From an uncultured Verrucomicrobiales bacterium (GTDB taxonomy: Bacteria; Verrucomicrobiota; Verrucomicrobiia; Verrucomicrobiales; Akkermansiaceae): a DNA stretch of 41,887 bases. The position numbers and the translations under genes were made by a program. The DNA is taken from positions 1 to 41,887 of the forward strand of contig CALGZA010000045.1 in the NCBI GenBank assembly GCA_937934595.1, written 5' to 3'. This document shows positions 1-41,887 of this stretch, in pieces; the stretch's first letter is position 1, and each line of letters begins with the position of its first letter. The notes beneath the pieces were generated by a model that saw nothing but the letters and a program-made list of their open reading frames with translations, made no database searches and was not told where the DNA came from.

Positions 1-240
1 GTCATTCTCAATAAGGAAATAATAAGGTAAATCCTGTGGAACAATTCTACCGAAATAATGAAGACCTTAACTCACAATAGAGTCAGTGATAATTCGGCAG
101 AAAAACGGTTGAAAACACGATCGGAGATCGGTTTTTAACAATATAGATAACCCAAGTAACCGCGGTCGTGATTTATCGATCTGAGGGATATCCCTAGGGG
201 GACGAGGTTTCTTCATAATATTAAACTAGGCTATGAAATT
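1..240. other. AT-rich non-coding left edge
   Basis: No convincing gene is seen here. The stretch holds a small hairpin around 119-136 (CGATC, GGA, GATCG followed by GTTTTT) that could act as a weak + strand terminator, and then the left copy of the 31-bp direct repeat. Its base composition lacks the G/T excess of the + strand elsewhere in the window, which fits acquired or non-coding DNA. The window edge cuts whatever lies to the left. Confidence 0.4.
163..193 (+). repeat. 31-bp direct repeat, left copy
   Basis: This 31-nt block starts GGTCGTG and ends in a GGGATATCCC palindrome. It recurs in the same orientation at 1271-1301 with 28 of 31 positions identical; the differences are at offsets 8, 13 and 26. 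The two copies bracket about 1.1 kb of AT-rich accessory sequence. The core CGATCTGAGGGA is identical in both. The function is not recognised; it could be an end of a mobile element or a dispersed repeat family. Confidence 0.7.
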
Positions 241-615
241 ATGAAAATATTGAAGGTTATGTTATATTTTATATTGTTCAAACTTATAGGGTGTGACGCG
301 AATAAATTAAATGGCAAATTTCATGAAGAAGCGTCTTTTAAAGATTATACCAAAAATTATCCTTATACAATTGATGAAGCAAGGAAGTTGTTGAGAGTGT
401 ATGTTGAAAAAGAAAAGGTTTACTATAGACCATTTCCAAGAGAAATAGTTTACGCATATGAGTCTGGTTATCTTTTTATGAAAGGTGAATTCAAGTTAAA
501 CCTTCAACTTAATGGCTATTACGTCGATAAAAAAGGAAATGTGAGCCCCCTAAACTTAAAAAAAGCGATTGGTGCTACCCAATATAATAAGAGAAAAAAT
601 TATAGGATAGAGTAA
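241..615 (+). CDS. Small predicted lipoprotein of unknown function
   Basis: The predicted product has 124 residues. It opens with MKILKVMLYFILFKLIGC, a short positively charged N-terminus, a hydrophobic stretch and a lipobox-like LIGC, so Cys18 would be the lipidated residue. The rest is lysine- and tyrosine-rich with no recognised domain. The upstream ATG at 232 runs into a stop after three codons, so ATG 241 is the start. There is no clear Shine-Dalgarno; the leader is AT-rich. The gene is isolated, with no partner in the same direction nearby, and its AT-rich codon use differs from the core genes downstream. It lies inside the segment bracketed by the 31-bp repeats, suggesting accessory origin. 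A real gene is likely but not certain. Confidence 0.6.
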   Translation: MKILKVMLYFILFKLIGCDANKLNGKFHEEASFKDYTKNYPYTIDEARKLLRVYVEKEKVYYRPFPREIVYAYESGYLFMKGEFKLNLQLNGYYVDKKGNVSPLNLKKAIGATQYNKRKNYRIE

Positions 616-726
616 GCTCAAAGGTGTTAGCAATTGTGAAGACCGCAGGGTTTTGTTCTATATGCAAGAAGGGTATAGGTTTTTAGTGTTTCATGGTAAA
701 AGAGCAAATCACCATCCAAATTTACC

Positions 727-890
727 CCATGCTCCAGCACGTCTGTGAAGGCTATCAACGTGTAGGTGAAAGTCCGACTCTGAAATTCAACTTATTAAGT
801 TAGAAAGAGATGGTAGCTGCGTATTGGCAACATTCGGTGGGGAGCAAGCTAATCTCTAATCAGTAGATCGAAACGACAGTGAGTCTCATC
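727..890 (+). other. Possible degenerate group II intron RNA fragment
   Basis: The stretch contains CTGTGAAGGC near 744, then AGGTGAAAGTCC near 765 and GATCGAAACGACAGTGAG near 867. Bacterial group II intron domain I commonly carries a similar series (CTGTGAAGGC, GGTGAAAGTCC, GAAACAGTGAAGCGAG). No reverse transcriptase gene and no recognisable domain V hairpin are present, so this would be a dead fragment. The assignment relies on remembered motif resemblance only and may be wrong. Confidence 0.25.
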
Positions 891-892
891 TA

Positions 893-1113
893 ATACCATT
901 TTCACAGTTATTCTGGATTGATAGTAGTTTTCAATATATTAGGGACCAGCAGGAGAGTTGATTTTTTGAAGTGCAAAACAATATATCAAGATTAGCTTCG
1001 TTATTCGTCAGTTGCATAGTCCGCTATGCGCTTTCCTCTTGCCTAGCTACTCTTGCTATCTTGTTGTGCTATCTTGTTGTGCTATCAACCCATTCTAACA
1101 GTTCAAATGGTAT
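893..1113 (+). mobile_element. MITE-like repeat, copy 1
   Basis: This 221-nt element begins ATACCATTTTCACAG and ends TTCAAATGGTAT. Its ends are imperfect inverted repeats, with about 25 of 32 positions matching when the right end is reverse-complemented. A second copy lies at 28963-29168 in the same orientation. Both copies can be read as CCATTT...AARTGG flanked by TA, the target duplication expected of IS630/Tc1-type elements, although TA is short enough to occur by chance. It encodes no protein, so movement would need a transposase in trans. Copy 1 has a 13-bp tandem duplication that copy 2 lacks. Calling it a MITE is inference. Confidence 0.65.
1054..1079 (+). repeat. 13-bp tandem duplication inside repeat copy 1
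   Basis: The unit TGCTATCTTGTTG occurs twice in a row and is followed by a partial third copy (TGCTATC). The equivalent place in copy 2 (about 29117-29136) has a single unit plus the partial one. The duplication therefore accounts for most of the length difference between the copies. Confidence 0.8.
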
Positions 1114-1270
1114 AATGAGCCTCGGAAGGTAAGAAACCATGAATCTGAAGATTATGGCGGTGACTCGGTCTAACTGCCCCAGCTTTTAAAGACATTAGTT
1201 TGCGCCCCCAGTTAATGCGCTAAACGGTTGCATTTGAGCTACAAAATGTAAATATAACTCAAATAATTAT

Positions 1271-1301
1271 GGTCGTGTTTTAACGATCTGAGGGAGATCC
1301 C
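1271..1301 (+). repeat. 31-bp direct repeat, right copy
   Basis: Right-hand partner of the block at 163-193, 28 of 31 identical. It lies 60 nt beyond the stop of the minus-strand prenyl synthase gene, at the boundary between the AT-rich accessory segment and the conserved genes. Confidence 0.7.
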
Positions 1302-1360
1302 CGTCAACGTGCTAACTGAGCACCTCTTGATTATGGTAATTGGGATGTGGGTGATTGATT

Positions 1361-2245
1361 TTAGTAGTTACGGTCTAGCATGTAGTGAGCGATTTGCTCG
1401 AGTATTGCTGCTTTTTTGTGAAATGGTTTGAGTGCGTCTAGGGATTTTTTGGTTAGTCTTGCGGCTTCTTTGCGTGATTTTTCGAGTCCTAGTATTGCTG
1501 GGTAGGTTGATTTGTGTGTGGCTTGGTCTTTGCCGGCGGTTTTTCCGAGTTGTTTTGTGGTTTGGGTGACGTCTAGGATGTCATCAATGACTTGGAATGC
1601 GAGGCCGAGGTTGTAACCGAATTCTGTGAGGGCTTGGAGCTTGGCTGGGGTGACGTTAGCGGTCATGGCTCCGAGGCGGATGGATGAGGTGAGGAGTGCT
1701 GCTGTTTTGGCTTCGTGGATTTGAATGAGTTGTTTTTTTGTGAGTGATTTTCTTTCACCTTCTAGGTCTAGGATTTGTCCACCGATGAGTTTTTTACTGC
1801 CTCCTGTGGATGCGAGTTCTGAGACGTAGTGTTTAGCGGAGTATCTTTTAGAGGCTGGGGTTTCTGCGATGATGGCGAATGCTTCTGTGAGTAGCGCGTC
1901 CCCGCAGAGGACGGCGACTCCTTCTCCGAATACTTTATGGCTGGTGGGTCTGCCGCGTCTTAGGTCATCATCATCCATGCATGGGAGGTCATCATGGACG
2001 AGTGAGTAGGTGTGCATGATTTCTACGGCGCATGCTGGTGGGAGGGCGTTTTCTGGGGTGCCTCCGCAGGCTTCTGCTGCTGCGAGGCAGAGTATGGGGC
2101 GAATGCGTTTACCGCCTGCAAAGATGCTGTAGCGCATGGCTTTGTGGATGGTTGTGGGGCGGGTTGTTGTTTTAGGGAGTCTTTTTTTTAGGTCAGCGTC
2201 TATTATTTTTTGTTGAGCTTTAAGCCAGTTGTTTAGGTCAGTCAT
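1361..2245 (-). CDS. ispA: Farnesyl/geranylgeranyl diphosphate synthase
   Basis: This polyprenyl synthetase of 294 residues condenses isopentenyl diphosphate with allylic diphosphates to give C15 or C20 prenyl chains for quinones, undecaprenyl carrier and possibly carotenoids. The first aspartate-rich motif is at about residues 85-91 (HDDLPCMDDDDLRRGRPT) and the second is QVIDDILD near 217. FAGGKRIRP near 42 is the usual diphosphate-binding segment. Length matches bacterial IspA. The gene lies 18 nt downstream of asd on the same strand, so the two are probably co-transcribed. Chain length cannot be read with confidence from the sequence, so the product could be FPP or GGPP. Confidence 0.9.
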   Translation of the reverse strand: MTDLNNWLKAQQKIIDADLKKRLPKTTTRPTTIHKAMRYSIFAGGKRIRPILCLAAAEACGGTPENALPPACAVEIMHTYSLVHDDLPCMDDDDLRRGRPTSHKVFGEGVAVLCGDALLTEAFAIIAETPASKRYSAKHYVSELASTGGSKKLIGGQILDLEGERKSLTKKQLIQIHEAKTAALLTSSIRLGAMTANVTPAKLQALTEFGYNLGLAFQVIDDILDVTQTTKQLGKTAGKDQATHKSTYPAILGLEKSRKEAARLTKKSLDALKPFHKKAAILEQIAHYMLDRNY

Positions 2246-2263
2246 GCAGTTTTTTTTGTTGGG

Positions 2264-3274
2264 TTAGATGATTTCTGCGATCTGGACTGCGTTAAGTGCA
2301 GCGCCTTTTCTGACTTGGTCACCGACAGCCCAGATGGTGAGTGCGTTTTCTAGGACTTGGTCTTTTCTGATACGTCCGACGAGGCAGTCGTCTTTACAGG
2401 TTGTGTCTAGTGGTACTGGGTAGATGTTGTTTTCTGGATCGTCTTTGAGTTTGATTCCTGGTTGGTCTGTGAATGATGCTTTTGCTTCTGTTACATTAAC
2501 TGGGTGTTCGAACTGCGCGGTGATGGATACTGAGTGTGAGCGGTATACGGGGACACGGACGCATGTGCAGGTGACTTTGAGTTCTGGGAGTTGGAGTATT
2601 TTACGGCTTTCGAAGAGCATTTTTTGTTCTTCTTTGGTGAATCCGTTATCTAGGAAGGTGTCAACGTGAGGGATGACGTTTGATGCTATTTGGACTGGGT
2701 AGACGTTGATGTCATCTGGTGTGATGGGGTTGTTGTTAGCGATGAGTTTATTCTGTAGTTCTAGTTCTGCGATGCCTGCTGCGCCGCTTCCTGATACGGC
2801 TTGGTATGAAGATGCGATGATGGACTTGAGGCCGTATTTTTTATGGAGCGGGAAGAGGGCCATGAGTGAGATGATGGTGGTGCAGTTAGGGTTAGCGATT
2901 ATGTTTTTAGGAGCTGACAGGGCTGCTTGAGGATTTATTTCTGGGACGATGAGTGGGACGTCTGGGTCCATTCTGAATGCGGAAGAGTTGTCTATGACGG
3001 TGCATCCGGCAGCTGCTGCTGATGGAGCGTATTCACGCGATATGTCTCCGCTTGCTGAGAATAGTGCGATGTCGATTCCTTCGAAGCTTTGGTGGGTGAG
3101 TTCTTTGATGGTGATTTCTTGTCCGCGGAATGTGGTGGTTTTACCTGCAGATCTGGCGGATGCGAGGAGTGTGAGTTCTTTGATGGGGAAGTTTCTCTCG
3201 GCGAGGCATTTGAGCATTTCTTCTCCTACTGCGCCTGTGGCGCCAACGATAGCGATGTGTTTTTGTGGGTTCAT
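2264..3274 (-). CDS. asd: Aspartate-semialdehyde dehydrogenase
   Basis: This enzyme makes aspartate semialdehyde from aspartyl phosphate with NADPH, the branch point to lysine/diaminopimelate, threonine and methionine. The 336-residue protein opens with the dinucleotide-binding loop IVGATGAVGEEML (about 9-21). The catalytic Cys131 lies in NPNCTTII. Later motifs include SYQAVSGSGAAG and the substrate-binding region around VRVPVYRSHS. Length is normal for the USG-1/Asd family. It is the first gene of a two-gene unit with the prenyl synthase. Its start region faces the miniature lipoprotein cluster, so 3275-3452 must hold two divergent promoters. Confidence 0.95.
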   Translation of the reverse strand: MNPQKHIAIVGATGAVGEEMLKCLAERNFPIKELTLLASARSAGKTTTFRGQEITIKELTHQSFEGIDIALFSASGDISREYAPSAAAAGCTVIDNSSAFRMDPDVPLIVPEINPQAALSAPKNIIANPNCTTIISLMALFPLHKKYGLKSIIASSYQAVSGSGAAGIAELELQNKLIANNNPITPDDINVYPVQIASNVIPHVDTFLDNGFTKEEQKMLFESRKILQLPELKVTCTCVRVPVYRSHSVSITAQFEHPVNVTEAKASFTDQPGIKLKDDPENNIYPVPLDTTCKDDCLVGRIRKDQVLENALTIWAVGDQVRKGAALNAVQIAEII

Positions 3275-3452
3275 TTTGTGTTAATATGTGGCCGGATCAT
3301 ACTGGAAGATATGGAGATGGCAACATTAAGTGAGAATGGGTGAAGAAACCTTTTAATAGTGCTTGCCGAGTGGGAGACTGTGGTTATATTTTTTTTCGAG
3401 TCAGGGGGAGGGTTTCTTTCTGACAACAAACTTAAACTTAAAATATATTATT

Positions 3453-3593
3453 ATGAAACTAGTTAAAATTATCTCTATCGTGGCAGCAGCAGCGGGTATC
3501 GCATTATCAGCATCATGTGGTTCTGCTTCAGCACCAGTTCAACTTCCATCAGTTCCAGGAATCGGTTCATCATACGTCACACCTGCTAAGTAA
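3453..3593 (+). CDS. Miniature lipoprotein 1 (46 aa)
   Basis: The product starts MKLVKIISIVAAAAG and continues to a lipobox-like ending SASCG, giving a lipoprotein signal peptide with Cys about 27. The mature part is only about 20 residues, rich in Ser, Pro and Val and ending TPAK. The frame stays open upstream to 3363, but the signal peptide fixes the ATG at 3453. There is no Shine-Dalgarno; the leader is A/T-rich. Codon choice is A/C-rich, unlike nearby + strand genes. It is followed 17 nt later by a second and then a third gene of the same design. Function unknown; a small outer-membrane lipopeptide is the inference. Confidence 0.7.
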   Translation: MKLVKIISIVAAAAGIALSASCGSASAPVQLPSVPGIGSSYVTPAK

Positions 3594-3610
3594 TTTCTTT
3601 CATTGTTATA

Positions 3611-3700
3611 ATGAAAAAATCACTTAGAGCGTTAGCTTATGTTGTTGCAGCAGCGGCTGTAGCACTTTTAAGCGCGAGTTGTGGATGTGGATGTGGATAA
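3611..3700 (+). CDS. Miniature lipoprotein 2 (29 aa), mature CGCGCG
   Basis: The 29-residue frame begins MKKSLRALAYVVAAAA and ends in SASCGCGCG before a TAA stop. It is a complete lipoprotein signal peptide with almost nothing after it: if cleaved before the first Cys (residue 24), the mature product is the hexapeptide Cys-Gly-Cys-Gly-Cys-Gly. It sits 17 nt after the first miniature lipoprotein gene and is followed by a strong terminator at 3740-3771, so the two probably share a transcript. No Shine-Dalgarno is seen. A frame this short could be chance, but the signal-peptide form, the neighbours and the terminator argue for a real gene. Confidence 0.6.
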   Translation: MKKSLRALAYVVAAAAVALLSASCGCGCG

Positions 3701-3739
3701 TAGTCTGGTAGACTGACTGCATTTACTTATTTACTGTAA

Positions 3740-3771
3740 GGTAAGCTTTTCTATAGAAGCTTGCCTTTTTT
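3740..3771 (+). terminator. Rho-independent terminator after miniature lipoproteins 1-2
   Basis: The stem GGTAAGCTT (3740-3748) pairs with AAGCTTGCC (3757-3765), with one G:T wobble, and is followed by six T. It separates the first two small genes from the third. Confidence 0.85.
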
Positions 3772-3825
3772 CTTGCCTAAGTTTCTGAGTAGGCCAGTAT
3801 GTAGTTCATAACCTAATATAAACAT

Positions 3826-3993
3826 ATGAAATTACTCAAAATAGTAACATTATTGGCGCTTGCTGCGGGGTCTGTCACTCTCACATCATGCGGATGCTGT
3901 ACTGGAGAAGAGCCAGTGCCGCCACTTAGACCACTTAAGAGCTTTAATTCGTACGGGTCAGGGTATTCTGGCGGTGTGGACTACGCTAAGTAA
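3826..3993 (+). CDS. Miniature lipoprotein 3 (55 aa)
   Basis: The product starts MKLLKIVTLLALAAG, reaches TSCGCC at residues 20-25 (lipobox LTSC, Cys22) and carries a 33-residue tail with a proline-rich patch (EEPVPPLRPLK) followed by a Gly/Ser/Tyr-rich end YAK. The N-terminus closely resembles that of miniature lipoprotein 1 (MKLVKI versus MKLLKI). The leader is AT-rich and lacks a Shine-Dalgarno. It lies between two terminators and so is probably its own transcription unit. Function unknown; the family resemblance suggests local duplication followed by divergence of the tails. Confidence 0.7.
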   Translation: MKLLKIVTLLALAAGSVTLTSCGCCTGEEPVPPLRPLKSFNSYGSGYSGGVDYAK

Positions 3994-4024
3994 TCTTTAT
4001 TTGATTTAAAGAATTTGAATTTTC

Positions 4025-4064
4025 AGCCCGTGTTTAGGTCTTGATTGATCACACGGGCTTTTTT
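4025..4064 (+). terminator. Rho-independent terminator after miniature lipoprotein 3
   Basis: A perfect 9-bp stem, AGCCCGTGT (4025-4033) with ACACGGGCT (4051-4059), is followed by a run of six T. The opposite strand lacks a T-run after the stem, so it is mainly a + strand terminator, though it lies just beyond the selB stop. Confidence 0.85.
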
Positions 4065-4074
4065 GTGATTTTTT

Positions 4075-5994
4075 TTATTGTTTGAGTTGGCGGTAGTCGT
4101 CTGTGCGGACTGTTATGCCTTCGGTGTCTAGTCTTTCTAGTAGTGGCATGAGTACTTTACGTGTGGTGCCGATTTGTTGGCGGATTTCACTGGCTGTGGC
4201 TTTTTGGGTGTTGGTGAGGTGGGCGATGATGGCTTGTTTGGCGATTTCGAATTGAGATGTTTCTAGTAGTGCTTTGGGGTCTAGTTCGATGATTTTACCG
4301 CTTCTGATGAGGAATGTGAGAGCTTGCTGAGCGTCTGGTGTGTCTGCGAGTTCGACACGTGGTGGTGGCTGTAGTCCTGCTGATTTGAGTGTGGCGAGGA
4401 TTTTGTTAGCGGTGATTTGGAGGTTATCTGGTAGTTCTAGTGAGTGTTCAGCGCTGGCAATACCGTCTTTGATTTTATTGAATCCATTTGCTGTTAGGTG
4501 TTTTTCGATATGATCTGAGAGTGATGGGTGGATGGAGTTTTCGATGAGTTGGTTTCTCCATTCTTCTATGGGCATAGTGGGGGTGTCTGGGTGATTTTTA
4601 TGGAATGATGAGATGATGTTTGTGGCCGTGTTAATGGCTGTTTTCCATCCTGCGGGGTCTATGATGTGGTCTCCGCGGTTGGTGATTTTCTTTTCTTTGA
4701 TGAGTTTGTTGATTTGTTGTTTGGTGTATTCGGTGGTGAATGGTGAGTTTGTGATGGGTTTGTTGGTGTTTAGGATGGGTGATTTTTTGAGTTCTGTGAT
4801 GATGAGGTGTCTGAGGTTATCTGGGTTTTCAGCTCTCTGGGTGAGGAAGTTAAGTCTTGTTTGGGTTCTGAACTGTCTGGGTTCTGCGAGAGCGTCTAGG
4901 ATGATTCCTCCGCCGAGAGTTCCTTGTTGGGCTCCGTCACGGATGACGAATCTGTCACCGATGCATGCGCTTATAGGTTCTTCGAGTCTGAGCTGAGCGT
5001 AGCATGAATCTCCGGGTGCTAGCTGGGTATGTGAGTGGAGGATGATGCGAGCGCGGGTGCGTGATGTTCCGTGGTGGAGGATGATGGTTTCTGTGTGTTT
5101 GAGTTGGCGTTTGGTGGCGCTTTGGCCGCGGATGGAGCGTTCTTGTCTGGTGAGTGAGATGTCTAGGGTGGAGGTTTGAGTGAGTGTATTAGGGGTGGTG
5201 ATGACTGAGCCACGTTGGACACCTGGTTTACCTCGTTCATTGAGTGGGAGGTCTGGTGCGTTGAGTGCGGTGCGCATTCCGTGGGTGGCGGTGTCAAGTT
5301 GTGAGGAGTGGTTCTGGATGCCGCGAATGTTAGAGTTGATTTGTTCTGGGGTGCAGCAGATGGTGTCACCTTTTGATATGTTTCCGCCGGTGAGTGTTCC
5401 TGTGATGACTGTTCCTACGCCTGTGGGGGAGAATGTTCTGTCTACGGATAGTCTGGGGATGAGGTTTTTTGGGGACTGCTTGAGTAGTTTGATGCGTGTG
5501 AGTATTTCTGTTTTTAGGGTGTCTATTCCTTGTCCTGTGATGGATGATACTGGTATGATGGTAGCTTCTTCTAGGCTGGTTCCGGTGAGTTCATCACGGA
5601 TTAATTCTTCTGTGAATTCGATGTCTTCTGCGAGGTCTGCTTTAGTTAGAGCGATGATGACATTTTCGACTCCGAGGTAGTTTAGGATGTGAAGGTGTTC
5701 TTCTGACTGAGGCATCCAGCCGTCATCTGCGGCTACGATGAAGACAGCTAGATCTAGGGATCCTACTCCTGCGACCATGTTGTTTACGAAGTCTGCGTGG
5801 CCTGGGACGTCGATGATGCCTATTTCATGTTGTTTGGCTTTGTCTTCTAGGGACATGTGTGCGAAGCCTAGCTCGATGGTGACTCCGCGTTTTTTTTCTT
5901 CTGGAAGACGGTCTGGGTCGATTCCTGTTAGGGCTTTGACGAGTGAGGATTTGCCGTGGTCTATGTGACCTGCTGTGCCTAGGATGCAGTGCAT
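4075..5994 (-). CDS. selB: Selenocysteine-specific elongation factor SelB
   Basis: SelB delivers selenocysteinyl-tRNA to UGA codons that carry a SECIS hairpin. The 639-residue protein has an EF-Tu-like GTPase at the N-terminus: GTAGHIDHGKSS (P loop, about 6-17), KKRGVTIELGF (about 34-44), DVPGHADF (about 63) and TKAD (about 117). Two beta-barrel domains follow. The C-terminal third (about 380-639) matches the winged-helix repeats that bind the SECIS element, ending in a segment like ASEIRQQIGTTRKVLMPLLE. Length is typical. It starts 3 nt after the infA stop, so the two are probably one transcript. No selA, selD or tRNA-Sec gene is visible in this window. Confidence 0.93.
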   Translation of the reverse strand: MHCILGTAGHIDHGKSSLVKALTGIDPDRLPEEKKRGVTIELGFAHMSLEDKAKQHEIGIIDVPGHADFVNNMVAGVGSLDLAVFIVAADDGWMPQSEEHLHILNYLGVENVIIALTKADLAEDIEFTEELIRDELTGTSLEEATIIPVSSITGQGIDTLKTEILTRIKLLKQSPKNLIPRLSVDRTFSPTGVGTVITGTLTGGNISKGDTICCTPEQINSNIRGIQNHSSQLDTATHGMRTALNAPDLPLNERGKPGVQRGSVITTPNTLTQTSTLDISLTRQERSIRGQSATKRQLKHTETIILHHGTSRTRARIILHSHTQLAPGDSCYAQLRLEEPISACIGDRFVIRDGAQQGTLGGGIILDALAEPRQFRTQTRLNFLTQRAENPDNLRHLIITELKKSPILNTNKPITNSPFTTEYTKQQINKLIKEKKITNRGDHIIDPAGWKTAINTATNIISSFHKNHPDTPTMPIEEWRNQLIENSIHPSLSDHIEKHLTANGFNKIKDGIASAEHSLELPDNLQITANKILATLKSAGLQPPPRVELADTPDAQQALTFLIRSGKIIELDPKALLETSQFEIAKQAIIAHLTNTQKATASEIRQQIGTTRKVLMPLLERLDTEGITVRTDDYRQLKQ

Positions 5995-5997
5995 GGG

Positions 5998-6219
5998 TTA
6001 TGTGGTGGTGATGATTTCAGTGATGCGGCCTTTTTCGAAATCGAATGTGGTCATTTCTAGTTGGACGGTGTCACCGTCTTTGATTTGGTCACGGAGGTGT
6101 GCTAGTTTCATTTGGGTGTGACCGATGATTTGTTTACCGTTTTTTAGTTCGACGCAGAATGTGCGTTCGTCTCTGCGGCTGATGATTTTTCCTTGGGTTA
6201 CGATGGGTGAATCTTTCAT
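5998..6219 (-). CDS. infA: Translation initiation factor IF-1-like
   Basis: The 73-residue product has an S1/OB-fold pattern: a start near VTQGKIISRRDERTFCVEL, a central turn NGKQIIGH, and the closing GDTVQLEMTTFDFEKGRI, which aligns with the end of bacterial IF-1. IF-1 occupies the ribosomal A site during initiation. Length fits (IF-1 is usually 71-73 residues). The sequence is divergent from the E. coli protein and lacks its MAKED-type start, so a second IF-1-like copy or specialised variant is possible. It directly precedes selB (3-nt gap), an unusual partnership of two translation factors. Confidence 0.8.
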   Translation of the reverse strand: MKDSPIVTQGKIISRRDERTFCVELKNGKQIIGHTQMKLAHLRDQIKDGDTVQLEMTTFDFEKGRITEIITTT

Positions 6220-6285
6220 TAATGGCTAGAAGTTAGGGCTTGGTTGTGTGTTGTCGAGTCTCGTTGTATGGGGGGTGGATTTGTT

Positions 6286-7308
6286 TTAGCCCATGGGGTA
6301 GAGGTTGGCTTGTGTGATGTGGTCAATTTCTGTTATGATGTCTTGGCTGAGAGTGATTTCTGCGGCGGCTAGATTAGCTGGGAGCTGGTCTGCTGAGCTG
6401 GCGCCGATGAGTGTGGATGCGACGAATGGGTGTTGTTTACTCCAGGCGATGGATAGGGTGACGGGGTTTATGTTTTCTCTTTCTGCGATTTTTATGATGG
6501 CTTCGGTGGTGGTGATGGTGCGGTCATTGATGAAGCGTTCGGTCATTTTTCGTTGTCTTTCTGGGCCGTTGAGGTAGTTGGTGAATCTGGCTCCTTGTGG
6601 TTTTGATCCGTCGTTGTATTTACCTGAGAGCACTCCACCGGCGAGTGGTGAGTAGGGGAGGCAGCTGATGTTTTCTGCAAGGCAGCATGTGCTTAGTTCG
6701 TCTTCGAATCTGCGGTTGTTGATGGAGAAGTTGTTCTGGATGGTGTCTGCTCTCCGGAGTCCTGCTGAGTCTGCTTCATTGAGCCATTTCATGAGTCCGT
6801 AGCAGGTTTCATTTGAGAGTCCGTAGGCGCGGATTTTACCTTCTTGGATGAGGGTGTTGAGAGTTTCTAGAGCGTCTAGGGCGCGCATTCCTGGGTCTGG
6901 CCAGTGGATTTGGTATAGGTCTATGTAGTCGGTTTTGAGTCTTTTGAGGCTACCTTCTAGAGCACGGCGGATGTTGAATCCATCGATGGCGGCTTTGTCT
7001 GATCTGAGTGGTGGGTTATACCATCCGTGAGCGGGGCCTGCGATTTTTGATGCGATGATGAGTGAGTCTCTGCTTATGGATTTGTCATGCATCCATTTGC
7101 CGATGATTTTTTCTGTTAGTCCGCAGAGTTCTTTAGTTTGTGGGACGGGGTATACTTCTGCTGTGTCGAAGAAGTCGATGCCACCTTCGATGGCGGTGTC
7201 CATGATTTTGGAGCTTTCTTTTTTGTCGGCTTGTTGGCCGAATGTCATGGTTCCGAGGCCGACTACGCTGACGACTATTCCACTTTTCCCTAATCTGCGT
7301 TTTTCCAT
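6286..7308 (-). CDS. Aldo/keto reductase (Tas-like)
   Basis: This NADPH-dependent oxidoreductase of the aldo/keto reductase superfamily has 340 residues. It begins MEKRRLGKSGIVVSVVGLGTMTFG. The catalytic tetrad can be placed as Asp and Tyr in FFDTAEVYPVP (about 47-57), Lys in IIASKI (about 88) and His in YQIHWPD (about 136). The C-terminal cofactor loop is LIGASSADQL. The Tas subgroup is suggested by TKELCGLTEKIIGKW after the Tyr. Substrate cannot be deduced. It is 66 nt upstream of infA on the same strand; co-transcription is possible but not shown. Confidence 0.88.
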   Translation of the reverse strand: MEKRRLGKSGIVVSVVGLGTMTFGQQADKKESSKIMDTAIEGGIDFFDTAEVYPVPQTKELCGLTEKIIGKWMHDKSISRDSLIIASKIAGPAHGWYNPPLRSDKAAIDGFNIRRALEGSLKRLKTDYIDLYQIHWPDPGMRALDALETLNTLIQEGKIRAYGLSNETCYGLMKWLNEADSAGLRRADTIQNNFSINNRRFEDELSTCCLAENISCLPYSPLAGGVLSGKYNDGSKPQGARFTNYLNGPERQRKMTERFINDRTITTTEAIIKIAERENINPVTLSIAWSKQHPFVASTLIGASSADQLPANLAAAEITLSQDIITEIDHITQANLYPMG

Positions 7309-7409
7309 GAGGTGAGTTTTAGGGAGGAGAATTTATTTGCAAAGTAAAAATCTTGCTTGCTTTGGCAGAGATATGGGAACAGAGTCTGCGCCGAAGGATA
7401 TGCTTAGAT

Positions 7410-7481
7410 GCCCTAGTAGTTCAACGGATAGAACAAGGCTTTCCTAAAGCTTAGATGTAGGTTCGATTCCTGCCTGGGGTA
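7410..7481 (+). tRNA. tRNA-Arg (anticodon CCT)
   Basis: A full cloverleaf can be drawn: acceptor GCCCTAG/CTGGGGT with wobbles, D arm GTTC/GAAC, anticodon stem AGGCT/AGCTT with loop TTCCTAA (anticodon CCT, reading AGG), a four-base variable loop, T arm GTAGG/CCTGC with TTCGATT, and discriminator A. CCA is not encoded. It stands alone between two minus-strand genes. Confidence 0.92.
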
Positions 7482-7542
7482 TATTAGCATTTTTGTGTGT
7501 GTTGGTTATTATTTGTTTGAGGGAGGATTAGGTTGTTTGGGT

Positions 7543-8202
7543 TTATTTTCCTGTGTCTGGTTTGTCTTTTAGTTTTAGTTTGTGGAGTTTTGGTGCGATG
7601 ACGTTTTTGCAGTATCCGTGGTTTTGATTATTGCGGTAGAAGTTTTGGTGGTAGAGTTCACCTGGGTGGAATGTTTTGGCTTTGATGATTCTGGTGGCGA
7701 TGGGTTTTTGGAATTCTTTTTGTGCGAGGGCTTTTGATTCGGTAGCTATTTTGTGTTGTTTGTCGCTGTGGTAGAATATGGTGGATAGGTATTGTGGGCC
7801 GCGGTCTGCACCTTGGCCGTCTGCTTGTGTGGGGTCATGAGCTTTCCAGAACCAAGCGAGGATGACTTCTGTGGAGATTTTTTTGGGGTCGAAGACGATG
7901 TGGACGACTTCGACTTCACCGGTATTTTTGTTTATATTGATGACGTCTTGGTAGGTGGGTTTAGGGTTAGTTCCGCCCATGAATCCTGAGGTGGCTGAGA
8001 TGACGCCGTCTAGTCTGTTGAAGATGGCTTCGACGCACCAGAAGCATCCTGCGCCGAGGGTGATTTGTTTATGTCCATCAGCTACGACTGGCATGGCGAC
8101 TGGTTTTTTTTGATCGTCTGACATGGCTTTATTTTGTGTGATGATTACCATGGTGGTGGTGATGGTGAGGATGGCTAGGATGGTTTTTGTGAATTTTTTC
8201 AT
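7543..8202 (-). CDS. msrA: Peptide methionine sulfoxide reductase A, exported
   Basis: MsrA reduces methionine-S-sulfoxide in oxidised proteins. The catalytic motif GCFWCVEA is at about residues 52-59, with Cys53 as nucleophile, followed by the family segments FMGGTNPKPTYQDV, VEVVHIVFDP and HDPTQADGQGADRGPQYLS. The protein has 219 residues, longer than cytosolic MsrA, because of a hydrophobic N-terminal signal (KKFTKTILAILTITTTMVII), so it probably acts in the periplasm or is membrane-tethered. A resolving Cys may be that in HGYCKNVIAPK near the end. It follows an M48 protease gene by 36 nt on the same strand; the pair could serve envelope protein quality control. No selenocysteine codon is present at the active site. 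Confidence 0.93.
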   Translation of the reverse strand: MKKFTKTILAILTITTTMVIITQNKAMSDDQKKPVAMPVVADGHKQITLGAGCFWCVEAIFNRLDGVISATSGFMGGTNPKPTYQDVININKNTGEVEVVHIVFDPKKISTEVILAWFWKAHDPTQADGQGADRGPQYLSTIFYHSDKQHKIATESKALAQKEFQKPIATRIIKAKTFHPGELYHQNFYRNNQNHGYCKNVIAPKLHKLKLKDKPDTGK

Positions 8203-8238
8203 ATGCTTTGTTGTAATGAGTTATGTAGGTGAGAGTGT

Positions 8239-9045
8239 TTAGTGGCTATGATATTCCTGCATTGCTGATGGGAGGAATGAATTTAGTGCTTTGATGCGTG
8301 TTTCGGCTTTTGGGTGGGTGCTGAGGAATTCGGGTGTTCTGCTGTTGCCTTTGCTTTGTTTGTATGCTGCGAATCGTTTCCACATGGCGATGGCTTCATT
8401 GGGGTTGTATCCTGCTTTGGCCATGTACATGGTTCCTATTTTGTCTGCTTCTAGTTCGTCTTTTCTTGATTTTGGGAGTGCGAGTCCTAGGGTTCCTAGG
8501 GTTCCGTATCCGGCGGCGATTTTAGCACGTTCTGTTTGGCTTGATCCGCGGTTTTTTGTGATTTGGTCAAGGATGAGTCCTCCTAGAGCGATTCCTGATG
8601 CTTGAGTGATGCGCGATCCTGCGTGGTTACGGGTGATGTGAGCTATTTCATGGCCGAGGACGGTGGCGAGTCCTCCGTCTGTCTTGGTGATGGGGAAGAG
8701 TCCAGAGTGGACTCCGACTTTGCCGCCTGGGAGGGCGAAGGCGTTAGGTGTAGGGTCTTCGAAGACGATGAATTCCCAGTTAGCGCCTGGCATGTGGATG
8801 GCTTTTTTGAGTTTTGCAGCGACGCGTTTGATCTGAGCGTTGTAGGTTGGGTTTGTGGAGATGCGTTTTGTTCTTTTGATGGATTCGAATTGTTGGGCGC
8901 CTCGCTGGGATAGTTTGCTGGTTGGGCGTATGGTGTTGATTTTACCTGTGCTGTCTAGAGCTGGGGTGGTGGGTGCGCAGCTTGTGAGGTGGATGGTGAG
9001 TGCGGTGATGGTTACTACGAGGAATTTCATTGTATTATTATGCAA
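8239..9045 (-). CDS. M48 family zinc metalloprotease, lipoprotein
   Basis: This is an M48-type peptidase of 268 residues, related to BepA/YfgC and LoiP, which act on envelope proteins. The zinc site HEIAH is at 132-136 in GHEIAHITRNH, and the downstream glutamate ligand lies in KDELEADKIG (about 193-202). The start MHNNTMKFLV leads to a lipobox LTSC with Cys23, so it should be anchored in a membrane facing the periplasm; MKF at 9030 is an alternative start. ALPGGKVGVHSGLF is the conserved strand before the zinc site. It heads a probable two-gene unit with msrA. The start faces the divergent gene at 9154. Confidence 0.92.
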   Translation of the reverse strand: MHNNTMKFLVVTITALTIHLTSCAPTTPALDSTGKINTIRPTSKLSQRGAQQFESIKRTKRISTNPTYNAQIKRVAAKLKKAIHMPGANWEFIVFEDPTPNAFALPGGKVGVHSGLFPITKTDGGLATVLGHEIAHITRNHAGSRITQASGIALGGLILDQITKNRGSSQTERAKIAAGYGTLGTLGLALPKSRKDELEADKIGTMYMAKAGYNPNEAIAMWKRFAAYKQSKGNSRTPEFLSTHPKAETRIKALNSFLPSAMQEYHSH

Positions 9046-9153
9046 TATTTAGGGTTTGATGCAAATAGAGAATTTGGGTGTGTGGGGTGGAGGGGGGGTG
9101 ATTTTTTGTTTCTAGTTGACGATTCTCAAAGGTTCGGCAAGTCTCTAGTTACT

Positions 9154-9516
9154 ATGAGTAAATTATCTAAATCTGTAAGTATTCATCCGTATTTTAAAAT
9201 CCATGAGGGTAGGGTGGATGATTTTAAGGCACTGATTGAGCAATTCATTGAGAGCACTAGCCCGGAGGAGGGTTGTTTGTATTATGATTTTAGTATCAAT
9301 GGGGATATGGCGTATTGCCGTGAAGCATATGCTGATGCTGATGCGGTGTTGGTTCATTTAGGGAATGTTGGGGCTCATATTGAGGCGTCAGCGGCGTTTT
9401 CTGATATGATTCGTTTGGAGCTGCATGGTCCGGCGGCTGAGCTGGATAAGTTAAGGGAGCCCTTGAAGGAGCTCCCTGTAGAGTATTTTGAGCATGTAGG
9501 AGGTGTTCAGAGGTAG
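9154..9516 (+). CDS. Antibiotic biosynthesis monooxygenase-fold protein
   Basis: The 120-residue product resembles the ABM (dimeric alpha/beta-barrel) family that includes the quinol monooxygenase YgiN. Supporting features are the strand pattern around SIHPYFKIHEGRVDDFKALIEQF, the segment EEGCLYYDFSINGDMAYCREAYADADAVLVHL, and helix AHIEASAAFSDM. Members act as small oxygenases or stress proteins; the substrate is unknown. The frame is open back to 8989, but that part overlaps the start of the divergent M48 gene, so ATG 9154 (MSKLSK) is chosen. It stands alone, converging with the M32 carboxypeptidase gene. Confidence 0.8.
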   Translation: MSKLSKSVSIHPYFKIHEGRVDDFKALIEQFIESTSPEEGCLYYDFSINGDMAYCREAYADADAVLVHLGNVGAHIEASAAFSDMIRLELHGPAAELDKLREPLKELPVEYFEHVGGVQR

Positions 9517-9534
9517 TTTCTGAGGTTTGCCGGC

Positions 9535-11013
9535 CTAGTCTAGGAATCTGCGCTTTAAGTGAGCGAGGTGGTAGGCTGGGTTGGTGGTTTCACCGGTGGC
9601 ATTTAGCATGAGGTCTTGTGGTAGGTAGGTTGAGCCATGGGTGTGTATGTTTTCTTGCATCCAGTTGAGGAGTGGGTTGTAGTTTGCCTGGTCAAAGGCG
9701 TTTTTGATGTTGTTGTCTTGGGTGGCTTTGTGGAAGAGCTGGGAAGCGTTTAGGTTTCCGAGGGTGTATGTGGGGAAGTATCCGAGGCCTCCCATGGCCC
9801 AGTGTATGTCTTGGAGGCAGCCTTGGGTGTCTGATGGTGGCTGGATACCGAACATTGACTGGAAGCTTTCGTTCCATGCGGTGGGGATGTCTGCGATGGC
9901 TATTTGGTTATTGATTATTTTTCTTTCTAGGTCGAAGCGGAGGAGGATGTGGAGGTCATATGTGGCTTCGTCTGCATCGACTCTGATGAGTGAGTATTTA
10001 GCTTGGTTGATGGTTTGTAGGAATTCATCTACTGACCAGTCTTGCATTTGAGGGAATAGTTCTTGAGCGCGAGGGAACCATTTATTCCAGAAGCTTGGTG
10101 AGCGCCCGACGTGGGCTTCCCAGAGGAGTGACTGTGACTCATGGATGCCAAGTGAGACTGCGTCACCGCTGGGTAGGCCGAAGTCATCTGATGGGAGTCC
10201 TTGCTCATACAAGCCGTGGCCTGCTTCATGCATAACGCCGAAGAGTGAGGCTGTGAAGTCGTGTTCATAGTAGCGAGTGGTGAGGCGGATGTCTTGGGGT
10301 CCGAGTGTGGTGCAGAATGGGTGAGCTGTTGTGTCTATTCTGCCTCCTTCGAAGTCAAATCCGATGGATTCAGCGATTTCTTGGTTGAGTGTTTTTTGTG
10401 CTTCTATGGGGAATGGGCCTTCTAGTTTGCGTGCTGGGTTGGCGTTTGATTTATGGACTGCTAGACGAGCTGTTTCGATGATGTGGGGGCTGAAGGTGTC
10501 GAAGATTTCTGCGATGTCTTTAGTTTTTGCGCCGCGCTCGTAGCCGCCGAGTAGGGCGTCGTATGGTTCGTCTTCGTATCCCCAGAGTTCTGCTTTTTCT
10601 TTGGCTACGGCTACTAGTTTTTCTAGGTGTGGAGCGAATAGGGAGAAGTTGTTGTTTTCGCGGGCTTCAGCCCATGCTGCTTTGGCGAGTGAGGTAGTTT
10701 GTGAGCAGCGCTCGACTAGTTCTTGTGGGAGTTTGTTGGAGCGGTCAAATCCGTGTCTCCATTCTCTGAGGTTAGCGGCTTCTGTTAGGTTGTTAGGTTT
10801 TTCTTGTTCGGCGGCTTGGAGTTTATTTTGAAATTCTGCGCCTGTTGTCATGGCGTGTATTTTGCCTGATAGGAATGAGAGTTGGTCTGCTCTGTGAGCG
10901 AGGGCTTTTTTGGGGAGGTAGGTTTCTTGGTCCCAGTTTAGGGCTGAAGCGGCGGATCCAAGGAGTGAGATTTCTTTATTGAGTGCGACGAGGTTTTGGT
11001 AGGCGTTATTCAT
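9535..11013 (-). CDS. M32 carboxypeptidase (Taq type)
   Basis: This metal-dependent carboxypeptidase of family M32 has 492 residues. The zinc motif HEAGH is at 262-266 (MHEAGHGLYEQGL). Family signatures also visible are HPFCT (about 231), DIRLTTRY (about 241-248), and ESQSLLWEAHVGRS with the third metal ligand after the HExxH. It starts with the typical helical N-domain including SALNWDQETYLP. The enzyme trims C-terminal residues from peptides in the cytosol. It is the last gene of a probable minus-strand operon, 39 nt after the EamA transporter gene. Confidence 0.93.
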   Translation of the reverse strand: MNNAYQNLVALNKEISLLGSAASALNWDQETYLPKKALAHRADQLSFLSGKIHAMTTGAEFQNKLQAAEQEKPNNLTEAANLREWRHGFDRSNKLPQELVERCSQTTSLAKAAWAEARENNNFSLFAPHLEKLVAVAKEKAELWGYEDEPYDALLGGYERGAKTKDIAEIFDTFSPHIIETARLAVHKSNANPARKLEGPFPIEAQKTLNQEIAESIGFDFEGGRIDTTAHPFCTTLGPQDIRLTTRYYEHDFTASLFGVMHEAGHGLYEQGLPSDDFGLPSGDAVSLGIHESQSLLWEAHVGRSPSFWNKWFPRAQELFPQMQDWSVDEFLQTINQAKYSLIRVDADEATYDLHILLRFDLERKIINNQIAIADIPTAWNESFQSMFGIQPPSDTQGCLQDIHWAMGGLGYFPTYTLGNLNASQLFHKATQDNNIKNAFDQANYNPLLNWMQENIHTHGSTYLPQDLMLNATGETTNPAYHLAHLKRRFLD

Positions 11014-11052
11014 GGGGGAATGGATTATCAGTTGGTGTTGATTTCGTCAATG

Positions 11053-11964
11053 TCACGGGGTGCTTTTTTGGGATTTCTGGGCTAAGTATATGGAGATGAG
11101 AACGATGGGGCCTCCTATGAAGAGGCCTAGGCCGGGGGATTCTGATTTCAGGATGAGTAATGATTCGATGACGCCGCAGAGGGGGATGAGGAATCTGTAG
11201 CTAGAAAGAAGTGAGACTGGGTAGATGGTGGAGAGGTGGTTCCAGAGTGCGAATCCTACGGCTGAGACGAATGCGAGCCATAGGGTGAGAGTGATGATTT
11301 TGGAGTCGAATAGCTGGGAGATTTCAGGGATGGCTGGGGAGCCTATGAGGAATAGAGCGATGCCACCGAGGAGGAGAGCGAATCCTGATGCTGCTTTGGA
11401 GCCCATGGTGGGTTTTATTTTACTGAAAATGATGATGCCGATGGATCCGAAGAGGGTGGATAGTAGGATGAGGATGGCTCCGAGGAGTGGGTTTGTGGCG
11501 CCAGAGCCAGGAGAATATACGGTGATGGTGACGCCGATGAATCCGAAAGTGACTGCGATCCATTGAGCTGTGCGTGGCCATGGTGTTTTGATGATGATGG
11601 GAGCAAGTATCATCCACCAGAAGCTGCCTGATCCTGCGAGTATAGCTGCAAGGCTGCCACTGGAAACATAGACACCGAGGTAGAAGAAGATGTATTGGAG
11701 GAGGGTTTGGCCAAGGGTGAATAGGGCGATGAGGCGCCATGGGGTGATCTGTAGGTCCTTGAGTGGTTGTTTAGCGGCGCAGAGTAGGCCTGTGCCTGCG
11801 ATGATGAATCTGACACCTGCGAAGAGCCAGATGGAGAAGATGGTTATTTCTAATCCTTGGTTTTTCCAGTGAGCGTAGACTGATTTAATGGCGGGGAAGG
11901 CGCTACCGAATAGGAGGGCGCAGATGAGTGAGTAGAATAGGGCTTTTAGTGTGGATGGCGGCAT
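11053..11964 (-). CDS. EamA/DMT family transporter
   Basis: The 303-residue product is a multi-pass membrane protein with about ten hydrophobic segments in two homologous halves, the layout of the drug/metabolite transporter EamA family. The first helix (KALFYSLICALLFGSAFPAIK) carries the FGSAFPAIK pattern of the family; a second half starts around GAILILLSTLFGSIGIII. Substrate cannot be deduced; exporters of amino acids or other metabolites are common in the family. It starts 15 nt after the phosphatase gene stop and precedes the M32 peptidase gene by 39 nt. Confidence 0.88.
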   Translation of the reverse strand: MPPSTLKALFYSLICALLFGSAFPAIKSVYAHWKNQGLEITIFSIWLFAGVRFIIAGTGLLCAAKQPLKDLQITPWRLIALFTLGQTLLQYIFFYLGVYVSSGSLAAILAGSGSFWWMILAPIIIKTPWPRTAQWIAVTFGFIGVTITVYSPGSGATNPLLGAILILLSTLFGSIGIIIFSKIKPTMGSKAASGFALLLGGIALFLIGSPAIPEISQLFDSKIITLTLWLAFVSAVGFALWNHLSTIYPVSLLSSYRFLIPLCGVIESLLILKSESPGLGLFIGGPIVLISIYLAQKSQKSTP

Positions 11965-11979
11965 TGGTATTAGCCGCGG

Positions 11980-13467
11980 CTATTTTTTCTCGATGGCTAT
12001 TATGGTGATGTCGTCTAGTTGGTGGTATCCGTTGACGAATGATTTTAGGTCTTTGTGGAGTTCTTTGACGATGTGGTCAGCTCCTTTTGGTGCGGCGATT
12101 TTGAATGACTGGGCCATGCGTTCTTTGCCGTATTCGTCTTGGTTAGGGTTCATTGCTTCTGTGACGCCGTCTGTGTATAAGAGGAGGCAGTCACCGGTTT
12201 CTAGGTGTATGTCTAGGGGTTTTGTGACTCTGGTGAAGACTTCTCCGTCATCGAGTCCGATGGCGAGTCCTGGGGCTTTGATCCATTCTAAGTCACCGTT
12301 TTTTCTGATGAGTGGTGCTTTATCGTGTCCTGCGCAGACGAGTTTGATGCTGCCGTTTTTGTTGTTTATGATGTAGATTGCAAGTGTGATGAACATGTCT
12401 TCTCTGATGTCAGCGAAGATTTGTTTATTGACTCTTGAAAGAGCTTTTATGGGGTCTGTTTCACGGAGTAGTTCACTGCGAAGTGCGCTGCGGCACATAG
12501 CCATGAGTAGACCAGCTGCGACGCCTTTTCCGGCTACATCTGCAATGACAATGGCGGTTTCGCCGTTTTCTGCTGGGCCTAGTGGGATGTAGTCGAAGTA
12601 GTCACCGCTGATGATGCTTGCTGGGGAGTTTGTTCCTGTGATGCTGTAGCCTTTGATTTGTGGGTCTTCATCTGGGAGGAGGATGCTTTGGACTTCTCTG
12701 GCTACTCTGAGTTCGCTTTCGAATTTTCTTTTTTGGTTTGCTTCGTGGTGGATTTTGGCATTTCCGAGAGCGAATGCAGATTGTTCTGAGGCGGATTGGA
12801 AGAGTTTGAATTCGCTTTCTGAGAATGGGCTGCTGCTTCTGTCTCTGGTTATAACGAGTAAGCCGATGTCACGGCCTGCGTATGTCATGGGGGCTACGAG
12901 TGCGGATATTTCTTCATCGAAGTGGACGAATGCGTCACGGAATGCTTCGTGGTTTTTTACATCTGGTATGTGTTGTGCATTGCCGTTGCTGAGGATGCTT
13001 CCGAGCATTCCTTCGTCAGCGGGTATTTTGCTGAGACGGATGGAGCTTTTGATGGCTGAGGGGTTGAGCTTTGCTTTTTCTATGATTTCTACGGGTAGGC
13101 CAATGAGTTGTGGGCAATTTTTGCTGAGGTAGGATGGGATGAGGTAGCGTTTACGTTCATCGAGAAGGTACATTGCGCCGCCGGAGGCATTGATGACGGT
13201 AGTGAGTCCATCGACGATTTCGTAGTGTAGTTTGCCTTCTGAGTGGTCTTGCTCGATGGCGAGTCCGAGTGTGTGGAGGAAGGCGAGCATGCGATTTTCT
13301 TCGCCTTGGATGGTTTCTTTTTCTTGTGTTGTTTTTTGGAGGCTTTTACGAGTTTGTCTCCAGAGTGCGTAGAGGTAGATGATGATGCAGAGTACGAGTA
13401 TGCTGGTGAGGATTTGGAGTGGGTAGAAGGTTTCCTCTGAGGTGGGGGAATAATTTGATAGTGTCAT
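11980..13467 (-). CDS. SpoIIE/RsbU-type protein phosphatase with GAF domain
   Basis: This is a membrane-bound PP2C-type serine phosphatase of 495 residues. A single transmembrane helix (ILTSILVLCIIIYLYALW, about 18-36) is followed by a coiled stretch, a GAF sensor domain (about 60-235) and a PPM/SpoIIE catalytic domain (about 265-493). Metal-site motifs are SGDYFDY, IADVAGKGVAAGLLMA, LVCAGHDKAPLI, LLYTDGVTEAMN and the final LDDITIIAI. Such enzymes dephosphorylate STAS-domain anti-anti-sigma proteins. The STAS gene directly upstream (54-nt gap) is the obvious substrate. No anti-sigma kinase is encoded nearby. Confidence 0.92.
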   Translation of the reverse strand: MTLSNYSPTSEETFYPLQILTSILVLCIIIYLYALWRQTRKSLQKTTQEKETIQGEENRMLAFLHTLGLAIEQDHSEGKLHYEIVDGLTTVINASGGAMYLLDERKRYLIPSYLSKNCPQLIGLPVEIIEKAKLNPSAIKSSIRLSKIPADEGMLGSILSNGNAQHIPDVKNHEAFRDAFVHFDEEISALVAPMTYAGRDIGLLVITRDRSSSPFSESEFKLFQSASEQSAFALGNAKIHHEANQKRKFESELRVAREVQSILLPDEDPQIKGYSITGTNSPASIISGDYFDYIPLGPAENGETAIVIADVAGKGVAAGLLMAMCRSALRSELLRETDPIKALSRVNKQIFADIREDMFITLAIYIINNKNGSIKLVCAGHDKAPLIRKNGDLEWIKAPGLAIGLDDGEVFTRVTKPLDIHLETGDCLLLYTDGVTEAMNPNQDEYGKERMAQSFKIAAPKGADHIVKELHKDLKSFVNGYHQLDDITIIAIEKK

Positions 13468-13521
13468 ATGTTTTTGTTCATGATCTATCTGGTGTTTTTT
13501 TGTCCACTAAGGATGGGGGAT

Positions 13522-14046
13522 TTATAGGTCTTGTTGGATTCGACTTTCTAGTTCTGCTTCTAGGACATCGAGGACTGTTGAGAATTTTTCGTCGTTGTTT
13601 TCGTGTGCGTCACAGAGTTCTTTGTGGGCATCAAATACGTGTTGAGTTTTATCGACTGCTTTGTCTGGGTTGGTTTGTTTGAGTGAGGCGCGAATGGATT
13701 TTAATTCGTTTTGCCATACGGCTTCTTTGGGATCTAGTTCGAGTAGCATGCTGAGGCCGAGGTCTTCGAGGGAGTTTCTGTTTTTATCGCAAGCTCCGGT
13801 TACTTGTAGGACGCCGCTTGGTAATTTAGCGAGTCTCATGGCGATTCCCGCCATGGTTCCCATGAAAGTGGAGTCCATTCCTGTGCATTGCTCTAGGTCA
13901 ACGACGACGGTGTGTCTGCCTTGCGCGACTTGGCTGTCCGCCCATTGTTTCATTTGAGGGCTATTTGCAAATGAGCCTTTGCCCACACACCTGATCCACG
14001 AGAAACCGTCGAATTTCCCGACTAGAATTTGATTTTGAATGCTCAC
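13522..14046 (-). CDS. STAS-domain protein (anti-sigma factor antagonist-like)
   Basis: Residues 1 to about 110 fit the STAS fold: VVVDLEQCTGMDSTFMGTMAGIAMRL corresponds to the strand-loop-helix with the phosphorylatable Ser of SpoIIAA/RsbV proteins (GMDS, Ser about 59). The total length, 174 residues, exceeds the usual 100-115 because of a charged helical C-terminal extension (about 115-174) with no recognised domain. It is the first gene of the unit STAS, phosphatase, transporter, peptidase. Partner-switching control of a sigma factor or other target is the inference; the kinase partner is not in view. Confidence 0.85.
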   Translation of the reverse strand: MSIQNQILVGKFDGFSWIRCVGKGSFANSPQMKQWADSQVAQGRHTVVVDLEQCTGMDSTFMGTMAGIAMRLAKLPSGVLQVTGACDKNRNSLEDLGLSMLLELDPKEAVWQNELKSIRASLKQTNPDKAVDKTQHVFDAHKELCDAHENNDEKFSTVLDVLEAELESRIQQDL

Positions 14047-14223
14047 TGCTTTCTTAAGCTGGTGTTCGTTTAGATATCTCCAAATAGTAGCTCAACACTG
14101 TAAATGGTCAATGATGAAAGAATATAATTTGGATAAAGAATGGCTTTTTATTTCGTCCAGATTAATAGACATAGAAAAGACGAATATAGTCACATAGATC
14201 TTAGGAGATATTGGGGTTTAGTT

Positions 14224-15021
14224 TTAGAAGCGGTATTCAATGGAGGTTATGAATCTGAGGTCGTTGTGTTTTCTTGTTTTTGCGGGTGATGCTTCGTATT
14301 GGTCTTGAATGAATAACTTGAGTGAGATTCTGTCTGTTAGGATGGTTTCGAGTCCTATTTCGCCGTATAACCAATAATTTTCCATATTTTCTATAGGGGA
14401 GAAGCAAGATAGGTTTTGGTATATTCTTGTTTTGTCTGTGAGTTTAAATTCTGAGTGAAGTCCTGCGTAGAGGTTTAGGTTACTTTTATTTTGGTTACTG
14501 ATTTTTTGGCTTGAGAAACCGATTCCGATTTCTGGAGTGAGCCACATGTTATTATCTTTTATTAGGAATGCGCCTTGGAGGATGGTGGCACCCATGCGGT
14601 GAGAGATGTCAGCGAGTTCGTCACTCCGGTAGTCCATTCTTAAGCCTGTGTAGTAGTCGCTGCTGTTGATTCTTTTCCATGATAAGCTAGCGAGTATTTC
14701 ATCTTTACTGACGTTACCGCTGTCTTTTCCGTAGGCGTATGAAAATTTAGCCAAGTATTCATTTTGGCCTCTTTTTTTGTCTAAGGTGAAGCCTGTTGTG
14801 ACTAGGGTGTTTTCGCTATTACCTTGTGAGACACTGGCGCCGAAGTGGATGGTGCTTTTCCAGCCGTGCTCTTGAAGTAGAGTCCATATTTTATGGGCGT
14901 CTTTGTGCTGCTTTGCTTTTTCGATTGAGTCTAGACCTGTGATAGCTGTGACGGCGGCAGTAGCTGGTGGTGTGATGATTAGGATTAAAGCGAGGAGCTG
15001 TGAGTGAAAGAATTTCAGCAT
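14224..15021 (-). CDS. DUF481 (YdiY-like) outer-membrane beta-barrel protein
   Basis: The 265-residue product has a signal peptide (LKFFHSQLLALILIITPPATAA). It then shows alternating beta-strand sequence ending in an aromatic residue (IEYRF), typical of outer-membrane barrels. HFGASVSQGNSENTLVTTGF is the start of the DUF481 pattern, a conserved domain of unknown function that resembles E. coli YdiY. Later strands include SLSWKRINSSDYYTGLRMDYR. It has no co-directional neighbour close by: 177 nt separate it from the STAS gene and the upstream gene is divergent. Substrate or role unknown. Confidence 0.82.
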   Translation of the reverse strand: MLKFFHSQLLALILIITPPATAAVTAITGLDSIEKAKQHKDAHKIWTLLQEHGWKSTIHFGASVSQGNSENTLVTTGFTLDKKRGQNEYLAKFSYAYGKDSGNVSKDEILASLSWKRINSSDYYTGLRMDYRSDELADISHRMGATILQGAFLIKDNNMWLTPEIGIGFSSQKISNQNKSNLNLYAGLHSEFKLTDKTRIYQNLSCFSPIENMENYWLYGEIGLETILTDRISLKLFIQDQYEASPAKTRKHNDLRFITSIEYRF

Positions 15022-15136
15022 GATGTTTTTATAGTGGGAATACGTGTGTCATAGAATCAAAAAGTGTGAGTAATGATAGTGTTTTTGTATTGGAAATTAT
15101 CGTTGATGTTTTGTTTAAGGGTGCGAGTGTGTGGTT

Positions 15137-15607
15137 ATGAGCATTTTGACGATTTCTAAATTACATCTATTCAGTTTAGTATGTTTAGCGTTTTTGGGCA
15201 ATAGTTGTGCGCCTTCAGGAGGTGTTACGCATGCGCCGCACCGAACTGAGGTATCGAATACGTTGTTAGGGACTGTGGTGAACAGCTATCCAATCCGAGT
15301 GACTAAGAATTCTGGACTGGGTGCTATGGCTGCGGGATTAGGAGGATCTGCAGCTGGGTATAAGAACCTTGGTTCAGGAAATGGCAGGATACTGGGTGCG
15401 ATAGCGGGGCGAATGGCTGGTGCGATTACGGGAAGGGCTGCTGAGTCTAAACTGAGAGAAAAAGGGGCGCAGGAGGTTACTGTTAGATTTAATAATAAAA
15501 ATCATAGGGTTATTAGCAAAGGGTTGCCTACACTAGGTAAGGGGGATAAAGTGATGGTTCACCGTAATGTATACGGGAAAGTTCTTACGCTAAGTTTGGT
15601 TCAGTGA
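15137..15607 (+). CDS. Glycine-zipper lipoprotein (SlyB/17-kDa antigen-like)
   Basis: The product is 156 residues from ATG 15137; a GTG at 15131 would add two residues. A signal peptide ends in a lipobox-like GNSC (Cys near 24), followed by a glycine-zipper stretch GLGAMAAGLGGSAAG...ILGAIAGRMAGAITG that could form a membrane hairpin, and a C-terminal beta-type domain (EVTVRFNN...VISKG..KGDKVMV). This resembles the SlyB/Rickettsia 17-kDa antigen family, outer-membrane lipoproteins of envelope stability. It precedes the ketosynthase gene by 56 nt in the same direction; any link is unclear. Confidence 0.75.
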   Translation: MSILTISKLHLFSLVCLAFLGNSCAPSGGVTHAPHRTEVSNTLLGTVVNSYPIRVTKNSGLGAMAAGLGGSAAGYKNLGSGNGRILGAIAGRMAGAITGRAAESKLREKGAQEVTVRFNNKNHRVISKGLPTLGKGDKVMVHRNVYGKVLTLSLVQ

Positions 15608-15663
15608 TTGGTGGCTGATGGCTGGTTTATAGAATATTGTTATGGGTGATATGAAGGTTGATT

Positions 15664-16812
15664 ATGGCTAGTGTTTTAGGTGTTTCGGCTCTAAGTGGAA
15701 TGGGTTGCACGCTTACTGAGCATGCGGAGAGGATGAGCAGAGGAGAGGTGGGCTTGAGGCCTCTATCTGAGTTGCTGGGTGGAGGTGAGTATGAGGGTTT
15801 GCAGGCTGGTTGGATTGAGGATCGGTCGTTGATGCTATCTCGTAAATGGGCTCCTGCTTCAGCGCTGGCTTTGCATTGTGCGCGAGAGGCTGTTAAGGAT
15901 GCGGGGTTATCTGGAGCTGATTTGAAGCATGCTGCGGTGGTAGCTGGTTCATCTCGAGGGAATGCCTATCTGAATGATTGGCCTGGGAGGCGGCCTTTTC
16001 GTTTGATGTCTGCCTCTAATTCGATGCATGGTGAGATAGCTTCAGCGGTGTCTATAGAATTAGGGATTACTGGGCCATGGCAGACGATAGCGAGTGGGTG
16101 TGCGGCTTCATTAGATGCGTTAGGATATGCTAAGATGTTGTTGGATGCTGGTGTGGTTAAGTTTGCTATTGTTCTGGGGGTTGAGCTGCCGTTGGTTCCT
16201 GAAATCATAGAGCACTATCAGAGAACTGGGGTTTTGACTACGAATGGAGTGAATGATCCGTATCATCCGGAGACCTCTGGTTTTTCTCCTGGTGAGGCTG
16301 GTTCTGCTTTGGTGTTAAGTTCTGATGAGGTTTCTGGTGTTCCGCGATTAACTGGCTACTGGTGTAATTCAGATGCTGATTCACCTATCGGAATGCCGAG
16401 TGACGGCAAGGGGTTAATGGAGTGCTTGAGTATGGCTGTTCGGTCTCTTAGCGGCTCAGGGAGCTCTGGTGTGTCTGCGGTGTGTCCACACGCAAGTGGG
16501 ACATTGCTTCATGCTCAGGCTGAACAAGCTGCTATGTCCCAGGCGCTGGGTATGAGTGGTGCTATTAGTTTACATGCTCTTAAGCCGTATACGGGACATT
16601 CTGTGGGTGCAAGTGGAGCTTTAGATACTGCGATATTAGCTTATTATATGAAGGGGGGGATTTTGCCACCTAACTTAGCTGGTTTATCTGCTCCGATGTC
16701 AACGTTTTCATTGTCTAGTTGTTCAGTGCCGGTTAAGGATGGTGCTACTGTTCTAAAGATTGCAGTGGGGATGGGTGGGCATAATTCTGTTATAGCACTT
16801 GACTGTGGATAG
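15664..16812 (+). CDS. Orphan beta-ketoacyl synthase
   Basis: The 382-residue product has the thiolase fold of FabF/KAS-type condensing enzymes. The catalytic triad appears intact: Cys146 in IASGCAASLDA, His276 in CPHASGTLLHAQAE (family usually has HGTGT), and His312 in KPYTGHSVGASGA with Lys307. GFSPGEAGSALVL matches the usual FSPGEGAG-like segment and the C-terminal GMGGHNSV the usual GFGGHN. ATG 15664 is preferred over TTG 15658 because GAAGGT lies upstream. No ACP, reductase or acyltransferase gene is adjacent, so it may serve a specialised lipid or polyene pathway encoded elsewhere; primary fatty acid synthesis is less likely given the divergence. Confidence 0.85.
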   Translation: MASVLGVSALSGMGCTLTEHAERMSRGEVGLRPLSELLGGGEYEGLQAGWIEDRSLMLSRKWAPASALALHCAREAVKDAGLSGADLKHAAVVAGSSRGNAYLNDWPGRRPFRLMSASNSMHGEIASAVSIELGITGPWQTIASGCAASLDALGYAKMLLDAGVVKFAIVLGVELPLVPEIIEHYQRTGVLTTNGVNDPYHPETSGFSPGEAGSALVLSSDEVSGVPRLTGYWCNSDADSPIGMPSDGKGLMECLSMAVRSLSGSGSSGVSAVCPHASGTLLHAQAEQAAMSQALGMSGAISLHALKPYTGHSVGASGALDTAILAYYMKGGILPPNLAGLSAPMSTFSLSSCSVPVKDGATVLKIAVGMGGHNSVIALDCG

Positions 16813-17292
16813 TTTATTTATATGGCATGCGATAATGTTATTATTTACCAATGAATGAGATTTTTTTGGTGAGTATATAATGACCAATCTGAAAAAAAGA
16901 TCAGCTATATGGTTGTGATGAGGAATTTTAGAAAGAGTTGATCTGTTTAGAGTGGATGCGGGCGTTTTTTTGTAACTGTCTGGGCTATTTTTCAGTGACT
17001 GAGCTCGTATAATTTTTTTGTTACTCATTGATAGAAATAAAAACTATTTTGTTGTTTGTCTGATACGAATCACATTTTTTTAGCTTAAGGTAGGGAAGAA
17101 GGAGCTTTCTGTTGTTCTGTGCTCTTTTTACACTGCATGGCATTATTTAAATTCATTATTATTTTTATCTTGCCGTGCGAGAGAAAACGGATATATTGTT
17201 AAGTGGATAAAGTATATTTATCTAAATTACTATAAACGCTATTTGAATAGAGATTTGGATAGTGAATAATATAAACAACATAATACAATATA
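16813..17292. other. 480-nt intergenic region, no gene seen
   Basis: No convincing gene lies between the ketosynthase and the pseudopilin. A possible imperfect hairpin (AGATCAGCT near 16899 with AGTTGATCT near 16936) has a long loop and no proper T-run. The last 120 nt are very AT-rich and probably hold the promoter and leader of the pseudopilin gene. Confidence 0.4.
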
Positions 17293-18009
17293 ATGAAAAT
17301 TAATAAACAATTAGCGCAAGAGCGCAAACGTAAGGGCTTCACATTGGTGGAGCTACTCGTGGTGATAGCGATCATCTCCACATTAGGAGCATTAGCATTT
17401 GGTCCTATAATGAGCCGAATAGAGGCTGCTGAGAAAACTGAAGCTATGTCTAATGGAAAAAACCTGCATATTGCGTTGCTTTCATTTGCGACTGAAAACG
17501 GTAACACATTTCCGTCCAAATCGACAAGTAGAGATGGGTCTGTAGTTGATTCTCCAGAAGCAGCTTTTCAACAGATTATTGATTCAGGTCATGTCAAAGA
17601 AGAAAAATATTTCTGGAATAAAGCTAATGGTAGAGGTTTAATTTGTTCAATAGATTCACCGGATAACGATGGCACGCTCACAGCTGGTGAGAATGCTTGG
17701 GGATATACTAAAAATCTGTCTATTGGCGGTGATGGTGGTGCTCCTCTGATCTATGACTCTTGTAAGAGTGTTTCAACGAATACTGCAAGTTTTACAACCC
17801 TTCCATGGAAAGGGCAGGCTATCATTATCAAAGTAGATGCTTCTTGTGAGGCTTATAATATCAGCTATACAGGTAATGGAGCTTTAACAGATACTGGAGG
17901 AGAGAAGTTAGGTAGTGTTGATGTAAATAGCGGATCTTCAGGTAAGGTTGATATATTCAGTATTGTTCCTGCATATGCTGAAGCTTTAGCAACATCAGGA
18001 GGTTCTTAG
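17293..18009 (+). CDS. Type II/IV pseudopilin-like protein
   Basis: The product (238 residues) has a canonical class III prepilin signal: KRKG|FTLVELLVVIAI with cleavage expected after Gly15, Phe16 becoming residue 1 and Glu at +5, followed by the long hydrophobic helix. The rest is a globular Gly/Ser/Asp-rich domain with several Cys and no closer assignment. Verrucomicrobiota and Planctomycetota genomes often carry many such isolated prepilin-like proteins. The gene is alone, has an AT-rich leader with no Shine-Dalgarno, and ends in a strong terminator. Its codon use lacks the G/T bias of its + strand neighbours, which may reflect high expression or transfer. Confidence 0.85.
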   Translation: MKINKQLAQERKRKGFTLVELLVVIAIISTLGALAFGPIMSRIEAAEKTEAMSNGKNLHIALLSFATENGNTFPSKSTSRDGSVVDSPEAAFQQIIDSGHVKEEKYFWNKANGRGLICSIDSPDNDGTLTAGENAWGYTKNLSIGGDGGAPLIYDSCKSVSTNTASFTTLPWKGQAIIIKVDASCEAYNISYTGNGALTDTGGEKLGSVDVNSGSSGKVDIFSIVPAYAEALATSGGS

Positions 18010-18041
18010 GGGTTAGACTTTATATATAAACTCACATTTAG

Positions 18042-18083
18042 GCCAGTGGAACTGTTATCAACATGGTTCCCTGGCTTTTTTTT
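18042..18083 (+). terminator. Rho-independent terminator after the pseudopilin gene
   Basis: GCCAG(T)GGAAC at 18042-18052 pairs with GTTCCCTGGC at 18066-18075, with a single bulged T, and is followed by eight T. This is a clear intrinsic terminator 33 nt past the stop codon. Confidence 0.9.
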
Positions 18084-18212
18084 GTCTTTGGGGTGGTTGT
18101 TGTAGAAGTTTTTTGGTTTTTATGAGTTTACCATGGACAAGTGAGAGGAACATGCGAATTTCTAGCACAGTTTCTTAGAAATTCATGACAATCATCATCT
18201 ATTCATTTACCT

Positions 18213-19856
18213 ATGGTTAAAAATTTTAGTCTTCGGCTAGCTCTGAGGTATCTTAATCCAATACGGACGCATGTATCAGTAATCACTCTTATTTCGCTGG
18301 CAGGAGTGGCGATAGGTGTGATGGTTCTCATTGTTGTATTGTCTGTGATGGATGGTTTTGAGGATCTGGTAAAGAAGCGTGTTTTGGGCAGGGCTCCTCA
18401 TATTACTTCATACCCCCAAGCTTGGCAGTATAAGCTGGACGCTGATGGGGAAGAGGTGACGATAGAGGATCAGTGGCGGGGGCATATGGAGGAGTTAAGG
18501 AGTCAGCCCTGTGTTGAGAATGCCTATCCTTTGGTGGAAGATCATGTTATTTTGGAAACTGATGATGGTGTAGTTGTGTCTAGGATGAAGGGCATAGATA
18601 CTGCAAATAAAGAGGCGATGAAGGATTTCAATAGGTTGCTCAAAGCAGGTAGTAAGCCTATGGGTGAGGGTTATTTTGCGACTGTTTCCTCTGTATATGC
18701 AAAGCAGTATGGGATTCAAGTGGGTGATACAATAGAGGTGATGTCTAATAGGAATCTGAAGCAGCTGAAGCCGTTACTTGATCAGCAGGAATTTAAACCT
18801 CTGAAAGAGCAGTTTCCGGAGCAGATAGAGGTAGTAATCTCAGAACTTAAGAAGCATATGATACTGTCTGCAAACCCTAAGGGAGAGGTAAGGGAGAAGA
18901 TGCTTAATCCACAGGCGCAGTTGATTAAGAAGGAGGTTCGTTCATGGCTTGCTGCTGAGATACGTAATGGGGAGCATGAGCTTGTTAATAAATTTATAGG
19001 GGATGTGTTACATACTGAGGAGCATGATCAAGATGAGAAGGGATATAATTATTATCGAGAGGGTACGAAACAGGATGCAATAGAGCTGATGGAGGAGATT
19101 AAGGGTTTAAATATTCATAAGATGGATAAGGAAGCTATAACGAATGTGGCTTTACCGAAGGATGTGGTAGTATCTGGTATTTATCAGACTGATCCATTTG
19201 CACCTGGTCCGGATCTTTTTACTCCGATGTTGCTGGCGCAGGAGCTTTATGGTGCGGGAGATACTGGGGAGATACAGGGGATAGCGGTGACGCTTAAGGA
19301 TCCTTATGAGGCGGCGATGCATCTTGAAAAGAGTCTTGGAGGGATTATTACAGGTAACTGGAAGGGTCAGACATGGATGGAGCATCATAAGCAACAGTTT
19401 TCTTTGATCAGCACTCAGAAGACGATGATGACGATAGCGTTATCATTTATTATATTGATAGCGGTGTTTTCGATAGGGGCTGTGATGTTTACGATCACAT
19501 ATCAGAAGAAGCGCGAGATAGGTGTGATGAAGGCTCTTGGTGCTACACCTGGTCAGGTGACTAGGGTGTTTACGTTTCAGGGGGTGATTGTGGGTATTTT
19601 AGGCGCAATTATTGGGTTGCTATTGGCGCTGTTGGTATTGGCTAACTTGGGAGGGATTCAGGGAGCGTTTGCTTCTATGGGGTTTAATCCTTTTCCAAAG
19701 GATTTTTATGGGGTGGAGACGTTGCCTCATATTTTTGATCCTGAGCAGGTTTCTTATGTATGTGTAGGAGCTTTTATTCTATGTATGTTTGCGGCGTTTG
19801 TTCCGGCGTGGATAGCTTCAAGGGCGGATGCGGCTAAATCTTTACGGAATATGTAG
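18213..19856 (+). CDS. FtsX-like ABC permease (LolC/E type) with long insert
   Basis: The 547-residue membrane protein starts LRLALRYLNPIRTHVSVITLISLAGVAIGV (first helix about 22-45), typical of LolC/LolE permeases that extract lipoproteins from the inner membrane. The C-terminal FtsX domain has three helices from about residue 400, with the signature KKREIGVMKALGATPGQV and a final VPAWIASRADAAKSLR. Normal LolC/E are about 400 residues; here the extracytoplasmic part between helix 1 and 2 is some 350 residues and includes a charged, helix-prone region (about 180-320). No LolD ATPase gene is adjacent. It heads a six-gene + strand run, 2 nt before the GYF-RDD gene. Confidence 0.87.
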   Translation: MVKNFSLRLALRYLNPIRTHVSVITLISLAGVAIGVMVLIVVLSVMDGFEDLVKKRVLGRAPHITSYPQAWQYKLDADGEEVTIEDQWRGHMEELRSQPCVENAYPLVEDHVILETDDGVVVSRMKGIDTANKEAMKDFNRLLKAGSKPMGEGYFATVSSVYAKQYGIQVGDTIEVMSNRNLKQLKPLLDQQEFKPLKEQFPEQIEVVISELKKHMILSANPKGEVREKMLNPQAQLIKKEVRSWLAAEIRNGEHELVNKFIGDVLHTEEHDQDEKGYNYYREGTKQDAIELMEEIKGLNIHKMDKEAITNVALPKDVVVSGIYQTDPFAPGPDLFTPMLLAQELYGAGDTGEIQGIAVTLKDPYEAAMHLEKSLGGIITGNWKGQTWMEHHKQQFSLISTQKTMMTIALSFIILIAVFSIGAVMFTITYQKKREIGVMKALGATPGQVTRVFTFQGVIVGILGAIIGLLLALLVLANLGGIQGAFASMGFNPFPKDFYGVETLPHIFDPEQVSYVCVGAFILCMFAAFVPAWIASRADAAKSLRNM

Positions 19857-19858
19857 GT

Positions 19859-20707
19859 ATGAAGATATGGTTATTGGAAGATGGTGCTAGGACTGGGCCG
19901 TATGAAATTTATGAGATAAGGGATCGGATTTCTGATGGTGAGTTGAGTGGGGATACTTCTGCTTGGTATGAGGGTGCGGATGGCTGGGTAAGTCTGAGAG
20001 ATGTTCCTGCTTATGCATCATACTTCCGGCAGTCTGATGTGGTCGATGTCATGGAAGAGGAGGGGTTATCCGGCTTAGGGGGTGAAGACGGTGTGCAGCT
20101 GGGGAATGGTGGGGAGAGGGGTGGAGCTGATGGCGGGTTTCAGTATGAGCCGCTAAGGCCTGTGAGGCGATTTTTTGCGAGGTTGTTTGATATCTATATC
20201 TATACGGTTTTGCTGTATTTTGTGAAGGTTCAGTTTGGGGTGAATCCATTGGTGGATAAGAGCCTTTTGGTTTTTATAGCTGATTATATTCCTTATTTAT
20301 TGATGGATGCGTTGGCTCTTTCATACTGGGGGACTACGCCTGGTAAATGGTTACTAGGTATTGTTTTGAGGAGTCATTATGGTGCGAAGTTGGATGTTAA
20401 GACCTCTATGGTTCGATCCGCTCGTGTATGGGTGCTTGGTTTTTCGTTAGGATCATTATTTGCTGTGATTTCTTTACCGCTTTCATGGTTTATCGCTTCC
20501 AAATATGGAAAATTTTTATGGGATGTGCCGATGTATAATGTGACCCGATGCATTAATATTCAGCCTTTGAGGGTGATTGCTTATATTGTTTTCATTTGTT
20601 TTGGGGGGCTGGTTTTGGTTAATACTATCACAGACATGTTTCCTCCTGAGTTGGCTGAAAAGCTGAGAGAGTCTCTTGAGGCGGCCAAGCAGCAGAGTAG
20701 GAAGTAG
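19859..20707 (+). CDS. GYF_2-RDD membrane protein
   Basis: The product has 282 residues. The N-terminus (about 1-55, IWLLEDGARTGPYEIYEIRDRI...WYEGADGWVSL) matches the GYF_2/DUF4339 domain, a small peptide-binding-type module common in Verrucomicrobiota and Planctomycetota. After an acidic, glycine-rich linker comes an RDD domain: RRFFARLFDIYIY (Arg and Asp of the name), then membrane helices and WGTTPGKWLLGI. RDD proteins are thought to have transport roles, some in Na+/H+ exchange; that is family knowledge, not shown here. The 2-nt gap to the LolC/E-type permease gene implies translational coupling. Confidence 0.85.
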   Translation: MKIWLLEDGARTGPYEIYEIRDRISDGELSGDTSAWYEGADGWVSLRDVPAYASYFRQSDVVDVMEEEGLSGLGGEDGVQLGNGGERGGADGGFQYEPLRPVRRFFARLFDIYIYTVLLYFVKVQFGVNPLVDKSLLVFIADYIPYLLMDALALSYWGTTPGKWLLGIVLRSHYGAKLDVKTSMVRSARVWVLGFSLGSLFAVISLPLSWFIASKYGKFLWDVPMYNVTRCINIQPLRVIAYIVFICFGGLVLVNTITDMFPPELAEKLRESLEAAKQQSRK

Positions 20708-20743
20708 TATTTGCTTCACAGTTGATCTTAAAAAATTCATCAT

Positions 20744-21310
20744 ATGGCTAACATGAAAGACATTGTTTACTTTGACCTCGAGACACAGAAAAGCTTTTCC
20801 GCGGTGGGCGGTAGTAAGCATAAGGATAAGATGGGTATGTCAGTGGGGGTTACGTATTCGACTATGACGGGTAAATATCATGTTTATGATGAAGAGCATG
20901 TGGATGATTTAGTTAATCAGCTGGTGGCGGCTGATCTTGTGGTGGGTTATAATCATATTCAGTTTGATTATCCTGTTTTGCAGGCTTATACGATTTATGA
21001 TCTTGCGAGTCAGACGCTAAATTTGGATATGATGTTGGATCTTCAGGATAAGTTGGATTTTCGTCTTAAGTTGGATTCGATAGCGACCTCTTCACTGGGG
21101 ACAGGCAAGACGGCAGATGGGTTGGATGCGCTGCGGTGGTGGAATCAGTATCAGAAGACGAAAGATGAGTCTTTTATGATGAAGATAGCTGAGTATTGTT
21201 GCTATGATGTGAAGGTCACGAAATGTGTGCATGAGTATGGCATAGAGCATGGGCTGGTGCACTATGAGGATAAAGGAGGGGAGAGAGCGGAAGTGGCTGT
21301 GAGCTGGTAG
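20744..21310 (+). CDS. RNase H-like 3'-5' exonuclease family protein
   Basis: The 188-residue product has a DEDD/RNase_H_2-like fold: YFDLET (about 9-14) gives the DxE metal pair, VVGYNHIQFDYPVL (about 66-79) the second motif, and EYCCYDVKVT (about 152-161) the last aspartate. The closest recognised group is the YprB-type RNase H-like domain (PF13482), often attached to helicases but here free-standing. An in-frame ATG at 20753 is an alternative start. It is 36 nt after the GYF-RDD gene and 30 nt before the HtrA gene, so it belongs to the same transcript. Confidence 0.75.
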   Translation: MANMKDIVYFDLETQKSFSAVGGSKHKDKMGMSVGVTYSTMTGKYHVYDEEHVDDLVNQLVAADLVVGYNHIQFDYPVLQAYTIYDLASQTLNLDMMLDLQDKLDFRLKLDSIATSSLGTGKTADGLDALRWWNQYQKTKDESFMMKIAEYCCYDVKVTKCVHEYGIEHGLVHYEDKGGERAEVAVSW

Positions 21311-21340
21311 GAGGGTTTTTGGATGCTTGGAATTTGAGTT

Positions 21341-22849
21341 ATGGAAGATAGTTATCGTAGGTTTATAGTATTATTCATTGTGTTGGCTAGTGCTTTACTG
21401 GTTACAGTTGGGTTTAGGAAGTTATCAGGTGAAGCTGGGTTGTTTGATTTTTTGAAACAGAATCCACCTGTTTCAATTGGAGATGATGTTAGTGGGTCTG
21501 AAGTTTCAGTTACTTTACCTGAGTCCCCACCGGTAAGGGTTTCTGATGTTCCTCATTTGACAGGTCTTAGTGAGGAGTATGCTAAGATAGCGAGAGCTGT
21601 TCGCCCGTCTGTGGTGAATGTGGATGTGACTGGGACGAAGAGGGCTAGGTTTACAGATAGGCGTGGGCATACTGTATATTTTCCGAAAAATGTGAAAGGG
21701 CAGGGTTCTGGGGTGATTGTATCAGAGGAGGGGCATATTATTACGAATCACCATGTGATAGTGGATAAGGCTAAGATTATAATTACATTAGCAAATGAGG
21801 ATAAGTATGAGGCTTCATTAATAGCTTTTGATCCATCTACGGATATAGCATTGTTGAAAATAGACTCTGCAGGTAAGTTTAAGGCGTTGAAATTTGGCGA
21901 TTCTGACAATGTACGTGAGGGGCATGTTGTGTTAGGTTTTGGTAATCCTTTTGGGATAGGTAGGTCTGTGACGAATGGGATAGTATCTGCGAGGCGGAGT
22001 TCGACTTCTGATAGGCAGCCTTCATTATTTCAGACTAATGTGGCGATTAATCCTGGGAATTCAGGTGGGCCGTTAGTTAATATTATTGGTGAGATAGTAG
22101 GGATAAATTCTGCTATTTTTTCTAGTGATAAGGAGAATCCTAGTTTTCAGGGTATAAGCTTTGCTATACCGTCTAACATTGTGAAGAAGACTTTTATGGA
22201 TTTGTTAGAGTATCAGCGTCCGATGCGTGGATATTTAGGTATATATGCAGATGATATAGAGTCTCCCCAGGTGCGTGAGTATTATAAATATAGAGGTAGT
22301 GGTGGAGCGTTGGTTCATGAAGTAGCTTATGATTCGCCAGCGGATGTGGCGGGTATAGAGGAGGAGGATATTATAATGGAGTTTGATGGGTTGGCTGTGA
22401 GAGGAGGTGCGGACCTTATGTCATTCATTCAGAAGTCAAAGATAGGTAAAGAGGTGAATGTGGTGGTCTGGCGGCAGGGAGAGAAGCTAGTATTAAATGC
22501 TAAGATTTCACAAGTGGATGTGGGTTTATCTCGATCTCCGTCATTGAATCTGACGAGCAAGCAGGTGCAAAATATTCTTAATGCGATAGGAATAGAGCCG
22601 ATTAATCTGGGTCCTTCATCGGTCAATGGAGTACGTGTGCGCAGGGTGAATCCTGAAAGTATGGCGGCAGGTAGGATACTGCCTGGAGATATTATTTATC
22701 AGATTAATAATTCACCTATATATCATGTTAAGCATTTTTTTCAAGTAGTGATCAATGCTGCAGCGACGACGAAAACTCAGTTTTATATCATCCGTAATGG
22801 CAGGCGCCGGTCTTTGCCGATAGTTATAGAGCAGGTGAACAGGCAATAG
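21341..22849 (+). CDS. HtrA/DegP-type serine protease
   Basis: This membrane-anchored S1C protease of 502 residues has a single N-terminal helix (FIVLFIVLASALLVTVGF, about 8-25). The chymotrypsin-like domain follows with catalytic His138 (TNHHVI), Asp168 (STDIALLK) and Ser241 (GNSGGP). Two PDZ domains cover about 290-390 and 405-495, the second with GVRVRRVNPESMAAGRILPGDIIYQINN. Such proteases degrade or hold misfolded envelope proteins. The anchor suggests a DegS-like location, but two PDZ domains are the DegP/DegQ pattern. It lies 30 nt from each neighbour in the + strand run. Confidence 0.93.
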   Translation: MEDSYRRFIVLFIVLASALLVTVGFRKLSGEAGLFDFLKQNPPVSIGDDVSGSEVSVTLPESPPVRVSDVPHLTGLSEEYAKIARAVRPSVVNVDVTGTKRARFTDRRGHTVYFPKNVKGQGSGVIVSEEGHIITNHHVIVDKAKIIITLANEDKYEASLIAFDPSTDIALLKIDSAGKFKALKFGDSDNVREGHVVLGFGNPFGIGRSVTNGIVSARRSSTSDRQPSLFQTNVAINPGNSGGPLVNIIGEIVGINSAIFSSDKENPSFQGISFAIPSNIVKKTFMDLLEYQRPMRGYLGIYADDIESPQVREYYKYRGSGGALVHEVAYDSPADVAGIEEEDIIMEFDGLAVRGGADLMSFIQKSKIGKEVNVVVWRQGEKLVLNAKISQVDVGLSRSPSLNLTSKQVQNILNAIGIEPINLGPSSVNGVRVRRVNPESMAAGRILPGDIIYQINNSPIYHVKHFFQVVINAAATTKTQFYIIRNGRRRSLPIVIEQVNRQ

Positions 22850-22879
22850 AGAGAAGGGGAGGTACCTAGTAAAAAAGCG

Positions 22880-24703
22880 ATGTCAAAAATTCAGATACTT
22901 TCGGATGTTTTAGCGAGTCAGGTTGCAGCTGGCGAGGTGGTGGAGCGCCCGGCTAGTGTGGTGAAGGAAATGGTTGAGAATTCTATTGATGCTGGATCTA
23001 GGCATGTTGAGGTGGAGATACAGAAGGGAGGTTCTTCACTGATAAAAATAACGGATGATGGATGTGGTATGAGTAAAGAGGACGCATTGATGTGCTTAGA
23101 GCGGCATGCTACGAGTAAGCTCAGGGATGTGAAGCAGCTGGCGGCTATATCTACGATGGGCTTTCGTGGTGAGGCTGTTCCGAGTGTGGCTAGTGTATCC
23201 AAGATGCGTATTATGACGCGTGAGTCTGATAGTGTGGAGGGGACGGAGATTAGAATTGAGGGAGGGGTAGTTAAGGATGTTAGGGTGGCTGGGATGCAAG
23301 GTGGTACGGTTTTTGAGATTAGGAATTTATTTTTTAATGTGCCGGCAAGGAGGAAGTTTATGCGGACTGAGAGTACTGAGTCTGCGCATGTGGAGCATCA
23401 GGTGAAGCTACATGCTTTAGCGTATCCTGAGATTAGATTTACGTATAAGAGGGATGGAAGAGTAGTATTTGATGTGCCTGGTACGCCTGACCGAAGGACA
23501 CGGATAGCTGGGCTGTCTGGAGGAGAGGTGGGGAGAGCTCTGATAGAAGTTCCGTATGCTGAGCAGGGCGGGATGGAAGTTCAGGGTTATGTGTTACCGT
23601 CTGAGTATGCTAGGAAGGGGCGGAGGCAGCAGTTTGTATTTCTTAATGGTAGGCCTGTTGAAGATGCGGCTATTAGTAGGGCTATTAAAGATGGGTTTAA
23701 GGGTGGGGTGGTGGATGGTTTGAATCCTACGGCTTGGTTGTGGTTGAGGATGGATCCAGCGTTAGTTGATGTGAATGTGCATCCGGCTAAAAAGGAAGTA
23801 AGGTTTCACAAGCCATATGATGTAAGGAGTCTGGTTCTTCAGGCGGTGGAGGCACGCCGGATTCCAGAGAGTAATGTTTCAAGTTCTGCGGCTGTTAAGG
23901 CGAGGGGTGAGGCTAAAATAATATCTAGGAAGAGTGGTGAGGTTTCTCCGATAGTTAGGCAGCCGTTTCAGGTAGATTCTGGTAGTGATTTAGAGTTACC
24001 TGAGAAGGAGAAAGTTATTGATTATAGGGAGGGGGATGGGCAGAGATTAGAAGTACCCGAAGCGGTTAGTCCGTGTTTTCCTGCGGCTGCTCCTGAGCAG
24101 GAGGAGCTGGAGATAGAGGAGGAGGAGCGACCTAGGTTTGAGTTATTAGCGGTTCTGCACGATAGGTATATTTTGATGCAGGGAGATGATGGGCTGGTTT
24201 TATTAGAGCCGATGGCAGCTAGAGAGCGCATTGTGTATGAAAAAGTTATTCAGTCAGTGGAAGGTGGGGGAGAGATAGAGAGTCAGGGGCTATTGGTTCC
24301 TGAGGTAATTGATCTTGATTCTAGGGATCTTGATGTGGTGATGGGGAATATGGGCAATTTTAGTGAGGCTGGTATTTCTGTAGAGCCTTTTGGAGGAGGT
24401 TCTATTCAGGTCCGTAGTTTGCCAGCTGTTGTTCAGACTGAGAATCCTAGAGAATTTATTTTATCGATGATTGATGAGCTGATAGAGACTCAGGGTGGGA
24501 GGCGTGCTAAGCAGATGGCGTTTGAGGCTTTTGCTGAAACCTTAGCGAGTAGGATTTCTAGATATGAGCGGTGTGATATGCGGGGTGTAGAGAGTCTTTT
24601 GGATTCATTGTTTGATTGTGATCTGCCTTACTGTACTCCGGATGGTAGGCCAACGTTGATCCAGATTTCGATGAAGGAGTTAGAGAAGAAATTTAAAGGT
24701 TAG
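22880..24703 (+). CDS. mutL: DNA mismatch repair protein MutL
   Basis: MutL links mismatch recognition by MutS to strand removal. The 607-residue protein has a GHKL ATPase at the N-terminus: VAAGEVVERPASVVKEMVENSIDAG (about 14-38), DDGCGM (about 58), ATSKLRDV (about 75) and GFRGEA (about 95), then the transducer domain with VDVNVHPAKKEVRF. The C-terminal dimerisation domain starts about residue 425. The endonuclease motif DQHA(x)2E(x)4E is replaced by EPMAARERIVYE, losing Asp, Gln and His, while the distal CTPDGRPT box remains. It may therefore lack intrinsic nicking activity. Preceded by htrA-like and followed after 6 nt by the Usp-DUF389 gene. Confidence 0.95.
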   Translation: MSKIQILSDVLASQVAAGEVVERPASVVKEMVENSIDAGSRHVEVEIQKGGSSLIKITDDGCGMSKEDALMCLERHATSKLRDVKQLAAISTMGFRGEAVPSVASVSKMRIMTRESDSVEGTEIRIEGGVVKDVRVAGMQGGTVFEIRNLFFNVPARRKFMRTESTESAHVEHQVKLHALAYPEIRFTYKRDGRVVFDVPGTPDRRTRIAGLSGGEVGRALIEVPYAEQGGMEVQGYVLPSEYARKGRRQQFVFLNGRPVEDAAISRAIKDGFKGGVVDGLNPTAWLWLRMDPALVDVNVHPAKKEVRFHKPYDVRSLVLQAVEARRIPESNVSSSAAVKARGEAKIISRKSGEVSPIVRQPFQVDSGSDLELPEKEKVIDYREGDGQRLEVPEAVSPCFPAAAPEQEELEIEEEERPRFELLAVLHDRYILMQGDDGLVLLEPMAARERIVYEKVIQSVEGGGEIESQGLLVPEVIDLDSRDLDVVMGNMGNFSEAGISVEPFGGGSIQVRSLPAVVQTENPREFILSMIDELIETQGGRRAKQMAFEAFAETLASRISRYERCDMRGVESLLDSLFDCDLPYCTPDGRPTLIQISMKELEKKFKG

Positions 24704-24709
24704 ATTTTT

Positions 24710-26458
24710 ATGAGTGTGTTATTAGTAGTGAGGGAAAATGATGGTAAGTCACGTCTTGTGGACTTGGCGGCTAGGTTTTCTGCAGCTAAGGGGTGCGATC
24801 TCTATGTGGTGAGTCATTCTTCTGGTGAATCTCTTCCTGATATGGGGAAGCTAGACTGGGGTGAGGGTGAGATCAAGGAGTTGGAGCTGACTAGCTCGAA
24901 TTCCTACTGGATGATCAGAGAGTTGGTAGATTTATTGAAGCCTGGTTTGTTAGTTCTGAATGATGCTACAGATCATCCTGATTTGTATACGAAAGCGATC
25001 AATAGGGCTATTAATGAGATTAGTTGTGAAGTGATGATAGTAAGGCTGGGTGAGGGGGGGCAGCATGAAGATAAGATACTAGTTCCGTGTGGTGGAGGGA
25101 GGCATTCTAGGGTGGCTCTAAAATTAGCTCATAGGATGGTGGGTCTGGATACGACTGCTTTGTTTGTTGAGCCGAATGTTGATGAAGTTTCGGCGTCTGT
25201 TGGGTTTGCGCAGCTTCATAGGCAGTTATCCCGGTCAGGCATTCCGGCTGATGAGGTGTCATGTGAGGTGGTCTTGGAGGATGATGTCTTTAGGGGGATA
25301 CGTTGTGAGGTAGAGAGGAATGATTACGGATTGGTTTTGATTGGAGCGACGGGTCATAGTTCTGTTAGGCGTAAGTTATTTGGGACGGTGCCTGATAAGT
25401 TGATGCGAGGTGAGAAGGGGATGAGTATATGCGTGCTTCGTTCGGCTAAGCCAATGGGCAGTGTTTTCCGCGATAATGTAGAGCGGCTGCTTCATATTAA
25501 TGTTCCGCAATTAAACCGTGAGGAACGAGTGCATCTTTTTGATGAGATAGAGCAGAAGTCACGTTGGTCATTTGATTTTGCTGCTTTGATTATGTTGTCG
25601 ACGATGATAGCGGCGCTGGGTTTGCTGTCAAATAGTGGTGCGGTGGTAATAGGTGCGATGTTAGTTGCTCCGTTGATGACGCCTATACTTGGTGGTGGGT
25701 TGTCGCTTGTTCAGGGCAACTGGCCTCTATGGAGGCGATGTCAAACTGCGGTTTTGTTAGGTTTTTTGAGTGCTCTTTCTATTGGAGCGTTGATGGGGGT
25801 TTTGGCGAGACTGTTAGATATGCCAATGACATCACAATTGGCGATGAGGGGTGAGCCTAGTACGTTAGATTTAGGGGTGGCTTTCTTTTCTGGTGTAGCT
25901 GCGAGTTATTGTATGGCTAGGCCAAAGCTAAGTAGTGCGCTGGCTGGAGTGGCTATAGCAGCTGCGCTTGTGCCGCCCATTGCTACGACTGGTATTTGTT
26001 TAGTGCTGGGTAAGTTTTCAGTGGCACAGGGTGCTGCTTTATTATTTGGGACGAATGTGGTGGCTATAGTGGTGGGAGCGGCGTTTAATTTTTATTTAGC
26101 GGGGATACGTGGCCGGAAGACAGATGGTAGTGGGATTTGGTCTCGGAGATTTCTTATTGTATTTACTTTGATTATGGCTGGTTTGATTGTCCCGCTGACG
26201 TCAGTTCTCGTTGAGCGTATTGCTGGTCCTGTTGAGGTTGAGAAGGTTCTTGTAGAGCTAGCTAGTGAGCATAATGTTGTAGTGAAGCGTGTTCAGCGGT
26301 CTAGCCATCTGGATGGGCTTTCGCTGATAGAGGTTACATTAGAATCTGCTTATCCAGTTGATGCTAGTGTTATTGGTTCATTGAAGCGTGCTGTTGAGAG
26401 AGCGACTGGGGAGAAGGTTCATATGAGGGTGACTACTGTCTTGGTTACGGAGATGTGA
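24710..26458 (+). CDS. Usp-DUF389 membrane protein
   Basis: The 582-residue product has an N-terminal pair of universal-stress-like segments (about 1-245; LVVREN...VLLVVR-type start, later VLIGATGHSSVRRKLFGTVPDKLMR, which resembles the nucleotide-binding end of UspA). A DUF389 (TIGR00341) membrane domain covers about 285-500, with several helices and SNSGAVVIGAMLVAPLMTPILG as the signature. A cytosolic tail follows. DUF389 function is unknown; fusion to a Usp module hints at nucleotide- or stress-gated membrane activity. The gene closes the + strand run and its stop overlaps the convergent branching-enzyme gene by 14 nt. Confidence 0.87.
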   Translation: MSVLLVVRENDGKSRLVDLAARFSAAKGCDLYVVSHSSGESLPDMGKLDWGEGEIKELELTSSNSYWMIRELVDLLKPGLLVLNDATDHPDLYTKAINRAINEISCEVMIVRLGEGGQHEDKILVPCGGGRHSRVALKLAHRMVGLDTTALFVEPNVDEVSASVGFAQLHRQLSRSGIPADEVSCEVVLEDDVFRGIRCEVERNDYGLVLIGATGHSSVRRKLFGTVPDKLMRGEKGMSICVLRSAKPMGSVFRDNVERLLHINVPQLNREERVHLFDEIEQKSRWSFDFAALIMLSTMIAALGLLSNSGAVVIGAMLVAPLMTPILGGGLSLVQGNWPLWRRCQTAVLLGFLSALSIGALMGVLARLLDMPMTSQLAMRGEPSTLDLGVAFFSGVAASYCMARPKLSSALAGVAIAAALVPPIATTGICLVLGKFSVAQGAALLFGTNVVAIVVGAAFNFYLAGIRGRKTDGSGIWSRRFLIVFTLIMAGLIVPLTSVLVERIAGPVEVEKVLVELASEHNVVVKRVQRSSHLDGLSLIEVTLESAYPVDASVIGSLKRAVERATGEKVHMRVTTVLVTEM

Positions 26459-28487
26459 TGTGGTGGCTTTTCTCTGACTGGGCAAGGACGATCATTGTTC
26501 TGCAGGGGATGTAGAGTTGTAAGACGTGTTTGTTAGATATGTTTTGGGTGAAGTGCTCAGTGCTCATTGATACTCGATCATGACCGCCGTAGGCTGATAG
26601 ATCTGTATTGAGGATGATTTTATACTTACCTGGTATGGGTATGGGTATTTGATAGTCTGTTAGAGATGTTTCTGGGTGTATATTTAGGACGAAAATGAGA
26701 TTTCCTCGCTGGTAGGCGAGTATTTTATCGTCTTCTTTCAACCAGAGTTGTTCTGCTTGTTTTTGAGCAAGGGTGTTGTGTTTTTTATCTAACTGGAGGA
26801 GTTTTAGGTCAAATTCAGCGAGTTGCTGGTATTTGAGTTTAGGGTCTTCTGTGAGTGACCATTGGCGGCGACAGAAGTGATAGGACCAGTTATTTCCCTT
26901 GCGGGGGAAGTCTAGCCATTCTGGGTGTCCGAATTCGTTTCCCATGAAATTTAACCAGCCTTCTCCTGCTAGGCTGAATGTGAGGAGGCGAATGATTTTA
27001 TGTAGGGCTATTCCTCGGTGTATGATGGGGTGGTTATCTGCAGTGGACATGTGTTCATACATTTCTTTGTCCATGAGTCTGAATGCTAGTGTTTTGTCGC
27101 CCACTAGAGCTTGATCATGACTTTCTGCATAGCTGATATTTTTTTCGGCATGGCGTCTGTTAGTCAACGTGTTCCAAATTTCATGCATGCTCCATTCTTC
27201 ATCACGCGATTCTTTGATTGTTTTAATCCAGAAGTCTGGGATTCCCATTGCTAAGCGGTGAGTGAATCCGATGCCTCCTTCAGTTACTGGACGGCAGAGT
27301 CCTGGCATTCCGCTCATGTCCTCTGCGATGATGATGGCATGCGGGTTGATTTCTAGGGTAAGTGTGGTGGCGAGCTGGAGGTAGAGGATGGCGTCTTTAT
27401 CGACTGCTTCGTCGAAGTATTTGTCTAGTTTATTGAATGAAGTTTGGCCGTGGTGGTGGTAGAGCATGGATGTGACTCCATCGAAGCGGAAGCCATCAAA
27501 CTTGAATTCTTCTAGCCAGTAGCGGGTGTTAGAGAGCAGAAACTGTCTGACGTCAGGTTTGCTGTAGTTGAAGCATTTTGAGTCCCATTGTGGTTGGTTT
27601 CCTTTGTCGCCACTGTGGAAGTATTGGTGGTCAGTGCCATCGAATTCATTGAGTCCTTCGCTGATATTTTTTACTGCGTGTGAGTGGACGACATCGAGTA
27701 GTATGGCTAGTCCGTGATGGTGAGCGGTATCGACTAGATATTTTAAATCTTCTGGTGTTCCGAATCTTGAGCTGACGGCGAAAAAGTTTGAGACATGGTA
27801 TCCGAAAGATCCGTAGTAGGGGTGTTCTTGGATAGCCATGAGCTGAATGACATTGTATCCTGCTTTTTTGATGTAGGGTATGGTGTTGTCAGCGAATTCT
27901 CGGTAGCTGTGAATTCTGGGTTCTTCGCCGCTTATGCCTACGTGAGCTTCATAGATGAGGGGCGTGGTGATGGAAGAGGTGTTGAATTTTCTGTGTTTCC
28001 ATGGGTAAGGCTGCTTTGGCAGCCAGATTTGGCCGGTGAAATCATGTGTTATTGGGTCTTGGGTGGCGCGTTTGATGTATGCAGGTATGCGGTCTCTTAC
28101 TGATCCATCTGCGCCTTTGATGCGGAATTTTATGTCTTGTTTATGGTTGAGAGTTTTTCCTGGGAGGGATATTTCCCAGAGTTTGGTGTTTTCATTTTGT
28201 GAGAGCTGATGTTTTTCACCTGACCATTTATTAAAGTTGCCTATGAGCTGGATATTTAGTGCGTTGGGTGCCCACTCTCTGATGATCCATTGGTCATTTG
28301 ATGCGTGGTAATGTATGCCCAGTTTTAGGTGGTTTGATGCGAAGTCATAGAGTGAGCTGTGGATGGTGTTGATTTGTTTTATTTCTTGGTTAAACTGGTT
28401 TATACGTTCATTGATCTGGCTTGTATAGTTTGTGAGCCAGGCATCGTCTTTAACGAGTTTTGGGGTTATCTTTGATTGATTATCCAT
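26445..28487 (-). CDS. glgB: 1,4-alpha-glucan branching enzyme, eukaryote-type (GH13_8)
   Basis: This enzyme introduces alpha-1,6 branches into glycogen. The 680-residue protein has an N-terminal CBM48 (about 55-160, REWAPNALNIQLIGNFNKWSG) and a GH13 barrel. The nucleophile is the second Asp in DGFRFDGVTSMLYHHHG (around 330); the acid is Glu in IIAEDMSGMPGLC, and YAESHDQALVGDK holds the transition-state Asp. These segments match animal and plant branching enzymes far better than E. coli GlgB, including GNEFGHPEWLDFPRKGN. It stands alone in a unit; no other glycogen gene is present. Confidence 0.93.
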   Translation of the reverse strand: MDNQSKITPKLVKDDAWLTNYTSQINERINQFNQEIKQINTIHSSLYDFASNHLKLGIHYHASNDQWIIREWAPNALNIQLIGNFNKWSGEKHQLSQNENTKLWEISLPGKTLNHKQDIKFRIKGADGSVRDRIPAYIKRATQDPITHDFTGQIWLPKQPYPWKHRKFNTSSITTPLIYEAHVGISGEEPRIHSYREFADNTIPYIKKAGYNVIQLMAIQEHPYYGSFGYHVSNFFAVSSRFGTPEDLKYLVDTAHHHGLAILLDVVHSHAVKNISEGLNEFDGTDHQYFHSGDKGNQPQWDSKCFNYSKPDVRQFLLSNTRYWLEEFKFDGFRFDGVTSMLYHHHGQTSFNKLDKYFDEAVDKDAILYLQLATTLTLEINPHAIIIAEDMSGMPGLCRPVTEGGIGFTHRLAMGIPDFWIKTIKESRDEEWSMHEIWNTLTNRRHAEKNISYAESHDQALVGDKTLAFRLMDKEMYEHMSTADNHPIIHRGIALHKIIRLLTFSLAGEGWLNFMGNEFGHPEWLDFPRKGNNWSYHFCRRQWSLTEDPKLKYQQLAEFDLKLLQLDKKHNTLAQKQAEQLWLKEDDKILAYQRGNLIFVLNIHPETSLTDYQIPIPIPGKYKIILNTDLSAYGGHDRVSMSTEHFTQNISNKHVLQLYIPCRTMIVLAQSEKSHHITSP

Positions 28488-28752
28488 GAACGGGTTTAGT
28501 TTTACTGATTTGTCTGGTCTGGGACGATGATAATGTTTTTTTATTTCAGATAGGTAGTGGGTTGATTTTTTTTAGGATGGGGTAGTGTGATTAGTGAGTT
28601 TTTTTGGTTATTATGGCTTGGAAGCAGCTGGTATTAGATGAAATGAAGGTTGGATTCCTAAAAATTTTCACGGGGTGATTTTTTTTATAGACAAATTCTC
28701 TATGCTGTATTAACAAGTCGTCAGTGACATCGATAACCGATGTGACCTAAAT

Positions 28753-28827
28753 GGGACGGTAGCTCAGCGGTAGAGTAGGAGACTCATAAGCTCTTGGTCC
28801 CGAGTTCAAGTCTCGGTCGTCCTACCA
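28753..28827 (+). tRNA. tRNA with CAT anticodon (elongator Met or Ile2)
   Basis: The 75-nt sequence folds as acceptor GGGACGG/TCGTCCT, D arm GCTC/GAGT, anticodon arm GGAGA-CTCATAA-GCTCT with an A31/G39 mismatch, five-base variable loop TGGTC, T arm CCGAG/CTCGG, discriminator A and encoded CCA. The acceptor closes with base 1 paired, so it is not initiator tRNA. CAT can mean elongator tRNA-Met or tRNA-Ile whose C34 becomes lysidine; CTTGGTC and TTCAAGTC resemble bacterial tRNA-Ile2, but this is not decisive. A strong terminator follows. Confidence 0.88.
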
Positions 28828-28833
28828 TTTAAT

Positions 28834-28867
28834 AAAGCGCCTTATCTGACTTAGATAAGGCGCTTTT
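28834..28867 (+). terminator. Rho-independent terminator after tRNA
   Basis: A perfect 14-bp stem (AAAGCGCCTTATCT, 28834-28847, with AGATAAGGCGCTTT, 28853-28866) encloses a 5-nt loop and runs into a short T tract. It begins 7 nt after the tRNA CCA end. Confidence 0.92.
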
Positions 28868-28962
28868 GTTTTTAAGAGATTTTATTTTGTCTAGGATGTA
28901 GATAGGCTGGTACTGTGATGTTCCTATTATATCATTGTTCACATTATTATCATGGTGGTGTT

Positions 28963-29168
28963 ATACCATTTTCACAGTTATTCTGGATTGATAGTAGTTT
29001 CAATATATTTGAGACCAGCAGCAGAGCTGATTTTTTGAAGTGCACAACAATATATCAAGATTAGCTTCGTATTGGTCAGTTGCATAGTCCACTTTGCGCT
29101 TTCCTTTTACCTTGCTACTCTTGCTATCTTGTTGTGCTATCAATCCATTCTAACAGTTCAAGTGGTAT
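28963..29168 (+). mobile_element. MITE-like repeat, copy 2
   Basis: This 206-nt copy of the element at 893-1113 has the same orientation and ends (ATACCATTTTCACAG to TTCAAGTGGTAT), with scattered substitutions and one 13-bp unit where copy 1 has two. It sits between the tRNA terminator and the stop codon of the M6 protease gene, ending 20 nt before that stop. Flanking TA dinucleotides are present at both ends. No coding capacity. Confidence 0.65.
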
Positions 29169-29188
29169 TACTATGTGGGAGTAGCAAA

Positions 29189-32185
29189 TTAGGGTCTGTA
29201 AGCACGGAAAAAAATGTTCAGATTATTTTTGCTGGTTTTGACTTCTACTCTTACTACTTCGTTAACGATTACGGGAGTGGCGAGGGCTGTTATTCCATTA
29301 GTTGATGGTGTGATTCCATCGGCAAGGTGCCATTCTTTTAGGTTAAGAGACCATTGGTAAGTGATGGATGGATCTAATTTTCCTTCTGCATTTGGTAGAT
29401 GAGATAAGATGTATTCTCCTATCGAGGGGTTGGCTGATAGGGCTTTAAGTTTTAGGTCAATCTGTGTAGGATTTAAGTTATTATTTGTAGCTTCATCTTT
29501 GTTGGATATAGCTTTTTTATTTAATTTTTTGGTGATTGGGAGAATTTCTCCAAATACTTGAACCTCGGCTAGCTGGAGAGTGTGATCTTGTCTGCGGTTT
29601 TTGCCAAGTAGTTCAATACGCACTCTGTGTCCGATGACTCCGCCAGTGTTCCACTGTTTAGTGGTATTAGCATATCCTGAATTTTCATAAAATATTTCTC
29701 TTGCTGTTATTATTCCGGCTTTGTTGATGACGGTTATTTTGAAGTTTGAGAGTCTGTTGCCTAGGGTTTTTCCGTTATGAAAATCAGTGCGATTATATAG
29801 TATGATGTGATCAATTAGGCGATCAGGCCCGAGGTTAACCTGCCACCAGGATTTAGGGGTGTCTCCTCTTGTGTGACTGATAGTCGGGTTCTGCCAGTTC
29901 CATACTCCGTTTGTGTTTCCATCAATAGCGAGCTTGGCGAATCCTGTATTGTTTTTGGAGTTGGGGAATGCATTGCTTGACTGCGAAGCTACAGCTGAGG
30001 GCTCAAGGCATAAATTACGCAGAACGGGCTTGGTTTGTTTGGTCTGGGCTTTGATCTCGATAGCTGCCATAGATGTTAGGTCGTTGTTATTGGCTTTTCT
30101 AAATGCGTAGTCTTTCTTGCTATTGGCGTTTGGTTCGATGCAATGGCCACTTGAGAAAGAGGTCCACCTGTTGCCTGCGAATAAATCAGTAGGTGTGTCT
30201 TCTTTGAGTGGTGCTGCGGCGATCATGTTTGGGGCTCCGTTTTTTCCATTTTCTCCAGCGTTTAAAATGGCTGCTATTATTAGTGATTTATCTTCGGTGG
30301 TTTGTAGGGGTATTTTTCTTTTTTTCTTTTGGTTTTGGAAGATTGAGCTTTTAGCTCCAATACCTGGTGCTGTTCCTTTGAGTTGGTAGATGGCGTAATG
30401 TGAGCCGTTATGGTTGGCTTGGTTCACTTTGAGGTCGCCAGCTTGGCCGGGATTATCCAGGTAGAAGAAGGCTAAGGTAGGAATGGCTGTTTTTTTAGAA
30501 ATTACTTTAGTCATGGGGCGACCGGCATAGGTTACTGATTGGAAGTTGCCTCTGAATTTTCCAGGCCATGCATGTTCAGCTCCTAGTATGACGATTAGTT
30601 TGTCAGCATTACTAGCGTCATAATTTTTCTGAATGGTTTTAAGTCCTTCACCTTTTGCGATTGAGCCTTCTATGGTTTCTAGTAGGCTGATATTTTTTAG
30701 GTGGGTGTCTTTAGGTGGAGCTCCCAAAGTTAGATTCATGACTGATCCTGGAGGGCTATTTACTTGAATGCGAATACCTGATTTCGTTCCATCCCACCAT
30801 CTAGCGCTGGGGGTAGAGTGGTCGTCAAATACTTTGCTTGTGTTATCGAATGCGTCGGTGTGGTCGCCTTTATTAAGGCCGTTTTCGAGGTCGAATTTTC
30901 CGTCTTGTTGTTCTAGTGAGACACGGTAGTGAAACTCTGGACTTCTAATATCAGCGGTGTTTCTGCCCTTGGTTTCATCGATGTGCCAGATGAGTATACC
31001 TTGGTCTATCACTGCATTTTGAGCCCATCTATCTTTACCCCCTCTGTTTTCTATAATGAAGAATTCTTTTGGGTTTGCGGGGTTTACTATCCGGAAGCCG
31101 TCACTTTTTTCTGCGGTGAGGGAGGTATTAAGGTATTGGTCAGCGGTTATATCTATTATGTCTGCCCAGCCTAGGATGTATTTATGGTAGATGTTCATTG
31201 GTGTAGGTGTTCTACCGTTATTGACATTCGATCCTGACATTAGGCTGTAGAAGCCAGTGCCTTTACCAATGCCTGTATCACCGGGGATTTCTTTTAGATT
31301 ATTGTCGTATAAGTCTGGGAGGTTGTAAACGAGGTGACCTGTTTCATGAGCGAACATTCTCAGTGACGGTGTGGCTGAGTCTATGCCGCTGATATGAAAT
31401 CTGCTAGCAATTGCTTTTTTTCCATTAACGGTAAGGGTAATGTTTGTGTTTTTATTTATGCCTATATGTGGTCTGATGTTTCTGCCTCTATTAGTTTGGG
31501 GGAATAGGATGGTGGTATATTGGATAGTGTCATCTTTGACTGTAATTCCGTCTAGGTTTTCACCGGTTTTGTTCAGAGTGGTTATGGTTTCTCTGAGTAT
31601 GAGTTTTGCTGCTGTGATGTTGGGTCTTACATGGGTGTTTTTTGGGTAATCATAATAGTAATAGCTGTTACGAGGTCTTGGAAGTGTGATGACTTTTGTT
31701 ACGAGGTTTGTGAAGTCGGATTTGCCTCTTGATTGGTCCAGAAAGTATTGTCTTATGGAGCTGGTGTTTCCACCTTCTGTGTAGTTGAAGTTATTGCAGT
31801 ATCTGTGGATTGCTGCTTGAGTGGATGGGAAATTTATAGGGTCAAATGCTTTGGTTGCAGGGTCATCTGGGAATTGGACTGGTATGGTAAGGCCTCTTGG
31901 TTTTTGTGCTCCTGGAATGGGTGAGAAGGGGCCTGTGACGTCTGCGCCGTGAGCTCTTAGTCCAGTTGGTTCTGGGACGCTTGCTTGAGTTTGTTTCGCT
32001 GATTTTGTGGATGATTTTTTGCTTTGGTGAGGCTGAAGATGGTTGTTATGATTTTCGGTATATTCGTCAGGCAGGGCGTGTAGTAAAAGTATGTTATTAA
32101 GAAGAGCGGCTTGGATATGAAGAGAGGAGTAAAAGGTGATAGCGATTATTGTGGTAATCATTTTCATAATGGTGTGAGTTCGCAT
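29189..32185 (-). CDS. Secreted M6 metalloprotease with discoidin-like domain
   Basis: The 998-residue secreted protein has a signal peptide (MKMITTIIAITFYSSLHIQAA; MKM at 32167 is an alternative start). The M6 (immune inhibitor A-like) catalytic domain covers about 95-480 with zinc motif HETGH at 280-284 followed by NLPDLYD, as in the family. A middle region (about 500-720) is unassigned. A galactose-binding/F5-8 type C-like domain lies about 725-890 (AIDGNTNGVWNWQNP...SWWQVNLGPDRLIDHIILYNR). The C-terminal 60 residues may contact a surface or other structures. It probably degrades extracellular protein bound to glycans. The nearest upstream gene is 234 nt away. Confidence 0.88.
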   Translation of the reverse strand: MRTHTIMKMITTIIAITFYSSLHIQAALLNNILLLHALPDEYTENHNNHLQPHQSKKSSTKSAKQTQASVPEPTGLRAHGADVTGPFSPIPGAQKPRGLTIPVQFPDDPATKAFDPINFPSTQAAIHRYCNNFNYTEGGNTSSIRQYFLDQSRGKSDFTNLVTKVITLPRPRNSYYYYDYPKNTHVRPNITAAKLILRETITTLNKTGENLDGITVKDDTIQYTTILFPQTNRGRNIRPHIGINKNTNITLTVNGKKAIASRFHISGIDSATPSLRMFAHETGHLVYNLPDLYDNNLKEIPGDTGIGKGTGFYSLMSGSNVNNGRTPTPMNIYHKYILGWADIIDITADQYLNTSLTAEKSDGFRIVNPANPKEFFIIENRGGKDRWAQNAVIDQGILIWHIDETKGRNTADIRSPEFHYRVSLEQQDGKFDLENGLNKGDHTDAFDNTSKVFDDHSTPSARWWDGTKSGIRIQVNSPPGSVMNLTLGAPPKDTHLKNISLLETIEGSIAKGEGLKTIQKNYDASNADKLIVILGAEHAWPGKFRGNFQSVTYAGRPMTKVISKKTAIPTLAFFYLDNPGQAGDLKVNQANHNGSHYAIYQLKGTAPGIGAKSSIFQNQKKKRKIPLQTTEDKSLIIAAILNAGENGKNGAPNMIAAAPLKEDTPTDLFAGNRWTSFSSGHCIEPNANSKKDYAFRKANNNDLTSMAAIEIKAQTKQTKPVLRNLCLEPSAVASQSSNAFPNSKNNTGFAKLAIDGNTNGVWNWQNPTISHTRGDTPKSWWQVNLGPDRLIDHIILYNRTDFHNGKTLGNRLSNFKITVINKAGIITAREIFYENSGYANTTKQWNTGGVIGHRVRIELLGKNRRQDHTLQLAEVQVFGEILPITKKLNKKAISNKDEATNNNLNPTQIDLKLKALSANPSIGEYILSHLPNAEGKLDPSITYQWSLNLKEWHLADGITPSTNGITALATPVIVNEVVRVEVKTSKNNLNIFFRAYRP

Positions 32186-32419
32186 GATTTTGAATATAGT
32201 GATGTGTTCATTGGTATAGCGTTGTATAAAGTATTTTTAGAAAAAATGACTCACGCAGGGGTGTGGATAAAACCCAGGTTATGTGAATACACAACTCTAA
32301 TTTTGCAGAAATGCTTTTTTTTTCTGCGGATCTTCTCTTCAAAGATTTTTGATGTTTTAAGGGGATGAATCACGTCTTCTATTTATGTGTGGGAGGAGTG
32401 TGAATCACGATGGATTTCA
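32186..32419. other. Intergenic region between protease and TPR gene
   Basis: The 234 nt hold the probable promoter of the M6 protease gene (reading leftwards). They also carry a perfect DnaA-box-like TGTGGATAA at 32272-32280 and a hairpin GCAGAAA/TTTCTGC (32305-32327) with T-rich loop. No gene is seen. Confidence 0.45.
32272..32280 (-). promoter_or_regulatory. DnaA-box consensus match
   Basis: TGTGGATAA is the reverse complement of the consensus TTATCCACA. The match is exact and intergenic, but isolated. It could be a DnaA-regulated promoter or titration site, or chance. Confidence 0.3.
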
Positions 32420-32902
32420 TTACTTTTCAGCCAGTTGCGTGGGCTCTTGGTGCTTTTTTGATTTTAGGCTGATTTTGTCTAATTTTTTTTGGTATTTTAG
32501 TGCGAGTTCCTTGTTGTCTGTTAAATTATAGATATGGGTGAGTTCTTTGTAGGCATCTATTTCTTTTGGGTAGAAATGGATTATTTTTTTGTATTCAAGG
32601 ATGGCGTCATCGTAGCGGGTCTCTTTTGCGTAGCGGCGAGCTAGTCTGAAGGTTAGTGGGGGTTTTTTGAATTTCTGATCTGGGTAGATTACTGTGGTAA
32701 ATACTCTGCTAAAGAAGGCTGAGAGGGGGTTAATGATTTCTGTGTGAGTTAATATGATGGTAAAGAGAATGGCTGAGAATCCGAAGAATGCTAAGTATCC
32801 TGACAACACGTCTTTGATTATGGCTGCTGCTATAAGGATTGCTATGCCAATGGCAAAAGATACAGTAGCTAAAGAGTAGCGGAAGATGGTTGTTTTCTTC
32901 AT
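32420..32902 (-). CDS. Small membrane protein with TPR-like helices
   Basis: The 160-residue product starts with two hydrophobic helices (about 12-30 and 35-52: SLATVSFAIGIAILIAAAI, YLAFFGFSAILFTIIL). A soluble part follows, with a TPR-like repeat around 90-140 (RYAKETRYDDAILEYKKIIHFYPKEIDAYKELTHIY). TPRs mediate protein contacts. No catalytic motif is present. It lies 55 nt after the sulfatase gene on the same strand, so the two may be co-transcribed. Function unknown. Confidence 0.72.
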   Translation of the reverse strand: MKKTTIFRYSLATVSFAIGIAILIAAAIIKDVLSGYLAFFGFSAILFTIILTHTEIINPLSAFFSRVFTTVIYPDQKFKKPPLTFRLARRYAKETRYDDAILEYKKIIHFYPKEIDAYKELTHIYNLTDNKELALKYQKKLDKISLKSKKHQEPTQLAEK

Positions 32903-32957
32903 GACGTGTTTTTATTTAGCTGTTTATGGTTTATTGTTGATGGGTTGTTACGTAGGT

Positions 32958-34715
32958 TTAGAGAGCTTCTACTTCTGTGAAGTAGGCTCCGCCTGATTCG
33001 CCGTTTTTGTTGTAGAGTTTTGTGATGAGTTGGGTAGGGCCTTTAGGTAGGTTGATTTCAAAGACGACGGCTTTACTGTTTGGTTTTACTTGCTGTTCGA
33101 TAGTTTTACCTGCGATGTTTATGGATGCTTTAGTGGCGATGAGTGGTTTATTAGCTTCTTTTGGGAACTGGCGGAGTGTGATGCGGTAGCGACCGGTTTG
33201 TTTTACTTCTAGGATCCAGGGGGCTGTGACTTTAGGGAGTTTTTTGATGATGTTGAAATGCCATGGTGGGTTACCTTGTGGCATATACCAGTCTTGTGAG
33301 CAGAGTGTGGTGGGGTTGTCATCTGGGTTACCGATGTCTATGCTGACTGGTGTTAGGCGTGGTGAGATTTTTTTCCAGAATGGGTCATAGAGTTTACGTA
33401 GTTTTGCGACTATTTCTGGGTGTTGGGCAGCGATGTTTTTGCTTTGTGTGGGGTCTGTTATGATATTAAATAGGCGTTCATGTCCTGAGTTAACGAGTCT
33501 CCATTGTTTGGTGATGACGACTGAGAATTCTCTTGGTTTTGGTGGCATTTTGTTGCCGTAGGGGCCGCCGATGTATTGGAGGACGAGGTGTTGGCGTTTC
33601 CATGTGGTTTTGTTGTTTTTGAGGAGTGGTTTTAGTGAAATGCCGTCTGGACGATATTCTTTTGGTATTTGGATTCGGCAGAGGTCTGCAAGGGTTGGGA
33701 GTATGTCAATGTGTGCTGCTAGGGTGTCTATGTCTTTGCCGCCTGTTAGTTTTCCAGCTGGCCAGTGTATGAAGAGGGGGACGCGGTGTCCGCCATCGTA
33801 GACGGATGATTTGCGTCCTCTCATTCCTGCGTTGTAGCCTTTTACGGGAAGGGAGTCTAGTGGTCCGTAGTGTGGATCCTTTCTGTTTAGCTCGAAACCT
33901 GCGGATGTTCCGTTGTCAGTCATGAAGATGAGGATTGTGTTTTTGGTGAGTTTTAGGGTGTTTAATTTTTCACGGAGTGCTCCGATGTTGTGATCGATGT
34001 TGGCGATCATTCCGTAGAAATTTGGTCTGACTACATTGGGTTTGTCTTTGTATGGGGCTGCCCATTTTTTTGGTACGATGTATGGTGAGTGTGGTGCGTT
34101 TAGGGCGAGGTAGAGGAGGAATGGTTTTGTTTTGTTTTTTTCGATAAATCGGGTTGCTTCTTGGAACCAGACGTCTGTGCAGTATCCTTTGAATGTTTGG
34201 AGTGTTCCGTTTTTTTCGTATGTGTCGTCATAGTAGTCATTTCCCCAGTGGTCTGATGCTTGGCCGATGCCGCCGCATCTGTGCCAGACTGTGTGATGAA
34301 AGCCACGGTCTTGAGGTCTGTGTGGGGCGTTGTCACCGAGGTGCCATTTACCTATCATGGCTGTGTTGTATCCTGCGTCTGCGAAGAGGTTAGCTATTGT
34401 TTTTTCGTCTCTGTGCATCATGGAGCGTCCTGAGCTGGTGCGGAATGCTCCTGTGATTCCGGGGTGATTTCCTGTTAAGAGGGCAGCGCGGGTGGGTGTG
34501 CAGAAGGGGCTTACGTGGAAGTCTGTGAAGCGGATGGATTCTTTGTGGAGATTGTCTAGGTGGGGAGTTTTTAGGGTTGGGTTTCCGTGGCAGCTGAGGT
34601 CGCCGTAGCCTTGGTCATCTGTCATGATGATGATGACGTTAGGTTTTGTGGCTTGGGAGTAGGTGCAGGTGAGGGATAGTATGGCTGTGAGGAGGGTGGT
34701 GAGTAGTTTATTCAT
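32958..34715 (-). CDS. Secreted sulfatase (arylsulfatase family, type I)
   Basis: The 585-residue exported enzyme has a signal peptide (NKLLTTLLTAILSLTCTYSQA). Metal-binding MTDDQGYGDL begins near residue 31. The formylglycine signature is CTPTR with Cys72 in SPFCTPTRAALLTG, followed by MIGKWHLG. Cys72 must be oxidised by a sulfatase-maturating enzyme, not encoded here. The C-terminal part (about 470-585) is an extra beta-rich domain. It cleaves sulfate esters, probably from algal or host polysaccharides; the substrate class cannot be read. It starts 5 nt after the tyrS stop, so it shares that transcript despite the unrelated role. Confidence 0.93.
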   Translation of the reverse strand: MNKLLTTLLTAILSLTCTYSQATKPNVIIIMTDDQGYGDLSCHGNPTLKTPHLDNLHKESIRFTDFHVSPFCTPTRAALLTGNHPGITGAFRTSSGRSMMHRDEKTIANLFADAGYNTAMIGKWHLGDNAPHRPQDRGFHHTVWHRCGGIGQASDHWGNDYYDDTYEKNGTLQTFKGYCTDVWFQEATRFIEKNKTKPFLLYLALNAPHSPYIVPKKWAAPYKDKPNVVRPNFYGMIANIDHNIGALREKLNTLKLTKNTILIFMTDNGTSAGFELNRKDPHYGPLDSLPVKGYNAGMRGRKSSVYDGGHRVPLFIHWPAGKLTGGKDIDTLAAHIDILPTLADLCRIQIPKEYRPDGISLKPLLKNNKTTWKRQHLVLQYIGGPYGNKMPPKPREFSVVITKQWRLVNSGHERLFNIITDPTQSKNIAAQHPEIVAKLRKLYDPFWKKISPRLTPVSIDIGNPDDNPTTLCSQDWYMPQGNPPWHFNIIKKLPKVTAPWILEVKQTGRYRITLRQFPKEANKPLIATKASINIAGKTIEQQVKPNSKAVVFEINLPKGPTQLITKLYNKNGESGGAYFTEVEAL

Positions 34716-34720
34716 TTGGG

Positions 34721-35908
34721 TTATGGGATGAATTTGACGATGTGTTTTTTGCTGAGGCGGAGGATGTCATTTGGTTGTGGTGTGATGGTAGAGTTGGGTT
34801 CTGTGAGTTTGTTTCCGTTTATCTGGATGGCTCCTGGGATGATGCTTTGTTTTTTTATTTCGCTGTTGGATTTGTTGATTTTGAATGTTTCTTTGAAGAT
34901 GTGTGATGTTAGTGTGAGGAGTGTGGGGTTATGGGGGAGTGATGTGATGGAGATCTGGGTGGCGCCTGCGGCGATGTTACCTGAGCTGCGTTCGATGGAG
35001 ATTTGGATGGCTTGTTCTGCTGCTTCTGCGTTGTGGTATCTGGTGGCGATTCTTCTTGCTAGTTCGCGTTTGGCTTCGCGTGGGTCTTGGTTAGTGTCAC
35101 AGGTTTGGCCGAGTAGCATGGTGTAGTATTTGAGCATGAGCTCGTCTGAGATTCCCATGATTTTGTCTATCATGGCGGTAGCTGGTTCGCTGACGCCGAT
35201 GTAGTTATGTGATGATTTAGACATTTTTTTGGTTCCGTCTAGGCCTTCTAGAAGTGGCATGAGGATGACGACTTGTTGGGGCATGCCTTGTTCTTTTTGC
35301 ATATCACGGCCGACGAGGTTATTGAAGAGTTGGTCTGTGCCGCCTAGTTCGACGTCTGCTTTGACCATGACGGAGTCCCATCCTTGCATGATGGGGTATT
35401 GGATCTCGTGAAGGCGAACTTCTGTGCTGTCTGCGATGCGGTTTTTGAAGTCTTCTCGTTGGAGCATTTGTTGGAGTGTGACGCGTGAGTTGAGTTTGAG
35501 TATTTCTTCGTATGTCATTTTACGGAACCAGTCACCGTTGTATACGACTTCTGTTTTTTGAGGGTCTAGTATTTTGAATGCTTGTTCTGTGTATGTTTTG
35601 GCGTTTTCTAGGACTTCTTCTCTGGTGATGGGTGGGCGGGCGGTGGAGCGGCCTGTGGGGTCACCGATGGTGGCGGTGAAGTCACCGATGAGGAGGACGG
35701 CGGTGTGTCCGAGTTCTTGGAACTGTCTGAGTTTTTCGATGGCGACTGTGTGTCCGAGGTGGATGTCTGGAGCGGTGGGGTCGACGCCTAGTTTGATGCG
35801 TAGTGGGCGGTTGAGTGCTAGTTTTTCAGTGAGTTCTTTTTCGCTGAGGACTTTGGCGGTTCCGGAGGTGATTTTTTGTAGTGCTTGGGTGATGGTTTTA
35901 TTGCTCAT
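34721..35908 (-). CDS. tyrS: Tyrosyl-tRNA synthetase
   Basis: This class I synthetase of 395 residues charges tRNA-Tyr. The HIGH-type motif is HLGHT (about 50-54) in GVDPTAPDIHLGHTVAI, and KMSKS lies in DGTKKMSKSSHNYIG (about 228-242). The tRNA-binding S4-like domain is at the C-terminus (GAIQINGNKL...ILRLSKKHIVKF). Short spacing and the DPTAPDIHLGH form are those of the TyrZ subgroup rather than E. coli-like TyrS. It is the first gene of the tyrS-sulfatase-TPR run. The divergent toxin-antitoxin-like pair starts about 140 nt away. Confidence 0.96.
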   Translation of the reverse strand: MSNKTITQALQKITSGTAKVLSEKELTEKLALNRPLRIKLGVDPTAPDIHLGHTVAIEKLRQFQELGHTAVLLIGDFTATIGDPTGRSTARPPITREEVLENAKTYTEQAFKILDPQKTEVVYNGDWFRKMTYEEILKLNSRVTLQQMLQREDFKNRIADSTEVRLHEIQYPIMQGWDSVMVKADVELGGTDQLFNNLVGRDMQKEQGMPQQVVILMPLLEGLDGTKKMSKSSHNYIGVSEPATAMIDKIMGISDELMLKYYTMLLGQTCDTNQDPREAKRELARRIATRYHNAEAAEQAIQISIERSSGNIAAGATQISITSLPHNPTLLTLTSHIFKETFKINKSNSEIKKQSIIPGAIQINGNKLTEPNSTITPQPNDILRLSKKHIVKFIP

Positions 35909-36051
35909 GACGTGGTTTTTAGTAGAGTGATTTTGTTGTTGTGTGAAGCTTTTTACGAATTTTAGGGTTGTGTGTTATGTTGTGTGTGTGGTTTTTTGTG
36001 AGCTTGTTCTTGCTTTACATGGCTGTGCTGGCGAGTTATTGTTTGTGTGGT

Positions 36052-36366
36052 ATGGCGATGGATCATGAGGTTGATATAATTTTAGCAGCAAAGCGTGCGG
36101 GTATAGACCGTATGAGGGAGCGTCAGAGGCGTGTTCATCATGGGATGGCTCTGATGGTGGAGTCTAGGCCGGAGGTGATAGGTGATGCTGTGAAGCGGGT
36201 GAAGGCTAGGTTGGAGGGGTCGGTTGTTGCTAGTAAGGAGATTTATGAGGAGTGGTTGGTTATTTTGGAGAGTTGGCCGATTGAGCGTGTGGTGGCTTTG
36301 TTAAGGGATGATGCGGTTGATGGTGAGCAGTTGCGGGCTTGTGCTCCGTTTGATTTGGAGCGTTAA
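36052..36366 (+). CDS. Putative antitoxin-like partner of nucleotidyltransferase
   Basis: The 104-residue product (MAMDHEVDIILAAKRAG start; ATG 36058 is also possible, and the frame is open to 35968 with a hydrophobic leader I judge non-native) is helix-rich. Its C-terminus, EEWLVILESWPIERVVALLRDDAVDGEQLRACAPF, resembles small proteins that I recall as occurring upstream of nucleotidyltransferase genes, often ending in a LRQ(C/S)SPF motif. It ends 13 nt before the nucleotidyltransferase gene, with TTGGGGT as a possible ribosome site in that gap. The antitoxin role is inference from size and position; no known domain is identified. Confidence 0.55.
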   Translation: MAMDHEVDIILAAKRAGIDRMRERQRRVHHGMALMVESRPEVIGDAVKRVKARLEGSVVASKEIYEEWLVILESWPIERVVALLRDDAVDGEQLRACAPFDLER

Positions 36367-36379
36367 TTGGGGTTGATTG

Positions 36380-36961
36380 ATGTCTGAGGGTAAGGAGTTA
36401 TTTATTGAGGATTTGAAGTTGGCTTTGAGGGCGGCGGCGCTGGCTTATGATAGGCGGAGGTTTGTGATTTTAGGTTCTGCGGCTATTTTGGCGACTCATC
36501 CTGATGCGCCTAGTTTTTTGAGGCTTTCTGCTGATATTGATATGTTTCCTTTGCGTAAGTTAGATACGACAGATTTTCAGTTTGGTGACGAGCAGGTGGG
36601 TCAGGCATCTGAGTTTGAGGTAGAGCATGATTTTTACATAGAGCGGCTGGGTGACTGGACGATGTTATCACAGCCTGATGGGTGGCTGGGGCGCTGTGCT
36701 AAGTATGATACTTCTGTTGAAGTTGATGGTCGTAGGGAGGTGGTGGAGGGGTTTTGTCTTATGCCTTTGGATCTGGCTTATAATAAGCTGGAGGCGGGGA
36801 GGGATAAGGATGTAAATTTTGTAGCTGGGTTGCTTACTGAGGGGATTATTACTCAGGGTGATTTGGAGGGATTTATAGCTGAGGGGTGCCCGCACGAGGA
36901 GTTGATGCCTCGGGTTTTGAGGAATCTGGAGCTGGTTAAGGGTGTGATGAGTTCTTCTTAG
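36380..36961 (+). CDS. DUF6036-type nucleotidyltransferase (toxin-like)
   Basis: The 193-residue product carries the minimal nucleotidyltransferase pattern: FVILGSAAILATHPDAPSFLRLSADIDMFP, with GSA at about 33-35 and D-x-D (ADIDM) about 20 residues further, which is the GSx(n)DxD signature. Downstream LMPLDLAYNKLEAGRDKDVNFV matches the helical end seen in DUF6036 and AbiEii-like proteins, which includes the conserved lysine and a DxxD. Related enzymes are toxins that modify tRNA or other targets. TTG 36377 is an alternative start. Its stop overlaps the convergent purF-type gene by 4 nt. Family knowledge is by resemblance only. Confidence 0.72.
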   Translation: MSEGKELFIEDLKLALRAAALAYDRRRFVILGSAAILATHPDAPSFLRLSADIDMFPLRKLDTTDFQFGDEQVGQASEFEVEHDFYIERLGDWTMLSQPDGWLGRCAKYDTSVEVDGRREVVEGFCLMPLDLAYNKLEAGRDKDVNFVAGLLTEGIITQGDLEGFIAEGCPHEELMPRVLRNLELVKGVMSSS

Positions 36962-38883
36962 ACTGGCAGGTCATAGCTTCTGCCTGTGACGCCATCGAAC
37001 CAGTTTATGTATGCTGCGTTGACTGTGGCTACGCCGCCTGGTGTGGGGTAATTTCCTGTGAAGTACCAGTCACCGCATGGTTTTTCTATGGCGGCGTGGA
37101 GGTTTTCTATGGATTGGAAAATGATTTCTATTTCTCCTTTCCAGTCTATGCCATCTGGAGTGACCATGAGGCTGATTTCTGCGGAGATTTCTTCTGGCGT
37201 GAATGCGCTGTAGATCATTTTGACCATGTTGGAGCGCTCTCTGGCTGGTTTTTTGAGTTCTGCTTTACAGGCTTCGTAGACTTCTGTTAGTATTTGGTAG
37301 TTTCCTGCTTTTTTGTGGAGAGCGACTGCTGCTGAGAATGCGGTGAATTTTCCGAGTTCTGACATGTCTATTCCGTAGCAGTCTGGGTAGCGTATCTGGG
37401 GTGCGGTGGAGCAGATGGTGATTTTACGTGGGTTGGTGCGTGAGAGGATTTTAAGAATGGATTGTTTGAGTGTGGTTCCTCTTACTATTGAGTCGTCTAG
37501 CATGACGAGGACGTCGTCTTCTTTGACGATGCCGTAGGTGATGTCATAGACGTGTGAGACGAGTTGAGCTCTGCCTTTTTCTTGAGAGATGAATGTTCTC
37601 ATTTTGACGTCTTTGTGAGCCATTTTTTCACCTTGAGGCCAGTTTTTTAGGATGAGGTCGTCTAGGAAGTTTTCGTCGATGGTGCCGTTTTTGGCGGCTT
37701 CAAGGAGTTTGGCGCGGACTTCTGTTCTGCGGTGGAGGCGGAGGCCTTCCATGAGTCCGTAGTATGCAGTTTCTGCGGTGTTAGGGATGAATGAGAAGAC
37801 GGCTTTGTCGAAGTTGCCGTCCATTGATTTTAGGACTTGCTGAGTGAGCATGGCGCCCATTTTTTTTCTTTCTTGGTAGATTTCTGGGTCATTACCGCGT
37901 GAGAAGTAGATACGTTCGAATGAGCAGGGTTTGAATTCTTGTGGTTCTGCGAATTGCGATGTGGAGATGTCGCCGTGGTGGTCTACGACGATCATTTGAC
38001 CTGGGTTGAGTTCTTTGACGTTGTTTTGTTCTGCTTCGAAGACGGTCATGAGAGGGACTCGTTCTGATGCGAATGCGATGACTTCATCGTCTATGTAGTA
38101 GTGGCATGGTCTGATGCCTCTTGGGTCGCGCATGACGAACATGTCACCGTTGCCTGTGGCGCCTGAGATGGCGTATCCACCGTCCCAAGGTTGAGCGGAT
38201 TCTGCGACGATTTTATGGAGGTCCATTTCTTCTGAGATGATGGCTGGTATTTCTGTTCCTGGGATGCCTTTGTCTCTGAGTTGGTGGTAGTGGTCTGTGT
38301 GGGCTTCGTCCATGTGGAAGCCGATTTCTTCAAGAACTGTTTGAGTGTCAGTTCCGAATATGGGGTGTTGTCCGCGCTGGATGAGTGTTTGGTTTAGAGA
38401 TCCGGCATTGGTCATGTTGAAGTTGCCTTGGACCATGAGTGTTCGTGTGGGCCAGTTTGAGCGACGGATGTATGGGTGGCATGAGCTGGAGTCAAATTTA
38501 CCGGATGTTCCGTAGCGGAGGTGTCCCATGAGGATTTCGCCGCCGAAGTCGAATTCTGATTTGACGCTTTCTGGGTTATTTTGCTGGAGGTATCCTTTTC
38601 TGGCCATTTTGTTAAAGCTTTTGATTTCTTTATTGAATATGGCTGCGAGTGCGTCTTTGTCAGCGTTTCTTCTTCTGAAGAGGTATTGCTGACCGATGGG
38701 CATGTTTAGTTTACAGCAACCGATTCCGATTCCGTCTTGTCCACGGTTGCGTTGTTTTTCCATTAGGAGGAAGAGTTTGTTGAGGCCCCAGAGTGCGGTT
38801 CCGTATTTTTCGATGTAGTAGGCAATTGGCTTACGTAGTCTGACTACGGCGATTCCGCATTCGTGTTTCAGTGGGTCACTCAT
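36958..38883 (-). CDS. purF: Amidophosphoribosyltransferase, long PurF type
   Basis: PurF starts purine synthesis by making phosphoribosylamine from PRPP and glutamine. The N-terminal glutamine amidotransferase has catalytic Cys9 in HECGIAVV, exposed by removing an eight-residue propeptide, followed by QRNRGQDGIG and HLRYGTSG. The PRPP-binding motif VLVMLDDSIVRGTTLK is near residue 455. The 641-residue length exceeds E. coli PurF (505) and matches the long form seen in Bacteroidota and Verrucomicrobiota. It follows purM by 27 nt, so it belongs to the same purine operon. Confidence 0.92.
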   Translation of the reverse strand: MSDPLKHECGIAVVRLRKPIAYYIEKYGTALWGLNKLFLLMEKQRNRGQDGIGIGCCKLNMPIGQQYLFRRRNADKDALAAIFNKEIKSFNKMARKGYLQQNNPESVKSEFDFGGEILMGHLRYGTSGKFDSSSCHPYIRRSNWPTRTLMVQGNFNMTNAGSLNQTLIQRGQHPIFGTDTQTVLEEIGFHMDEAHTDHYHQLRDKGIPGTEIPAIISEEMDLHKIVAESAQPWDGGYAISGATGNGDMFVMRDPRGIRPCHYYIDDEVIAFASERVPLMTVFEAEQNNVKELNPGQMIVVDHHGDISTSQFAEPQEFKPCSFERIYFSRGNDPEIYQERKKMGAMLTQQVLKSMDGNFDKAVFSFIPNTAETAYYGLMEGLRLHRRTEVRAKLLEAAKNGTIDENFLDDLILKNWPQGEKMAHKDVKMRTFISQEKGRAQLVSHVYDITYGIVKEDDVLVMLDDSIVRGTTLKQSILKILSRTNPRKITICSTAPQIRYPDCYGIDMSELGKFTAFSAAVALHKKAGNYQILTEVYEACKAELKKPARERSNMVKMIYSAFTPEEISAEISLMVTPDGIDWKGEIEIIFQSIENLHAAIEKPCGDWYFTGNYPTPGGVATVNAAYINWFDGVTGRSYDLPV

Positions 38884-38910
38884 GATTTAGGGGTTTTGGT
38901 GTTGTTTTTT

Positions 38911-39921
38911 TTAGCTGGCTGATTTCTCAGAGACTCTGACGCCTTCGTTTGGTGAGACTGATCCTAGGATGTGACCACCTGGTCCAGCTAGAAGGGCTTT
39001 TTCGACGTTTTCTGGGGCTACGATGGCTACCCATCCTATTCCCATGTTGAAGGTGTGGAATTTATCATCTGCGTCTATGAAGTCGAATAGTTTACGCATG
39101 GGTGGGTTGTTCCAGTATGGGATTTCTAGGTCTGCGCCTAGGCCTTGGAAGAGGCGTTCTAGGTTTTCTGGGAGTCCTCCACCGGTGATGTGTGCGTATG
39201 CTTTTGGTGTGATTCCAGCGGCTTTTATGTCTGCTGTGACGTCGTGATAGAGGCGTGTGGGGGCGAGTAGTGCGGTAATTTCTTCTTTGTTGAATAGGTT
39301 TTTGTTTTCTGCAAGTACTCTGCGGATGAGGCTCCATCCGTTGGCGTGTGGGCCGTCTGATGGGTATCCGATGAGGATGTCACCTTGTTTGATGGTGGTG
39401 GGGTCTATGAGGTCTGGTTTTTCGACGCAGCCGATGCAGAATCCTGCGAGTTCGATGACGTCTGTGGGGACGATTCCGGGCATTTCAGCTGTTTCGCCGC
39501 CTGCGAGGATGCAGCCACAGGATTCGAGGTAGTCACACATTCCTGCGATGAGGGCGGTGATCATGGGTTTGTCGAGGGCTGCGATGCCGATGTAGTCTAG
39601 GAACATGAGAGGGTCGCCGCCAGTGGTGATGATGTCATTGACGCTCATGGCGACGAGGTCTTTTCCTGCACCTGAGTATTCACCGTGTTCGAGCTGGACT
39701 TCGAGTTTGGTTCCGACTCCGTCACATCCAGTGACGATGACGGGTTGTTTGTATTCGCTTAGGTCGAATGCTGCAGCGAAAAGTCCGAATGCTCCGTGGA
39801 GCTTACGTTGTTGCTGTGTTCTTCTCACGTGCGTGCCAATGTCACCAACGAGAGCTGCTGCTTCTCGTGTGTCGACTCCAGATTCCTTATAAGTTAGCTT
39901 GCCTGACATAGTCTGTGGCAT
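38911..39921 (-). CDS. purM: Phosphoribosylformylglycinamidine cyclo-ligase
   Basis: PurM (AIR synthetase) closes the imidazole ring in the fifth step of purine synthesis. The 336-residue protein has YKESGVDTREAAALV at the N-terminus, GCDGVGTKLEVQ (about 66), AMSVNDIITTGGDPLMFLDYI (about 90-111), GCILAGGETAEMPG (about 134) and the AYAHITGGGLPENL motif (about 242). Length is normal. It is the promoter-proximal gene of purM-purF. The 218 nt upstream separate it from the divergent ankyrin-transpeptidase gene. Confidence 0.95.
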   Translation of the reverse strand: MPQTMSGKLTYKESGVDTREAAALVGDIGTHVRRTQQQRKLHGAFGLFAAAFDLSEYKQPVIVTGCDGVGTKLEVQLEHGEYSGAGKDLVAMSVNDIITTGGDPLMFLDYIGIAALDKPMITALIAGMCDYLESCGCILAGGETAEMPGIVPTDVIELAGFCIGCVEKPDLIDPTTIKQGDILIGYPSDGPHANGWSLIRRVLAENKNLFNKEEITALLAPTRLYHDVTADIKAAGITPKAYAHITGGGLPENLERLFQGLGADLEIPYWNNPPMRKLFDFIDADDKFHTFNMGIGWVAIVAPENVEKALLAGPGGHILGSVSPNEGVRVSEKSAS

Positions 39922-40095
39922 TGTTGTAACAGTCCGGGGACTGGAGGCAAGCCCTTAGCGAAGAAAATTTTTAGTGTGTCTGGGTGGCTTTTAGGGGTGG
40001 AGGGTTGTGGTGTTTTTTTTGTAATGTTTATGTTTATTAGAGGTTTATGTTTGTTTATTTTGTTAGTAAGATTTGCTGTTGACTGATCAGCGAGG

Positions 40096-40104
40096 TGTGG
40101 ATAA
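40096..40104 (-). promoter_or_regulatory. DnaA-box consensus match
   Basis: TGTGGATAA, an exact reverse-complement match to TTATCCACA, lies 35 nt upstream of the ankyrin-transpeptidase start in the divergent region. Single site; could be chance. A TTGACT at 40078-40083 just upstream could be a -35 element, but no good -10 is spaced from it. Confidence 0.3.
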
Positions 40105-40139
40105 CTGTGAGTTAATCTTAAGTAGATTACTTCCTAGTT

Positions 40140-41887
40140 ATGTTTTTATTAAACCGCAAATTTTGGCTTTCTGTGTTTCGAGTATGGATGGTGTGTGTGG
40201 TGGTTGCACTTGTGGTGAGGTTAGTGCAGTTGAGTTTTGTTACTGAGAGGCAGGCGGCTTTGGTAGGTTTGAGTGAGCGTGGTTATTTGGCGACTCCGAT
40301 GCAGGTGCGTTTGAGTGCGAGTTCTGGTGATGCTGATGTTTTGCGGGAGCTGGGTGAGTTAGGTGTGGATTTTGATTCTGTGGATGAAGATGGAATGGAT
40401 GCGGTTCATTTGGCGCTTGATCATGAGCGATGGGAGGCACTGGGTGTGGTGCGTGATTATGCGTTGGAGAATGACCGTGTGGGTGGTGGTGGGAAGACTC
40501 CGGTGATGAAGTTATTGGATAGGGGTGATTTGGAGTTGGCGCAGAGTTTTGTGGATGATGGTGGTGGTGTTGATTTTAGGATGATGGATGGTGGTGTGGA
40601 GGTTCCAGCTGTAGTTTATTATTTATTACGTAATGACGAGGCGCGCTTTAATTTTGTGGCTGGTAATGCTAAGGATTTGGATGTGCGTGGTGCTTATGGT
40701 AGGGTATTGTTACAGATAGCGATGGAGGGTGGATATACGGCGGAGACTTTGGCTCTGGTGAGGTATGGTGCTGATTTGAGTAAGTTAGATTTACCTGGTG
40801 GGAGTGTGTTGTGTGAGATTATTGAGAATCCGTTACGTTATGCTTTGAGTGATAGTGATCAGGTTCGGTTGCTGGGTGCTTTGCTTGCTCGTGGTGTGGA
40901 TGTGAATGAGGCTGATGGTGGTGGTGAAAGGCCGTTGAGCGTGGCTATAAGGGAGGGTAGGTTTTCGGCATTTTCTTTGTTGATGAGTCATGTTGTTAAA
41001 GATCAGAGTTATGTTTGGGATGCTCTTAGGTATAATCGGTCTGAGATGCTGAGGGAACTTTTGGTGTCTGGCTGGAAGAGTGATGAGGTGGGGGCGGGTG
41101 GTGAGACGCCTTTGGTAAGTCTTTTGAAGCGTGGGGGAGCTGAGGCTGCTGAGATGGTGGGTGTGTTGCTGGATCATGGTGCTGATGCTGACCAGGTTGC
41201 GGCTGAGGGGCAGCGTGCTGTTTTTGTGGCTATTGTGGCTGGTAAATCATTGACTGCGAAGGCGCTTATAAATCATGAGAAGGGAGCTGATGTGCATGGG
41301 GTGATGAACTTTCCTGTTTCTAGGGCGTTTTTTGGATTGTTTAATAAGCGAGGGCTTTGTGGTTGGTATTGTAGGAATGTGCGGGGGCTTAGTCCTTTGA
41401 TGATTGCTGTTTTGAGGGATGATTTGGGTGTGGCGCATGCTTTGGTGAAGAAGGGGGCACGCAGGGGGCAGAGGACAGAGGCTAAGACGTATCCGATACA
41501 GATGGCGGCTAGTATGAAGAATGTTCGTATGCAGCAGTTGGTATTGGGTGTTCCTTTTGATGATGGTAAGCAGGCTCGGAGGTTTGTTGTGGATTTATCT
41601 CAGCAGAAGGTGTTTTTTTATAAGTGGGGGAAGGTGGTGCGGTCATCACGTTGTTCAACTGGTAAGAAGGATTATAGGACGCCTGTGGGTGAGTATGTGA
41701 TAACGAGCAAGGAGGAGGATAAGGTTTCTAATATTTATAAGGATGCCGAGATGCCTTATTTTCAGAGGTTTTCGTGTAAGGATATAGGTTTCCATGAGGG
41801 TGCTACGTATGCTGGTTTTCTGTCTCATGGGTGTATTAGGTTGCCGATGAGTAGTGCGAAGTATTTTTATAAGCATAGTAGAGTGGG
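40140..41887 (+). CDS. Ankyrin-repeat L,D-transpeptidase, C-terminus cut by window edge
   Basis: The frame is open from ATG 40140 to the window end, 582 codons without a stop. An N-terminal helix (VWMVCVVVALVVRLV, about 15-30) anchors it. Ankyrin-type repeats span roughly residues 65-475, with motifs such as DGMDAVHLALDHERW, GADLSKLDLPGG and LLDHGADADQVAAEG. From about 478 to the edge is a YkuD domain: FVVDLSQQKVFFYKWGKVV, CSTGKKDYRTPVGEY, and the catalytic SHGCIRLP with Cys565 and His563. Such enzymes form 3-3 peptidoglycan cross-links or attach proteins to the wall. Probably only a short C-terminus is missing. Confidence 0.87.
   Translation, partial: MFLLNRKFWLSVFRVWMVCVVVALVVRLVQLSFVTERQAALVGLSERGYLATPMQVRLSASSGDADVLRELGELGVDFDSVDEDGMDAVHLALDHERWEALGVVRDYALENDRVGGGGKTPVMKLLDRGDLELAQSFVDDGGGVDFRMMDGGVEVPAVVYYLLRNDEARFNFVAGNAKDLDVRGAYGRVLLQIAMEGGYTAETLALVRYGADLSKLDLPGGSVLCEIIENPLRYALSDSDQVRLLGALLARGVDVNEADGGGERPLSVAIREGRFSAFSLLMSHVVKDQSYVWDALRYNRSEMLRELLVSGWKSDEVGAGGETPLVSLLKRGGAEAAEMVGVLLDHGADADQVAAEGQRAVFVAIVAGKSLTAKALINHEKGADVHGVMNFPVSRAFFGLFNKRGLCGWYCRNVRGLSPLMIAVLRDDLGVAHALVKKGARRGQRTEAKTYPIQMAASMKNVRMQQLVLGVPFDDGKQARRFVVDLSQQKVFFYKWGKVVRSSRCSTGKKDYRTPVGEYVITSKEEDKVSNIYKDAEMPYFQRFSCKDIGFHEGATYAGFLSHGCIRLPMSSAKYFYKHSRV

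Follow-up and report, generated by a model that had tools for sequence, protein, structure and literature searches.

A 29-codon gene of an Akkermansiaceae genus, conserved at the protein level, with a predicted Cys-Gly-Cys lipopeptide product

Small lipoprotein genes between asd and a selB-type gene

The window, a 41,887-nucleotide stretch spanning positions 1 to 41,887 of contig CALGZA010000045.1 (assembly GCA_937934595.1) from an uncultured Verrucomicrobiales bacterium of the family Akkermansiaceae, carries three tiny lipoprotein genes, here termed A, B and C, in a plus-strand run between asd and a selB-type gene. The features of this locus, and two tRNA genes located further downstream, are as follows:

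2264-3274, minus strand: asd, flanking the A-B-C cluster
3363-3390, plus strand: candidate sigma-70-like promoter for A-B (TTGCCG-16-TATATT), a match to the consensus and as such weak evidence
3453-3593, plus strand: gene A, 46-aa lysine-terminated mini-lipoprotein (SASC, then GSASAP...YVTPAK), 17 nt upstream of B
3611-3700, plus strand: gene B, 29-aa prelipoprotein with signal peptide 1-23 and predicted mature part CGCGCG (lipid-Cys plus free Cys-Gly-Cys), with orthologues in eight species
3738-3775, plus strand: intrinsic-terminator-like hairpin (3738-3767) and T run, between the A-B unit and C
3826-3993, plus strand: gene C, 55-aa lysine-terminated mini-lipoprotein (TSC, then GCCTGEE..PPLRPL..DYAK)
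4075-5994, minus strand: selB-type gene with SelB domains, flanking the A-B-C cluster
7409-7482, plus strand: tRNA-Arg(cct)
28753-28827, plus strand: tRNA-Met(cat)

Genes A and B are presumably cotranscribed, and the terminator hairpin begins 38 nt downstream of gene B. Between the terminator and gene C, at 3773-3801, lies a TTGCCT..(about 17)..AGTATG block that appeared conserved by eye in the loci compared and is a possible promoter of C. Elsewhere in the window, similar stretches (..GATCTGAGGGA..ATCCC..) at 120-215 and about 1210-1300 flank the 640-1200 region; an Rfam search gave no match in this repeat area.

The 29 codons of gene B run from an ATG at 3611 to a TAA at 3698-3700 and encode MKKSLRALAYVVAAAAVALLSASCGCGCG, in which six residues follow a type II signal peptide; split at the predicted cleavage site, the translation reads MKKSLRALAYVVAAAAVALLSAS and CGCGCG. 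The signal peptide shows an n-region with KK..R, a hydrophobic core and the lipobox LSAS-C, in which the Ser at position -3 is non-canonical; the neighbouring gene A has the same SAS-C box. Canonical lipoboxes (LASC, LTSC, LSSC or LSAC) are found in five B orthologues, and SAS-C in the window and in genomes G001 and G008. As read from the sequences, Lys/Arg in the n-region, a hydrophobic core, a lipobox and Cys at +1 are present in all eight species. In addition, Pfam profiles detected both Lgt (PF01790, E 8.9e-60) and LspA (PF01252, E 4.1e-32) in the genome that contains the window (3.15 Mb, 95.9% complete), and the B product is predicted to be lipidated and cleaved. A 29-residue frame consisting of a lipoprotein signal peptide and a six-residue CGCGCG tail had been put forward in the initial annotation, and the ATG-TAA frame, the lipobox and the orthologues in eight species bear this out. 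That annotation also envisaged three usable cysteines in the mature peptide; as Lgt uses the thiol of the first Cys for diacylglycerol, the mature product would have two free thiols, those of Cys-Gly-Cys, rather than three.

Conservation of gene B and of its cysteine tail

Of the 12 genomes of the genus, eight (G000, G001, G002, G004, G005, G006, G008 and G011) carry an orthologue of B within this cluster. An A-type gene lies 8-30 nt upstream of B in every one of these species, and the cluster adjoins asd in seven of them, while in G002 it is located on another contig. Three further genomes (G009, G010 and G007) possess A and C and lack B, indicating that B is dispensable; in G009, nothing but the terminator and the stretch leading up to C occupies the corresponding gap. 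The remaining genome, G003, is uninformative for B, being 82% complete with neither A nor C found. In a tree of Asd, genomes with and without B are intermingled across supported branches, with a minimum of three changes; G009 is nested among B carriers and G010 is sister to G005. One early gain of B followed by losses fits this tree, and B seems to have been lost in at least two lineages.

We found no B-like gene in other genera among 260 genomes of the family and 387 of the order, with weak matches judged by frame length. The weak matches outside the genus lay in open frames at least 55 residues long (55-273; 55-210 in a second search), longer than any B. The DNA motif CGCGCG, present in 151 of the 260 family genomes, was likewise discarded as a sign of B elsewhere, as the 30 loci read, all from genus g3, contained no ultrashort lipoproteins. 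When a strict filter for ultrashort lipoproteins was applied to both strands of 80 cluster loci of the family, it returned the B genes of the eight species and no other ORF; such ORFs are therefore not readily produced by chance in this DNA.

The predicted mature tails are CGCGCG (three species), CGCGCGL, CGCGCGG, CCGCGCGL and CCGCM (two species). In an alignment of the eight species, the lipid Cys and a Cys-Gly-Cys are the invariant columns of the tail, with length and flanks varying around them; the stop position shifts within two codons, and the start and the cysteines are kept. CGC beyond the lipid Cys, the sequence hallmark of a CXC dithiol peptide, is thus present in 8/8 species. Among the six species that share the CGCGCG core, at least seven nucleotide changes have occurred over its six codons, touching every codon, and all are third-position and synonymous, with the Gly codons switching freely between GGA, GGT, GGC and GGG. 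Under neutrality, such a synonymous-only core has a probability of 3e-5 to 1e-4 if changes are counted as independent and the tree is ignored. Summed pairwise pN/pS was 0.24 for the tail compared with 0.70 for the signal peptide, and pN was 0 within the six CGCGCG cores; these ratios are descriptive, because the pairs are non-independent, the tail is tiny and CCGCM was compared ungapped. As the tail is so short, part of the selection on it may reflect lipobox context.

Taken together, gene B is a genuine conserved gene under selection at the protein level, and its conservation in eight species, the filter control and the purifying selection on its tail rule out a chance ORF. Homologous loci lacking the start, stop or cysteines and showing no selection on the frame, the outcome that the initial annotation had named as counting against it, are not what we observed: all of these elements are kept in the eight species, and the core changes in six of them are synonymous only.

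Lysine-terminated neighbours of gene B

The gene A family is represented in 127 and gene C in 221 of the 260 family genomes. Lys directly precedes the stop codon in all 19 A homologues and all 48 true C members read, despite indels upstream; the C count leaves out a 49th sequence, which is an unrelated antisense ORF. A mixed A/C set that overlaps both samples likewise showed a terminal Lys in 21/21 sequences. For none of the three genes A, B and C did Pfam or NCBIfam yield a match above cut-off, and a PDB profile search with gene C gave nothing meaningful. The mature part of C starts with CGCC, and the CC near the lipid Cys is invariant in an alignment of 12 sequences and present in most further homologues.

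In Methylacidiphilum, a verrucomicrobial lipoprotein whose C-terminal Tyr and Lys are conserved has been detected in both the membrane and the peptidoglycan fraction (PMC10260701). Like Braun's lipoprotein Lpp and this Methylacidiphilum protein (WP_009060351), A and C combine a lipid Cys with a C-terminal Lys, often near a Tyr, a likeness at the level of these features. Based on these sequence features, A and C may be short, Lpp-like lipoproteins linked to peptidoglycan. YkuD L,D-transpeptidase domains have eight matches in the genome, one of them within the window at 41577-41876, and YkuD enzymes could attach lysine-ended lipoproteins to peptidoglycan. The YkuD domain in the window (plus strand) is part of a frame of roughly 588 aa that stays open to the contig end, and follows a region that by eye resembles ankyrin repeats. 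In contrast to Lpp, B has no C-terminal Lys, ending in G, L or M in 8/8 species, and so cannot be anchored in the manner of Braun's lipoprotein.

A fourth type of small lipoprotein (..LSSCRLAQS..VGRTAGL, ..NSCQTLGRTMQ..VGRSAGL) adjoins C in some relatives (L009, 3572-3748; L014, 381-569; L015, 629-742). It is entericidin-like in look and had no Pfam or NCBIfam match above cut-off.

Predicted product and possible roles of gene B

Entericidins have a Sec/Lsp signal peptide, a lipobox and a very small mature part of about 20 residues, and occur as clustered paralogues. B likewise combines a type II signal peptide and a lipobox with a very small mature part and clustering; it differs in that its predicted mature part comprises 5-8 residues with Cys-Gly-Cys, compared with about 20 in entericidins. 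The sole NCBIfam match of B was LptM (YifL, NF047847), which at 13.7 bits versus a cut-off of 27.7 was sub-threshold, placing B outside the LptM family, and was confined to the signal peptide and the first two tail residues. LptM is a lipoprotein of E. coli that helps LptD to acquire disulfides in the LPS translocon (PMC10567701). Like B it is a small lipoprotein, but the E. coli protein is reported to work by LPS-binding mimicry and not by a thiol pair, and the likeness would be a functional analogy at most.

The free CGC motif of predicted mature B is identical to that of CXC dithiol mimics of PDI. The reduction potential given for the Cys-Gly-Cys triad is close to that of PDI, at -167 mV (Woycechowsky and Raines 2003, via PMC4316792), and the same article, drawing on this and other work, describes small CGC peptides as PDI mimics. 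The CXC dithiols described there are synthetic peptides or a triad within Nox2, whereas B would be genome-encoded and lipid-anchored. Given this redox potential and the PDI mimicry, we propose, with moderate confidence, that gene B encodes a minimal membrane-anchored dithiol lipopeptide, likely a membrane-surface dithiol for thiol-disulfide exchange, or a soft-metal ligand.

Under this proposal, B would probably be produced together with the lysine-terminated A, and its 23-residue signal peptide would direct it to Lgt and LspA. Once the first Cys of the tail had been diacylglycerylated and the signal peptide removed, there would remain a 5-8-residue lipopeptide with an N-terminal lipid-Cys, that is, little beyond a lipid anchor bearing a free Cys-Gly-Cys dithiol. 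This dithiol would most likely act as a small thiol-disulfide exchange reagent at the membrane surface, with the juxtamembrane Cys-Cys of neighbouring C as a possible partner; alternatively, the two free thiols might bind metal. We infer the processing, membrane location, cotranscription and thiol chemistry of B from sequence. The 95.9% complete genome yielded no match to the Pfam domains of DsbA (PF01323) or VKOR, the two searched for in this respect, which weakens a role of B in a disulfide pathway. More tentatively, as possible rather than probable, we suggest that B is a natural Cys-Gly-Cys lipopeptide that acts, possibly together with the CC of C, as a minimal cofactor for disulfide or metal handling tethered to the membrane; if this is true, B would rank with the smallest functional lipoproteins, in a host with no match to DsbA (PF01323) or VKOR.

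The cysteines of B might instead serve attachment, forming mixed disulfides with the CC of C, or with a second B, to give a B-C pair or a dimer in the membrane. Such pairing would be in line with the invariant CC beside the lipid Cys of C and with B and C sharing a cluster in those g1 loci that were read; we nevertheless consider it unlikely, as the genome has no match to DsbA (PF01323) or VKOR, and as the occurrence of C in 221/260 family genomes, with B in one genus, implies that C does not need B.

About 80% of the B product is signal peptide, and lipoprotein signal peptides can act as signalling molecules, with enterococcal pheromones as a precedent. The cleaved signal peptide or the export of B could therefore be what is functional, as a membrane peptide or as a load on, or sensor of, Lgt, LspA or Lol, the tail being processing context. 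The initial annotation had raised the signal peptide itself as the product. We regard this as improbable, because the tail past the lipid Cys is held at the protein level and is more constrained than the diverging signal peptide (pN/pS 0.24 vs 0.70), and CGC is unnecessary for a lipobox. Equally little credence can be given to B as a copy of A that is decaying or neutral and is translated without having a function: it resembles the signal peptide of A, adjoins A and, if the tree is read in the simplest way, was lost in at least two lineages, but its start, stop region, lipid Cys and CGC are kept in eight species, which is unexpected for a decaying copy, and its tail core changes synonymously only in the six-species set. 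Finally, repeated Cys codons just before the stop and a hairpin 38 nt downstream in the window could recall a Cys/Gly-codon leader that senses charged tRNA and attenuates a downstream gene without making a useful protein, which we rejected as highly improbable: no terminator directly follows B in G011, G006, G005 or G002, where an A-type lipoprotein gene intervenes (in G006 and G011 the hairpin lies 3' of a further A gene), a hairpin of the window's type persists in L005, a locus without B, the downstream genes encode lipoproteins and not Cys/Gly metabolism, the Gly codons switch freely, and a full signal peptide and lipobox are kept in 8/8 species.

To our knowledge, no functional lipoprotein as short as B has been described, and a narrow literature search found none. 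If the predicted dithiol lipopeptide is indeed the product, B would lower the minimum size of a functional lipoprotein, and lipoprotein biogenesis would in this case build something close to a small-molecule cofactor, namely a lipid headed by Cys-Gly-Cys. B would then also show that clear selection at the protein level can act on ORFs of fewer than 30 codons, and would offer a testable case of membrane-surface thiol chemistry. Beyond B, the A-B-C locus suggests that a widespread set of lysine-terminated mini-lipoproteins exists in the Akkermansiaceae, possibly as tethers between outer membrane and wall.
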